Shown here: positions 1 through 64,000 of the stretch, one piece after another | Layout: each line of letters starts with the position of its first letter | Numbering within the stretch: position 1 is the first letter of the stretch | From: Lunularia cruciata | Lineage: Eukaryota > Streptophyta > Marchantiopsida > Lunulariales > Lunulariaceae | DNA: 64,000 nt | Assembly (NCBI GenBank): GCA_948567375.1 | Contig: OX419760.1 | Coordinates: 5,828,001 to 5,892,000 of the forward strand | Direction: 5' to 3' | Notes under the pieces: generated by a model | Told to the model about the DNA's origin: nothing | Database searches by the model: none | Seen by the model: only the letters and a program-made list of their open reading frames with translations | Position numbers and translations under genes: made by a program

Positions 1-2498
1 TGCACGTCTATAGATAGGGACATCTTATGCAATAGACTCTACTAAAATACTATCATTAACTCCAAGGAGTTATTCTACCTCCAACTTCCGTTGAATGTCA
101 ATTCCCATTCCCATTCCCATTTGAAGTCACAATTGAAATGATGGTATTTTGATAGAGTGTAACCTAGTGATTACTTAAATCCATAGGCCAAGATTTTGGC
201 AAAGAATTGTGTAAGAATAAATAATGGGGCCTTAATTAGAGTTTCAAAATTAAGGTTTGAGCTACAAAATCAGGCCAACTTTGAGACTTTATCAAAAGAG
301 CTATAGTAATCAAAAGGTGGCTTGCTTTATATCATTCAAAAGCTTATCTTGCAAGTTTCAATAGAGTACTTGAAAAATTGAATCAAAACTACAAGGAATA
401 AGTAATATCAATATAAGTCTCATGTATATTTCCCCATCAAAAGGTATATAATTTCTCTATTTGGAGTATAGATTGAGAGCAACTCTTGGACTGAGCAAGA
501 AGGATCAAAAGCACATTTTTACCAAAAGCATGGAGAGTATCTCCATGTGATCTCCATATCTCCTTGCTTGTGTTTGAATCCATTGTGTGCTTTGCATGCC
601 TAATTGTATGCACACTTGGTTTGGATTGGTGTGCAAGTGTTGCGCTTAGGTTCATTCCTTTTAGGTGCCCTATATATTTCTCCTTGACAATTATAGAATT
701 GATGACTAGCAAACTAGGAATATGTGTTGTGGTGATAGGTTAGGTTGATCTTTTTTCCCCCACATAATTAAAGGAACATTGGAAATAAGGGTAGAAGGTT
801 TCGGGAGTTGGGAAGATAAGTGGGCTAAATTATCATTGATAAGTCCACATATAACCTCTTATCCTTAAACTCCATAGCACTTGGTATGTTCCAAAAGAGA
901 GAAAGGTATAGTACATCACCATGTGGTAATCAAAGCATATAGAGGTTGGTTAGTCTCTCTCATATTCACATCTTGTTTTTAAGGTAATTAGAATTTAAAA
1001 GATAACTCAGGAAGCTCTATAAAACAATTTTAGAATCAAATTTCACAATTAACTTAGTATTGGGATATTAAAAGTGCAATGTTAAAGTTATATTTATTTT
1101 GAAGAAGGAAGATATATAGAAAATGCAATGATTGATTTGTAATTTTAAAGAGAAAAAATTATTGGGAGTAAAATAGAGATATTACCAAAACATTGAAATT
1201 CTATTAGTGTAATTTCTAATCATCCCCATGAGTATGAACAAGACTTGAAATAAATTGTAATTTTAACATTAGAAATGTATTGCTCTTGAGTCTCCAAACT
1301 TTTCTTTTTGAGTTGGAAATTCATACTATACAACAATATTCAAAATAATACTCAAGGTCTTGAAGTATATAAGAATGATAAGAAAGGGGATTTATATAGT
1401 GTGTAATTTGTGAAGATCATTAGTCTATATCTCCTAGAATAAGATCATAAGGATTTGGAATCTAACTCCAACATTAAGGATTTCTTAGATAATGTACTTC
1501 CATGTATTTGCATCAATTGAGAGTTTATTGTATCTTAGCTATCTACATCTTGCTTATCGACGTGTAATTTGGAACTGCATTATGAGAACCAATAAAAGTA
1601 TACTCTAAAACTTGGATGTCTAATTCAAGACTAGCATTTCTGGTCTATGCAACAAAAGAGATTTCAGAGAAGTCAAAAAATCACTTTCTTTAGATTTCAA
1701 CATTTGTAAATCAATAATTCCAAAATCAAACTATTTGATTAGGATTAAATAATTGCGATTTAAAATAATACATGGTTATATTTATTGTTAAATCAGAACT
1801 AGAACTCAATTAATAGATCATTTCTATTTTACGAGTGGCTTAATCAATAATACATCAAAATATATATTCCTTACTCACAAAATTTAAGATATAAAATAAT
1901 AATTTAATTTATTAGCTAGATATATTTTGTGTATATCTGCAATTTGATTACCTATTCAATTACATTAGAACCTTTCTAGCTTAGACTAACCTATGCAAGA
2001 TGTTATACTATGAAATAAAGAAACATGCATAGCAAAGAATATCGAAATGGAGTAACTAGCCTCCAATGAGAGTTCATAACATTTGTGTCGGAAGCTATCA
2101 TGCTTTAAACTTCCCCAAAGAACATATTGATAAAGATCAACTAGTCTTAGTTGTTTAGAAGCATATCAAACATGCAAGGGTATACAAATAAACTGAATAA
2201 CATCTAATTTATGCCAATATGTGCAATGCTCTATTTTGGTATTGTACTCTTCTTATAGTGCAAATTTTTGGAGTGAAATAGGTGGAAGTGAAATTTGAAG
2301 CTTTGAATGATTTATCTATAATATAACGGTGAAACTTAGATTAGTAACGTGAAGTCCTTATCCAATATGTGGATGAAAATACTACTTCATGAACGTTGAG
2401 ACATTCATTGAAGGTCCAAACATAAAGGTTAGGATTATAGACTATTGGTTGGGTCCCATGAACTAAGAAGTGATAGGTTAAGATACTGTAATTCTGCC
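1..2498. other. AT-rich stretch without a recognisable gene
   Basis: Open frames are short on both strands and none resembles a known family. I saw no RNA gene and no element termini. It is probably intergenic or old decayed repeat sequence. Confidence 0.6.
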
Positions 2499-2604
2499 AA
2501 AATTATAATTGTAGATCAATAATTCTATTATTATAGGTGGTAAGACTAATCCAAACTATAATTGTAGATCAATAATTGCATTATTATAGGTCGTAAGGAT
2601 AATC
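2499..2604. repeat. 53-bp tandem duplication, two copies
   Basis: A unit of about 53 bp containing TATAATTGTAGATCAATAATT occurs twice head to tail, at about 2499 and 2552. The copies differ at only a few bases, so the duplication is fairly recent. Confidence 0.8.
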
Positions 2605-3640
2605 AGGTGCTTGCTATTACCTTTATTTAAGAAAATTGTGTTGTTATTTCACCTTTTTGATATCTGTACCTCACCCTCTTTATCACCATCGTCTAATGCA
2701 CATACATTTCATGAATTAGCGGCAGATGCCTATGAATTTGATCACTTCGACGAGAATGCACATGTGTACACTTCCGCAGTGCTTGATGTGCTAGTTGTGT
2801 GGGTCTAAGTGGTGAACACAATAGCCTATGGAGTTGTGATTTATTATTGAATAAAAGTACCCACCAACTTTTGATAGACTTTTGATGGCCTACTGATTGG
2901 TTGTAATCTGGAAGATGAGGTACAAATAACCAAAAGTGAACTGCAAATACCAAATATCGATTCCCTTATTTGATCATAGAATCAAACCGGAAAAAGAATT
3001 GCTTCAAATGTAATCTATCAAATCCAAAAAAATTCCATGCTATATCTTGACCATTAGTAGATCACGATTAGTAGTTTACATATCCCGTACTTATGAGTTA
3101 TATTTGAGGTCTCTAGATAGACGTTAATATGCTTTTGCTGTGTAAAACTATGAAATATAAAATAGGGTAAATTATACTTAATGTTACATAATTTCAATTT
3201 TTTATAGCATCATAATATCACGCTCTTAAGATTTGATGTACAAATAAATAATTGATAAAAAATGAAAATATTAACTTTTCCATCAACATAGATGGTGTTG
3301 TCCGTTAACGTTTGAAGAGCAGACCCAAGTTATAAATCAACCTTTACTTTATCAACATCATAATTAAAGGCTAATATTTACAGAAAAGAAACTGTTTCGA
3401 TATGTGGCTCGGACATACTCTCTCAATAAAACATCCTCATATATTTCACGATCTCATATTTCTTCTTCTTATTTGGTGGAACCTTCTCATGGCGTTTACA
3501 TGTTTGAATATGGCAAAGACGTCTCCCAAGGTGATCGTTGCAGGAGCGTCTTTATCTTTGCATTTGACTGACTCACTAGACGTCTACATGGTTATCAGCG
3601 GTATGATCTGGGCAGATTCGTAAATCCGTTGCTTGCCCGA
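2605..3640. other. Upstream region of RbcS, no gene seen
   Basis: The short open frames here have no recognisable domain. The last few hundred bases are probably distal promoter of the RbcS gene that follows. Confidence 0.5.
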
Positions 3641-3861
3641 TTGACGACGTGGAAGCAAAGTGTTGAAGTGCCAGCATCTTTGAGCTCTATCTTCAGCCTA
3701 CGGTCATCAACATCCATCGGGAACTCGTGGTGCTGTTTCCTTATCTTCTCCGAGTCCTGCTTCCTTCTGAACTGACTACAGTATATAGTTTCTCACAGCA
3801 GTCTGTACTGTCGCGCTCTTCATTATCACTATCTTGCCATTGAGGTTTTCCTGCTGTAAAC
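3641..3861 (+). promoter_or_regulatory. RbcS promoter and 5' leader
   Basis: A TATATA box lies at 3782-3787, about 80 bp before the ATG, which fits a start site near 3812 and a leader of about 50 nt. CTTATC at 3740-3745 is the reverse complement of GATAAG, the I-box of light-regulated RbcS promoters. An ACGTGG word at 3647-3652 resembles a G-box core. I-box and G-box pairs are known in plant RbcS promoters; their use here is inference from spelling and spacing. Confidence 0.6.
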
Positions 3862-4667
3862 ATGGCTTCAGTTGTTGCATCCTCCGCCGTGGTCACTCCG
3901 GTCGCAGCCATTGCTGCTTCCTCCACCACCAAGAGTTCTCAGGTGGTTTCAGTCAAGGCTGGACTCAAGGCCGGAGTCTTCAGCGGCAAGAGCGAGTTCC
4001 AATCCAGGACTGTCACCAATGGCAGCCGTGTTTCCTGCATGCAGGTAGATTTCCTTGTCTTCACAGGTTCAGTATGTATTTTATTCATCTATGTAGAATG
4101 TCGCGTGCCATTCCTGAACTGTCAAGCAGACTGGATTCTTCAGAGTTCGGAGCGGTAGGAGTGGAGTTTTGTGTGCCTTTCCCACTCTTTTAAATATATT
4201 GTGGCTGCTTCTGGAGTGAAATGAAGAATGTGGAGCACGAAGGGCTTGTTTTTTAGTTTTAGCGCGTTCTTCTTTGTGCTAATGACCTTTGCTGGTGGTA
4301 ACAGGTGTGGGAGCCATACAACAACCTCAGGTTCGAGACCCTCTCTTACTTGCCCCTCTTGAGCACTGACGCTCTCGCCAAGCAGATTGACTACGTCATC
4401 AGGAGCGGATGGGCCCCCTGCATCGAGTTCGATGTCCAGGGAACTGTCACCCGCGAGAACTCCAACATGCCCGGATACTACGATGGCCGATACTGGACCA
4501 TGTGGAAGTTGCCCATGTTCGGATGTACTGACTCGTCCCAGGTATTGAGAGAGATCGAGGAATGCAAGAAGGCATACGGACACAAGTGCTTCATCAGGGT
4601 TTTGGGATTCGACAACAAGAGGCAGGTGCAATGCGCCTGTTTCATCGTCCACATCCCCAAAGTTTAA
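3862..4667 (+). CDS. RbcS: Ribulose bisphosphate carboxylase small subunit, chloroplast precursor (2 exons)
   Basis: This is the small subunit of Rubisco, made in the cytosol and imported into the chloroplast, where it joins RbcL in the L8S8 enzyme. Exon 1 is 3862-4044 (61 codons). The intron is 4045-4304 with GT...AG ends. Exon 2 is 4305-4667, ending in TAA, giving 181 residues. Residues 1-59 are a Ser/Ala/Val-rich transit peptide with few acidic residues. Mature protein starts at MQVWEPYNN and runs about 122 residues, the usual size. The family signature [18 protein letters not shown] is intact, as is the ETLSYLP segment, though it reads LPLL where LPPL is usual. The single intron lies at the conserved first position, between Gln and Val; the second intron of many flowering-plant genes is absent. 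The C-terminus IVHIPKV differs slightly from the usual IVHKP. No frameshift or stop is visible, so the gene looks functional. Confidence 0.97.
4045..4304 (+). other. RbcS intron 1 (260 bp)
   Basis: The intron begins GTAGATT after the codons Met-Gln and ends TAACAG before Val-Trp. It is phase 0 and T-rich near its 3' end. Splicing joins the transit-peptide exon to the mature-protein exon in frame. Confidence 0.93.
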
Positions 4668-4963
4668 GTTGTGAATTAATCGTCCGCACACCTTCCTAGT
4701 AAATTGTCACAGGAACTCAGCTGCAGCACGCCACTAGATTACTGATATGGTTCTCATGTCCGTGACAAATTGGTGACACGGAAGGATCAGAGGATTGAAG
4801 ACAATCCACGCATCGCCTTTCGGTTAGTTGTGGCCAGAGGGAGATAGGTGAAATATTGGGTTGGATGCAGCAATATGCGGCAGACTTATTTCTTGAACTT
4901 GTTATCTATCAATTTTCCCTTGATGGGTTCCTAGTTTGGAGCTGATGTATCATTTATAAACGT
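4668..4963. other. RbcS 3' flank
   Basis: This stretch must hold the 3' UTR and polyadenylation site. I could not identify a clear AATAAA signal, which plants often lack. No other gene is seen. Confidence 0.5.
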
Positions 4964-5185
4964 CTGAAATAATTCAAACTCATGTATCAAATTGAATCGA
5001 CATATTTCAGGTGTCCATAGAGAATGGAGCATTTTTATCCCCTTTATGAAAGTTATGGTGATCATACTTGGACCTGAAATAATTCAAACTCATGTATCAA
5101 ATTGAATCGACATATTTCAGGTGTCCATAGAGAATGAAGCATTTTTATCCCCTTTATGAAAGTTATGGTGATCATACTTGGACCT
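4964..5185. repeat. 110-bp tandem duplication, two copies
   Basis: A 110-bp unit starting CTGAAATAATTC occurs at 4964 and 5074. The copies differ at about one position (GGAGC versus GAAGC), so this is a recent duplication just downstream of RbcS. Within it, ACCTGAAATA and TATTTCAGGT can pair as a short inverted repeat around the copy junction. Confidence 0.9.
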
Positions 5186-7305
5186 ATTTGTTCTAAGCAG
5201 GGCACATTCTCCTACATACTATTTCCTCGTGTATGAGAGCTTTGAAATCTGGATAGTGGAAATTGAGTTAGTCAGTGAGAAGAGACGAAGAGAAGTAGCA
5301 TATTTCTGCGAAACTCGAATACCTTCGATTATTTGCGTATAAGATTGGACTCCTTGCAAGGTAGTTTACATCACACAAAATGCCACACTTGTAACATTTT
5401 CATTATTTTTGTACTCTTGTGAAAACAATGCACATTGATAATTTTAAAATAATTGACATAATAAATTGATAAGCATCGATGCATACATATTTGTTGAACC
5501 TCTATCGTAATGATCATATTCTTGCACATCCAACCATCAGCGTGGCTGTAAGCCAGGTTACTAACTAGCTGAACTAGTCTAAGAAACAATATGATGCTGT
5601 TGCTAAAAAATAACCATAAGTTGTCATTTGTTGCGATGAGCTTTCCAGTACCAGAATTTTGCGAATTCCTAATTTATAAGTCGTAGAAAATTTTATGAAC
5701 CAGACAACAAAGTAGGTACAGTAGGAGGAAAACTGAAGATAAAGAAGAGGCTAAAGTCGCTCACTTAGCGGGAGACCCCGACTGTGAGATACGTTGTGGT
5801 GCAAATAAAGACAAGAAGAGTATGTACAAGTAGATACAGCCATGTACGGGCCATACGGGAAAAATTAGTTACCGGGCTTTCAGTGTAGATACGAACTCCG
5901 AAGGAAAGTAAAGGGTGTTGATTATGTCAAGAAAGAAAGGCCCTGCTCAATGAATTCCCAGCGCGCTGGAAGCAGGAAAGTCCTATCAACAGTGAGGAGT
6001 GTCCTGAGTACAATATACTATAACAGAGCTCAATTTCGCTGTTGATGATATTGTCTACAATGGAAAGTGTCTTGACCGAAGGAGGGTCAAATTAAAGTGC
6101 TCTCGTGTGCGCGAATAGATTCAGGACTGTAGTCAGACCACAGTAGAATATGCAATTGAAAGGGGGTCCTGCCATTTCAAAGCATAACTTTTCGATCGGA
6201 TACGGTGGAATTCTCCTTTGATAAATGTAGGAGTCCATAGATCCAGAGCTATATCGTCAGGCCTTCAGAATATGCAATTAAGTAGTTCAATGAAATATAT
6301 ATAGTACCCCGAGGAGATGAACGGGGGGAAGGAATACAAGGCCAAAACAAGTGCGAAAGGAAAGAAAAGGGGAGCTCAAGGCTAAATATTCACAAGCGAC
6401 TAAAATTAAAGACCCACACTAGCAAGGCCTGAAGGGACCCAAGGGGAAAAAGAGTCACAAGAACAAGCACCGAAGAAAGTAAGGAGGGGTGGTATAGTCC
6501 TTGAATTGTGTGGTAGAGGTACTCCAATGGTATGTATGGTAAATAGGGAGAGAGGACACGAACCATACGGAGTACATCTATTGCTGTTGTTTGTGGATGA
6601 AGACTTTAACTCCTGAGCGCGTTGCAAAAGGACTAACATGGGCTGGCCGTACTAGGAAGTGAGCATAGCTAGAGAGATAGCTAATGCCCCTTTCCTTTGA
6701 AAAGAACATAGTGCTACATATATGAGAAGACTGTCAAAATGATGACATAAGCACCCAAAATTCTCATTGCTAGGTGGACAAAGGTATATGAGAATAGCTT
6801 GGATGTGTAGTGGTACTCTTTGCCCCTAAGGACAATGGCAATGTTGCATACATATGCAAGTATATAGGCAGTACCGCCTGTGTGCTTGCCCTTGTCAATG
6901 ACACTGCTCGTAGAGGGTTGGCCACCGCCGAGTCGTGCAAGGTGCGGTGCATTTGTGTGAAAGTAATAATATCCACTCAGCACCAGGGCACAGGTAGCTC
7001 GTAAGAGCGGAGCTACTGTATCACAAAATGCATCATGGACTCTGGTGAGCTCTTCCGCTACTACAGATCATGGAAAGTGTATCCATTGCATGTCATTAGG
7101 AGAACTACATGCGGGCAACCTTTTGAGAGTGGGAAGTGGGAAACCTAACCTCAATCGGAATGATGTGGTAAATCACTCAGTCATGAAAACATGAAACAGA
7201 AGTAGACAATCAAGGGTGAAGCCTGGAGCCAGGTTCCAAAACTTCCCTCCACAAGAGAAGATCCTAACTTTATTGAATAGAGAAGCATCAATGTACATAC
7301 ACTCA
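5186..7305. other. No recognisable gene
   Basis: Short frames on both strands show no family resemblance. Base composition is more balanced than in the flanking AT-rich DNA, so this may be unique host sequence or non-coding transcript. Confidence 0.5.
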
Positions 7306-7409
7306 CTAGGATTTGTTTATAGTTTTCTTTAGTCTAGTGTTTGGAGTTTCCTTTGGTCTAGGATTTGTTTATAATTTTCTTTAGTCTAGTGTTTGGAGTT
7401 TCCTTTGAT
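7306..7409. repeat. 52-bp tandem duplication, two copies
   Basis: The unit CTAGGATTTGTTTATA... starts at 7306 and 7358, with a third CTAGG at 7410 closing the second copy. The copies are nearly identical. Confidence 0.88.
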
Positions 7410-7455
7410 CTAGGGATACCAAGTCAATAAACTAGAGGAGGGACAATAAATCACG

Positions 7456-7505
7456 AGCTTATCTAAGATATGATTAGAATAGCTTATCTAAGATATGATT
7501 AGAAT
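7456..7505. repeat. 25-bp tandem duplication, two perfect copies
   Basis: A 25-bp unit beginning AGCTTATCTAAGATATGATT occurs at 7456-7480 and 7481-7505 without mismatch. Confidence 0.92.
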
Positions 7506-8805
7506 GCATAAGTACTTAACTCCACATTCGCGATGGATCTCACGAGAAAAGGACCACCGGTGTATAAGAACCAATAAATCCATGGAGGAAAAGATGATTT
7601 GGCGTAAAAGAACCGGTCACACTAAATGAGGGGAGCACTGCAGCACATGCTCCATATATGCTATATGCTGCTTGTGCCCAAGGAAGGAGTGGTTACCTGA
7701 TTCAATAAAGTACTTGATTGGTTTGTGAAGAACGGGAGGGGCAGGCAATGCTCAGCCACCAACGAATGAGTATTCTGTAAATCGACGGTGCATCCGGTGG
7801 CTATGATCGTCTTCTTTGAGAGTGGGACCACAAAGTCATATCACTCTCCAAATTTGGTAGTGATAACGCTGATAGCGAACCAGGTACCGTGGTCCTGCAA
7901 CGTGAGTTGACCGATCAGGCAGAGGCAGACGGCCGAGTTCCATATTCCACGAAGCCACAGCTTCAAACAAAGTCGAGATTCCTGGAATTATATTCTCGAT
8001 GTAGTTGTGGCTTCGGTTCTTCCTCAGCAGTTGCACCACACAGAATCACGGCTTCTTCTGATGTTTAGTAGTCACGTTTACTATTTTAATCCACCATGTC
8101 TGGTGGCTGATATCAGAATGACAAAAACGAAACTGTATGGAAAAGAAACTAAATCAGCATTACACCTGTAGACTCTTGTCAGGCGCGCAGATCTTATACT
8201 TCTTTGATCGTCTTTACTAGCAACCTGTTTGTAGAAAATTCCGGTTTCTCGGCACATTCTACTTTGCCGAATCATGTGGGCATATTCACATTTCTCTTCC
8301 GCCAGATTTTTCAGTCGTGGCCCCTAGTTTCGTTCATGCAACCGGATGTGGTCATCTGAGAGCTTTCAGAATGTGAAATTGTCCAAGCAGTGGAAGTGTA
8401 GCCATCTACAGCGGTGACACTCCTTACAGGCAATCGAGACTTTGAAGTTACGTCTTTGACGAGTTTGCACAGGGATCTTGATCGACTGATGCAATTCGGT
8501 AGGGCGTAGGATCTCGAATGTAGAAGTACTTCCCACCCGGTGATTATGAGTATGTGATACATAAGAATTCTACTACGCAAATGAGAGTTCTGTCCGTCCC
8601 ATTTTATTTATTCCGCATCTCCAATAAGGGAACGATTCCCGGATACAAGAGTAGCTCTTTGCGTTAGAGCCGCTTTACTGGGTAAAAGGATACAGGTGGA
8701 GGAAAGGAATGAAATAAGTTCACTCGAGAAACTGCCCTTTCAGAAAAATAAATTCTCGGATCCACATTCTGCTAACCGCAAGGTAATGTCCAGTTTACTC
8801 TTGGT
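7506..8805. other. No recognisable gene; 3' flank of the methyltransferase gene
   Basis: The frames here are under 90 codons and unlike known families. The part next to 8806 should contain the 3' UTR of the minus-strand methyltransferase gene. Confidence 0.5.
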
Positions 8806-9738
8806 TCAGACTTTGGCGCACCAAGCAACATCAGTTTTATAAGGATACCGAATGAACCCGTTTGCGTCGCGGTCCAGGTCGTGAGCGGTCTGGAGAGTGG
8901 CCAAGACCTGTTCCTTCAAGAGACACTTTACTTCATCCGATTGGCAAGCTACATAACTTTTGCTGCATACCCGTCCCCACACTATTTCGTCCGTGCAAAG
9001 CATTTCATGTTCGAAATGGGCTTCTTCTAATTTCGAAAACAACTCTTCCGCCTCTCTGGTCTGCCACACTTCCCTCCAAAGACCTAGACGGTACTGTGGT
9101 GATCCCATTTCGTACTTCTCATACAGATCTCTCAAGCTCGCTACCCATTTCCTTGCAGAGCGATCCTCCAAGTTCCAAATAAGCCCCAGCCGACCTTCAG
9201 GCTTGAGCACCCGATGAATTTCACGCAAGGTATGAATATTGGCGAACCAGTGGAAAGCCTGGGCAGCGATAACCGCATCCTGGGAGCCGGATTCCACAGG
9301 AATAGAGAATGCGGTTCCATCCAGAATCAAAACGCCGGGCAAAACTTCTGCAAAGGTTGCTCTCATGGATGGAGATGGCTCCACCGCCGTGATATGGTAA
9401 CTTCGTGGAACAAGAAGTCGAGTAAACTTACCAGATCCTGCCCCTAAATCGAGAACGTGAGATTTGCCAGGAATAAGACAGAGGTGGGTCTCGAGATGCC
9501 GAACTGCATCTCCTGGGAAGGTTGGCCGGCAGCGCTCGTACGCGTCGGGCTCTGCATCGAAGCCTTTGACTGCAACAGAATGGACCCGAGGAGAAGTAGC
9601 TGTCTCAGGCGACGACATCAGGAAGGACTTGATGGAAAGAGATAGTCTCGATGCAATCGTCCAGATTCTGCTCTCAGAATACACTGAGCGTCTCCCAGCA
9701 GCGGTCCTGGAATCGTGAAAGTTATCAAAATTCCTCAC
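8806..9738 (-). CDS. Class I SAM-dependent methyltransferase (Methyltransf_11 / CRG1-TMT1-like), single exon
   Basis: A 310-residue uninterrupted frame encodes a Rossmann-fold methyltransferase. Motif I is HVLDLGAGSGKFTRLL at residues 94-109 (SAM glycine loop). The acidic strand-2 end is TAVEPSPSM (117-125). Motif II is DAVIAAQAFHWF (154-165), and LKPEGRLGLIWN (178-189) is the following strand. The AQAFHW spelling is typical of small eukaryotic methyltransferases annotated as CRG1/TMT1-like; the substrate cannot be told from sequence. The family core starts near VKGFDAEPDAYERCRP (58-73). Residues 1-40 before a second Met at 41 are rich in Arg and Ser and could be an organelle-targeting leader, or Met41 (codon near 9618) could be the true start. 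No intron is needed. It is the only intact-looking gene between RbcS and the mobile-element nest. Confidence 0.88.
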   Translation of the reverse strand: MRNFDNFHDSRTAAGRRSVYSESRIWTIASRLSLSIKSFLMSSPETATSPRVHSVAVKGFDAEPDAYERCRPTFPGDAVRHLETHLCLIPGKSHVLDLGAGSGKFTRLLVPRSYHITAVEPSPSMRATFAEVLPGVLILDGTAFSIPVESGSQDAVIAAQAFHWFANIHTLREIHRVLKPEGRLGLIWNLEDRSARKWVASLRDLYEKYEMGSPQYRLGLWREVWQTREAEELFSKLEEAHFEHEMLCTDEIVWGRVCSKSYVACQSDEVKCLLKEQVLATLQTAHDLDRDANGFIRYPYKTDVAWCAKV

Positions 9739-10473
9739 ATAGAGACGAAAAACGCAAATTAAACAGCGAGCAGTTTCTCCAATTCAAGAATACACTTCTG
9801 CCTAGCAATCACTTACTTCAAGAATGGCACGGAGAGCTCCTGCGAGCTGCGCGGCAGTGAAATTGCCCGTACGGTGATTGTCCCGACACCAACTGGCATC
9901 AATCCTTTGCAATGAACTTGCTCCCTGATTTTAGCTGAAGGATTGTTGCTCCTAAAACCCCATAGGAAGAAGAAGTCATCTTCCCTGACCTCGAAAACTC
10001 GGTTTAATCATACTGTGGAGACTTCATCTTGGACACGTTCCTTCTCTGCGCCGGGACTAGCCGTTTCATAGCCTTCCACAATGGTATTTCAGCCCCTATC
10101 ATTTCATTTCGTACACTGTCAGCCATACCAATAATATCTGTCATACGACTAGAGATGATTCTGTTTCGTTTGAAAGAATCTTCTCCGTTGCATCTTGTAG
10201 GTTTCTTCTTAGAATTGACAGGAAATCTTTGGGCGTAGAGGAAGGCACAAATGATGAGAGTAAACCGAGGAAGGACTTCCTTTCTCGTCTTCAACGAAGC
10301 GGATCCTTGTATAAATAAAAGCGTCTCCACCTTCAAGTCCTCCATAACGGAAGGCTCGGTAGCTTGGTTTTAGTGGTCCCTGCCTATATGGTCTGAGTTT
10401 ACATCTTTACAGTAAGAAAGGGAATTACTGCTCTTTTCCCATTAGATGTACCTTGTACCGCGTTTTGTATCAT
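9739..10473. other. Upstream region of the methyltransferase, with a minus-strand 113-codon frame of unknown worth
   Basis: This should include the promoter and leader of the minus-strand methyltransferase. A 113-codon frame at 10345-10004 on the same strand begins MEDLKVETLLF, is rich in Lys and Arg, and has a short hydrophobic patch (LIICAFLYA). It matches no family I know and may be chance. Confidence 0.3.
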
Positions 10474-10512
10474 TGTGAAGTGTGGTGTCAAGAATTGACA
10501 CCACACTTCACA
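10474..10512. repeat. Perfect 18-bp inverted repeat with 3-nt loop
   Basis: TGTGAAGTGTGGTGTCAA at 10474-10491 is followed by GAA and its exact reverse complement at 10495-10512. Such a long perfect stem with a tiny loop could extrude as a cruciform or fold in RNA. No T-run follows it. Confidence 0.95.
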
Positions 10513-11232
10513 CATGGAGATCGACTCGGGTACTATTCTAGAGTTCGATCATAGGTTTTCCTTATATATTACAAATAATGAGTTAAGGGAAAATAATATA
10601 GTATGCGCTACGGTAAATTGGATATGGTTTGAGATGAGCAAATTATAATAGTATAAGTTGGGGTTATTATCTCGTATATGACATAAAGTGGGGATGGGTG
10701 ATTATCTATTCTCCGAGACAGATGTGAACGAAACGTCAACAAACAAAAGTCGCCAAACATAAGGACAGGAAAGAAAAAGCGACCGCCAGTGAAAACAAGA
10801 AAGATAGGAATACCCCGTCAAGATGTACAAGGAAAAGGTATAGGGGGTAAAATGGGGATAAATATAAGAATAAGGGTATGTACTGATGTCTCACCTCGTT
10901 GTTTTCTATCTTTGGAGTTATATGAGGCTATAGACAATATGTTTGTCAAGATTATGAGGTTATAGAAGAGACTTTGACACGTTTGTAAATGATTTTTCAA
11001 AAGCTTACTATACTAGGTCATTGAAGATATCACTTTTACTCATCTGTACTGTAATTTATTTAAGACAATAGAGGTCCATTGTCTCTATAGAATGTTTATA
11101 TAATATAGGGAAAAGCGACCATATAGAACACATGAAGGATGGGTACACCCTATCAAGCCCTACGAGGGAGAGACACAAGAGGTAAAATCGGGCTAGGCCC
11201 CAATTGTATCGATATATAGGAAAATAATCAGG
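10513..11232. other. No recognisable gene
   Basis: AT-rich sequence with short frames only, and nothing recognisable. Confidence 0.5.
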
Positions 11233-11392
11233 TTAGGTGATGCTTCTTCAAGTACTACACATATGTTTCTTTAAATACATGAATGCTTTATATGTAAACC
11301 GTGTGACTTACATTAGGTGATGCTTCTTTAAATAATACAAATATACTTCTTTAAATACTCCAATCATTTAGATGTAAAGCGTGTGACTTACA
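11233..11392. repeat. 80-bp imperfect tandem duplication
   Basis: TTAGGTGATGCTTCTT starts units at 11233 and 11313. Both units continue with a TTTCTTTAAATAC-like core and end in GTGTGACTTACA. Several substitutions separate them, so the duplication is older than those near RbcS. Confidence 0.8.
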
Positions 11393-11486
11393 CAGCTCTG
11401 ATATACTAGATGCACTAGGATAAATCTCTTATTGCTATAAATATATAGTTAAGACATGTTAATTAAAACACCAGAACGCTTTGTTC

Positions 11487-11642
11487 CCACAGTGGAGTAG
11501 TGGACAGAATCTAAATTCTAGATATGTATGTACCGTTTTCGATTAATACTCGAGCCAGACATTGGAACCAGAGGCTGATGCTGGGCAGAAAAGTGATCTC
11601 AATCAATACCACAATGGAGTAGTCGACAGAATCAAAATTCTA
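11487..11642. repeat. 34-bp direct repeat, 122 bp apart
   Basis: CCACAGTGGAGTAGTGGACA at 11487 recurs as CCACAATGGAGTAGTCGACA at 11609, each continuing with GAATC-AAATTCTA. The copies differ at about three positions. The origin is unknown. Confidence 0.75.
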
Positions 11643-14600
11643 TACACATAGTATTTTGTGTACACAGCAAGTTGCTGGATGCACGACATGGCTTGGGTAT
11701 GCAAAAGAATTTCTGGTGCAAGCAGAAGAGGAATAAAACAAGGGCAGAGTGAGAAATCAAACATCAGTCACAAGTACATTAGGTTCATTTGTTTATGTTT
11801 GCTGCGGCGGCTCTAGATAGATAGATGATAGGGAGGTAAAAACAGTTTTGCAATTCCAGACAAGCAATTTGGTACAGGCTGAAAAGAAGGAACAGGAACG
11901 AAATGCTTGGCTAGCGACGGACCCCAACTTTTGCCAAGTGATCAGGAATTGTACCAAGTGTCGACATGTTGGCAACATATGCGCGTTTAATCACATGACC
12001 AGGATCTTTTAAGACAGCAGATATTCAAGAGCTTTCTGACTCTCCCGTATGTACTTCAAATGTCACTACTTGATCCTGGTGTTGTCGTTTCTCGAGCTTT
12101 ATAGAGACCTGTAGAACTGATCTGAATCCTTGAAGGTATCACTTGTGTAATCCACGCGCTATGTAGGTTGTAGTAGGGGGCTACTTCAGCAGGCTCCGGA
12201 ATTGTGGCAATTTGAAAGCCTTTGAGTGAGAAAGGAACTCCATCGTACTAAGCAACACTTGATGGACAGCAGAACGACATGAACACCTGGTGCAGCTTTA
12301 GAACAGTGCTGGAATGTATGGTCGTAGAACGCTGAGGGTACGAAGGTGGGCCTTGAGACCATGACAATGGAGAGCAACGGAAAGAGGACGAAGTGGCCAG
12401 GGAAAGGAAAATAGGCAGTGAGAAAACAGAATCTACAATAGATGCCTCTCCAACTAGCATCTTTCACATTTTTCAATGCAGATATCTGAACATGTTTTCT
12501 GACTCTCGGGAAATATTTACCATACTGTATCCGGCCTCGTCAGCGGTGGTACCTGGACACTTTGGAGTTGTTCTACCTCGATCGCAACTGTAGTATTTAC
12601 TTCTTTCATGTGAGAGACAAAGTGACCTTTCAACTAGATTTACACGCCCTTGCTTCTGGACTGGACCGGTCAAAGTACTAGAAGTTATATTTATCGTGTT
12701 GGCAATCATCGCGGAGTACTGATAGCATAATATAGATAATCGAGAACAGACTCCTTGGTCGCACCTCGAGTAGAAAGCGTTTGCTAATGAATCCGGATGA
12801 CTGCAAAAATCTGCCACCACTTATAAGTTGGAATGGGACTTATCACTGCTTGCGACTTGCAATCTGCTTTCGTAAATTCTGTGGGCATCATCACCTGCAG
12901 AGCAACATTGAGCACATCAGTGCACATAAAATGAGATAATATTTCTCCTTCAAGGTTCATAGTCCACCCGGTAAGCCTTGAGTACACTGATCTTGATTAG
13001 TTGACTGAGGATGCCAGGTACAGGGGTAAAGATAGTTAGAAGATAGATCTTGATTGGAAGTATCCGTAAACGCTAGGTAGTAAGTTCCCAATTTTCTTGA
13101 TCTTTTCCTTTTCTGGTTGATCTCTTTAAGGTCTTACTTGTCTTCCTGATTCGGTACCTCGAGAGAATAGGCGTGGGCACTTGTCTGGATAGGTATCACA
13201 TACATCATGTGGAATATCTAGACAAGAGCTCCATGTTTCACTTTCTAAAGAACAACTGCCGAAGGAAAATGTTGGACCTTACCCTTCCATCGTATGAGAG
13301 AGCGCCGAACACCCAAGGATCTCTCGGACGCCACGGGATTCCTGCACTTCCGCTGCACACAATTTACATGATACACAATTGTCAGGTTTCCATTCCGCTG
13401 GATATTGGCGTACTTTGCTACTTTCCGTAACTTACAACCAACACCAGTTACGGCACAGTCTGAGTGATCAAAATTCAGTTGCTTGGAAACAAAGTCCAGA
13501 AAGCCGCAAATGTTCGACTCTTACAGTACCTTTTCCATTTTGAGTCACTGCTTGATACAGGAGGATACACGCCACAAATTGACCACTTAGTCTGTTCCAG
13601 CACTCTGCATTTCACTCCTCGAATTAGTACGTAATTACTATCTATTGAGTGATAGGGTACAGAACCCCGTTGTAAATAACCCGGTTCCATACCCACATCT
13701 GACCAGATTAACTTTGAAATTTGGCGGTAACATAGTAAAGATTGTCATAACTGCGAATCACATAGAGAGATAAATTTGCATATGTGGGCATTATTTCTAT
13801 AGATCCACAATACCAATTTTGCATGATGGGAAAATGAATAGTTCATTTCAGCATTCTCAAACAAGGAAGAAAAGATCATAATTCACTTAAATATACATGG
13901 ATTTTTCATATAAGAATAAATTAATTGTAATATTCGTTGTATAATTTATTTTAATAAAATAGAAATTGCAAGATTATGCTGATCTAGTGACAAAGTCCAC
14001 AATGATGCAAGCGGCGGCCAGTCTCATTGTTGCATTCAAAACCCGAACGCTTGACGAGTTGTTGATTTATCAGGTCGTGAAGTTGATCCTTGCACAATCC
14101 CGCAACTTGTCCGCAATCAGATACTCCGGGAACTCTAAACCCTAAATTGTGTGTGATTTTTAGCATAATCCAAATTTGATGTTTATTAAAAATTTCCCTA
14201 AATTTATAATAAATTATTGTACTCGAAGAATAAAGACTACGTTCTGTTCTTCAGATCTTGGAAGAAGGAAATGAAAGATTCGGTGTCAGTAAAAGGAAAG
14301 GCAAATTTATAAAAGATCCTTCTTTTGGGTAGATAATCTTTCACAAACACAACAATTGAGAGATATGGATTTCAACGTCAAGGATACATTATCCTTTCCA
14401 GAGTAGTGTTCTTTGTAAATGGAAGAAATAGAAGATTTCGTTGGGCCCAGATTTCGTTGAGAATCGGAATAATATTCTACCTCGATATTTGCAGTAGTTG
14501 GAGACCTTGATAGATATGTTTTGCGGGGCATTATTGGTGGTAAGTTGGATCAATATTCAAAGAGCGATGCAAAATTGTCATGATGTGTATAAGTAGTAAA

Positions 14601-15225
14601 AGTAAAGGACATGTTTATTATGAGCACACGCTCTTGGGAGTACTACATCATTAGTTTTCAATACACAAAGGAGGGTTTGTAAATAGTCGATTAGATTAGA
14701 GAAGTTCGACCAGCCGCATTTGGAGATGGCATTGTTACTGAATGTCTGCCGAGTGAATTCAAGTGCAAAATGCTTGTGGTATGTGATAGATTGAGAATTG
14801 CATTCGGTGTTATGTTGTACAATAGTGGGAGAAAGAACAGCTTAAAGTTGAGGATCACGAAAAGATCGCGGTAGTAGTTATAAATGAAGACAATTCTGCA
14901 TCAACTAAAGTCGTTATTGGAAATCTTCTTCAGATTCTTCCATGGTTACAACCTGTTTTTTGTGTTCGAGATCATTCTATGAAGACGTGGGAATCATAAA
15001 AATTACACACCATGACTTTCATGCTACAGCAAGAGTTGAGAGCACTTGCCCACCGTGTAATCTCATTTCCACCTTCGAACGGGGTTCCAAGCAGAACAGG
15101 TCGGCTTTATGGAGAAAAGGATCTACCGTCTGGATAAAGGTTGGAATACCATTAAGATAGGGACTCCATGCGCATGCATATAACTCCGAGAGGTGAGATC
15201 CCGCAGCAGATAGCTCATGTTAAAG
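11643..15225. other. No recognisable gene
   Basis: All frames are under 120 codons and none shows a known domain on either strand. The region ends where homology to the mirrored mobile element begins at 15226. Confidence 0.5.
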
Positions 15226-15829
15226 TAGGGGTTTCAGGAATAGCTTGGACGGATGTCTATAGGATAAATAATACATTTTGTAATTTATTTTAGTGAACTT
15301 TGTAACGAGACGTGACGTTAATAAATGAACTCATCGTAAATTGTGGTCCGGGGTATGCCATCCAATCTGCGTTCATTTATAAAAATCAGGTGTAACATTA
15401 AGGATGTTTAGGAATGCCATATTGAATAAATGATTATTAGAAAAGGTGACCTGGTTTATTGAGAGGGTGGCCACTCGGTTTGGTGAGTGGGTTTTACAGT
15501 GAGATATATGAAATTTGTTGGCGGATCCAAAATGCCCGCTCTCTACTATTCAAATTCTCAACTCAAATTCACCATCTCGGGTACAAATGCTCCTTCTGCC
15601 AGTTTAACTAAACGGCGGTTTGTAGTTTTGTATTGGTGTGGTGGTTCATTTCCATAGATTAGTGCGACAAAGGATAGCACGAGTCATGGAAAATGATCCG
15701 CACCATCGCACGGCAACCAAAAATTGATTGCGGGTCAAGAGATTTTGTACTATGATAATTTAGCAATGGGAGATCAAGTACCTTGTTGTAGTGGAGGAGG
15801 CTCACTCATGGATGCATAGCCAAGATCTA

Positions 15830-17105
15830 TAGACTCAAAATTGGATTCACAACTTGAACAATCATTAGGGAAATTTGGAGAATTGTTGAGGATTGCTTCT
15901 TTTGTGCATGGCAAAGCAAAAGAAGATGTAAGGTTCCGTATGGTGACGCACCGTTATTGCCAAATACTGGATTATTTGGAGGACCCCAAGCATTTTGCAT
16001 AGATTCATGGTGGGAATTGCAAAAAAAGCCTATTTAGAAATCCAATGCTTTTAGTTTCATGGCTACATTTGTGATACAAGAGGTGCAAGGATTTCTAACT
16101 TCATGATAGGTGGCAGGCTTTACAAGAAACGGTTGAGGTACATGAAACAATACAAAGAAACTTGGGAACTGAAGAACAAGGCTATGGGAGAAGTTCTCAC
16201 GGAGAAGGAATATGGTAAAGGGTGGAGAACTATAGAAGATAACTTGAATGGAATGTGCACGCATTTTGCTAGAATAGAAGCCATATTTGGGAACAGAGAA
16301 AACATTGATCCACCTACTATGGTAAGTTTGGGACATTTAAATCCCAATTTGAGCAAGGTTGGCTTGGAGGAGGGCCATGAAGGTGCATAGGAGTGCTCTC
16401 AGTTCCTTCTCTACTGGAGGTGGTGCTCTCGGACTTGTGCCTCCAGTTTGTCCCAAACATCCAAGGGTTGGAAAATATTCCTAGTTTTTACACCCGAGGA
16501 TTTTACACTCGAGGAGGAGTCACCATTTGTTGCACCGGTAGAGGACTCACGTTTTGTTACACCACCTCCACTAACTTATATTGGGGATGGACTAACTCCA
16601 AGGACACTTTCATTGACCAAGAAGGAGAATGTGGTCCAAAGATTAGAAAAGGTGGAATTATAGCAAGTAAGGTACCCATGATATCTCCTAGTATATCATT
16701 GTCTCATGATTTAGAAAAAATCACCATGTTGAAAGAAAATACTATAGAATCCCAAGAGGTTATGACTAGTTGAATTAGAAGCCACCAACATGAGGAAAAG
16801 AGAGAAACACTTATGAAAATAGAAGTTGAATGTGTTAGATTAGTGATAAAGAACTTGAAAGTTGAAATTGAGAAGAAACTAAGTGCAAATAAAAGGAAAG
16901 CTAGGGCAGACAAACACCCATTCAAGGAGAAGAGTTTAGAGTCAAAGCACACTCATGAAATCAAAATGAGTCTCCTCTAAGCAAGAAAATCTCTTGAGGA
17001 AATAAACATGTATTTCAAAGTGCTAACTCAATTTCTACATGAAGATCATGCTTCTCCTTTAAAAAAAGAAAACACTACTCTAAATTCATCATACTCTAGT
17101 GATAG
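15830..17105 (+). pseudogene. Mobile-element gene 1, copy 1: Myb/SANT-like plus coiled-coil protein, decayed
   Basis: Several frames together resemble the two-part accessory protein of PIF/Harbinger elements. The first part (about 15830-16390) includes YMKQYKETWELKNKAMGEV and EKEYGKGWRTIEDNLNGM, a Trp-spaced helical pattern like the Myb/SANT (trihelix) DNA-binding domain. A Pro/Thr-rich linker follows (about 16480-16620, FVTPPPLT). The C-terminal part (16700-17060) is Lys/Glu-rich coiled coil with KIEVECVRLVIKNLKVEIEK and HEIKMSLL. Frameshifts and stops break it into at least four frames. Copy 2 of the same gene on the minus strand (46330-45757 and 39295-38620) keeps longer frames. In the superfamily this protein helps the transposase bind the element ends; that role here is inferred. 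Confidence 0.6.
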
Positions 17106-17189
17106 CTAATAGCATGCCACAATGTAACCTAGTTATGTTTGTAATAAAGATGAGTTTTCTAAAATGTTTAAGACTTTGTATTTTGGATT

Positions 17190-17540
17190 GACTATGGAGT
17201 GGCACTCGACCATGCTCATCAATGCTAGCTGCCACTTGATGATGATTAGAGGCGCTCATCAATGCTAGTTGCCGATGCTTGGTACTGCTCCCAAGTTTAT
17301 GCTGATCACAAGTAGCACAAGGTGAGTATTGGGCAACGCTTGATGGTGCCCATTACTGCCACATGATGTGGATCAATGATAAATCATAGGCATCCAATGC
17401 CACGGGATGCCGCTCAACACCACAATGTGATGTGAATTTAGGAGTGCATTCAAGATGTGTGGCCAGTTCAATTAAGAGCAATGCATAATGGCACCCGTTG
17501 TATGTGGGTGGTGCTCATAGGCACTAGTTGATGCCCAATA
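17190..17540. repeat. Cluster of degenerate short words (GGCGC/GAGCACC type) between genes 1 and 2
   Basis: Words such as GATGCTCATCAATG, TGGCACTCGA, TGGTGCCCA and GCGCTCATCAATGC recur without fixed period. The same vocabulary fills 30270-30670, 31530-31945 and 38140-38480, always in the non-coding parts of this element. They could be binding sites for the element's own proteins or a decayed minisatellite. Confidence 0.55.
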
Positions 17541-17754
17541 AAAGATAGATCAACAATGAGACACAAGTTACACATAACACAATAAACTATATTTGAGAGT
17601 TTGACAAGGAGATCTAGAGAAGATGTGACAAAAAGTATGAGAGAGAATATGATACATAAATGCATAAATGTACATAATATGAGTATAAAATTAGAGCCGC
17701 TAACTATGCTAGAGGAGAAAGAGGTGAAGAAGATGAGGGAGATGAAACATGGTG

Positions 17755-19035
17755 TCAAAATGCTACTATTGCATGCTCAAGTCTATGTTGGTAAACATGA
17801 TGTTGAATCCAAAATGGACTCAATGACCACCAAAGACCCCACTCTCTCTCATCTAAAGATTGGTGGCTATTACCAGTAGCAAGAAGGGAATATGGGTCAC
17901 TACTATAAGAACTCAATGTATGGGATGTCCATTCCTCTTTTGCCCAAATAACAACATGCCTATCATCATGGAGAAACCTATCCAAAGCAGTAATCAAAGT
18001 GCCAAATGACCAAGTGTATGATGTTCTCTCTACCTTGTTAGGATGGAAGTGGGTAGGATGGATAGCACCATGTAGATGGTTCCTATAATAAGAGAGTGCA
18101 AAATTATCCAAGATGAAAAGATTATGAAGAGGTGAACCTAATGAAGTGAGATGCTCATAAGACCTACCTCTAAGTCCTCTAAACTCATCATCTTGCTGGA
18201 TATCTATAGAACAAAACCATACCATAAGGTGAGACCTGGTGTGAAGTCCTTTGGGAGTTTAGACCATTGCCACATGCGCCATAGCAGCCATTCCTATCCA
18301 TCCAAAGTAAGATCTATCTACAAGATAACCTCAAAGTGTAGAAAATAGAACTAGATGAAATGGAAAACACCAAGACATGCAACCTACCCTACAGGCCCTG
18401 ACTGTGTATGAGGGCACCAACCATGCCTAGTTGTTTACATCTCCCATGCATAAAAACCACTTCTACCACAACCCAACATGATGCCAAATAAGTAACATCC
18501 ACAACAATTATCTTCTTATGCATGAAGCCTAGGAAGAGAATACATAGACTATACTCTCTTGATAGACAAAGCTCTCTCTAAACTTAGTATGAGTCCCTTG
18601 AGTTTCCATACTATAAGGTAAGGCAAAAGTTTGGGTCTCTTGAGTCACAACACTACGGGGTAACACATGGGTGGCATCTTTCATCATGGTGGCATCAGTT
18701 TGGGTTTGCATCTCACTAAGGGTATGGTTTTGGTAAGCAATAGTATGTGGTCTTGGTCTAATAAAAGCCACACAAACCTTCACTTGATCTAGACTACTCT
18801 CACTCTCCTCTACTTGAACATGTGCACTCTTGCACCTCTCCATAGGAAGTGCTTACTCTTGTGCTTGATTCTGTAATTGGATCCTATAACCCTCTGCTAT
18901 GGTAGTGGCACCTAGGATATCCAAGTCCAAGTTCTGCTCTCTTTGCATCTCATAAGTACTAAAGGTCAAATGCCTTTCCTCCTTTGCAGCAAGAGTATCC
19001 TTGTGCTCACCAAGGAGCCTCTTTCTCTACTAACA
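17755..19035 (-). pseudogene. Mobile-element gene 2, copy 1, 3' part; unrecognised protein
   Basis: This is the downstream half of a long minus-strand gene whose upstream half is at 30234-28990; a retroelement separates them. Reading from 18980: AEGYRIQLQNQA, then a coiled-coil-like stretch (CKSAHVQVEESESSLDQVKV, 18835-18776), then a later block (18225-17755) with FRGLRGRSYEHLTSLGSPLH and FGTLITALDRFLHDDRHVV. Copy 2 on the plus strand (36664-37960) carries the same blocks in the same order. I do not recognise the family. It might be the element's structural or DNA-associated accessory protein. Stops and frameshifts break it. Confidence 0.45.
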
Positions 19036-19040
19036 ATCTA

Positions 19041-19636
19041 TGTCATGCGTATATACATTGCTACAAAACATACATTGTTGTCAACATCATACACTATAAA
19101 AGCACAACTCACATATAAGTCATACATAGAGTCTAAAGTGCCACAATAATCAGATTGCTTACCACTCTCAACTCAACTCAACTCAGATCAGTACTTGATC
19201 TATCACTCTATAAACTGCCAACAACTGGGCAGTACTTGATCTGTCACTCTATAAACTGCCAACAACTGGGCATTGATTACAATCAAGCCACACCTACTCA
19301 AGCATAGAGAATCCAGGTGACGCTCACTGGCCTCTGTCCACCATAGTCAGGAACTCGAAGGCTCAACATCAGAGAAGTGAGCTCTCTGGGGCTCACTTCA
19401 AAACTATACCCCCTGGACTCGAGCTAGCTTTGAAACCCTAATGGTCCCACTGACAGCACACTCGACGGTGCAAACTGTGCAAAGTGACGGTGAGCCCCAC
19501 CGTGAAGTCAGTACCCCAAACAGAAAATCTGACCGTCGGAAAGTAGTCTTTGAGAAACTGCTGAAATAACTCTAACTACTATCACTGGAACTCTAGTGTT
19601 TGAGCATCTAGATGCATCACTACAAATGGCGTGACA
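19041..19636 (-). repeat. 3' LTR of the methyltransferase-bearing retroelement
   Basis: A 596-bp LTR. Its part at 19147-19636 matches the 5' LTR. The remaining 105 bp (19041-19145) are missing from the 5' LTR but recur at 19639-19743. A 41-bp tandem duplication (starts at 19189 and 19230) is present only here. A near-palindrome ACGGTG...CACCGT lies near 19487-19503. Confidence 0.85.
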
Positions 19637-19638
19637 GC

Positions 19639-19743
19639 TGTCGTGCGTATATACATCGCTACACAACATACATTGCTGTCAACATCATACACTATAGAAG
19701 CACAACTCACACATAAGTCATACATAGACTCTAAAGTGCCACA
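19639..19743 (-). repeat. Extra 105-bp copy of the LTR terminal segment, between polypurine tract and 3' LTR
   Basis: This repeats the end segment of the LTR (19041-19145) and is separated from the LTR start by two bases (GC at 19637-19638). On the element's strand the order is tract, LTR tail, GC, complete LTR, which resembles an LTR-LTR junction. The 5' LTR lacks the segment. Confidence 0.8.
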
Positions 19744-19757
19744 ATCGCCCCCCTAGC
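19744..19757 (-). promoter_or_regulatory. Polypurine tract of the methyltransferase-bearing retroelement
   Basis: On the minus strand this reads AGCTAGGGGGGCGA just before the TGTGGCAC of the LTR tail. A purine run at this place primes plus-strand DNA synthesis in LTR retroelements. Confidence 0.6.
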
Positions 19758-19914
19758 TGGCGGTTAGGTCCCTCTAACTCCAGATAGCCATCTATTCTAA
19801 GGATATGGTATACCCTCTAATGGACAAAGATCAAGAGGCCGGGTGCTATGGAGCCCCATTGTTAGTCGCCTGTTTGTAATCAATACCATATAAAGAATGA
19901 ACTAGCTATAGGTC

Positions 19915-20212
19915 AAGTACATCTAGGACATAACCACTATCCCTGAGGAACCACCGTGAGGGAAGGAGTCATACATGCCATATGCCATCCTCTCAAACAG
20001 CTATCACACACTAACACAATAGCAGCTCCACCAGAAGAGCCACATAACATACACCTCAAGCCTGCACGTACAAGTGCCAAGCTTGGGTCCATAATACCAT
20101 CAATGTTTGGGAGGTGGCATGGCACACAATTGTGCACATGATCCTTCCAAACAACACCATCACGTCCTTCTAACACAAGGACTCTAGATGGCAAAACCTC
20201 GTGCACTCTCAA
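19915..20212 (-). pseudogene. PHD finger at the C-terminus of the retroelement polyprotein
   Basis: After the integrase, a Cys/His array reads CMLCGSSGGAAIVLVCDSC, then GWHMAC, with a final WLCPRC just downstream on the same strand. This is the Cys4-His-Cys3 order and spacing of a PHD finger (about 20053-19915), including the Trp-His before the sixth ligand and the Trp before the last Cys pair. PHD fingers usually read histone H3 tails. In chromoviruses a chromodomain occupies this position, so the finger may steer integration to particular chromatin; that is inference. Fossil, broken. Confidence 0.75.
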
Positions 20213-20254
20213 GATAGTGCGGCCTGTAGAAACATCAAGTGTCGTCGGTGATGT

Positions 20255-21490
20255 CTATTGTAGATATACATAGTTGCATGGATGAAATCGACAAATCGAG
20301 GGTCTATAACCTCCTCCTTGAATGGTAGCATAGCGTAAAGTATCTCTATGATGAGCAATTGCCAAGTTCTCAAAGGCCATTGGCATCACTCCCCGAAAGA
20401 TCTCTGCCCGTTGAGAACATGCTCTCATCCATACATCAAGATCATCCAAGTTCAAAACTACATTAGCATCTCGACAAATGGCTGTAAGTAAATCTAGATC
20501 TCGTCCATAGAGTAGAAAGTATGGAGAGAAGGATGCTAAGGAGGCTTGCCGGCTGAACCGATAGCCCATGGCCAACCAAGGTAACTGGAGATCCCAATCT
20601 CCCAAGTGGCCTCTCTGCAAACCATACTATTGCAATCCTCTCTTCACCGTCTGAACCACTCTCTCTGCTAAGCCATCTGCCTCAAGGTGATCTCGGGATA
20701 TGGTATGATGATCAATCAAAGCCTTATCACACAAGATCTAAAACTCCCCCAAGAACTCTGTACCCTGATCAGTCAAAACCTCAGCTGGTGCACCAAAATG
20801 ACTAAGAACTCGATCCAGGAACAAGTAAGTTGTCCCTTCACTAGACTTGTCAGGAAGTGCCACAAACTCAATCCACTTGGAGAAATGCTCCACCATCACC
20901 AAAACATACCGTTGATGTCTCACAATCAGCGGTAAAGGTTCAGCAAAGTCCAAAATCCAACGGTAACCCAATCCCATGATAGGTAATAGGTGTAACTGTG
21001 GGGTAGGAGCATTGAATGATGCTCTAACTTGGTCACAAACCACACATCTGGCAACAAACTGCTGTACCTCGGTCTGCATACCGCACCACCAATAATGACT
21101 CTGGAGTAAGCTATATGTACGCTTTACTCCAAAATGTCCTAGCTCCTCATGAGCATGACGGACCAACTGTGGTCTCTGAGATGGAAGTGGTACTACTCGC
21201 ACTCTCCCATCCTCCCATACACACAAAAGGTGTCTACCCTCCAATCTGAACCGTCTGGCTTGCTGAAGAACACGGTCTCTCTCCTTGGCCCCAACTGTGC
21301 CACCCACAACACTAGTGCAAAGATAGTCCATCACTAAGATATCATCATGAATGTCTTGCTGAATTGTACCAATATCTTCACTCTCTAGATCTGTGACCTC
21401 AATAACTCCTCTTGTATGCGTTGAGAGAGATACCGCCAAAGCCTCTGCAAATATATGTAGAAAGGCCAATGCATGCCAACCTGGCACCAT
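20255..21490 (-). pseudogene. Integrase region of the methyltransferase-bearing retroelement
   Basis: The zinc-binding HHCC module is seen in HAHEELGHFGVKRT (His pair) and ARCVVCDQV (Cys pair), around 21160-21010. The catalytic core shows the expected acidic positions in LDFAEPLPLI, LTDQGTEFLGEF and the DGLAERVVQTVKRG segment. A C-terminal region follows to 20255 (HLGDWDLQLPWLAMGYR, then LASFSPYFLLYGRD). Integrase inserts the cDNA into the host chromosome. Fossil, broken. Confidence 0.85.
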
Positions 21491-21549
21491 CTCCTCATTT
21501 GTCTCACCATGCCAATGTGCTCCGGTCTGATCCTACTGGCTAGGACATG

Positions 21550-22950
21550 GGTTTCTACTCAACCCATCTATATCACGGTTCACCACTCTAGGTCTATGAA
21601 CAATCGTGAAATCATACTCTTGTAAAATCAGAGCCTATCGTGCAAGCTTCCCTGAAAGCTTGCCGGACTCCATCAACCACTTCAATGGCTGATGATCAGT
21701 GATGAGAATGAAGAGGTTACCAAATAGGTAACATCAAAAATGTGCTACTGCCCAAATTGCTGCCAAGCACTCTCCCTCATATGAACTATACTTCGCCTCC
21801 GCTGAATTGTTGGAGCGACTAGCATAGGCCACCGTAAACTCCTTCTCCTCATCATCATGCTGGGTGAGCACCGCTCCAAGCCCCAACATACTCCAATCAG
21901 TATGAACCTGAAATGGTCATCCCTTGATCGGTCTCCTCAAAATAGGAGCAGATGTCAACCTCTCCTTGAGCTCTACAAAAGCTCTCTCCTGCTCATCTCT
22001 CCAACACCACTCCTGTGTAAGCTTGGTTAGCTTCATCAAGGCCTTGGCAATGGCACTAAATCCTCAAACATAGCAACAATAGAAGTTTGCCAACCCAAGG
22101 AATGCTCGCACTCTGCTCACATCCGTCGGCCGAGGAATACGTGCAATAGCCTCTACCTTGGTCTACTGAACACCAAGTCCTCCGGGGTAGATAGTGTGAC
22201 CCAAATACTCAACCTGCTCGTGGAAGAACCTACACTTCCCAGGATGTAATTTGAGTCCATGAGATCTCAACCTCTCAAACACCTCCAACAATTGTCTCTC
22301 ATGCTCCTCCACAATTGATAAACCAAAATGTCATCAATATAGCACCGAGAAAAATCCAATCCAGCTAGGATCCTATCCATGACCCTATGGAACTCAACAG
22401 GAGCATTCTTTAACCCAAATGGTAAGAACCTCTATTGATATAACACATCCTTGCTGTGAGGATCAATAGCCCAAAATGTTGTCTTGGACTTATCCTCCTC
22501 CTTGATCGGCAATTGATGATATCCCACTCAAAGATCCAAAGCACTGAAGATCTTTGCATGCCCAATTGCATCAAAAATCTCCTCCGGTGTAGGCATGGCA
22601 TACCGATCAGCCCTGGTCTATCAATTGATAGGACGGTAATCTCCACACATCTGCCTATCTATATAGTTGCCATGCATATCCTTCTTGGTTGGCATCACTA
22701 TTGCTGATGCATACTCTCCATGTGAAATCTCCACCAAACCAGCCTCAAAAAGGTCACTACTCCGGCTTTGAATCAATGTCCTCTCCATATCACTATATCA
22801 ATAAGGATGTCGGAAAACTAGTGTGTCACTAGTCAGCTCAATCCGTATACCAGGTCCCTTCAGAGCACCCAAATCCTTCATACTGAAGGAAAAACAACTC
22901 GTGTGACTCCTCAAGAGCCTCCAAACCCTTCGTCTTTCCTATTTAGTAAG
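21550..22950 (-). pseudogene. Reverse transcriptase and RNase H of the methyltransferase-bearing retroelement
   Basis: RT blocks in order: SHGEYASAIVMPTKKD and MCGDYRPIN (about 22725-22620), FSALDL with GYHQLPIKEEDKSKTTFWA (about 22540-22480), FLPFGLKNAP (about 22430-22400) and the catalytic RCYIDDIL (22345-22325). RNase H follows at about 21900-21550, with [15 protein letters not shown] and ITDHQPLKWLME. These convert the RNA genome to DNA. The MCGDYRPIN spelling is common in Ty3/gypsy elements of non-flowering plants and algae (from memory). Fossil, broken. Confidence 0.87.
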
Positions 22951-23299
22951 CTTGGGTCCAAGATCTGGCTCCCAAGTATCCTCTGTAACTATAGTAGGAG
23001 TGGAAGACGTACTGACTGACTGCTACACTGGGCCCTTGGGAGCAATAGTGTCATGCTCCCGACCACTAGAGGTCCCAACCTCTATGTGAAAAACTCCCTC
23101 CACTCTGGCTGCAAGCTCTAAACGTCCTCTAGCTGCATCCCATGTGGACCAAGAGTGTAATCCAAGTAGCCCATGCTCACCTGGATGGACTCCAAGTAGA
23201 CCACTCTCCCTGGTAGCTACTGGATGTGTCCCAAGAATACCATGTCCACTCGGTCCATCGCCCCCAGCATGTGCTTGAATCGTCTTGATAGGCATAGGG

Positions 23300-24310
23300 C
23301 TCACAAGTGTCCAAGTGGTGATGCCTATCAAGCACATCCTACATTGCTTTGCCAAGCCAAGGCTCACAATCCAGGTCAAACAGTTCTAGTCCATAGCCTA
23401 ACCTAAAACCTGACGCTTAGATGCCTCCGACACTACTGGAACAGCGGTTATACCGGTACAAAAATCCATCACATAAGCATTGGGCTCCACCAATTGTTGT
23501 AACTGTGAGTCCCAAACAAGTCCAGGTCCTCCCTCTCGAAAAGCATGAGAGCCTGGGAAACTCATGAGTGTGGGAAATGCAGCTCTAGGCTGTCCAACTA
23601 GGTTCACCACTGCCATAGGTGACCTATCAGCCACTACCACTATCTGAGACTGACGCTCAACATCCAAGATATCATCAACAAGGATGTGGTCAAGTCGCTG
23701 AATCCCATCATAAGCGCGTTGTAGAACCTCTTTGGGTAAGAGGTTCGTCCACCAAAGACAAAGACAATGAGCCCGTGATCCCACTCTGTCTGCATCTAAC
23801 AATACAGCAGGTCCCATCCAAGAATGGACCTGATGTGTACTTGCCACCACTCTAGTGCGAGAATCACCCATCAAAGGAACATTCTCGAAAAAGTAAGCTA
23901 GAGAAATAGACTGATGAACCTGGAGATGTCGTTGTATCCGTAACATCTCCCAAAACACACCAGAACAAGGATCCTGAAGACCCAATCCTCTACCAGCACG
24001 TGTATGTCCCTGACATGGCCATCCAGAAATCACCAAGTGAATAGACCCATGTCTCTCTAGGTCATGCATCCCCAGTAAGGAAATGTCTCCTGGTAGGGCC
24101 TTCTGGTAACCTCTGACTGTTGACATCGGTAATAACTCCGGATACCAATAGGCCAAGTGTGCCACATGATGTAGAGAGACTTGTCTAGCAGTCTCATCTC
24201 TCTCTACATACAAGTACCTCTGTACTTGTATACCCGCCTATAACACCGCAGCTAGTCCGGTGTTGATCCCACCAAACAACTCCAATAGGCATATCCCCTC
24301 TACTGGTTAC
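23300..24310 (-). pseudogene. C5 cytosine DNA methyltransferase domain inside the retroelement
   Basis: A long open stretch (24213-23398, 271 codons) and its flanks show the ordered motifs of C5-cytosine methyltransferases. Motif I is LELFGGINTGL (24285-24253), the SAM-binding FxG loop. YVERDETAR follows. Motif IV is VISGWPCQGHTRAG, with the catalytic Cys at 24015-24013. Motif VI is FFENVP (about 23889-23872). A motif VIII-like VGSRAH...WWTNL lies at about 23784-23736, and VMDFCTGIT then KRQVLG near 23465-23398 fit motifs IX-X. The AH-x-x-x-x-W-x-N spelling resembles DNMT3/DRM-type de novo enzymes more than DNMT1, by eye only. The domain lies between protease and reverse transcriptase, so it was part of the polyprotein. 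Retroelements with captured C5 methyltransferases have been reported from dinoflagellates and charophyte algae. Fossil, broken. Confidence 0.87.
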
Positions 24311-24399
24311 TGCCAAGCAATGAGTGTGGTATCCAGAGGTGTCAAAGAATCGCCTCTGGAGGCTCATCCTCAAACTCATCTCTTGATGGTATGAAGGCT

Positions 24400-25282
24400 C
24401 CACTCCAAGCCTACTGCACCAACTGATCTGCATGTTGCTGCAATGCCTCCCCGGAACTCCACAATGGAACATCCAAGGTGGATGGAACAATCCTACTCGT
24501 ACTCCAAAGCCAAGTGATCTCCTCTGGTACTGGAGTATCCTCTACATGGGCGTTCCCCTCCAACAAGTCACCAAGCCAAGTAACTGCACCACTAAAAGCT
24601 AAAACTGATGATGCCATGGTCTCGGATTGTAGTGAGCCAAGACTGCCACTACTAAAGCGTATTGGTAGACGACATACCCGTCCCTCACCAAACTGCCAAC
24701 CAAGTCTATAAGAGGTTGTCTCCTCCCAATAGTCAATGCTGAAACCCATGGGGTATAACACTACTCCCCCAACTAGCACATCATATGACTTAGCTATTGT
24801 CACAATAGCCGGAGCTCTCACCACCAAGCTATTAGTTGGATGACAAGGCTAAACCTGGACAACAAGCTCCCCACGTGTGATGTATTGTGTTGAACCACCA
24901 TCTAGAGATGTCTGGATCTAAAATGGACACCTCTCCACATCGATCTTCCGTAACTCCAGACCGACAACTATAGCCTTCTCCAACATAAGAGGATGCGCAC
25001 CAGAGTCTAACACGACTCTTTGTGGTGTATAGATCTTCCTTGAAGGTCCCACCAAACAAAAAATCCCCCTCTGGTTATCCAATAGTTCAACACCAGGTGT
25101 GAACCGTGCTCTCTCAAAGGCCGGTCTAGTTGGCAACTCCTCCAGTCTAGCCGCTGTTGCCTGCTATAAACCACTGGTTGTTGAATGGATCCCATGCTCC
25201 TCAACCAAGTCAGCTCCACTACCAACCACCTCTGCTCTAGTAGTAGGAACTGCACCATCCCTACTCTCACACAACGTGGCAA
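24400..25282 (-). pseudogene. Aspartic protease region of the methyltransferase-bearing retroelement, plus linker
   Basis: The catalytic motif VVLDSGAHPLML (DSG at 25007-24999) is preceded by RGIFCLVGPSRKIYTP. The C-terminal part of the domain is visible as SYDVLVGGVVLYPMGFSIDY (about 24787-24728). The protease would cut the polyprotein. Between 24700 and 24400 there is a linker with no recognised domain before the methyltransferase. Fossil, broken. Confidence 0.8.
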
Positions 25283-25639
25283 CCAACCGGAATACTAGGG
25301 TTGGGTCAACTCCCAATGTAAATATATCACTAGCCAAAAACAAAGGACGCCGCATAATCAACTGAGCCGCCCCCAACATCATGCTAGACTCAGTTTGTGT
25401 AGTAGCAGGTGGCTGACTAGCAGGTAGTCCATCATGTACTCCATCACCACCTACCACACCTACACTGGGACGTCTAGGAACCATGGATGTCATCTGTAAT
25501 GCCTCAGATAGTGTGAAAGACTGGGGAAGTCTGACCTGTCTCCCAACCTCTCCTCTCTGTGGATCCAACTCCATTGGTGCTCCTCTAGGCTCTAAAGCAC
25601 GTAATGCACTCCTAGTCACTGCTGCAGATGCATCCACCT

Positions 25640-27085
25640 ATACTGCTCCACACATGAAGTCCAAAGCATCTCTATGACCAACATATGAGGTGGAAGCCTC
25701 AGCACCCGAGTCTGATATCCTCTGAGCAATAGCCATACTAGCCAATCTCTGCTCCAACTGCTCAATCCGAATAGCCATAGTTGTGTCAGAAGTAAGGGTA
25801 GGCACTGCACCCCTACTAGGTGTAGATCCTCTACCACCACCTCGTCCTCCATGAACTGGAGCTCCTCTACTACCTGCCATAGCAGCCCTACCACTCCGTA
25901 ACTCCGGGTGTAAGTCAAAACACCGGTCACTAATATGACCAAATCTGAGGCAATGCTCACACTGCCTCTGTGCTGGCTGCGATGCACTTGAGGTATCAGG
26001 TCTGCTGCCCTGAGTACACTCTCTCTGATGGTGAGGTCCACCACAAGTCCAACAAGCAACACCACCACTCACTGGCTGCTATTGACCCAAAAATGAGGGT
26101 AAGGGTCTAACTCCACTAGGCCCTCCACTCGCTCCATAGGATCTGAGCTGTCCACCATGTCCTCAAAAACCACCTGGGCGTGGTGCACTCTGCTACACTC
26201 TAGAAGAAGTCACAACCGTGGATGAGGTCTCCCTACCAAATCTAGATGTCACCACTCTCTCCTCCACCATGTTGAGCTCAATACGCTCAGCCAAACCAAG
26301 ACCAGTGCCAAAGTAGGTGAAGTAGCCTGTAACAACATAGCATCACAAACTCTACATCGCAACTCCCTATCCAGTATCCCATACCAAAACTAGACTGCTT
26401 GGGCCTTAGTAACTCCCTGAGTGAAACTAATAAGCCGCCTCATGCGACTGTATGCCTTGCGTAGGCTCTCTCCAGCCTTCCGCTGGAACTCCTACAAGCT
26501 TCTCAACTTGTCAGTCCGCACTCCCTGGTAGTTCTGCCTCAAACATAGGAAGAACTCCACCATGGGGTTAAACCCCGATACCACACCACCTCCTACAGCG
26601 GTAACTCCACTCGTAGTAGCACTATATCCAGCTAGTGCACCTCCACTAGCTCCACCCACACTACTTGAGCTAGAACTCATAGGTACAGCCAATCTACTCC
26701 TGGCCACCGAGCTTGAAGTGATAGAGACATAGTTCGGAGACCAATACTGTCTCCATAACTTGATCTCCTCCAAATGAGCTCTCCTGAACTCATGGTAGTC
26801 ATCCATCGGTGGACTCTCCGGATGTTGAAACAACCCCTTCCATGCCATGAAGGGTATCAACAAAGTTGGGTTCCGCATCTACTACAGATCACATTAACTA
26901 TCCAACTCTTGGATGAAGTCATCCAACTCAATGGTACCCACTATACCAGAGTAACGCCTAGGGCCTTTGGAGGCCCCATAAATCTTGTCCATGTCCCACA
27001 ACAACAGTGCGGACACACCAAGTGCACTCTCAATTGAATCAACTCCTGTGTTGAACTCCAACTCAGAGTCAATCTCCTCCCTCAC
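25640..27085 (-). pseudogene. Gag of the methyltransferase-bearing retroelement
   Basis: The capsid-like core is recognisable around 26590-26260 (FNPMVEFFLCLRQNYQGVRT, followed by segments such as AYSRMRRLISFTQGV and ERIELNMVEERV). Two zinc knuckles follow at 26054-25920: CWTCGGPHHQREC and the canonical CX2CX4HX4C CEHCLRFGHISDRC. These bind the RNA genome during particle assembly. An acidic N-terminal part extends to about 27085. Fossil, broken. Confidence 0.8.
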
Positions 27086-28533
27086 TGGGACTTGAGATAC
27101 ATGCTAATATCGAGCACCACTCCGAGTAAACCCACTGTGTACTACAGGGCTAACTCCTTTGGAATCTCCAAAGAACTCCGTCGTGACAAAGTAACCACAA
27201 CAGCAAACCTGAACTACCAACTGCAACCGCAAGTCGCAACCGCAAGTGCCTCACCACGTGCCAACACCACCAAGTATCAATACCAACTAAGCACCACCCA
27301 CTAATGTAACTCTAACCAAGATAACTACACTAGGGGAAAGGGCAACCTGTAACCTGCCATCATAACACGCACTCTCACGGTCTGTAGGTCATCACTTCCT
27401 GCCTCACCGGATAGAAACAAAGGTAATATGACTGGTCATCACTCCAGCCTCACCACCAAGAGCACACCAGAGCACCAACGCTCAAAAGTTAGGGCACCTC
27501 ACACAAACGTGGTGCACAAACAAGAAGTAGAGAATGGAGAGGGTCCAATCATAAGAAATCTAAACAAAAACCCTCCATCTCATAACACAACACGTGACTG
27601 ACTCTGCCACCATTTGGCATTTGACATAAGAGAAGTCCGTATCTAAGTCCTAAGCTACCAGGATCACCAAGAATGGGATCAAACTGCCTCTCCTAGCCAA
27701 AGCTACATGTGTATAGATAACAATGACACAGTCACTAAGATAACAAGTGAGGGTGGACCAGTTGGCTAGGGCACCAATCTAGGAACAAGAGATCTAGGGG
27801 TCAAACCCTGTTGCGCACAATCTAGTAGGAAAGGTAGAATTTGCCAACCAATGACCAAGATCTACTCTAAACTAGTTAGCCTCACACCAACAAGTTGGCT
27901 TGTTGGCCCTTATAGGCCTTCGTAGCCTCTCATAGCCCTATGCCTCGAAGCCTCTAAACGCCCAAATGAGGCCTTTCTTATTGCCACTTTGAACCTCAAA
28001 ACTTCTGGCAAAACTTCTCTAAATCTACAAAAGTCCTCCAAACTAGCAAAACTCCTGCAAATGTGGCCAAACAGTAAAACTCTTCCAAATCTGGCCAAAA
28101 TCTGACATAAATCCCAACCAAAATCTGATGTAAACCCTCAAGTTGGCTGTCTGCCAAGTCCCCCGCTAACTTTCGACTCAAGCCAAATTGACAACACGGG
28201 TTTCTCCAAATCACAAATTCATGAGAATAGCTTCACAACTCCCCCTTCAATTTGACTTTCTGAGCCCAACTTGTAGCAAATTGGTCTTGCCTTCACCTCT
28301 TGAGCTCAAATCACAACCACTGCTCAAAATTTGCTCCTTCTTTGCTCAAAATTTGGCCAGCACTTCCGCACACCGTTTGCCTAATTGCCAAATCTACATC
28401 AATTGATTGAGCTTTTGCACACTAGGGAAACACTAAACTTGAATTGAGCTACCAACGATCCACCGAGCTTGGAGATACCACCAACACTCAAAGTTCTTGC
28501 ACCCGATTTCCCCCTGACTTCACTTCTCTGATG
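27086..28533 (-). other. Leader of the methyltransferase-bearing retroelement
   Basis: About 1.4 kb lies between the 5' LTR and Gag, long for a leader, with no recognised domain. The same sequence (27165-27960) recurs at 34370-35097 in the second, truncated copy. I did not find a convincing tRNA primer site beside the 5' LTR, in line with the altered structure of that LTR. Confidence 0.6.
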
Positions 28534-28982
28534 TAATCAGATTGCTTACCACTCTCAACTCAACTCAACTCATATCAGTACTTGATCTATCACTCTATAA
28601 ACTGCCAACAACTGGGCACTGATTACAGTCAAGCCACACCCACTCAAGCATAGAGAATCCAAGTGATACTCGCAGGCCTCTGTCCACTATAGCCAGGAAC
28701 TCGAAGGCTCAACATCAAAGAAGTGAGCTCTTTGGGGCTCACTTCAAAATTATACCCCTTGGACTTGAGCTAGCTTTGAAACCCTAACGGTCCTGCTGAT
28801 GGCACACTTGACGGTGTGAACGGTGCAAAGTGACGGTGGGCCCCACCGTGAAGTCAGTACCCCAAACACAAAAACTGACTATCAGAAAGTAGTCTTTGAG
28901 AAATTGCTAAAATAACTCTAACTACTATCACTGGAACTCAAGTGTCTGAGCATCTAGATGTGGCACTACAAATGGTGTGACA
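28534..28982 (-). repeat. 5' LTR of the methyltransferase-bearing retroelement, lacking the terminal 105 bp
   Basis: This 449-bp segment aligns with 19147-19636 after allowing for the 41-bp duplication there. It contains the near-palindrome ACGGTGGG-C-CCCACCGT at 28833-28849. The 105-bp segment that completes the other LTR is absent between here and the leader. Confidence 0.82.
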
Positions 28983-28989
28983 TCCACTA

Positions 28990-30234
28990 TGCTACTCGAA
29001 GCTCTCCAATTGCCTCTCATGCTCAAGCATTAATCTCTCTTGCTCCTCTACGCTCTCCAATTGCCTCTTGCACTCAAGCACTAATCTCTCTTTCTCCTCT
29101 TCACTCTCTAATCTACTCTCACACTCAACTAGAAGTCTCTCTTCCTCCTTAGCCACTCAAACACAATCATCTAAATCACATGTGATGTCAATAGAACAAG
29201 AAGAAGATGAAGGTACTCTCAAGTGCATGGGATGAGGTGCTCCCTCCATGGATGGAAAGAGGAGAGAAGAGGAAGAAGAGGGAGATGGAGCATTCTCAAA
29301 GGATGAAGATGGAGAAAGAACTCTCTCACTAAAACTATCACTCAATAACCTCACTAGTAGTAAGGTATGTATTTCAACACAAATCTGTTGACCACTTGTT
29401 CATAAATGGTACATTTAGTCATCCATCAAGTCAAAATCACTTTGGAATCAAGTAAATACGCAAGTTCATTAATTAAGGCATGTTAAATCAACTCATTTAT
29501 TAAATCTGGTAATGGTATATACAACCAACATTGTATTTTTCAAACAATAAAAACATAAAAATATATATGAAAAAATTCAAATCTAATCAATCACTCACCA
29601 TCCTTATCCTCTACCTCATCCTCCACATCATTAGCACTTGTGCCCTTATCCTCACTCTCTAAATTCTCATGATCATCACCATCATCCTCTCATTGTATAT
29701 AATCTCCTCCTTTCCATCACTCAAGTACATCACTTCCTCCTCAAGAATGAAACCTCTCTCCACAAAGAGATGAGTGAGTATCTGTCCAAGGAAGGTAACT
29801 TTGAACTTGTGCCACTTAGGTCTCCTCAATTGGCTTGGCAAACTCCCCACCTCTGCGATGATACCTTGAAATGCTAACTCCTTCCAATAATAATCCTCCA
29901 CACCAAATCTCCTCAACTTTGTCTTGGTATTGAGAACCAAATGCCCATTTACAATCTTGGGCCGCAAAGATGGTACCACAAGTATACCCATCAATTGGAA
30001 GAAAGGCCTAAAAGCAAGATATACACATTGTTTTGCCAAATACCTCTTTGCAACCCTATGTCTTTGTGGAAACCAATCTGAAATAATTGTGCAAGGAATT
30101 GTCCTCCTTTTAGGCATTGCAAGCACATCTCTAACTATATTCATTGTCAATTGAAATTGACTCCCCTTGACCAAATGAATGCAAGAGTTCTTGTCCCAAG
30201 AAGCCACAAACTCAATACATAGGAAAACTTGCAA
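28990..30234 (-). pseudogene. Mobile-element gene 2, copy 1, 5' part; unrecognised protein
   Basis: A 191-codon frame (30234-29659) begins MQVFLCIEFVASWDK and contains GSQFQLTMNIVRDVLAMP, SDWFPQRHRVAKRYLAKQ and NTKTKLRRFGVEDYYWKELA. It resembles no family I can name, though the layout recalls poorly characterised plant transposon-encoded proteins. An acidic tract follows (about 29680-29600), then a coiled-coil region (29355-28990) built from repeats of the QLESVEEQERLVLERKR type. The gene then continues beyond the inserted retroelement at 19035. Copy 2 is at 35500-37960. No catalytic motif is visible. Confidence 0.5.
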
Positions 30235-30269
30235 AAAAAAACCAACAATAAAATTGTTACTTCAACAAA

Positions 30270-30670
30270 GATGTTGATTGGCACCCAACAACATCCCATG
30301 TAGGAAAAAGAAGGCAAAAGCTACGGGATGCTGCCCATGGCCACTCCGAGATAGGGAAAACAAGAGAGATTGCCACAAGGTGATGCTTGGTGGTTGGCTG
30401 CAGCATTAGGCACAATGCAAGAACCCGTGGAGCATAAGGTGGCACTCAATGACGTGAGTGGGCACCTACCAGTGCTGCTAGGCAGACACAACAGCATTGG
30501 ATGCCATTGCGGGATAGAGGAAATAGTAGAAACAAAGGAGTTGGCACCAAGTGATGCTCATCAACGTTGCAAGATAAAGAAGGGGTTTAGCGTTCAGCAA
30601 GTCAATGCTAGGTGACACAAGGAGGCACTGGGAGATAGACCCAGTTGGTGTTAGGTGGCGCCCATAGGCG
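30270..30670. repeat. Degenerate short-word cluster upstream of gene 2
   Basis: GATGCTTGGTGG, GGTGGCACTCAATGA, GTTAGGTGGCGCCCATAGGCGC and related words recur irregularly, as at 17190-17540. Confidence 0.5.
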
Positions 30671-31529
30671 CTAAACATTGAGACTTTAAAAGTGAAAGAA
30701 AAAATAGAAATGGAGATGAACTTCTGAAAACTAAAGAAAAAATGGAGAAATAATTGAATAAAGAAAGAGAAATACCTTTGGACGTGGGTAATGAAGGCCA
30801 AGGGTGATTTTGAGGCCTACCACATTGAGATCAACCTCCTTGATTCCCGCTACAGCTATTCAAATTTGATGTTTGTCAATTCCAACACCATTTGATGAAG
30901 TTTACTAGGTGTCAAATGGTGTGGAATTTGATAAGTCAATCTCCTTCTTGAGTATTCCCAACCGTCAACAATCTTCTCATAACCCAGATTTCTTCCAGGA
31001 AGAATATAAGAAATGCATGAACTCAAATGAAAGAATTTGATTGAAAAAATTATTGGGCTTCTCACTCCTTGCTTTCCTCTCACCTTTCACTACTACTCAA
31101 ATATTTAGTTACTACTACTCTCATGAAATGGCTCTTAAACCCTCTTTTAAACCTTTTCGCTTAGTTTTGAATCCTCATCCCAAAACAAAAGAATGAAATC
31201 TTGTTTCTAAATGAAAATCTTTAGAACCCATGACTCTCAAATCTTGTTGTTCAGCAAAGAAGCTCAAATAGCACTTGAACCCAAATGGTACACCCTTTTG
31301 AATTTGCAAATTGCTAAACTCTTTTGAAGATCACACTCCTCCTTCAAATTGAAAGTATAATTGCTCCAAAAAAACTTCCCGAATTACTCAAATATGAAAT
31401 GTGAATTGCTCAAATGTGAGAAACGTTTATATATCCACTACATGACAAACTATTGATATAAACCATACTCACTAAATTGGTATTTCATGAGAAAGAACTC
31501 CAATTTGATGAGAAAAAAAATCAAAATCT
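30671..31529. other. Non-coding part of the DNA element
   Basis: AT-rich spacer between gene 2 and the transposase, with short frames only. No domain was recognised. Confidence 0.45.
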
Positions 31530-31945
31530 TGAGCGGCAACCAATGGCAACATGTGGCACGCCACATTGTCAACCGGTGCACCCAATTGTTACATAAGAAG
31601 ATTGCATTTGAGCACCTCCAAGCGCCATCATGCGGTGACAAGATGGGTGTCATTGAGCACCAACGTGTGATATCCAAATATATACAATGTGTTGGGCGGC
31701 TCCTAGTATCTTCCGGCATCTACGAGTAAGTATCAGCCAACGTCACCCTTACAAACCACTATACTTGAGCACATTACCATCCCTTAGTGCTATCCAATGA
31801 ATTTTTATAACACATTGGGTGTTAGCCAGTGCCATCCAACAACTTTGAGTGCTCTATGCGTTAGCTAGTGGCATCCAACAACTTTAAGTTTACATTGGGT
31901 GTCATTGAGCGCCACCAAGTGTCATCAGGCATCATTGAGCACATT
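31530..31945. repeat. Degenerate short-word cluster downstream of the transposase
   Basis: CATTGAGCGCCACCAAGTGTC, CATTGAGCACCAACGTG and AGCGCCATCATGCGG are typical words. The vocabulary is shared with the other three clusters in this element family. Confidence 0.5.
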
Positions 31946-32259
31946 CTTTCATTCTCATGTAAGATCCATGAAGGGAGCAACATAATTTTTTTAAACTTGG
32001 TGTTTGTCAAGGCAACAACATATGACAATGTTTTAAAAACTATGGAAGAAATATTAGAAACATTTACAAGATATTAAAAATTAGAAGAATGATATTTTTA
32101 TTGTAGAGAAACATGATCTCATGTCATTGTAGTATATCATCAACATGATGAGCAGGGCATTGTTTCATCACTCTTGACCTACTTTCTTTTGTACCAAGCT
32201 CTATTCCATTAAAAGATATTTCTAAATCTATTTGAGTTTTCTTTGTAAATCCATCATCG

Positions 32260-33240
32260 TACTCTAATCAAACATCAAAACTTTTGATTAAAAAGTTATG
32301 TAAAATAATACAAACTGAAATCCACTTTAACAAATATTTAATTTTACTATTATCTTTAAGTTGCACTCTAAGCTCATGAAGACAATGCCATCTAGCTTTC
32401 AATACTCCTATACAATGCTCATTTATCACCCTTGACTTTGCCAAATATTTGTTTAACTCTTGCTTGTCCTCTATTTGAGCAAGCTTGAATGCAAGGACTA
32501 GGTGATGCATGGGTGCATAACCAAAATCACCTAAATGGTACTCTTTAGACTCAAAACTACAACACTCTCTCTTTGGTTCAAATCATTCCACAGTGATAAT
32601 GTTTTCAAACAAGTCATGTTGTGACATGATCTTGGCATTCTTGTAGATAAACAAACCAACCACAAAACTCTAATAAAAAGAGGAGAACCAATGATAATGA
32701 ACTGGACAAAGGAATACAGCAAAATATAGAGTATTTACCTTTGGTAAAATGTATAATTCTCCTTTTATCATTGCAAATCACTTGACCATTTATGGAATAT
32801 AAGCCCTTTTGGCTAAAATTGATTTCTCCATCCACCGTGGGTCAAGCGGCAAGAGGAAAAAGTGTTCCATCTACCAAAAAAACACAATCAAAGGAACCTT
32901 TTTGTGCAAAAACAACATATATCTTCCTCCTTTCCTTCTGCTTAGGCCATGCAACCTGAGTCCTCATCAAATCTAATATGGCAATCACAACTTGGTCAAT
33001 AAAGGCAATTGTTGAACCTGCACTAATGCTCAAATGTTTAACTCCCTTGCAATACAAGCTCCATTACCATGATGCCCAAATCTATAGAGAGGTAGAGCTA
33101 CTTAGAGCCATATTGGTGTTTACTCTTGATGGTAGTTTTTTAAAAAACAAGGTGCATTTTTATCAAATCTACTAATGTTGAAAAGGAATTAACATCCATT
33201 CTAGTAAGCTAGCAAAAGGCCTTTGGCTCTAGATTTCTAA
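32260..33240 (-). pseudogene. PIF/Harbinger transposase (DDE_Tnp_4 type), decayed
   Basis: Reading down the minus strand: a helical N-terminal part with FSTLVDLIK (near 33180) and FGHHGNGAC (near 33070); ISAGSTIAFIDQVVIAILDL; VAWPKQKERRKI; KGSFDCVFLVDGTLFPL, holding the first catalytic Asp (about 32900); VICNDKRRIIHFTKGKYS (about 32780); YHLGDFGYAPMHHLVLAF, holding the second Asp (about 32540-32500); and SRVINEHCIGVLKARWHCL, holding the Glu (about 32430), with CIILHNFL at the end. The DGT, GDFGY and NEHxxGxLKxRW motifs and their order are diagnostic of Harbinger transposases. Length of about 320 residues is near the usual 350-450. Stops and frameshifts split it into four or more frames, so this copy is dead. 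It would cut and paste the element, normally with a Myb/SANT-like partner such as gene 1. Confidence 0.85.
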
Positions 33241-34113
33241 AATACTTTATCACAAATTCTCAACTACAAGGATAAGTAACTCATGGTTCCAAGTATCTAT
33301 GCATATGTGCAAACTCCAACCCACTAATCAATAATTCTAGCATATCTAAATTTACTTCTCCATCTTTCATCTTCTAGTCTTTGCAGCAAGATCTCCAAAT
33401 CTAATTGTATACACCATTGTATACATTTCCTCATGTTTCTAGTTAGTTCTCCACGAGTGCTTCCTCTCGGCATGTTATACTAGACTTTGTTCTCCTTGAT
33501 TTTTGAATCACCAAATATAACACTTGATGTGCATGCTCTACTCTTCTTACTTCAATGATGTTACCTGCATAATGAACAAGCTTGTATGATAAGAAATACA
33601 TTTCAAAATAGTTGAACAAGGAATTTTTAAGTAATGAAATTGAGGATTAATTTTTTTTCACTCCCCTTCTTCTCACCTTCACACAACCCACACTAATCTT
33701 CCCATTGTATGATCAATTTTCTCCTCCTCGTCCTCTTGGTTCATCTCTTTTGTGCACATCACTTACCTTTGTTTGTGGTCAATTTCCTCTTGCTTGGTTT
33801 ATCTCATTCTTGTACATCACCTATCTTTGTTGCTCCTTTGGTGGCCACCACCTTCACCCTAACCTAAACTAGGCACTTTGTTAACCCTAGTATGTAATTA
33901 ATGCATTACAATGTAACAATGGAAAACTCCATATCCCTTATATCCTATGAATCACCTCTTATGGAGTTTGCTAATAATAAGAAAGTTGATCTAAACTCCA
34001 TATCAAGACCCTTTCCTCCTCCCACCCGCACCTCATACCAATGAAGTCAATGCTTTGTAATAAGATGTATGAAAATATTCAAAGCTTTGTATAACTAATT
34101 TTGCAACTTCTTA
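33241..34113. other. Transposase-side end region of the DNA element
   Basis: Pyrimidine-rich and AT-rich sequence with no gene seen. Copy 1 is inferred to end here because the repeat shared with copy 2's flank starts at 34114. Confidence 0.4.
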
Positions 34114-34345
34114 TTGTAACTTTGTTTTACTATCTCTTCCACTTTTGGACTAAGATCACTTAGAAGTGTGCAACTACCGCAGATACCACAACCGGGTATG
34201 CTATAGAAGATAGAAGCAAAATCTGTTAATCAATTCTTGAGTTGAGACTGGTATGAATTATGGACCAAATACTCGAACTCTTTGAAAAGTTAAGGTCAAT
34301 ATAACCTAATCAATTATGTTTTGAAACTTTGGAGGCAAATCTAGG
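34114..34345. repeat. 230-bp sequence directly repeated at 46895-47119
   Basis: From TTGTAACTTTGTTTTACTAT to AAATCTAGG this matches 46895-47119 in the same orientation, with perhaps one difference in ten. It abuts the transposase side of copy 1 here and the gene 1 side of copy 2 there. Confidence 0.85.
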
Positions 34346-35499
34346 CTATCTCCTCTAGAATCCCCAAGGAACTCTATTGTGACAAAAGTAACCAGAAGTT
34401 GCAAGCCGCAATCAAAAACACCGCAAGTGCCAATTTACCAACCAAATGTCATCCACTAATGTAGTTCTAACTATGAAAACTATACTAAGGGAAATAGCAA
34501 CCTATAGATTACCATCACAAAATGCACTCTCATGGTCTATAAGTCATCACTTCCTACCTCACCAAAGAGAAACATAGGTAGTCTGACTGGTCATCACTCT
34601 AGTCTCACTACCAAGAGTAGACCAGAGCACCAACAGTATAAAGTTAGGGTAGCTCAAACAAACAAGAAGCAAAGAATAAAGGGGGTCCAATCACAAGAAA
34701 TCTAAATGAAAACACTCCATTTCATAAATCAACACTAGATTGACTCTGCCACCATTTGGCATTTGACATAATATGCATTATCTATTTCCTAAGATACCAA
34801 GATCACCAAGAATAGAATCAAATTGTCTTTCCCAACCAAAGCTACAAGTGTATATATAATAGTGGAATAGTCACTTGGACAACAAGTGAAGGTGGACCAA
34901 TTGGCTAAGCACTAGTCTAGGAACCAAAGAATTGGTGTCAAACCCTATTGTGCACAATCTAGCAGGGTGGGTAGATCGTGCCAAACAATGACCAAAATCT
35001 ACTCTAAACTAGCTAGCCTCATGCCAACAAGCTGGCTTGCTGGCCCTTCTAGGTCTTCGTAGCCTCTCATAGCCCACAGTCCTATGCCTTGAAGCCTCAG
35101 ATCAATATTTGATCTATCACTCCATAATCTGCCAACAATTGGGTATTTATTACAGTCAAGCCACACCCACTCCACCTAAGAGAATCCAAGTGAAGTTTGA
35201 TGGCCTCTATCCACCAAAGCCAAGAACTTGAAGGCTTAACATTAGAGAAGTGAGCTCTTTGGAGCTGCACCTCAAAAGTATACCCCTTGGTCTCCAACCC
35301 TAATGGTCCTATTGATAGCTCATTTGATGGTACAAATGGTGCTAAGTGACGGTGGGCCCCATCATGTAATCAGTACTCCAAACACAAAATTTTACCATCA
35401 ACAAGTAGTCTATGAGTAACTACCAAAATACTCTTGACTACCAACACTACTACTCTATAGTCCGAGAAATCTAGGTGCAAAGCTACAAATGGTAAGACA
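34346..35499 (-). mobile_element. Truncated second copy of the methyltransferase-bearing retroelement (leader and LTR only)
   Basis: 34370-35097 matches the leader of the first copy (27165-27960), and 35098-35499 matches the LTR segment found at 28534-28982. All coding parts are absent. It is more diverged than the first copy, hence older, and it too abuts gene 2 of the large DNA element. Fossil. Confidence 0.8.
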
Positions 35500-37960
35500 T
35501 CTTCTATGTTTTGAGTTTGTGGGTTCTTGGAACAAGGACTTTTGCACTGGTGTATATATGCTTTCAAGGCTTTGTTCCAATTGATGGGTGCACTTGTGGC
35601 ACCAACTATGCGGCCCAAGATTGTACAAGGGCATTTGGTTCTCAACACCAAGACAAAGTTGAGGAGATTTGGTGTGGAGGATTATGATTGGAAGAGTTAG
35701 CATTTTGAGCTATCATTGCAGAGGTGTGGAGTTTGCAAAGCCAATTGAGTAGACCTAAGGGACACAGGTTCAGATTCACCGTCCTTGGGCAGATACTCAC
35801 TCACCTCTTCATGGAAAGAGGTTTCATTTTTGAGGAAGAAGTGATGTACTTGAGTGATGGAAAGGAGAAGATTATACATAATGAAGAGGACAATGATCAT
35901 GATCATGAGGATGTAGAGAGTGAGGGTGAGGACACAAGTGTTAATGATTGGGAGGATGAGGTGGGTGAGTGATTGATTAGATATGAGTTTTGGCATATAT
36001 ATTTGTATATTTTCATTTTTTTAAAACACACAATTGTTGGTTGTATATACCATTACCAGATTTAATAAAAGAGTTAATTTAACATGCCTTAATTAATGAA
36101 CTTGTGTATTTACTTGATTCAAAAGTGAGTTTTACTTGATGGATGACTAAATGTACCATTTGTGAACAAGTGTTTAACAGATTTGTGTTGAGTCACATGC
36201 CTTACCAGTAGTGAGGTTATTGAGTGATTTTTCTAGGGGGAGAGATCCTTCTCCATCTTCATCCTTTGATAATGCTCTATCTCCCTCTCCTTCTCCTTCT
36301 CCCATCTCTCTATATGTGGAGAGTGCACCTCATCCCATGCACTTGAGAGTACCGTCACCTTCTTCTTGTTTTGTTGACATCATGTGTGTTTTAGATGATT
36401 GTGTTTGAGTGGTTGAGAAGGGAGAGAGACTTCTGGTTGAGGGTGAGAGTAGATTGGAGAGGGTAGAGGAGCAAAAGAGATTAGTGATTGAGTGCAAGAG
36501 GCAATTGGAGAGTGTAGAGGAGCAAGAGAGATTAGTGCTTGAGCGCAAGAGGCAATTGGAGAGCACAAAGGAGCAAGAGAGACTAGTGCTTGAGCACAAG
36601 AGGTGATTGGAGAGCTTTGAGGAGCATGGTAGATTGTTAGTAGAGAGAGAGACTCCTTGGTGAGTGAGAGGATACTCTTGTTGCAAAGGAATGATGCATC
36701 TGACCTTTATTATTTATGGAATGGAGAGAGAGCAGAGATTAGTTGACTTGGACTTGGACATCCTAGGTGCCGTTGCCATGGCGGAGGGTTATAGGATCCA
36801 ATTACAAAATCAGGCACGAGACTTAGCACTTGCTAGGGAGAAGTGCAAGGATGCACATGTTCAGGTAGAGGAGAGTGAGAATAGTCTAGCTCAGGTGAGG
36901 GCTTGTGTGACTTTTTTCTGGACCAAGACTATGTATTATTGCTCACCAGACCCACACCCGTAGTGAGATGCATATCCATATTGATGCCACCATTATGATG
37001 GATGCCACTCATGTGTTACCTTGCAATGTTGTGACTCAAGAGACCTAAAATTTTGCCTTCCTTTGAGCATGGAGACTTAGTGAACTCTAACTAAGTTTAG
37101 AGAAAGGCTTCAACTCTTAATATATTCCACATATTCTCTTCCCAAGCTTCATATGAAAGAAGATTATTGTTGTGGATGTAACTTGTTTGGCATCATATTG
37201 GATTTGTGGTAGCACCAATTTCCGTGCATGGGAGACATGGACAATTAGGCATGGTTGGTGCACTGAGACACAATCAAGGCCTATAGGATGGGTTGCACAT
37301 CTTAGAGTTTGTCATTTAATCCAATTCTGTTTGCTATGCTTTGAGGTTATCTTGTGGATAGATGTTACTCCAAATGGAGTGGAGTGGTTGCTACAAAGCA
37401 TGTGATAATGGTCAGAACTCTTGGAGTGAGTTCACACCCTATCTGGCCTCATGGCATGTTTGTGTTTTGAAAATATCCAATGAGATGATGAGCTTAGAGG
37501 ACTTAGAGTTAGATTGTATGAGCATCTCACTTCATTAGGTTTACCTCTTCATGATCTTCTTATCATGGAAAATTTTTCACTCTCTTGTTAAAGGAACCAT
37601 CCATATGGTGCTACCCATCCTACCCATTTCCCTCCTTATAGGGTATAGAGAACATCATACATTTATACATTTGGTCATTTGGCCCTTTGATGACTACTTT
37701 GGATAGATTTGTCCATGATGATAGGCCTATTGTTATTTGGGCAGAAGAGGAGTACATCTTGTAGACTAAGTTCTTATTGTAGTGACCCATATTCCCTTCT
37801 TGCTATCAATATCAGCCATCGATCCTTGGATGAGAGAGAGTGGAGTCTTTGGTAGTCATTGAGTCCATGTTGGATTCAACATCATATATATCGGCATAGA
37901 CTTGAGGATGCAGTAGCAACACTTCAACACCATGTTTCATCTCCCTCTTCTTCTTCACCT
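35500..37960 (+). pseudogene. Mobile-element gene 2, copy 2; unrecognised protein
   Basis: This is the mirror copy of 30234-17755, uninterrupted across the site where the retroelement sits in copy 1. The 5' part is shortened relative to copy 1. Blocks in order: the segment ending FGVEDYDW (35500-35700), QILTHLFMERGFIFEEEVMYL (35790-35860), an acidic tract with EDNDHDHEDVESEGEDTS (35880-35945), a coiled coil of 17-residue repeats (36409-36606), CKDAHVQVEESENSLAQVRA (36840-36905), then weaker blocks to 37960. Stops and frameshifts break it. The family is unknown. Confidence 0.45.
36451..36610 (+). repeat. 51-bp coding tandem repeat, three units
   Basis: Units beginning TTGGAGAG start near 36454, 36505 and 36556, with a partial fourth near 36606. 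Each encodes a 17-residue heptad-like coil of the type LESVEEQERLVLERKRQ. The same array lies at about 28990-29150 on the opposite strand in copy 1. Confidence 0.85.
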
Positions 37961-38139
37961 CCTTCTCCTCTAGCATAGTTAGTTGCTTTATACACATCTT
38001 ATGTACATTTATATGTATCTTATGTATCATATTCTCTCTCATACTTCTTTTCACATCTTCTCTAAATCTTTTTTCAAACTCTTATGTATATATTAATTTT
38101 TTATATGTCACTTGTGCCTCATTTTTGGTCTATCCTTAA

Positions 38140-38480
38140 TTGGGTATCATTTGGCGCCTATGAGCACCACACACATACAATGGTGCTATCTCATTGAACC
38201 CTTAACCAAATTGGCACACATTGTAAATGCAAGAGAGACACAACGTCACAGCACGGTGTTGAGCAGCATCACATGTTGCTGAGTGGAGTCTTGTGGCATT
38301 GAGTGCCCATGATCCACATCACGGGGACAACAAGGAGCACCAAAGAGCATTGGCCAATACCCACCATGCACCACTCATGATCAGCGTAAACTTAGGGGAG
38401 GCATCAAGCATTGGCAACAAGCACCGAGAGCATTGAGAAGCATCATCGAGCAGTAACTAGTGCCGGCTAGCATGGTAAAG
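38140..38480. repeat. Degenerate short-word cluster between genes 2 and 1 of copy 2
   Basis: TTTGGCGCCTATGAGCACC, GTGTTGAGCAGCATCAC and GGCATTGAGTGCCCA show the same vocabulary as the copy 1 clusters, at the equivalent place between the two convergent genes. Confidence 0.5.
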
Positions 38481-38619
38481 CACCATTTAACTCCATAGTC
38501 AATCCAAAATACAAAGTCTTAAACATTTGAGCAAACTCATCTTTATTACAAACATACTCGGGTTACATTATTGCATGCTATTTGCTATCACTAGAGTATG
38601 ATGAATTTGGAATAGTGTT

Positions 38620-39295
38620 ATTTTATTTTGAAGGAGAAAGACGATCTTCATGTACAAATTGAGTTAGCACTTTGAAATACATGCTTATTTCCTCATGAGA
38701 TTTTCCTACTTGGAGGAGACTCATTTTGATTTCATGAGTGCTCTTTGACAATAAACTCTTCTCCTTGAACCTGGGTTTGTTTGCCCTAGCTTTCCTTTTA
38801 TCTTCACTCAATTTCTTCTTAGTTTCAACTTTCAACTTCTTTGTCTCTAATCTAACGCTTTCAACTTCTATTTTCATAAGTATTTTCTCTCTTTTCCTCA
38901 TATTGGTGGCTTCTAGTTCAGCTAGTCGTAACCTCTCTTGGGATTCTATAGCATATGCTTTCAACATGGTAATTTTTGCTAAATCATAAGACAATGACAT
39001 ACTAGGAGACATCCAAGGTACCTTACTTGCTGAAATTCCACCTTTTCTCCTCTTTGGGTCACATTCTCCTTCTTGGTTGAGGAAAGTGCACTTGTACCCA
39101 TCCCTTGTAGAAGTTAGTGGAGGAGGTGTAACAAAAGGTGAGTCCACTACCGGCACAACAAATGGTGACTCCTCCTTGGGTGATTAGATTCCATTATCCA
39201 TGTAAAAATTAGGAATATTTTCCACTCCTAGGATGTCTGGGACAAATTGGGGGCATGAGTTTGGGAGCACCACCTTTGGAGGAGATGAGAATTAA
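38620..39295 (-). pseudogene. Mobile-element gene 1, copy 2, 3' part: linker and coiled coil
   Basis: An open frame of 177 codons (39156-38623) starts in the Pro/Thr linker (VVDSPFVTPPPLTSTRDGY) and runs through a strongly charged coiled coil (LAELEATNMRKREKILMKI, ETKKLKVETKKKLSEDKRK) to HEIKMSLLQVGKSHEEISMY. It is cleaner than copy 1 (16480-17060, + strand). The 5' half lies at 46330-45757, displaced by inserted retroelement DNA. Confidence 0.6.
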
Positions 39296-39299
39296 GAGC

Positions 39300-39958
39300 A
39301 CTCCTAAGCACCTTCATGTAATACCAATAACTAGACACATCATCTATGATTGAAAATAAGCTTAGTAACATCTGGGAGGATGTTATGTATGATGGGCTAG
39401 GTAGATTAGATAGAGGTATAATCAAAAGATTACTGCTACTAATAGTGCAAGAGCTGAAAATAGCTTGAATTTGTAATACCAAAAGCTAGACATATTATCT
39501 AAAGATGGAAATTGGCTTGGTAACATTTGGGAAGATGTTATGCATGATGGGATAGGTAGTTCAGGTAGAATGTCACCAAAAGAAGACTTTTACTTATAGA
39601 GCAAGAGCCAAAAATAGCCTAGAAACTTCAGAGCCAATTTTGGAGGCTTAAAGGATGAATTAGGCCTTGAAGCAGTCTTCATTTCTCCCAAAAAAGTGAA
39701 GGTAAGCCTTCCCTCCCCTTTGGTTTGTCTCATTGAGAGCTTTCCAATGGTACCTTAACTACATGATTTGGAGATTCCTACAAGAAGCTTCCCTAAAGAT
39801 TCTCTTAGGTCAAAGATGGTTTGACCAACCAAATATGATCAGAATCAACATGTCACCCATGCATACAACCAATCTAAGGGCAAAGCTTGCTTACATGTCA
39901 CCAATCCATATATCTGATCCAAGGGTGGAGCTTCCTTTGGTGGTGTCTACTTTGCTAT
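39300..39958. repeat. Inserted segment of unknown type with a 155-bp imperfect tandem repeat
   Basis: This segment, with 45634-45745 on the other side, is absent from gene 1 of copy 1, so it is a separate insertion or rearrangement into which the chromodomain retroelement then went. Units beginning TGTAATACCAA start at 39317 and 39472 and share CTAGACA, GTAACAT and GATGTTATG blocks. I cannot name the element. Confidence 0.55.
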
Positions 39959-40356
39959 TGTAAAAGACCAAAACCGAGGAGAGAAATAGGAGAATGGAAG
40001 ATCACATTGGGACACTTGAATGTGGGTAAACTCCAAATGCCTATCCTAAGCTTTGGTTTTGGTATTTATAAGGAGCATACAAGGCTCTTGATAAGCTTCT
40101 CAAGAAGCTTCCTTGAGCCATTTTCTTGGAGTGCAAGCCAAGTTAACTGAGAAGCTTCCTTTTAGAAGTCGCCTACTTGGTTTGCAAGCTAAGCTAGTTG
40201 GAAGCTTCTAGAAGCTACTTACTTGGGTTGCAAGTTTAGCTAGCTATGAAGCTCACAAGAATTTTCTAGATATTTCTAGGATATTCTAGGCTACTTTGGC
40301 CTATTCACTACCTCGTTAGCCCTAACTAACTTTGTTGCTAAACTCCATATTGTTAC
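39959..40356 (-). repeat. 3' LTR of the chromovirus, with heat-shock-element-like motif
   Basis: A 398-bp LTR starting TGTAAAAGACC and ending ATTGTTACA as written on the + strand. It contains many GAAnnTTC blocks and, at 40200-40214, gGAAgcTTCtaGAAg, a perfect three-unit heat shock element (nGAAnnTTCnnGAAn). Confidence 0.88.
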
Positions 40357-40381
40357 ATATTCCCCCCCCCCTCCTCCCCTT
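40357..40381 (-). promoter_or_regulatory. Polypurine tract of the chromovirus
   Basis: On the minus strand a run of As and Gs, dominated by about ten consecutive Gs, directly precedes the 3' LTR, as expected for the plus-strand primer. Confidence 0.85.
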
Positions 40382-40417
40382 ACTGCTAGTTGGTGACATC
40401 CTAGTCGCTATTGAACC

Positions 40418-40657
40418 TTCAAATTCTTGGATGGCCATTTGTGCATTTTTGAGATGAGAAAAAGGTTTCCATGTGGCATCATGAAGGAGATACTCTTTCC
40501 AAAGGACCTTGTACTCCTTATATTGTCGCCGGCCCCATTGAATGTGGCAACTTGCAATTATATGATCAAATTTGTACTCCTCATGATCATGGATAGGGAT
40601 GGGAGGAGGAGAAGGAGGTTGGATACAAGAGGAAAAAGAAGAATGAGTTAGGAACAA
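40418..40657 (-). pseudogene. Chromodomain at the chromovirus integrase C-terminus
   Basis: HEEYKFDHIIASCHIQWGRR followed by EYKVLWKEYLLHDATWKPFS and NAQMAIQEFE has the chromodomain pattern: an aromatic-Lys-Val-hydrophobic-Trp-Lys strand, then Thr-Trp-x-Pro, then a C-terminal helix. Chromodomains bind methylated histone tails and guide integration of chromoviruses into heterochromatin. The same domain is at 55250-55400 in the truncated copy. Fossil. Confidence 0.85.
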
Positions 40658-40999
40658 AAGGTTTTAACTTGGAAACGTGGAAGACAAGGTGGATGTGCAT
40701 ATGACAAGGCAAGGCAAGTCGATACGCAACAAGAGAGATGATGTGGGCGACATCAAAGGGGTCCTATCCAATTAGGGGCAAGTGTACAAACTTGGGTATC
40801 AAGTGGGAGAGGTAGGTTACTAGAGGAGAGCATGACTTTTTCACCAACTTGAAAGGTGAGATCATGACAATGGTGGTCCATATATTTGACAATTATGAGC
40901 AATAAGGAGATGAGACTTGGCTTGCTGGAGCGATTGGGCTATGTGGTCAAGAAGGTTGAAGTATGAGGGACATGAGATGGAGGAGGAGTAAGAAGGGAA

Positions 41000-41908
41000 T
41001 CTAGAACAAGTGGATCTTGGCCAAAATTGAGAAAGAAAGGAGAGAATCCGGTGCTTGCCTATTTGGGATTATTCTATGCAAACTCTACAACTGCAAGACA
41101 TTCATCCCAATTGGTGTTGTGAACGTTGACAAAGGCACAAAGCATATTTTCCAAGGTGCAATTTTCACGTTCAATTTGTCCATCAATTTGAGGATGATAG
41201 GCAATGGACAAAATAAGCTTGGTGCCGAATATTTGGAGGAATGCTTGCCAAAATTTCTTGGTGAATCAATGATCACAATCAAAGATGAGTACACGCAACA
41301 TCCCATGATGTTTGAATACATATTGAAGTGGATCTATGCCAAGGTTGGAGTATCCATAATATCAAATATCATTACCAAATTGATTTTCTTACTAAGCTTA
41401 TCCACAAACACCACAATTGTTGTGTGACCTTGCTTTGTCTTGGGCAAGGATGTGATGAGATCTAAGCTCACATGTTCTCAAGGAGTAGATGGAATGGGGA
41501 GTGGTTGAAGGAGTCCACTCAGTTTTTGCTTATTGGCCTTGTTATGTTGGCAACTCTCACATGATTGAACAAACTCCCAAACATCTCGTGCCATGTTGGG
41601 CCACCACTATCTGCGTTGGAGGGCACTCAATTGTCCACACCCATGTGACTAGCAATTGGTAAGTCATGGGTTTCTTGAAGGCATATAAGTCGAAGATCAC
41701 CTTTGGTTGGAACATAGATCCGGTCCTCATGGAATATAAGGCCTTTCTTGTAGGAAAAGGTATTGTAATCCTTGTTGTATGTTGCAAGACAACCTTGTAC
41801 CATTTGAAAGAAAGGATCTTGTTGTAGAGTTGTTTGAAACTCAATTTGGACTTTGGAATCAATGGATACCTTTGTTATTGCTACTGTGATGAGAGGAAGA
41901 GACTTCAA
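41000..41908 (-). pseudogene. Integrase region of the chromovirus
   Basis: QDPFFQMVQGCLATYNKDY leads into GLIFHEDRIYVPTKGDLRL and QETHDLPIASHMGVDN, the N-terminal zinc-binding part of Ty3/gypsy integrase. The catalytic core follows on the same strand to about 41000. Fossil. Confidence 0.8.
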
Positions 41909-43200
41909 ATCAGGTTTTCATTATAAGGCATCAAGGATGACATGGAACCAACGGGGTTTGTACTCCAATTTGATATCAAAAAATTGTAGCTGTTCCTCCC
42001 ATTGATGATATCAAATTTTCATGTATTCCAAATGTAATGTTTGCAACAAGGGCTTGTGATTAATTTGTATGACCACATGTTTCACCAAGAGATAATGCCT
42101 CCATATCTTGGTGGTATATATCATTGCTAGTTGTTCCCAATCACAAGCAGAATAATTCCTTTTCAATGTATTTAGTCTTCAAGATACAAAGGCAATGGGA
42201 TGCAATTGATTTGTGAATTTGTGTTGCAACACGGCTCCATTTGAAAAGTTAGAAACATCAAAATCAACCACACTTGGTAGTTGAGGATCATATGGTTGAA
42301 GAATTGGTCTTGAAGACACCATATGTTTCAACTTCTACAATGCTTCTTTGTGCTTGTTGGTCCATTGAAAACTCAAGTTCTTCTCCTAGAGATCGGTCAA
42401 TGGTGCGGCCACATGAGCATACTAGTGAATGAACCCATCGGTAAAAACCAGCCAATCCATTAAATGCTCATACTTTAGTAGCATCCTTTGGAGTAGGCCA
42501 ACTAGTGATGGCCTTGATTTTCTCCTCTTCCATCTTGATCTCCTCCGATGAGATCCTATGACCCAAGAAGGTAACTTCCTTCTACCAAAAGGCACACTTC
42601 AACTTCTTGCAATAAAACTTCCACTGTTGTAGTCACCTTAGGACTTCTCATACATGATTCACATGTTCTACCTCTATCTTACTATAAATTAAGATACCAT
42701 CTAAGAACACCACCATATATTGATCCAACAGTCCATCCAACACCCAATGCATCTGATCCATGAAGACTGTTGGAGCATTAGTGAGCCCAAAAGGCAAAAA
42801 TCTCTACTCAAAATGTCCATAACTTGTGCAAAAGGTAGTCTTTTTCACATCTTCCCTATCAATAAGGATTTGCCAATAGCCGCTACAAAGATCCAACTTG
42901 GAGAAGTATCATGCTCCACTCAATTGATCAAGCAAGTCATCAATTTGAGGCAAGGAGTATGCATTCTTCACTGTTTTTTTATTGAGCCCATGATAATAAA
43001 TGTAAAAATGAAGTCCTCCATCCTTCTTTGGAACAAATAGTATCGGTGCTTCCCAAAGGAGATGTACTATGTCATATGAAATCCTTCTCTAACAACTCCA
43101 TGAGTGTTGTTTGCAACTCCTCCAACTCCTTTGGTGAGAGCCGATTGATTGGTCTACTCATTGGATTAGTCCTTGGTAATAACTCAATCTTGAAGGGCAT
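41909..43200 (-). pseudogene. RT and RNase H region of the chromovirus
   Basis: The region aligns on its coding strand with RT and RNase H of the truncated + strand copy (52690-53960), including the polymerase palm segment and the thumb-to-RNase H stretch near 42500-42380. It is poorly preserved as open frames. Fossil. Confidence 0.75.
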
Positions 43201-43627
43201 ACCATGATCAAAGGATAATCCTTTCAGTAGATCATCCAAAAATACGTCCGCAAACTCCTGAACTATTTTTCAATTATTGCTTGATGAGGCTCTTGACCCT
43301 CCTTAGGTTCTCCTTGTGCAATCAGCTTGATCCATACCACAAAGATAGACTTATCTTCTTCCCAAGCTTGCTCTATAGCTACTTCAATGAAAAACCTCCC
43401 ATCTAAGGACTTATCTCCCTTCAAGGTTTGCTCTATGGGTTTCCTTACCAACTTTCCACCTTAGGACTTCACTTCCTTCAAAGCGTGCTTTATGGCTGCT
43501 TTCCTTACAAACTTCTCATCTTGGGACTTCTCTTCCTTCAAAGCTTGCTCTACAGTTGCTTTCTTTACCAACTTCTCATCTTGGGACTGGCTATTCTTAG
43601 GTGTCTTACCCAACAGTGCCAAAAAAT

Positions 43628-44037
43628 CTAATAGGAAATTCCTACCTTGGTGTTATACTTGAATTTATTTTCAAGTCCAATCAATTGAACCTTATGATGT
43701 TCAAGCCAAGGTAGTTCAAGCAAAGGTAGTCCTAGAATGACATCATAGTGAAGAGTGCCCCTACAAACCTCATACACTCCAAATACTCCTTCCCAATCTT
43801 GAAGGTAATAGGATATAAGACACAAAATGCAAAACCCTTTCTACCATCCGCCATCATCAATCTACTTCCAATTACTAGCTTGATAAGAATACTCAATTCC
43901 CTTGCTAATTGCATAGATATGTAATTCTTTGAACTTCCAGAATCAACCAAAATCCTACAACTATGATCAAATATTGTACTTTGCAAGTGAAGTAAACTTA
44001 TATAGGTTGAGTCTTCAATCTCATTGGAACTAACCAA
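43628..44037 (-). pseudogene. Aspartic protease region of the chromovirus
   Basis: The motif CRILVDSGSSKNYISMQLAR carries the catalytic Asp-Ser-Gly. DVILGLPLLELPWLEHHKVQ is the second conserved part, as in retropepsins of Ty3/gypsy elements. Fossil. Confidence 0.85.
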
Positions 44038-44099
44038 GTTCCCAACATGTGGCTCAAAATCTCCTATTGGGATTCATCACTTCCTTGATCAATGTGCTC

Positions 44100-44966
44100 C
44101 ACAAACTCCATCTAGGCAATTTATCAAGGTCGCCCATTCTTGAGTTACATTCAACAATGCAATGTCCAACTTGGTGATAATAAAAACAACCACCATTTTG
44201 TCACAATCTTTCTCTATCCATTGTACCAAGTGGTCTCCATGGGACAACATCAATCTCCATTGGTGCCAATTCCTCCACGTGTGTAGTGTATTGGTAGGTT
44301 CTATGTAGATCAAGGTCAAGACCAAGTTGTTGCAACCAAGGAATCAAAGTGCTAAGCCAACTTCATGGCTTCTTCCATATTTTGTGGCTCCTATATGGTC
44401 ACCTCCAATTTGGTTTGTGACTTCAAGCCACTCACAAACCAATCAAGAACTTCATTTTCTTGTATATTTGGAAATTGCATGATGATGTTTTGGAATTGCA
44501 TGATGTAGCTTTTTACAATGCCAATCTACTTCAACTCTGCCAACTTATCTCGTATGGCTTGTGTGGCATTTATAGCTTGAAATTGACCAAGTATTGTATT
44601 CTTTAATTCTACTCATGTCAAGATTGGTACAACAATTTGTCGTCCAACTTGCTCCACTCAGAATCACCACCAAATTTTTGCCATGCCATCCAATTGGCTA
44701 GAAGTCAAGAAATTTTAATTTTGTTCATCTTGAAGATTTGTAGCTTCAAAGTAATGTTTGCCATCAAACACAAAATTCTCCACTATTCTTGGGAGATTTT
44801 AAACCTTCAAACACCTTGGGTTTTGGAAATCAGATTTGATCTTCTCCATCTCAAATTGTTGCACTCTTTACATGTTCTTGTCATTGATGATCTCGTTCAT
44901 CCAACAATCAAATAAGGTGCTTGATTTGTTGCTACATAGCAATGATAACCTTGGGTATTGCAGCCA
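44100..44966 (-). pseudogene. Gag region of the chromovirus
   Basis: Lies between the primer site and the protease. A CCHC-like zinc-knuckle pattern is recognisable near 44205-44160 (HQVGHCIVEC). The capsid part upstream is decayed. Fossil. Confidence 0.6.
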
Positions 44967-45218
44967 TGGCTACTACTCTATCCCATTACTCTAGGTTTAT
45001 CTAATTTATTAACACATAGATACAACATGTCCACCTTTCTCTCTAAATTACAACCAGAAGTATCAAGTGTTCCTTAGACAAGGTGATTGCATGTAGAAAA
45101 TCCTACCCAAAGCATGAGGTGATGAATTGTGTGAAATGATGCTTGGGTAGTACTTGGACACAAAAATCCCAATGGTTTGGTGGAGGTGGATTTGATGATC
45201 CATAAATTTCATCCATCC

Positions 45219-45238
45219 CATTCTTGCTTTAATACCAA
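45219..45238 (-). promoter_or_regulatory. Primer binding site of the chromovirus (initiator Met tRNA type)
   Basis: On the minus strand the bases after the 5' LTR read TTGGTATTAAAGCAAGAATG, close to the TGGTATCAGAGC start complementary to the 3' end of initiator tRNA-Met. This fixes the orientation of the element. Confidence 0.8.
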
Positions 45239-45633
45239 TGTAAAAGACCAAGACCGAGGAGAGAAATAAGAGAATGGAAGATCACATTGTGACACTTGAA
45301 TGTAGGTAAACTCCAAATGCCTAGCATGAGTTTTGGTTTTAGTATTCATAAGGAGCATACAAGGCTCTTGAGAAGCTTCTCAAGAAGCTTCCTTGAGCCA
45401 CTTTCTTGGAGTGCAAGCCAAGTTAACTAAAAAGCTTCTCAAGAAACTTCCTTCTAAAAGTCACCTACTTGGCTTGCAAACTAAGCTTGTTGGAAGGTTT
45501 TAGAAGCTTCTTACTTGGGATGCAACTTAAGCTAGCTGGAAAGCTTCCTAAATACTTCTAGAATATTCTAAGCTACTTTGGCCTATTTGCTACCTCGTTA
45601 GCTAACTTTGTTGCTAAACTCCATATTGTTATA
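45239..45633 (-). repeat. 5' LTR of the chromovirus
   Basis: A 395-bp LTR matching 39959-40356 with short indels. It also carries GAAGCTTCTCAAGAAGCTTCC, a paired GAAnnTTC array. Confidence 0.88.
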
Positions 45634-45756
45634 GTTATATAATACAGTCAAGGTGCCCCTTTGGTGCATTGGAGATTGAGTGTGAAATTGTGTGTTTCTT
45701 CTTTTGTGTTTCTCTTCATGTCTCCTATCCTCAGAAGATTACACTTCATGGACCTC

Positions 45757-46330
45757 CTACAAGCCAACCTTGCTCAAATTAAGACTTAAATCTCCCAAAA
45801 TTACCATAGCAGGTGGACTAATGTTAGCTTTGTTCCCAAACATGGCTTCCATTCTAGCAAAATGTGGGCACATTCCATTCAATTTATCTTCTATAGTTCT
45901 CCACCCTTTGCCATATTCCTTCTCCATGAGACCTGCTCCCATAGCCTTGTTCTTAAGCTCCCAATTTTCTTTGTCCTGTTTCATGAACCTCAACCATTTC
46001 TTATAAAGCATGTCCATGTCATAGAAGTAGGAAATCCTTGCACCTCTTGTATAAAAATGTAGCCATGAAACTAAAACCAATGGATTTCTAAATAGGCTTT
46101 TTCCAATTCCAATGAATTTGTGCAAAATGCTTGTGGTCCTCCAAATAATCCAGAATTTGGCCATAATGATCTGTCACCATGCGGAACCTTTCATCCTCTT
46201 TTACTTTGCCAAGCATGAAAGAAGCCATCCTCAACAATTCTCCAAATTTCCCTAATGATTGTTTAAGTTGCAAATCCAAACTTGAGTCTATATATCTTGG
46301 ATCTGTATCCAAGAGTGAGGTTCCTCCACC
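45757..46330 (-). pseudogene. Mobile-element gene 1, copy 2, 5' part: Myb/SANT-like domain
   Basis: The frame 46312-46088 includes QLKQSLGKFGELLRMASFML and FRMVTDHYGQILDYLED. The frame 46164-45757 includes LYKKWLRFMKQDKENWELKN and EKEYGKGWRTIEDKLNGMCP, the Trp-spaced helical domain likened to Myb/SANT. It corresponds to 15830-16370 (+) in copy 1 and is less damaged. A frameshift separates the two frames. Confidence 0.6.
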
Positions 46331-46894
46331 ATAACACTTGATCTCTAGTTGCTAAATTATCACAATCCAAATCTATCGACCCCCAATCAATATCTTGGTT
46401 GCCGTAGGGCAGCATGGATCATTTTCCATAACTTGTGCTTTCCTTTGCTGCACTAATCTGTGGAAATGAACCACCACACCAATGCAAAACTACAAATCCG
46501 CCGTTTAGTTAAGTGACAAAAGGAGCATTTGCACCTAGGACGGTGAATTTGAGTTGAGAATTTGAATGGTAGAGAGTGTGCATTTTGGGTTTGCCAACAA
46601 ACTTCATATACCCCACTCCAAAACCCACCAACCAAACCACGTGGACACCGTCTCAATAAACCACGTCACTTCTTCTGACAATCATCAATTTAAGTATGTC
46701 ATTCCTAAACATCTGTTAAGTTGTCACACCTGATTTGTATAAATGAATGAAAATTTACAAATGGGGATACACCATACCACAATTTACTGTGCGTTCATTT
46801 ATTAACATCTTCTCATTACAGCATTCACTAAAAATAGTTATAAAATTTGTTATTTGCTTGTGGACATCTGTCAAAACCAGTATTGAAACCCCTG
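46331..46894. mobile_element. Gene 1-side end of DNA element copy 2 (inverted relative to copy 1)
   Basis: Reverse-complement match to 15226-15830, including AACGGCGG, AAATTCTCAACTCAAATTCA and the terminal (C/T)AGGGGTTTCA. The match ends at 46894, which sets the element boundary. Upstream sequence of gene 1, probably holding its promoter, lies here. Confidence 0.75.
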
Positions 46895-47119
46895 TTGTAA
46901 TTCTTTTTTACTATCTTTTCCACTTTCGGACTAAGATCACAAAGAAGTGTGCAACTACCAAAACCGGGTATGCTATAGAGGATAGAAGCAAAATTTGTTA
47001 ATCAATTCCTGAGTTGAGAACGGTATGAATTATGGACCGAATAACCAGAACTCTTTGAAAAGTTAAGGTCGATGTAAACGTAATCATTTATGTTTTGAAA
47101 CTTTGGAGGCAAATCTAGG
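46895..47119. repeat. Second copy of the 230-bp flank repeat
   Basis: Direct repeat of 34114-34345, here joined to the gene 1 end of copy 2. Sequence beyond 47119 differs from that beyond 34345, where a retroelement remnant begins. Confidence 0.85.
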
Positions 47120-49476
47120 TTTCTCCTTGGCTTTTTCGTGCTATCCATTACTAAAACCTCTTGAATTTATATGGTCAACAAGGAGTTTTGAAACGTGGAT
47201 CGATCTGACTTAAATGTGTTGTCGGTGAGGGTGAGTTCAGTTGATGGCACTTTTCATAAATTGAATAATTGTTTTCTACTCACAAGAATGATCACACGAC
47301 AAAAATAAAAACAAAAAAAATAAGTTTCATTAGAAAAGGGAATTATACGGTGTGTCCGTAGGACTCAGGTACTATTACGATAAGATAAAATACTTCAAAC
47401 TTTCAGAAACCATTCATTTTGGCTCGACTATTAGGTTAATAAAGTCGCTCTTCATGGAGCAGTTTTGCAGGAGCTATTTACCAAGTAAAATTGAGATCTA
47501 TAACGTCCTAAATCTTTTTAGATTTCCACTAAAAACTTAAGATCAATTTGATAGAAAATTTTGTATAAAAATAATCTTGTACCTGCAAAATTTAGGTGTA
47601 TTATATTTTTTTAATTTAAGTCCAATCTATTTACACTTTTCATTTATTAACTCCCTTTTATCTTCTTTTCATGAAGACGCTTCCGTTTCCTTTCAAGATC
47701 ATCAAGTTACTTCAAAAAGATAGTTCATAGTACAACATAAAAGGGAATTGATACGTTTTTATCGTATAGTGAATTTGCAAAATAGAAATCATAAGTATTT
47801 TTCTCATGTTAGTGTGATGAAGATATAATTATTATTTGGCCTCAGAAGAAAATGTCAATAATTTGGAATGCTTAACTCCTTGATAAAGATCACCAGCTAA
47901 GATATAAATATGGGATATATAATCTAGTATTAATTAATAATTCAAGATCTGCATAATCACGAACACAAATTCATTGGTTAATAATCAATAGATACAAGGA
48001 CCTCATACGGATTTACATATTTATCTACTTATGTAAAATAGTTACAGTTCATTCATTATAATTGTACAAATCCAAGTTGGTTATCTGAGTTTAGGTTAAT
48101 AACGTTACTAATTTCAAAGTCTATACCGTCATCGAGATTAGACAAGAGATAAAGACCGTCGATGAGGCTACGTGACTCTAAAGAAGCCTCCATGGATCTA
48201 GTAGTAGATCTGTTCCCTTCAACGAGACTAAGTGAAACCAAACTTAGCTAAATTTAGTTAGATTTGCTGATACAAACTAAATTTGGTGTTATGCATATTT
48301 ACTTTGAGATATTACTAAATTTTCTATGAAAAAGTAGTGAATAGTGTAAATATTAAGGACCATCTAATACAAACGTCTCCTTGTCAACTTAGATGGACTT
48401 ATAATTTTTTGGATTCTTTTGAGAAAGCTAAACCCAGTAACTAATAAGAGAACAAAAGAATTTATAAAACTACTTAAAGTCCGTAAAGTTTTATGGTGTA
48501 CCCCTTCAGATGCCTCCTTCGTTTTTGAGAAATAGCTAAACTTTTACTAGACCACTTGTAAAATTTGGACGACGTTATCAATTGAAACCCTAAAAATTTT
48601 AAGAGATCACTTGTTAAAGTTGTTACAATTTTCCAATGACTTATAAAGCAGACTAATTAGAACCCCGCTAATTAAGAAATTCCATACGTTCAGTTATTCC
48701 AAACGCTTTTCCAAGAGTTAATACTCGTTTCCCATAATACATAGTGAACCTCGAGCTGGTTTTACACAACCAGCAATTAAGTAATTACATGGAATTATTC
48801 ATCACCATCGTCTCACACACATTCAATTTCGGTTATTAAAATAAAAGTTCTTCCTTTGTCTAGATTCTATCTTGTTCACTCCATAAAAAAGTATAAGTTG
48901 TTAACAAGAAGAGGCTATTATGAATTTTTAATTGCACTGTATATCATGACGAGAGCTACTAAGTTAACCAGATTACCATGAATTTCTCTTCTTTTTTTCA
49001 TCCACGATTATTTCCTGCATCATTCTAAAGGAATATTTCAAGTCGAAAGATTGGAGAGCAAAGAGGATGGAAAGACCGCCAAATGGTACGAAAGAAATAT
49101 CCAATCAGATCGTACAATACATATCCAGAGGAGCAAAATAAAGTTTAACCTCTAGAATATAACATCAAAAAGTCTATCATACTTAAATTCTGTAAACTAA
49201 GCGACCCCGCATCAATAGAACATCCCATAACGAAACATCACATACAGCGATTAATCAGCTCTGAATTACTGGGTTCTACGTAAAACGATTAATATTTCCT
49301 ATCTAATCCAAACTCCTTTTTTCTTTTTTTTCTCTCTCTCCCTTGTACGGTTTGATAGGGCCTTCACATCTTTCGGTTTTTCTACGCGGTCACCTTCTTT
49401 CTAATCCAACCTAAAATATAAAAAATATTCAAAAAAGGATTCCCATTTTATTTTATTTAGAAAAGCGCAGTTGCGA
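47120..49476. other. AT-rich stretch without a recognisable gene
   Basis: Only short frames without known domains. No element ends were recognised. Confidence 0.5.
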
Positions 49477-49511
49477 GGTACTATGGTCCGGTATTGCTGG
49501 ACCACAGTACC
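49477..49511. repeat. 13-bp inverted repeat with 9-nt loop
   Basis: GGTACTATGGTCC at 49477-49489 and GGACCACAGTACC at 49499-49511 pair with one mismatch. It begins a more GC-balanced block that also holds the snoRNA-like cluster, so it may lie in the same transcript. Confidence 0.75.
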
Positions 49512-50067
49512 TTCCCAGTTTCTCGTGGGAGTCACATGTACAGGATCGAGACTCTATGTGCAAAGTATAAGGCCGCCGTAGTAGGCTGGAACCCGTTGGA
49601 TGGATAGATGTTGCTTCCGAGCCTGAGAAGATCCGAGAAGACTCTAGGGTTTGGAGCAGGATCGCTTCGCCTTTATCATTTAGGTGTGTGGAATTTCTTC
49701 CTGAAGTCAGGTAAGGTGCACTTCGTTGTCCTCTGAGTGTATCAGCGTAGTGCCGATGAGGTCCAGATTATTGTGTTCTAATTGTTCATCGAACATACTT
49801 TGCTTCTGTGATGCTTCTGTAAGATCGTAGATTCCGCATGAGGATTGGCTTAGTAGTCCTACTTCTGTCTCAATTGTGTTGCACGCAGGGCGGAGATCAA
49901 GAGTGGACACCACGGACAAATGGGTGTGGAATTGAGTCCGCTCATGTTAGTTGGCGATACCCCTGAGAGCTCCACTGAGGGAATAGGTAGAGAGTTTGTA
50001 CATGTTTCGTCAGTTGAACTGTGAAGGAGTGATTTGCTTCCGTTGGTATCAATGTTTGGCTTTGTAG
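49512..50067. other. Possible leader or host-transcript region of the snoRNA cluster
   Basis: No protein domain is seen. CAG|GTAAGG near 49709 looks like a splice donor, and a pyrimidine stretch ending in TTGCAG near 50266 looks like an acceptor, which would place the first snoRNA-like gene in an intron. This is inference from short motifs. Confidence 0.3.
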
Positions 50068-50186
50068 ATCGCAGTGATGATTAATAATAAATCAAGCTCA
50101 ACAGAAATTATTGTGGGAGTCGCCACAGGGGTAGTAGCCTGTGGTATCGGCTTCCACATGATTATACACCCGCTGAGCTGAGCGAT
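50068..50186 (+). ncRNA. C/D-box snoRNA-like gene with internal hairpin, copy a
   Basis: Terminal stem ATCGC (50068-50072) pairs with GCGAT (50182-50186). Box C is GTGATGA (50074-50080), and box D is CTGA (50173-50176 or 50178-50181). The stretch TCAAGCTCAACAG (50092-50104) is complementary to CTGTTGAGCTTGA of the 25S rRNA peptidyl-transferase domain (recalled, well-conserved sequence) and is followed by a D'-like CAGA. Between the boxes lies a long hairpin (50113-50157). A related copy at 51007-51125 keeps the guide and the hairpin. C/D snoRNAs direct 2'-O-methylation of rRNA; the exact target nucleotide is not certain. Confidence 0.6.
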
Positions 50187-50433
50187 ATCAGAGTTGTCTT
50201 CGGCCTGTGAACCGACCCAGGCTTGTATCTCCTAACATTCGCCATCCTTTTTTTCAAAACACTTGCAGCGGTCGCCCGAAAGTCTTAGACTCAGGTATTC
50301 GGCTTGTGTATCTGAGGCGTATCATATACAAATCAATAAGAAACATAATCTGCACATGGTTCTCTCAGATCCTCGGTGTGTATATCTGAAACGAAAGTTT
50401 TAGATTTGGTGGGCGAATTCAGATTAAAAAAAA

Positions 50434-50663
50434 TGTGATGATAATATTTCTTCTTTTTAGTCATGATGTTGCAGAGGATCAGCAGCATGGACGTTACACG
50501 TCTTTTGGATTCGACATTTATTTGCAACCTTTGGATCTGAGAGAATAATGTGATGATGGTAGTATTTTTCTTTTTAGTCATGCTGTTGGAGAGCACCAGC
50601 AGCATGGCCGTCACTGTGTCCCCGGGATTGGACATTGGAGTAGCAACCTTTGGGATGTAATAC
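50434..50663 (+). repeat. 115-bp tandem duplication beginning with a box C-like word
   Basis: Units begin TGTGATGAT at 50434 and 50549 and share CTTTTTAGTCATG, CAGCAGCATGG and GCAACCTTTGG blocks. TTCTTCTTTTTAG could be a splice acceptor, making these duplicated exons, or they could be further snoRNAs (GTGATGA...CTGA in the first). I found no rRNA complementarity for them. Confidence 0.7.
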
Positions 50664-50683
50664 TCCCATCCCGAAGTTTTCAT

Positions 50684-50765
50684 ACCTATGAAGACAGAAA
50701 TTAGCGGATTTCTCTGATGTCCTCGGACTTCTGATGATCCTCCAAATTGTTACACACTCTGAGGT
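50684..50765 (+). ncRNA. C/D-box snoRNA with two adjacent 25S rRNA guides, copy a
   Basis: Terminal stem ACC/GGT. Box C ATGAAGA (50688-50694), box D' CTGA (50714-50717), box C' TGATGA (50732-50737), box D CTGA (50759-50762). The guide before D' (TTAGCGGATTTC) is complementary to GAAATCCGCTAA, and the guide before D (TTGTTACACACT) to AGTGTGTAACAA. In plant and yeast 25S rRNA these targets lie side by side (AAATCCGCTAAGGAGTGTG then TAACAAC), as I recall that conserved region. Two guides matching neighbouring rRNA sites by chance is very unlikely. The predicted role is 2'-O-methylation of both sites. A second copy follows 105 bp downstream. Confidence 0.85.
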
Positions 50766-50788
50766 TTCTCCTACCCTTCACTGCCCTT

Positions 50789-50869
50789 GCCTATGAAGAC
50801 GAAATTAGCGGATTTCTCTGACGTCCTCGGACCTCTGATGAATATTCTAATTGTTACACACTCTGAGGC
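50789..50869 (+). ncRNA. C/D-box snoRNA with two adjacent 25S rRNA guides, copy b
   Basis: Same layout as copy a: stem GCC/GGC, box C ATGAAGA (50793-50799), D' CTGA (50818-50821), C' TGATGA (50836-50841), D CTGA (50863-50866). Both guides are unchanged while the sequence between C' and the second guide has drifted. The terminal stem changed from A-T to G-C with pairing kept, which argues for selection on the RNA fold. Tandem isoforms of snoRNAs are common in plant clusters. Confidence 0.85.
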
Positions 50870-51006
50870 TCTTCTTTTCCTACCATCGATTCCCGAAATT
50901 TCGAACCATGTATTGGTTGAAATCAGACTTCATGGAATCTGACTCCAGCAAAGGTTACAGATGGAAAGTCAACATGAGGGTTTTTATCGAAGACCATGGT
51001 TCTAGC

Positions 51007-51125
51007 TCGCAGTGATAACTAATAATTTATCAAGCTCAACAGATATTATTGTGAGGGACACCCTAGGGGTAGTAGTAGCCTGGGGTATGGCTCTCACATG
51101 ATTACACACCCGCCGAGCCGAGCGA
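51007..51125 (+). ncRNA. C/D-box snoRNA-like gene with internal hairpin, copy b
   Basis: Diverged copy of 50068-50186. Guide TCAAGCTCAACAG is intact, and the hairpin (51051-51097) is kept through paired changes. Box C reads GTGATAA and the box D positions read CCGA, so it may be a weakened or dead isoform. A TCGC/GCGA terminal stem remains. Confidence 0.45.
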
Positions 51126-51520
51126 CGAAGGGTGAAATGTTGCCTGTGAAGGAAATCTGAGGCTTGTTCTGTGAACGTTCGGGTGCCTATCCTTGATCCT
51201 TCCCAGACTACAATGACCGCGTAATCCATTGAAAGGTTGGTTCTCTCCTACGGCGTTTGGAAAACACGAGGCTTATGAATAGTGAGGATGAATATGCATG
51301 AAAAGCGTTCTGTGATAGGGTAAGAAAAGGCTAAGTGCTCCCACTCAAAAGTGGAAGAGATACGAAACGGTACACTAATAAGGACAAGTACACTGAAACC
51401 TTAACTCGAGACCCATACGAAATAATCATCCGAGAACGGTCGGCCAATACGTGCACTCGGGAAATATTAACACTTATGCTCCTACGCCAGCCCTTCGTAC
51501 GCGGATAGTAAGTTGTCTAT
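51126..51520. other. No recognisable gene
   Basis: Probably the downstream part of the snoRNA-cluster transcript. No domain or RNA fold was identified. Confidence 0.4.
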
Positions 51521-51954
51521 AAATCAAAAACTAAAACTTGTAAACTTTTGACCAGAGGTGATCGAGACTTGTAGCAATTCCTACGAGAATACTGAGATGT
51601 CTCAACATCAAAAACTAAAATGTGGAAACTTGGGACCAGATATACCCAGAATTGCACAACTCACGCACCATACTAACTCCCCATAAAGTAAGTTGTCCTT
51701 ACTATGCTATCGAGGCTTAGCTCCATTTTACTTTTAGTTTTTATGCTACCGAGGCTCAGCCCCATTTTACTTTTATCTTTTATGCTTGTTGGGGCTTGAT
51801 GAGGTCTTCTTGTACTACACAAAAAAAAAAAAACTTAAGTGTTTAAACTTTGGACCAGAAGTTGTTCGACTTGATGAGGTCTTCCCATACTACACTATAT
51901 TATGTGTGTGTCCTAACGACAAAAACAAACCATGAAGTGTTTAAAATTTGGAAA
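51521..51954. repeat. Degenerate dispersed and tandem repeats before the truncated chromovirus
   Basis: Words of the type CAAAAACTAAAACTTGTAAA with GACCAGA recur near 51524, 51609, 51829 and 51927. A 39-bp unit (TATGCTA-CGAGGCT-AGC-CCATTTTACTTTTA) starts at 51703 and 51742, with a partial third at 51781. A run of about 13 As lies at 51821-51833. Confidence 0.65.
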
Positions 51955-54900
51955 AGAGGTGAGCACAAATCATATAGCTCATGAATAGGAGAGTTTGAGT
52001 CACATATTGATACTTTGATTAGTTCTAATGGGATTGAAGGTTCATCTATGCAAGTTTACTTTATTTATGAAATATGATATTTGATCGTGGTTATAGGATT
52101 TTGGTTGATTCTAGAAGTTCAAAGAATTGCACATTCATACAATAAACAAAAGAATTAAGTATTCATATCAAACCAATAACTGGAAGTAGATTGGTGATGG
52201 TGAATGGTAGAAAACATTTTACATTCTCTCTCTCATGTCTTGTTAGATTCAAGGTTGGGAAAAATTATTTAGAGTGTATGAGGTTTGTAGTGGCACTTTA
52301 CACTATGATGTCATTCTAGGTTTACTTTGGCTTGAATGTCATAAGGTTCAATTTGATTGATTTTGATGTCAAATTCAAGTACAACACCAAGGTAAGAATT
52401 ACTGATTAGATGTTAAACAACTTAATCAGTAATTTTATCTTTGAGTAAGACACCTAAGAATTGTCAATCCTAAGCTAGGAAGTTTGTCAATAAAGTAGCC
52501 ATATAGCAAGCTTTGGAGAAAGATATTTATATTTTTATGGTGTGTATCAAGTCCATTGCACTTGGAGAATCTGATGAGTGCCAAAAGTCTCATCAAGCAA
52601 TAGTTGATGGGACAGTTTAGAATTTTGCAGATGTGTTCTCGAATGATATGTTGAAGGGGTACACTCCAATAGTGATATGCCCTTGAAGATCAAGTTATTG
52701 CCAATAAGTACTCTAGTGAGTAGACCAATCTAGCGGCTCTCACCAAAGGGGTTGAAGAGCTTTGAACAATAGTGATGGAGTTTTTGGAGAAGGATTTCAT
52801 ATGACATAGTACATCTCCTTGAAGAACATCAGTACTATTTTCTCAAAGAAATATGAAAGACTTTGCTTCTATATTGATTACCGTGGCCTCAATGAAGAAA
52901 CAATGAAGAATGCATATCCTTTGCCTCCAATTGATGACTTTCTAGATCAATTGAATGGAGCACAATACTTCTCCAAGTTGGATCTTTGAGGCAGCTATTG
53001 GAAAATTCTATTGACAAAGAGGATGTACAAAAGACTACCTTTTACATAAAGATATGGGCATTTTGAATGGAGAGTTCAACCTTTCATGCTCACTAATGCT
53101 CCGATAGTCTTCATGGATCAAATACATTGGTTTTGGATGGGCTATTGGATCAATATGTGATGATGTTCTTGGGTGATATTTCAATCTATAGAAAGATAAA
53201 GGTAGAACACACAAATTACGTGCAAGAAGTCCTAAGATGACTATGTCAATGGAAGTTTTACTACAAGAAGTCAAAGTGTACCTTTTGGTAGAAGGAAGTT
53301 ACCTTCTTGGGTCATAAGGTCTCATTGGAGAGGATGAAGATAGAAAAGGAGAAAAATAAGTCCATTATTGAAGAGCCTATGCCGAAGAATACCATAGAAA
53401 TGAGGGCATTTAATGGATTGGCAAGTTTTCACCAATGGTTCATCCACTACTATGCTCACGTGGTCGCACCATTGACCAATCTCTTGGAGAAGATCTTAAG
53501 CTTTTAGTGGACCACCAAGCACAAGGTAACTTTCAAGAAGCTGAAGCATATGGTGTCTTCAAGACTCATTATTCAACTACCTTGTGTGGTTGATGGTGAT
53601 ACTTCTAACTTTGCCATCGGAGTTGTGTTATTATAGCAATTTCAAACTAGGTTACATCCCATTGCCTTTGTATCTTGCCAACTAAACACCATAGAAAGGA
53701 ATTACTTTGCTTGAGATCGAGAATAATTAGCAATAGTATATGCCACCAAGGTATGGAGGCATTATCTCTTGGAGAAACAAGTGATCATGCAAACTGATCA
53801 CAAACCTTTTTTGTAGACATTATATTTGGAGCACATGAAGAGTCTATATCCTCAAAAGGAGGAACAATTACAATTGTTTGACATCAAACTTGAGTACAAA
53901 CTTAGTAGGTTCCATATCATCCTCGATGCCATATCAAGACTACATGATTTGAAGATTCTTCTTGAACCTCTCAACACAATAGCAATTACAACAATGTCAA
54001 TTAACACAAAGTCCAAATCAAGTTTAGTATTGCATTACAACAAGACCTCCTCTTTCAGATGGTACAAGATCATCTTACAACACAAAATAAGGAATAAAAC
54101 ACCTTCTTCTTCAAAGAAGACCTTCTATTCTGTGAGAACCGGATTTGTGTTCCAACCAAGGGTGACCTACAACTTGTGCACCTTCAAAAAGCCCATGACT
54201 TACCAATTGTTGGTCACATGGGTGTAGACAAGACCCTACAAAGCCAATGGTGATGGCTCAACATGGCACAAGAGGTTTGAAATTTTGTTCAGAGAGAGAG
54301 CTACCAACACAACAAGGCTAGTACCTAGAAGTAGAGTGGACTCTTTCAACCACTTCCCATCCCATCTACTTGATGGGAACAAGTGAACTTAGATCTCATC
54401 ATATCCTTACCAAAGAAAAAGTTAGGTCATATAACGATCATGGTGTTTGTTGATAGCTCAATAAGAAAATCCATTTGGCACCAACCTTTGACATAATGGA
54501 TGATCCAACATTGGCCAAGATCTTTTTTGACAATGTATTCAAGCATCATGGGATGCCTTGTATATTCATCTTTGACCGTGATCCTTGATTCTTTGGTAAA
54601 TTTTAGCAAACATTCTTCAAGCTACTCAGCACCAAGTTTCTTTGTCCATGGCCTATCATTTTCAAATTGGTGTGCAATCTGAACATGAAAATCATACCTT
54701 GGAGGATATGCTTTGTACCTTTGTCAATGTTCATTATACTAATTGGGATGAATACCTTGCTTGTATTGAGTTTGCCTCCAATAACTTCAAGCAAGCAAGC
54801 ACCAGATTCTCTTTCTTCTTCCTTAATTCTGACCAAGACCCACTTGTTCTAGATTCCCTCCTTGCTCCTCCTCTATCTTATGTTCCTCATACTTCCACCT

Positions 54901-55974
54901 TCTTGACCATAATATCCCACTCCTTACAACAAACCAAATCTCATCTCCTTGTTGCTCAAAATTATCAAAAGCAACATGCCGATTAACATCATCACAATCT
55001 CACCTTTCAACTTGGTGATAAGGTCATGTTTTCTTCTAGTAAACTACTCCTCCCACTTAGTAAGCAAGTTTATAAACTTGCTCTTAGTTGGATAGGTCCA
55101 TTTGATATCACCCAAATCATTTTCTCTTGTTGCTTATTGCCTTCTCTTGCTGTATCATATGCAAATCCACCTTGTCTTTCATATTTCAAAGTTGAAACCC
55201 TTTGTTTCAAATCCATTTTCCTTTTCCACTCATGTCCAACCCACTCCTCGTCCCATCCCCATCAATGATCATGAGGAATATGAATTTGATTATATCCTTG
55301 CATGTTGTCAAGTTCAACATGGCCACCAACAACATACTAAGTACAAAGTCCTTTGGAAAGTGCATCCCCTTCATGATACCACCTGGGAGCCTTTTTTCTC
55401 ATCTCCACAATGCACACACTTCCATTGAGTTTGAAGCTTCTATGGTGACAAGGATATCACTAACTAGCGATAGGAGAATATGTAATAATAAGGAGTTTAT
55501 AAACATGTTAGTCAAGAATTATAAAGTAACAAATAAACCAAATTAGCCAAGAATCATAAGAATATTCAAGAAGCATCTAGGAAGCATCTTGGTACTTTCC
55601 AAGTTTTGGATAACTTGTATACCAAATGGCAACTTCTAGGAGGAAGCCTTTTGGGAAGCTTCTTGGCTAGCTTAACTTGCATGTCAAGTAGGTGGCTTCT
55701 AGAAGGAAACTTCTTGAGAAATTCCCAACTAGTTTAGTTTGCATTCCAAGTAGGCAGCTTCTAGAAAGAAGATTCTCAAGAAATTTCCCAATTAACTTAG
55801 CTTACTCTCTAAGAAAGCAACTTCAAGGAAACTTCTTGAGAAACTTGTATGTTCCTTACAAATACCAAAGCCCAAGCTCATGCTAGGCATTTGAAATTTC
55901 CCTCATTCAAGAGTCCTAATGTGATCTTTGATTCTGATCTTCCATTCTCCTATTTCTCTCCTCAATATTTTATA
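51955..55974 (+). mobile_element. 5'-truncated Ty3/gypsy chromovirus, second copy
   Basis: Same family as 39959-45633 but on the + strand. Homology begins inside the Gag-protease region. Protease lies near 52060-52400, RT 52690-53420 (FLGHKVSLERMKIEKEK, NTIEMRAFNGLASFHQWFIH), RNase H 53540-53960, integrase 54020-54980, and chromodomain 55250-55400 (HEEYEFDYILACCQVQHGHQ, YKVLWKVHPLHDTTWEPF). A 3' LTR follows at 55481-55974. There is no 5' LTR or full Gag. Old fossil with many breaks. Confidence 0.87.
55481..55974 (+). repeat. 3' LTR of the truncated chromovirus
   Basis: Begins TGTAATAATAAGGAGTTTAT and ends CTCTCCTCAATATTTTATA. It matches the reverse complement of the 39959-40356 LTR at both ends and is longer, with more GCTTCTAGAAG and CTTCTTGAGAAA blocks. 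Confidence 0.82.
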
Positions 55975-56931
55975 TAAATGAAGTCATAAAATACAATATT
56001 ATCCACTATTCTAGAATAAGGTTGTGATAAAGCTTAACTAATTTTATCCACATTTTATCAATATATTTTAGCAATACATCATAATTTTCCTATTGGTCTA
56101 TTCTTCAAGTCAGTATAAGACTATAGGCCTTATCTTGTCCATATTCCACCAAAATGGTATAAAAACAGACTATATTTAAAAACACTTAATTATTTACTCT
56201 CCAAGTAGAAATGAAAGATTTTATCCTATTCCCACACCTGAATAAACAATATCCAACAAGATCTTCTCTAAGCTATAGCTTTGTTTGCCAAATTTGGCTC
56301 AAGCTAATATCTAAGAGTATTTAAATAAACAAATACTTGCTAAATATGGAAAGCCTTCTCTAGATTCCAATAACCACTTGATCTCAAAACCTATAAATAT
56401 AAGTATTAGCCAAATAGGACCAAGATCTCTAAGTATGCATGACTACTATAATGAAAAACATCTAAATATCACCGTACCCATATTTAGCAAATCTCTATAT
56501 GCAAAGGCTATTGTATCTTATAATTTCAAAATTTTGGTTATAGCCTTATATGATAGACCTCCAAATATATTTTTCAAGCTTTCATATGAAAATTTTAGCT
56601 AAATAGTAAACCTTTAAAGACCCATAACAAGCATTAAAGTTGCTTAATATCAACATAAGTCAAATGTGTGTATAATACAAAACTCTTAAATATATCAAAG
56701 CTTGAAAATGTTAAATCAGTCTAATTGAGCTCACTTCCAAATATTTAAGAGCCTTTAGAGGAAACACTAAGTGCTTCAAGTCTCTAATTACAGAAATATG
56801 CCAAAGATTACACACCTCTTTGACCTATCTAAATGCCTTCAAGCCTTTATATCCTAAAATATGCCAACTGTGACCTACCTCTATAATTACTAGGCTAGTA
56901 AAACTAAAGTTATTTCAGTTACCAAAGGTTT
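55975..56931. other. AT-rich stretch without a recognisable gene
   Basis: Short frames only, and nothing recognised. Confidence 0.5.
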
Positions 56932-57390
56932 ATTATGTGTATATAAATCTCTACACAGAATACATCACTGTAAACATCATACAATATAGAAACACAACTC
57001 ATATAAGAATTCATACAAAAACCTTAAAGTGCCTCAATAATCAATAATCAAACATATACTCCATATAGTTTTCCAATAGGCACCTTATTATACTCATCAA
57101 GCCAAACTCACTTTAACAACAGCTCAAAAGGCTCAATATGGAAGAATTGAGCTCCCTAAGACCGGACTTTGACGTATACTACTCATTGGGAAGCTAGGTA
57201 GTCCAACACTAATGACACATCCAAAGGTATTGATATTACAAACAATAGCTCTAATGGTGCGAAAGAAAACTCTAACAAGAAAGATGCTCAATTAATAAAT
57301 AGTCAATAAGTAGTTATTAATACAATTATCATTACTAAAATCATCATTCAAGGGTCACTATAAACTAGTTTAGGTGCTACAAATGTAAGT
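56932..57390 (-). repeat. Decayed LTR of the methyltransferase-bearing retroelement family
   Basis: Order and spelling follow the complete LTR at 19041-19636: GTGTATATAAATCTCTACAC, CATCATACAATATAGAAACACAACTCA, AAAGTGCCTCAATAATCA, later GGTGCTACAAATG. It includes the 105-bp terminal segment in its normal place, supporting that layout as the true LTR. Much more diverged, so older. The end is followed by an imperfect repeat of its last 70 bp (about 57400-57470). Confidence 0.65.
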
Positions 57391-57977
57391 GGTTCTCAAC
57401 ATAATTATGATTGCTAAGGTAATCAATCAAGCATCACAATAAACTAGTTTAAATGATTATAAATGTCATAAAGATCTACTAAATTTAAGAATTTCAAGTA
57501 TTGGAATCTTGTAGTTATCCATATATCTATAAAGAATAGTCTTATAACCAAAATCATTCATGGTGTAAGTTGTGGGAAACAAATCAAAGTGATTTAAAAA
57601 ATATTAGGTTATAAATGTTTTAAGATATCCTAATTAATGGAAGTTTTTATACTATTTATAATAGCATGCAATATTTAATTGGAACTTTGTATCAAGGTTT
57701 TACACTTGTCAATTTATATCCCTCTATTCTATCTAGAAAGAATGGTACTCAAATATTGTAACTGCAACCTAGAATCCAAAATCATATACAATCTTATGAA
57801 ATCATGATTGTACATTCACTTGACTTCAATCACTGAATAAGAGTATATAAAATTAATGTCTATGCATTTTTTATTCACATCAAAATTTTGCTGTTATTTT
57901 GGCAATGATAAATTATAATCAAATCATATTATATATAAAATCATATTTTACAATTTAGTAAATGCATCATCACTTCT
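57391..57977. other. AT-rich stretch without a recognisable gene
   Basis: Nothing recognised beyond the LTR-tail repeat noted next to 57390. Confidence 0.5.
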
Positions 57978-58131
57978 GTTTACAATGTCTGACAAATATA
58001 TATATACAACTTTGCTTTGCATTACATTGTTTATCACAAGGTGACATTAGAGTAATTATGTTTACAATGTTTGACAAATACATATACAACTTTGCTTTGC
58101 ATTACATTGTTTATCACAAGGTGACATCATT
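57978..58131. repeat. 82-bp tandem duplication
   Basis: GTTTACAATGTCTGACAAAT starts a unit at 57978 that repeats from 58060 with few changes, both running to CACAAGGTGACAT. Confidence 0.88.
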
Positions 58132-59242
58132 GTACTCTTTTTAACTTTAAAGCACTCATCATATAAAACTCTATATTTCTTGCCATTTGTATATTCGAAT
58201 AAAAGCAAATTATTTATTAATATGATGTCCAAGTCAAAAAAAAAAGAGATAAACTTTGAGAGGAGAAGAGATAAATTTAGGGGAAAAATATAACTTGATG
58301 AAGGTATTTTCATCCATGTCTATTTTTGCATTTAATTTTAAATCTACAAACCTTTTCCCTCGATCATTGAATATCATTTTATACATAACCAAGAGGTACT
58401 TATAGATCTACTTTATAATATAATAAGAGTGTAAGAATATTTCACTTATCCATATATTCAAGAACTGAAGTCTTTGCAACCAAGTTCTTTAAAGCCTCTA
58501 AATTAAACATATAAGGGTTTTAATAAATTTGTGGATCCAAAGTAAACACACTATATGATCCCAATAAACCACATAATGCAAATTTTGATCTTTAGAACTC
58601 CATTATCTTAAGCTATTTTACCTTAAACATACGAATACTAATATAAGCCAAACATCAAATATCTCAGTATATATTATTAGCCAAGCCTTAAAATTAATAT
58701 ATAAACTAAGTATGGCCTTGAATGTAACATCTCAATTAGGTCAATTAGAAGCATTAAGATCCACTACATAGAACAATATGAGAATGCCCTAAATACCTAA
58801 GATATCCAATTTGTAGATTTTTGTCAATGGTTCATGCATTTGTCAACCATTTGATTTAAATGAGATTTTTAACAATTATAACTTAAGGACTTGATATCAA
58901 TTTTTCTAGTCCCGCTATGATATGATCTAAAGTGATATTGTTTATATAATTTCAAGTCCTTCTTATTTTATTATTAGAGTAATGCCACAACAAGAGTTTG
59001 TAGATGTCTACACTCAAAATGCATTTGCATCTAGAAGGTTAATTCTACCTAGAAGAGTTATTTTGTTTTTATTTGTAATTAACTATGAATAGTATATACT
59101 TCTAATATGTTACTATATTTGTTTCTAGGCAAGCTTATGATAATGAGTATAAAGTCATTCTGCAAATAATCCACTTGAAGTACATTACAAAACCAACAAT
59201 ATTATTGAGAGAGGCAACACTTGTTGTATGACATCATGTTTG
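58132..59242. other. AT-rich stretch without a recognisable gene
   Basis: No frames of note and nothing recognised. Confidence 0.5.
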
Positions 59243-59334
59243 AGCAAAAACCTAGAAAATTCCATATTTTTTGACACACCTTGCCTTAGCAAAAAACCTA
59301 GAAAATTCCATACTTTTTGACATACCTTGCCTTG
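59243..59334. repeat. 46-bp tandem duplication
   Basis: AGCAAAAACCTAGAAAATTC...CTTGCCTT occurs twice, at 59243 and about 59289, nearly identical. Confidence 0.85.
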
Positions 59335-62300
59335 TTAGCTAGATGATTATCAAATTTTACGTTCAAAAAATGTGTTAAACATATGGTCAAACATAAAAAG
59401 AATACATGTGAGATTGCACTAAACACCTTTCCAAACATTTGATCTTCTGGCTTGATTCAATCCAAATTGTGGTTTGAGGATAATGATTATACTTGGTAGA
59501 AGTAATTAAGATAATTGAGAATATAGAAGTTATTGAGGAAAATTAAATTTAAATTTAAATTAAGCCATTTTAAAGCAAATTCAATTGTATGCTTTATATG
59601 ATTATACTCTTTGTTTGACTTAACTCCAAGAAGCACTTGATTTTCATATCTAAATTCATCTAGGCATAAAAAGGACATGTTCTACAATACTTTTGGAAGT
59701 TGAAAAATATAGATTGAGATATTCATCTATTCTTTTCTGTGTGAAAGCTACCAAATAATGAAGACATCAAATATAAATCCGAGCAACATTTTTTTAATTA
59801 CTAACCTTGAAACCTACTTCAAAAGACTTGCTTTGTGCATTGATAAACCTACACTATGACAATTGGATAGCCTACTTCCAAGTTTAGAGTTTTCATGTTA
59901 TATCCCTAAATAACAAGTATTTTATTTCTGCCTTTCTTTCTTAGTTATAGTTATATCACTCAGTTCTTTATATTTTTGTTCACTCATCTATCTTTGAATT
60001 TTCATGGTACTTTTACCTTCTTATCCACTTTATTTTCTTTGTTACAAGAAGGTAAACCTCTTTTTCTAATGTCTTAAAATCATTATAAAATATAAAATAT
60101 GAAAAATAATTTTAATTCAAATATGACAAGGAAGATCAAATTTGTAGAACCTTATAGATGCAACTTTCAACATAAAGAAGAAAATTCAAATCTAAGTTTT
60201 ATAAATTTAAAGAGGGGTAACAAAAATGTTTGATTAGAGGGAAAAACCATATTATTACCTAAAAAAGAGAAATCATGAAAATATAAGCATTATATATTTT
60301 TTATGATTTATTTTTGTAAATAATAAAAAAAATTTCTCTCTAGTCAAACTAGAGAGCAATTTTGAATTTTCCACTTCTTTAATGTTAAAATTTTCATCTA
60401 TAAGCTTTTACTAATTTGATCTTCCTTGTCATATTTGAAATTCATCTTAGTGTTCATATTTTCATATTGAACAATATCTTGATTTAGATGCATCTTCTTC
60501 TCCTAATTGAATTGAACTCCTCTCAAATAAAATAACCATTAACAATCATAATAAGTATGAAGCTTATCATATCCTTTCAAAGAAAATGGTAGATTATGGT
60601 TCTTACCAACATATAGAGTATACCACTTTATCATTTTTACAATGCCCTTTGAATTAAACTAGTGGAATGCTTGCCTCTAACTGAAGTAATGCCATCAGCA
60701 ATAGTTTTTACCATGTATAATTTGATGAAAAGAAGAGCCATGTAGTAGTGCTCACCATTGTAGAAAGCAAATTTCAAGAAAATCTCTCATTCACTCCTCC
60801 AATAATTCATCAAGGAGTTGTTGTGCTTCTGGATAAAATCTCATGTACCACAACTCTTCCAAAATCACATTTAAAAGCAAATTCCACCAATTCCAAAATA
60901 AAAGGTCTTTCACTAGTATTTGTAGAAGTGTAAACTAGAGTTAGAGGTTCCTCCAAGATCAACAATCATGATAGTTGCACTCTCAAGTACAAAATGTAAC
61001 TCTATACTTAGCAAAACATATAATAATCACAATGTGGGATTCACTCACTCAATATCTATGCTAAGTTCATTAAATAATCAATGTCCTTCATCTTAAGCTC
61101 TTCCTTATATACTTTCCAAAACTGCTATAGTATAGTACTCACTAGATTTGTAAAGTCCTTACTTTACCTAAATTATCTTAGGTGAATTTATCTCACATCC
61201 ACTGGACTTCACATTAGCCAAAAGCCTATAAGAAGGCCTAACATGTCTCCCTCTCAATGCTTCTAAAAAAATCCTCTAAGAATCTAGATTCTTCTCCTAA
61301 TTTGGGACGACACAATATTTTTAAATATTTAATGGTAGAATCAAATCTACCTACCTTGACCTTCCCTCCAACCCCTCAAAGGTCTCTTAATTTGGTCAAG
61401 ACAATAGGATTTTGACACCTCTTATATACTAAGTGAAATTAACCATACAAAGTCCAAAAATGCCTCCTGCTCCAAAAGAGACTATTACTCTAAGAATTAA
61501 GTAATCTTACATAGAAATTAATTAAAGATTAAATTCTCTAGAAAAATAGAAATATACTTATCTCAAATATATATGATAGGACTTGATATTATTTTTGGCA
61601 TTTGGACTATATTCCAATTAATTCTTGATTTATTCTCTTTTTTGTATTCTCCCTATTTTATCTCAAGGATTGGGTTTTTACAAGTTTAGAGAAAATAAGA
61701 GAAGAGATGGATAGAGAATCCTATCAAATTTATCTTGAATATTAGAGATAGCCTATAACCTTTCTATGTATACTTGAGAAAGGTGCAAACTTGCCTTTTA
61801 CAAAAGTTTTCCATTAACTACTAGCTATATTATTCAATCTCTAATAAGGTTTATTCTTATATCATTCAATACCTCATATTCCAAGTCTATAAAACAAGTT
61901 CCAAGTACTACATTAGGCTATTGGATAATTATGATTATTCTTAGATACCTTCTAAATTTAGTTATTTAGAACTTCTTAAATACTTTGTGGAGAATCTATT
62001 GGAAGATTCAAATAATCTACATGATAAAATTCCACTAAGTGATCATTATAATTATCATATAATATGAATATGATTAAAAATTAAGAACAATAATAAATAA
62101 AAACTGATGTTGTTTGAGTGGACAAAAAAGAAGAAGTAAGAGAGCTATAAGATGCAATAAAAACAAAGAAACACGAAAAAATGCAAAGAAATCAAGCAAT
62201 GTAATAAGCAAAATAACATCTTATAACAATTAAGAACTTGCTCACCCACTTTTGGTTAGAAATTATAGAACTTTTGATACACGCTGTTACATTTTGATAA

Positions 62301-62797
62301 AGCCCTTAAACAATATATCTTAAAAAATTTGAAAATTTGACATAAGAAGTAAAAATTCATAAATACCTTTATCCAGATTGAATGTTTTCATTTTTTATCT
62401 TTGAAAATGTAAATTTTTTATATGAACTGCATTATGCACATGAAGGAGGCATAAGGTTCTCCTTTATCAATGGTGGGTACTTTACAATACCACACTTTCC
62501 AATTATAAATTGTATTGTAAAAAGTATTAATTGAGAGAGAAGAAAGTTTCGTTTAGTTTGCTTGGAATGCCTTGCTTCTAGGAGGAGGTATGCATTATAT
62601 TGTATTGCTTGTTAAGCACAAGATTTAAGTTAACATGTCACAAACCACTCTCTTTTTTGTCCCATTTTATCTTGTTTTTAGTAGTTTACTAGTGTTTTAG
62701 ACAATAGATTAAGTCTTAAGATAGTACTAAGTAGAATAAAAAATTAGTTCATATCCTGCACTTAACAAAGTCCAAGTTTGGCCCAACAACTTTTTCT
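59335..62797. other. AT-rich stretch without a recognisable gene
   Basis: All frames are short. The 61-codon + strand frame at 60748 has no recognisable domain. The region may be fully decayed element sequence. Confidence 0.5.
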
Positions 62798-63231
62798 TGT
62801 AAAAGACCGAGGAGAGAAATAGGGAGAATGGAAAACCCGAGTGGAAGATCACATTGGACTCTCAAGTGTTGAGCTTGGCTTGGGTATTTATAGGTAACCT
62901 TGGTACAAGACTCCCAAGGAGCTTGCAAGAAAAGTTGCTTTATGAGCCACCATACTTGGAGGGCAAGCTAAGCTAGTTGTTTACTTGGCATAGAAGCTAA
63001 GCTAGCCATCAACTTGGTGTACAAGTAACACCAAGTTACTTTATTTTTTGAAAGCTCTTAGAAGCTTCTCACCAAGAAGCTTCATGTATGCTTCTAAAAT
63101 ATTCTACCCACAAGCTTTCTCAATGCTTCTAGCAAATTCTAAGGCTAGTTCTACTTCTTTTTGCTATATTTACTTTAGACAACTAACTTGTTAGCTTCTA
63201 CTTACTTGTATGCTAACTCCATATTATTACA
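62798..63231 (-). repeat. Solo LTR of the chromovirus family
   Basis: Starts TGTAAAAGACCGAGGAGAG and ends CTCCATATTATTACA, matching both ends of the 39959-40356 LTR. No primer site, polypurine tract or coding part adjoins it. The 5-bp flanks (TTTCT and ATATT) do not match, so it may come from recombination between elements rather than a simple solo LTR. Confidence 0.8.
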
Positions 63232-64000
63232 ATATTGAAAAAAGCACACAACAAGGATTACAATACAAGATGGCATATAATGATGTCAAAAGCTTGGAGA
63301 AATTCTCATTCAAGCTACAAAGCAACAATGTTTTGTCATAATTACATTCCATGGGTTTCCACCACTTATTCAAAATCCATGATAGCAACTTACGGTGCAC
63401 TACCAAAGAACCATTAATGGCCATTTTACAAGAGGCTCATGTATGCATTGTTTAATTATGACCCTTCACCAACCATCACAATGGCTAAGGAACAATAGTG
63501 TGTTGGGATCCATAAAAGGCTGACCCCATCCTATGAGGCATTAGTTTTGTAATTTGCATCACTTTTCAGTTTCTCTTGAGCAAGAATTTCTTGAATCATT
63601 GTCCAAGATCCATGACAAAGTGTAGAGTGAAAGATTTACTGCATAATGTAGGATTATAGGAGTGAAGGAGTGATAAAGAGGAGTGAATACAAGAGAAAGC
63701 AAAGTTGAAGTCACAAGATGGCAAAACAGAGTCAAAGTCATGCAAGGCGGACAAAATTGTGTGCAAGCCTCCCAAACTATAGAGCAGATTATTTGAAGAG
63801 TAGAAATCTAGAATTCTTGTTGTGCGATTGGAGTTTTACAGACCTGCCAATGTTAGAAGAAAAAATAAAAAGTATGTATCCTAAATCAGTATGAGCCAAC
63901 CTTGTAACATGGATAAAAGACCACTAGCAACGAGTCTTTGGGGAAAAGTGCACTCTATTTGGGCATTTTTATATTAATACTCCTCACGGTAGGCCAAGTA
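63232..64000. other. No recognisable gene
   Basis: Short frames on both strands with no known domain; the window ends here. Confidence 0.5.

What the first reader, a model, noticed from the sequence alone, without database searches (positions are those of the whole stretch)
23300..24310. A Ty3/gypsy retroelement that carried its own C5 DNA methyltransferase
Seen: on the minus strand between protease and reverse transcriptase, ordered motifs LELFGGINTGL, GWPCQG, FFENVP and VGSRAH...WWTNL fit C5-cytosine methyltransferase motifs I, IV, VI and VIII, with motif IX/X-like segments after them. Known: retroelements with captured C5 methyltransferases have been reported in dinoflagellates and charophyte algae; I know of none described in a land plant. 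Inferred: the element may have methylated its own cDNA or new copies, perhaps to survive in a host that tolerates methylated repeats. A land-plant lineage would either extend the charophyte capture or be an independent one.
Basis: partly seen in the sequence, partly recalled or inferred. Interest (0 to 1): 0.93.

Follow-up and report, generated by a model that had tools for sequence, protein, structure and literature searches.

The report
DNA-methyltransferase retrotransposon family in bryophytes
A bryophyte genome, probably a liverwort's, carries a large family of jumping genes that encode their own DNA-methylating enzyme of the DNMT3 type, placed in front of a stop codon that looks made to be read through; such elements had been reported from algal relatives of land plants, not from land plants.

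Summary
Minus strand 24310-23380 encodes a DNMT3-class C5 methyltransferase between protease and reverse transcriptase of a Ty3/gypsy element spanning 19041-28982. The window copy is decayed but belongs to a family with about 116 scored methyltransferase-bearing places in the same genome (24 checked). Relatives with the enzyme lie in Calypogeia, Marchantia, Riccia and Sphagnum, in Klebsormidium and Closterium, and, more divergent, in two chlorophyte records. Trees join the land-plant enzymes to the algal element enzymes and away from host DNMT3, so this most likely extends the known charophyte capture. Further points: (1) the ends are split direct repeats (A1-internal-B1-A2-B2) with TGTC...GACA termini and 4-bp target duplications in 13 of 15 end-to-end copies, like the DIRS-like repeats reported for Klebsormidium; (2) Gag-protease-methyltransferase is closed by TAG-CAG-YYA in 25 of 25 sequences, the tobacco-mosaic-virus leaky-stop context, with RT-RNase H-integrase-PHD behind it in frame, predicting the enzyme at Gag level; (3) many unnamed relatives carry the domain between RNase H and integrase instead. 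Methylation of the element's own cDNA is inference. One paper states such transposons are absent from "land plants, such as tracheophytes".

The parts
19041..28982 (-). whole element, 9942 bp, begins TGTCACACCA (element sense) and ends ACGCATGACA; flanked by TGGA/TAGA (3 of 4 bases equal)
   Evidence: 15 end-to-end sister copies are 9.59-9.96 kb, 13 of 15 with perfect 4-bp target duplication
28534..28982 (-). repeat A1 (5' end of element)
   Evidence: A1/A2 90.4% identical in the window copy
25638..26078 (-). gag region with CCHC-type zinc knuckles (decayed); further gag pieces upstream to about 27100
   Evidence: knuckles read by eye in L013, no Pfam hit
24918..25163 (-). protease piece with DSG motif
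   Evidence: motif recognised by eye, no Pfam hit
23380..24310 (-). DNMT3-class C5 DNA methyltransferase domain, decayed in this copy
   Evidence: fold of a relative
23017..23025 (-). conserved inter-ORF stop TAG (23025-23023) followed by CAGTCA = UAG-CAR-YYA leaky-stop context
   Evidence: TAG-CAG-YYA in 25 of 25 sequences with the nine bases left free, against 0 of 93 decay stops
21560..22842 (-). reverse transcriptase and RNase H (decayed; limits approximate, from alignment to L013 ORF2)
20630..21532 (-). integrase: H2C2 zinc-binding and rve core (20738-21532 scored; lower limit approximate)
   Evidence: 5.6e-18 and 3.3e-09
19937..20254 (-). integrase tail with PHD finger
   Evidence: PF00628 25.7 bits, cut-off 24; 42.6 bits in L009
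19639..19745 (-). repeat B1, preceded by a purine tract (AGGGGGGCGA in most sister copies)
19147..19636 (-). repeat A2, with a short internal tandem duplication in this copy
19041..19147 (-). repeat B2 (3' end of element)

Best explanation
This is a dead copy of a large Ty3/gypsy family that carries a DNMT3-class cytosine methyltransferase as a standing part of its coding region, a member of the lineage to which the Klebsormidium KnitGypsy-Dnmt3 belongs. Shown: the domain order gag-protease-methyltransferase-[TAG]-RT-RNase H-integrase-PHD; conserved catalytic motifs; split direct repeats with 4-bp target duplications; element enzymes of green algae and bryophytes on one side of the DNMT3 tree. 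Inferred, likely: ribosomes mostly stop at UAG-CAG-YYA, giving much Gag-protease-methyltransferase and little of the RT-integrase-PHD extension, so the enzyme is made in Gag amounts and packaged in the particle. Inferred from the repeat junctions: cDNA ends (U5 ..CTGATTA and U3 TTGTGG..) join into a two-LTR circle, which the DDE integrase opens at the palindrome GACAGCTGTC inside one LTR, leaving A1-internal-B1-A2-B2 in the genome. Inferred, least certain (about 0.45): the enzyme methylates cytosines, chiefly CG, in the cDNA or circle before integration, so that a new copy arrives already marked like the host's silent repeats, escaping detection as naked foreign DNA at the price of low expression; the PHD finger may steer the integrase to chromatin.
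For: Pfam hits above cut-off. PDB profile search: DNMT3A 2.8e-27, DRM2 about 3.5e-12 (4onj, listed only as DNA methyltransferase, 1.2e-15), HhaI about 1e-8, DNMT1 0.44. Predicted fold of the relative P0001 (pLDDT 93, pTM 0.91): the 50 listed best PDB matches are DNMT3 entries, TM by target length up to 0.84. Catalytic Cys, ENV Glu and Asn, motif VIII His and Trp kept in 25 of 25 sequences, window included. Same gene order in the fetched loci. TAG-CAG-YYA in 25 of 25 sequences against 0 of 93 decay stops. In other lineages methyltransferase frames also end 90-150 aa after motif X, e.g. Calypogeia P0227, Sphagnum P0051. Split repeats, and target duplications in 13 of 15 end-to-end copies. Pooled pN/pS 0.35 for the methyltransferase against 0.26 RT-RNase H, 0.46 gag-protease, 0.59 integrase. 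Trees. Klebsormidium element with DNMT3 and DIRS-like repeats, and de novo CG methylation shown for retrotransposon DNMTs, in PMC5890265. CAR YYA after UAG essential for TMV readthrough in PMC2754532.
Against: No activity, expression or methylation data. The pN/pS copies were chosen for long frames, and a second test (shared against singleton variants) was only suggestive for the methyltransferase (p 0.062) and showed nothing for RT, integrase and PHD. Readthrough is judged from context alone, and stop nucleotides were seen only in this one genome. Several relatives have methyltransferase and RT in one frame without a stop. One RT group of 18 rows, with three Klebsormidium proteins, shows no methyltransferase in any row, though most rows begin near RT so that an upstream enzyme could not be seen. 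Klebsormidium P0101 and Closterium P0129 lack stretches of the domain, and P0101 has EH instead of EN. By eye I found no ordinary tRNA primer site beside A1. A1/A2 C-to-T differences are enriched at CG and CHG, as host silencing alone would also give. Two of 15 end-to-end copies lack matching target duplications.
Confidence: 0.8

Rival explanations
1. Independent capture: bryophyte elements took the methyltransferase from a land-plant host DNMT3 gene, separately from the Klebsormidium event.
For: The host genome has DNMT3-type genes spread over several exons (L001, L004), so a donor existed.
Against: All 68 element enzymes in the tree lie on one side of a 100 SH-aLRT branch against host and human DNMT3; holding 7 bryophyte-group element rows with the host DNMT3 costs 94 log units, AU p 0.006. 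The Klebsormidium element has the same odd repeats.
Confidence: 0.07
2. The shared lineage spread between green algae and bryophytes by horizontal transfer rather than by descent from a green ancestor.
For: Hosts are patchy, most relatives are unnamed sequences, and deep branches are weakly supported.
Against: Rows of named bryophytes, of Closterium and of Tetraselmis each group in the trees, as descent predicts; horizontal transfer was not tested directly.
Confidence: 0.3
3. The domain is kept for something other than DNA methylation (nucleic-acid binding, a particle part, RNA methylation) or is an inert relic.
For: Motif IV is WEC instead of WPC in several relatives; some algal members lack stretches of the domain; the 2018 paper found one other element type (SymbioLINE) unable to methylate DNA in yeast.
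Against: Catalytic Cys and Glu are invariant over the 11 rows of A1, PC is kept in 25 of 25 sequences here, and constraint is between that of RT and integrase.
Confidence: 0.2
4. The conserved TAG is a plain end of ORF1, and ORF2 is reached by splicing or reinitiation, not readthrough.
For: Public gene models P0080 and P0044 join methyltransferase and RT across a shorter gap, as if an intron had been predicted.
Against: ORF1 and ORF2 stay in the same frame with one stop; ORF2 is listed as 1037 aa with no stop inside the match in 19 of 92 places; the six bases after the stop fit CAR-YYA in 25 of 25 sequences although they vary.
Confidence: 0.12
5. A methyltransferase gene landed later in this one copy.
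For: None found.
Against: About 116 scored places in this genome and several named species carry it, at the same place in the checked loci.
Confidence: 0.01

Closest known systems
KnitGypsy-Dnmt3 of Klebsormidium nitens (de Mendoza et al. 2018, PMC5890265; abstract, sections 6 and 11 and found passages read)
   Same: Gypsy pol domains, DNMT3 domain inside the coding region, repeats arranged as in DIRS; the Klebsormidium protein KFL_009030040 (P0101) has both domains in the order MTase-RT
   Different: Here in a land plant with many copies, the methyltransferase before a conserved leaky-type stop and a PHD finger after integrase. Word searches of that main text gave 0 for readthrough, frameshift, PHD, Marchantia, moss and Physcomitrella, and 1 for bryophyte, which concerns host DNMT3
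SymbioDIRS-Dnmt3 of Symbiodinium (same paper)
   Same: DNMT3 in a retrotransposon with A-coding-B-A-B repeats
   Different: tyrosine recombinase and DIRS RT there; DDE integrase and Gypsy RT here, with 4-bp target duplication
Chromoviruses (chromodomain Gypsy elements of plants and fungi; recalled)
   Same: Gypsy pol order with a chromatin-reader domain after integrase
   Different: PHD finger instead of chromodomain; extra methyltransferase; split repeats
Host DNMT3 (L001, human DNMT3A)
   Same: unpermuted catalytic domain; same fold as DNMT3A
   Different: no other DNMT3 domain in the Pfam scan of ORF1; element enzymes branch apart
TMV-type leaky stop (PMC2754532, passages read)
   Same: UAG-CAR-YYA
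   Different: a boundary in a retrotransposon rather than in a viral replicase; readthrough not measured here

Membership tests
DNMT3-bearing Gypsy retrotransposon (KnitGypsy-Dnmt3 kind) | Gypsy RT, RNase H and DDE integrase | tested here: met
DNMT3-bearing Gypsy retrotransposon (KnitGypsy-Dnmt3 kind) | unrearranged DNMT3-class domain within the element's coding region | tested here: met
   order
DNMT3-bearing Gypsy retrotransposon (KnitGypsy-Dnmt3 kind) | DIRS-like A-B-A-B repeats | tested here: met
   reported for K. nitens in a figure legend
DNMT3-bearing Gypsy retrotransposon (KnitGypsy-Dnmt3 kind) | purifying selection on the domain | tested here: inconclusive
   pooled pN/pS 0.35, biased choice of copies; shared/singleton test p 0.062; paper gives Ka/Ks below 0.2 for K. 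nitens
DNMT3-bearing Gypsy retrotransposon (KnitGypsy-Dnmt3 kind) | common descent with the Klebsormidium element | tested here: met
   MTase tree with DNMT3 rows and RT-RNase H tree with one outgroup row; the order of deep branches is unresolved
DIRS elements | tyrosine recombinase | tested here: not met
   rve integrase found and no phage integrase in Pfam; 4-bp target duplication
Chromovirus | chromodomain at the integrase C-terminus | tested here: not met
   PHD PF00628 there instead
Active C5 DNA methyltransferase | methylates cytosine in DNA | not testable with these tools
   residues conserved only
TMV-type readthrough stop | UAG followed by CAR-YYA | tested here: met
TMV-type readthrough stop | measurable readthrough | not testable with these tools
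   needs a reporter

The most novel reading that the evidence does not exclude
A single Gypsy lineage captured DNMT3 early in green-plant history and has kept it from chlorophyte algae to bryophytes, moving it between two places in the polyprotein. In bryophytes it makes the enzyme at Gag level through a TMV-type leaky stop, so that each particle methylates its cDNA or two-LTR circle before a DDE integrase opens the circle inside an LTR: an element that writes its own silent epigenetic state before arrival.
Probability: 0.35. Interest if true: 0.88.

Novelty: new variant of a known kind. Interest (0 to 1): 0.74.

Why it matters
Retrotransposons are normally the targets of DNA methylation. A family that encodes a de novo type methyltransferase and keeps it across a wide span of green-plant diversity suggests that methylation can pay for the element. 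Marchantia, a land plant with good genetics, carries relatives, so the question the 2018 paper left open, what the enzyme does for the element, becomes testable in a model plant. [quoted passage not shown] that needs amending for bryophytes. The leaky stop gives a concrete prediction about stoichiometry, and the repeat junctions one about a circular intermediate.

Tried and rejected
Rejected: a late insertion of a methyltransferase into one copy; a viral source within IMG/VR (no relative in two scans); DRM, DNMT1, DNMT2 or bacterial class; ordinary LTR structure with flush terminal repeats. A seeming conflict between the trees (P0067 near bryophyte rows by RT, next to Klebsormidium by methyltransferase) dissolved: a methyltransferase tree that holds P0067 with the 33-row group containing the bryophytes is slightly better than the free one.

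Led nowhere: the first fold, on 25 close rows, was poor (pLDDT 49.8). A genome-contig search with A4 was turned back for want of conserved stretches and not repeated. A hunt for methyltransferase-free relatives in the same genome with Calypogeia P0100 returned places that look like the same family, by shared coordinates and ORF2 length, so that test stays open. A genome-wide count of the stop context by pattern did not complete. Papers: of ten searches of the open-licence library, seven bear on methyltransferase-bearing retrotransposons in plants or algae and three on PHD fingers, leaky stops and split repeats; the listings I saw show no report of a DNMT-bearing retrotransposon in a land plant. 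Subscription journals are mostly not held.

Full report
What is in the window. On the minus strand from 28982 to 19041 lies one complete but decayed Ty3/gypsy element of 9942 bp. In element sense it has repeat A1, gag pieces, protease, a DNMT3-class methyltransferase, a TAG stop, RT-RNase H, integrase and a PHD finger, then repeats B1, A2 and B2. The methyltransferase piece scores 23.6 bits against PF00145 (cut-off 22), the integrase 5.6e-18 (H2C2) and 3.3e-9 (rve), and the PHD 25.7 bits (cut-off 24). Gag and protease pieces gave no Pfam hit there and rest on sister copies and motifs read by eye. The copy is dead: frameshift before motif I, stops in every domain counted and a deletion in motif X.

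The family. A PF00145 search of the same 566-Mb genome scored 123 matches out of 2161 first-look candidates. By the profile stretch matched, about 116 look like this family; L001, L002 and L004 are host genes, and L003 and three more do not fit. An RT search scored 92 matches, 97-100% identical to the query copy, out of 54146 candidates. I fetched 20 loci of 9.9 kb. All 20 carry the methyltransferase with RNase H, integrase and PHD pieces in the same order; in L015 the part upstream lies outside the stretch, and in L017 one gag piece was not found. L009 has frames of 1428 and 966 aa; L013 and L014 have ORF2 of 1037 aa. Pfam on L009 and L014 gives the methyltransferase at 31.2 and 31.6 bits, and on ORF2 of L009 and L013 RVT_1, RNase H, rve and PHD above cut-off; Retrotrans_gag stays below its cut-off. 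The integrase D, D and E (D-X34-E) and the RT motif YIDD were placed.

The enzyme class. The single window ORF hits DNMT3A only weakly in the PDB (0.007). A profile of 11 family members gives DNMT3A 2.8e-27, DNMT3B 3.2e-24, DRM2 about 3.5e-12 (4onj, listed as DNA methyltransferase and recalled as a plant DRM, 1.2e-15), DNMT2 and tRNA-C38 enzymes about 1e-9 to 1e-8, HhaI about 1e-8 and DNMT1 0.44. The motif order is unpermuted. A model of the relative P0001 on 55 sequences has pLDDT 93 and pTM 0.91 (a first try on 25 close rows gave 49.8). The 50 PDB matches shown are all DNMT3 entries, TM by target length up to 0.84. Motif IV Pro and Cys, ENV Glu and Asn, and motif VIII His and Trp are kept in 25 of 25 sequences, window included; the motif IV Gln in 24 of 25. 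In several relatives the Pro of PCQ is Glu, and Klebsormidium P0101 and Closterium P0129 lack stretches of the domain.

The stop. In 22 sequences readable in frame, methyltransferase and RT frames are separated by one in-frame TAG-CAG-YYA. Leaving all nine bases free between flanking anchors, 24 of 24 matches of one pattern and 24 of 24 of another fit TAG-CAR-YYA; together they cover all 25 sequences (20 CCA, 3 CTA, 2 TCA). An earlier count of 23 of 23 had the CAR built into its pattern. Of 93 decay stops inside domains of the same copies none fits. The copies are related, so 25 is not 25 independent events; but all three variants seen stay within YYA. In the RT search ORF2 is listed as 1037 aa with no stop inside the match in 19 of 92 places. 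PMC2754532 (passages read) reports that the six bases CAR YYA after UAG are essential for TMV readthrough and measured 32% for the TMV site in plants. For other species I have proteins only. Several methyltransferase frames end 90-150 aa after motif X with similar tails within groups, for example Calypogeia P0227 (..ASPEVVA) and Sphagnum P0051 (..ASPKVFA); some may simply end with their contig. Twice a methyltransferase frame and an RT-PHD frame are listed with the same longest-contig length (P0172/P0055, 6232; P0183/P0063, 7322), which suggests but does not prove one contig. Other relatives have methyltransferase and RT in one frame (for example P0066-P0068, P0101, P0111, P0129, P0140), so the stop is not universal.

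The ends. The repeats are not ordinary LTRs. A1 (449 bp) is at the 5' end; B1 (107 bp), A2 and B2 are at the 3' end. The script printed 13 matches in 18 rows; of these rows L010 and L016 have no complete A1 and were dropped, and one is the window copy. That leaves 15 end-to-end copies, 13 with perfect 4-bp target duplications; L013 and L021 have none, and the window copy has TGGA/TAGA. L015, L017 and L025 gave no full element. The B1-A2 junction is exactly GACAGCTGTC in 9 of the 15, with small changes in the other 6. The A2-B2 junction reads CTGATTA-TTGTGG in 14 of the 15, which is the end of A1 joined to the bases that follow the purine tract before B1; L021 keeps four more bases there from beyond A1. 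This is what a two-LTR circle opened inside an LTR would leave; it is an inference. The 2018 paper's figure legend says the Klebsormidium element has repeats like a DIRS element with Gypsy domains, so the odd structure is shared. A1/A2 identity is 96.7-99.8% in 14 of the 15 copies, 89.9% in L013 and 90.4% in the window copy, so many of the fetched insertions are young and the window copy is old. C-to-T differences between A1 and A2 over these 16 numbered 68 against 568 CG sites, 54 against 815 CHG and 47 against 2142 CHH, sites counted on A1.

Selection. Pooled pN/pS among 19-24 copies other than the window was 0.35 for the methyltransferase, 0.26 RT-RNase H, 0.29 PHD, 0.46 gag-protease and 0.59 integrase. 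The copies were picked for long frames. Shared variants had fewer replacement changes than singletons in gag-protease (p 0.011) and, short of significance, in the methyltransferase (p 0.062); RT, integrase and PHD showed no difference.

Relatives. The window enzyme found 51 proteins, the named ones from Calypogeia fissa, Sphagnum (troendelagicum, tenellum, jensenii), Marchantia (polymorpha, paleacea) and Riccia sorocarpa. ORF2 found 1544 proteins at E up to 1e-20, of which 120 were listed, among them Klebsormidium, Closterium and Tetraselmis proteins with the methyltransferase. The names Tetraselmis (record code Tetstr1) and Chromochloris (Chrzof1) are recalled from the codes. The two Tetraselmis rows match the family profile over its later two thirds (73-74 bits); the one of them scanned, P0140, has no PF00145 hit. 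A profile search found 262, of which 120 were listed, adding the Chromochloris protein (PF00145 25.0 bits). Among the proteins in hand, 18 show the methyltransferase before RT (place A) and 19 show it after RNase H or before integrase (place B); the tail of the Chromochloris protein aligns to the integrase start, so it is counted with place B besides. 133 show the methyltransferase alone and 87 show RT, RNase H or integrase without it; most of the latter begin close to RT, so an upstream enzyme could not be seen. P0125 and P0126 (1447 aa, with PHD) are RT relatives outside the groups in which the enzyme was seen.

Trees. In the methyltransferase tree (42 rows) the bryophyte group with the window family is one clade (100) and place B is one clade (96). 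In the RT-RNase H tree (101 rows) the named bryophytes (but for Calypogeia P0100), Closterium and Tetraselmis again group, and 15 place B rows group with 2 rows in which no enzyme was seen; deep branches are weak and only one outgroup row passed the length filter. An 18-row RT group with three Klebsormidium proteins has no row with the enzyme seen. With host DNMT3 (L001) and human DNMT3A added (70 rows) the 68 element enzymes are one side of a 100 branch, and forcing 7 bryophyte-group rows with the host DNMT3 is rejected (AU p 0.006). P0067 seemed to sit in different places by RT and by methyltransferase; holding it with the bryophyte-containing group gives a slightly better methyltransferase tree than the free search (p 0.59). 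I ran no formal test of agreement between the trees. They are quick ones, with two outgroup rows on long branches.

Verdict. A decayed copy of a remarkable family. The kind was known from Klebsormidium; what is new, as far as my searches reach, is its presence and abundance in land plants, the enzyme before a leaky-type stop, the PHD tail, the second place of the domain in unnamed and chlorophyte relatives, and a repeat-junction argument for a circle. A 2019 paper says such transposons are absent from land plants, such as tracheophytes. Function is inference.

Noticed in passing
L019, second run of B-A-B at joined positions 11670-12341: A second B-A-B block lies just after the first element's end, as if another copy or remnant sat beside it.
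   Followed up: no
L021, A2-B2 junction: This copy, the youngest of the 15 by A1/A2 identity (99.8%), keeps four bases from beyond A1 at the junction and has an extended B2; it may record imprecise joining of cDNA ends.
   Followed up: partly
just after repeat A1 in the sister copies (window about 28533 downwards): ATCAGAG follows A1 and equals seven bases of the usual plant initiator-tRNA primer site (recalled), but the leading TGG is missing.
   Followed up: no
window 29659-30261 (-) and 3' flank of L028: By eye the ORF beside the window element (..DWFPQRHRVAKRYLAKQCVY..) resembles the translated flank of copy L028, so both may sit in one other repeat.
   Followed up: no
P0175: A record named Candidatus Obscuribacterales MAG carries this methyltransferase; perhaps plant or algal DNA in a bacterial bin.
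   Followed up: no
P0106, P0118, P0122, P0127, P0128, P0131, P0133, P0137, P0146, P0152 and others: Unnamed Gypsy proteins carry the same methyltransferase between RNase H and integrase instead of before RT.
   Followed up: yes
L001, L004 and L002: Host genes: two DNMT3-type genes in several exons and one DRM-like gene with permuted motifs.
   Followed up: partly
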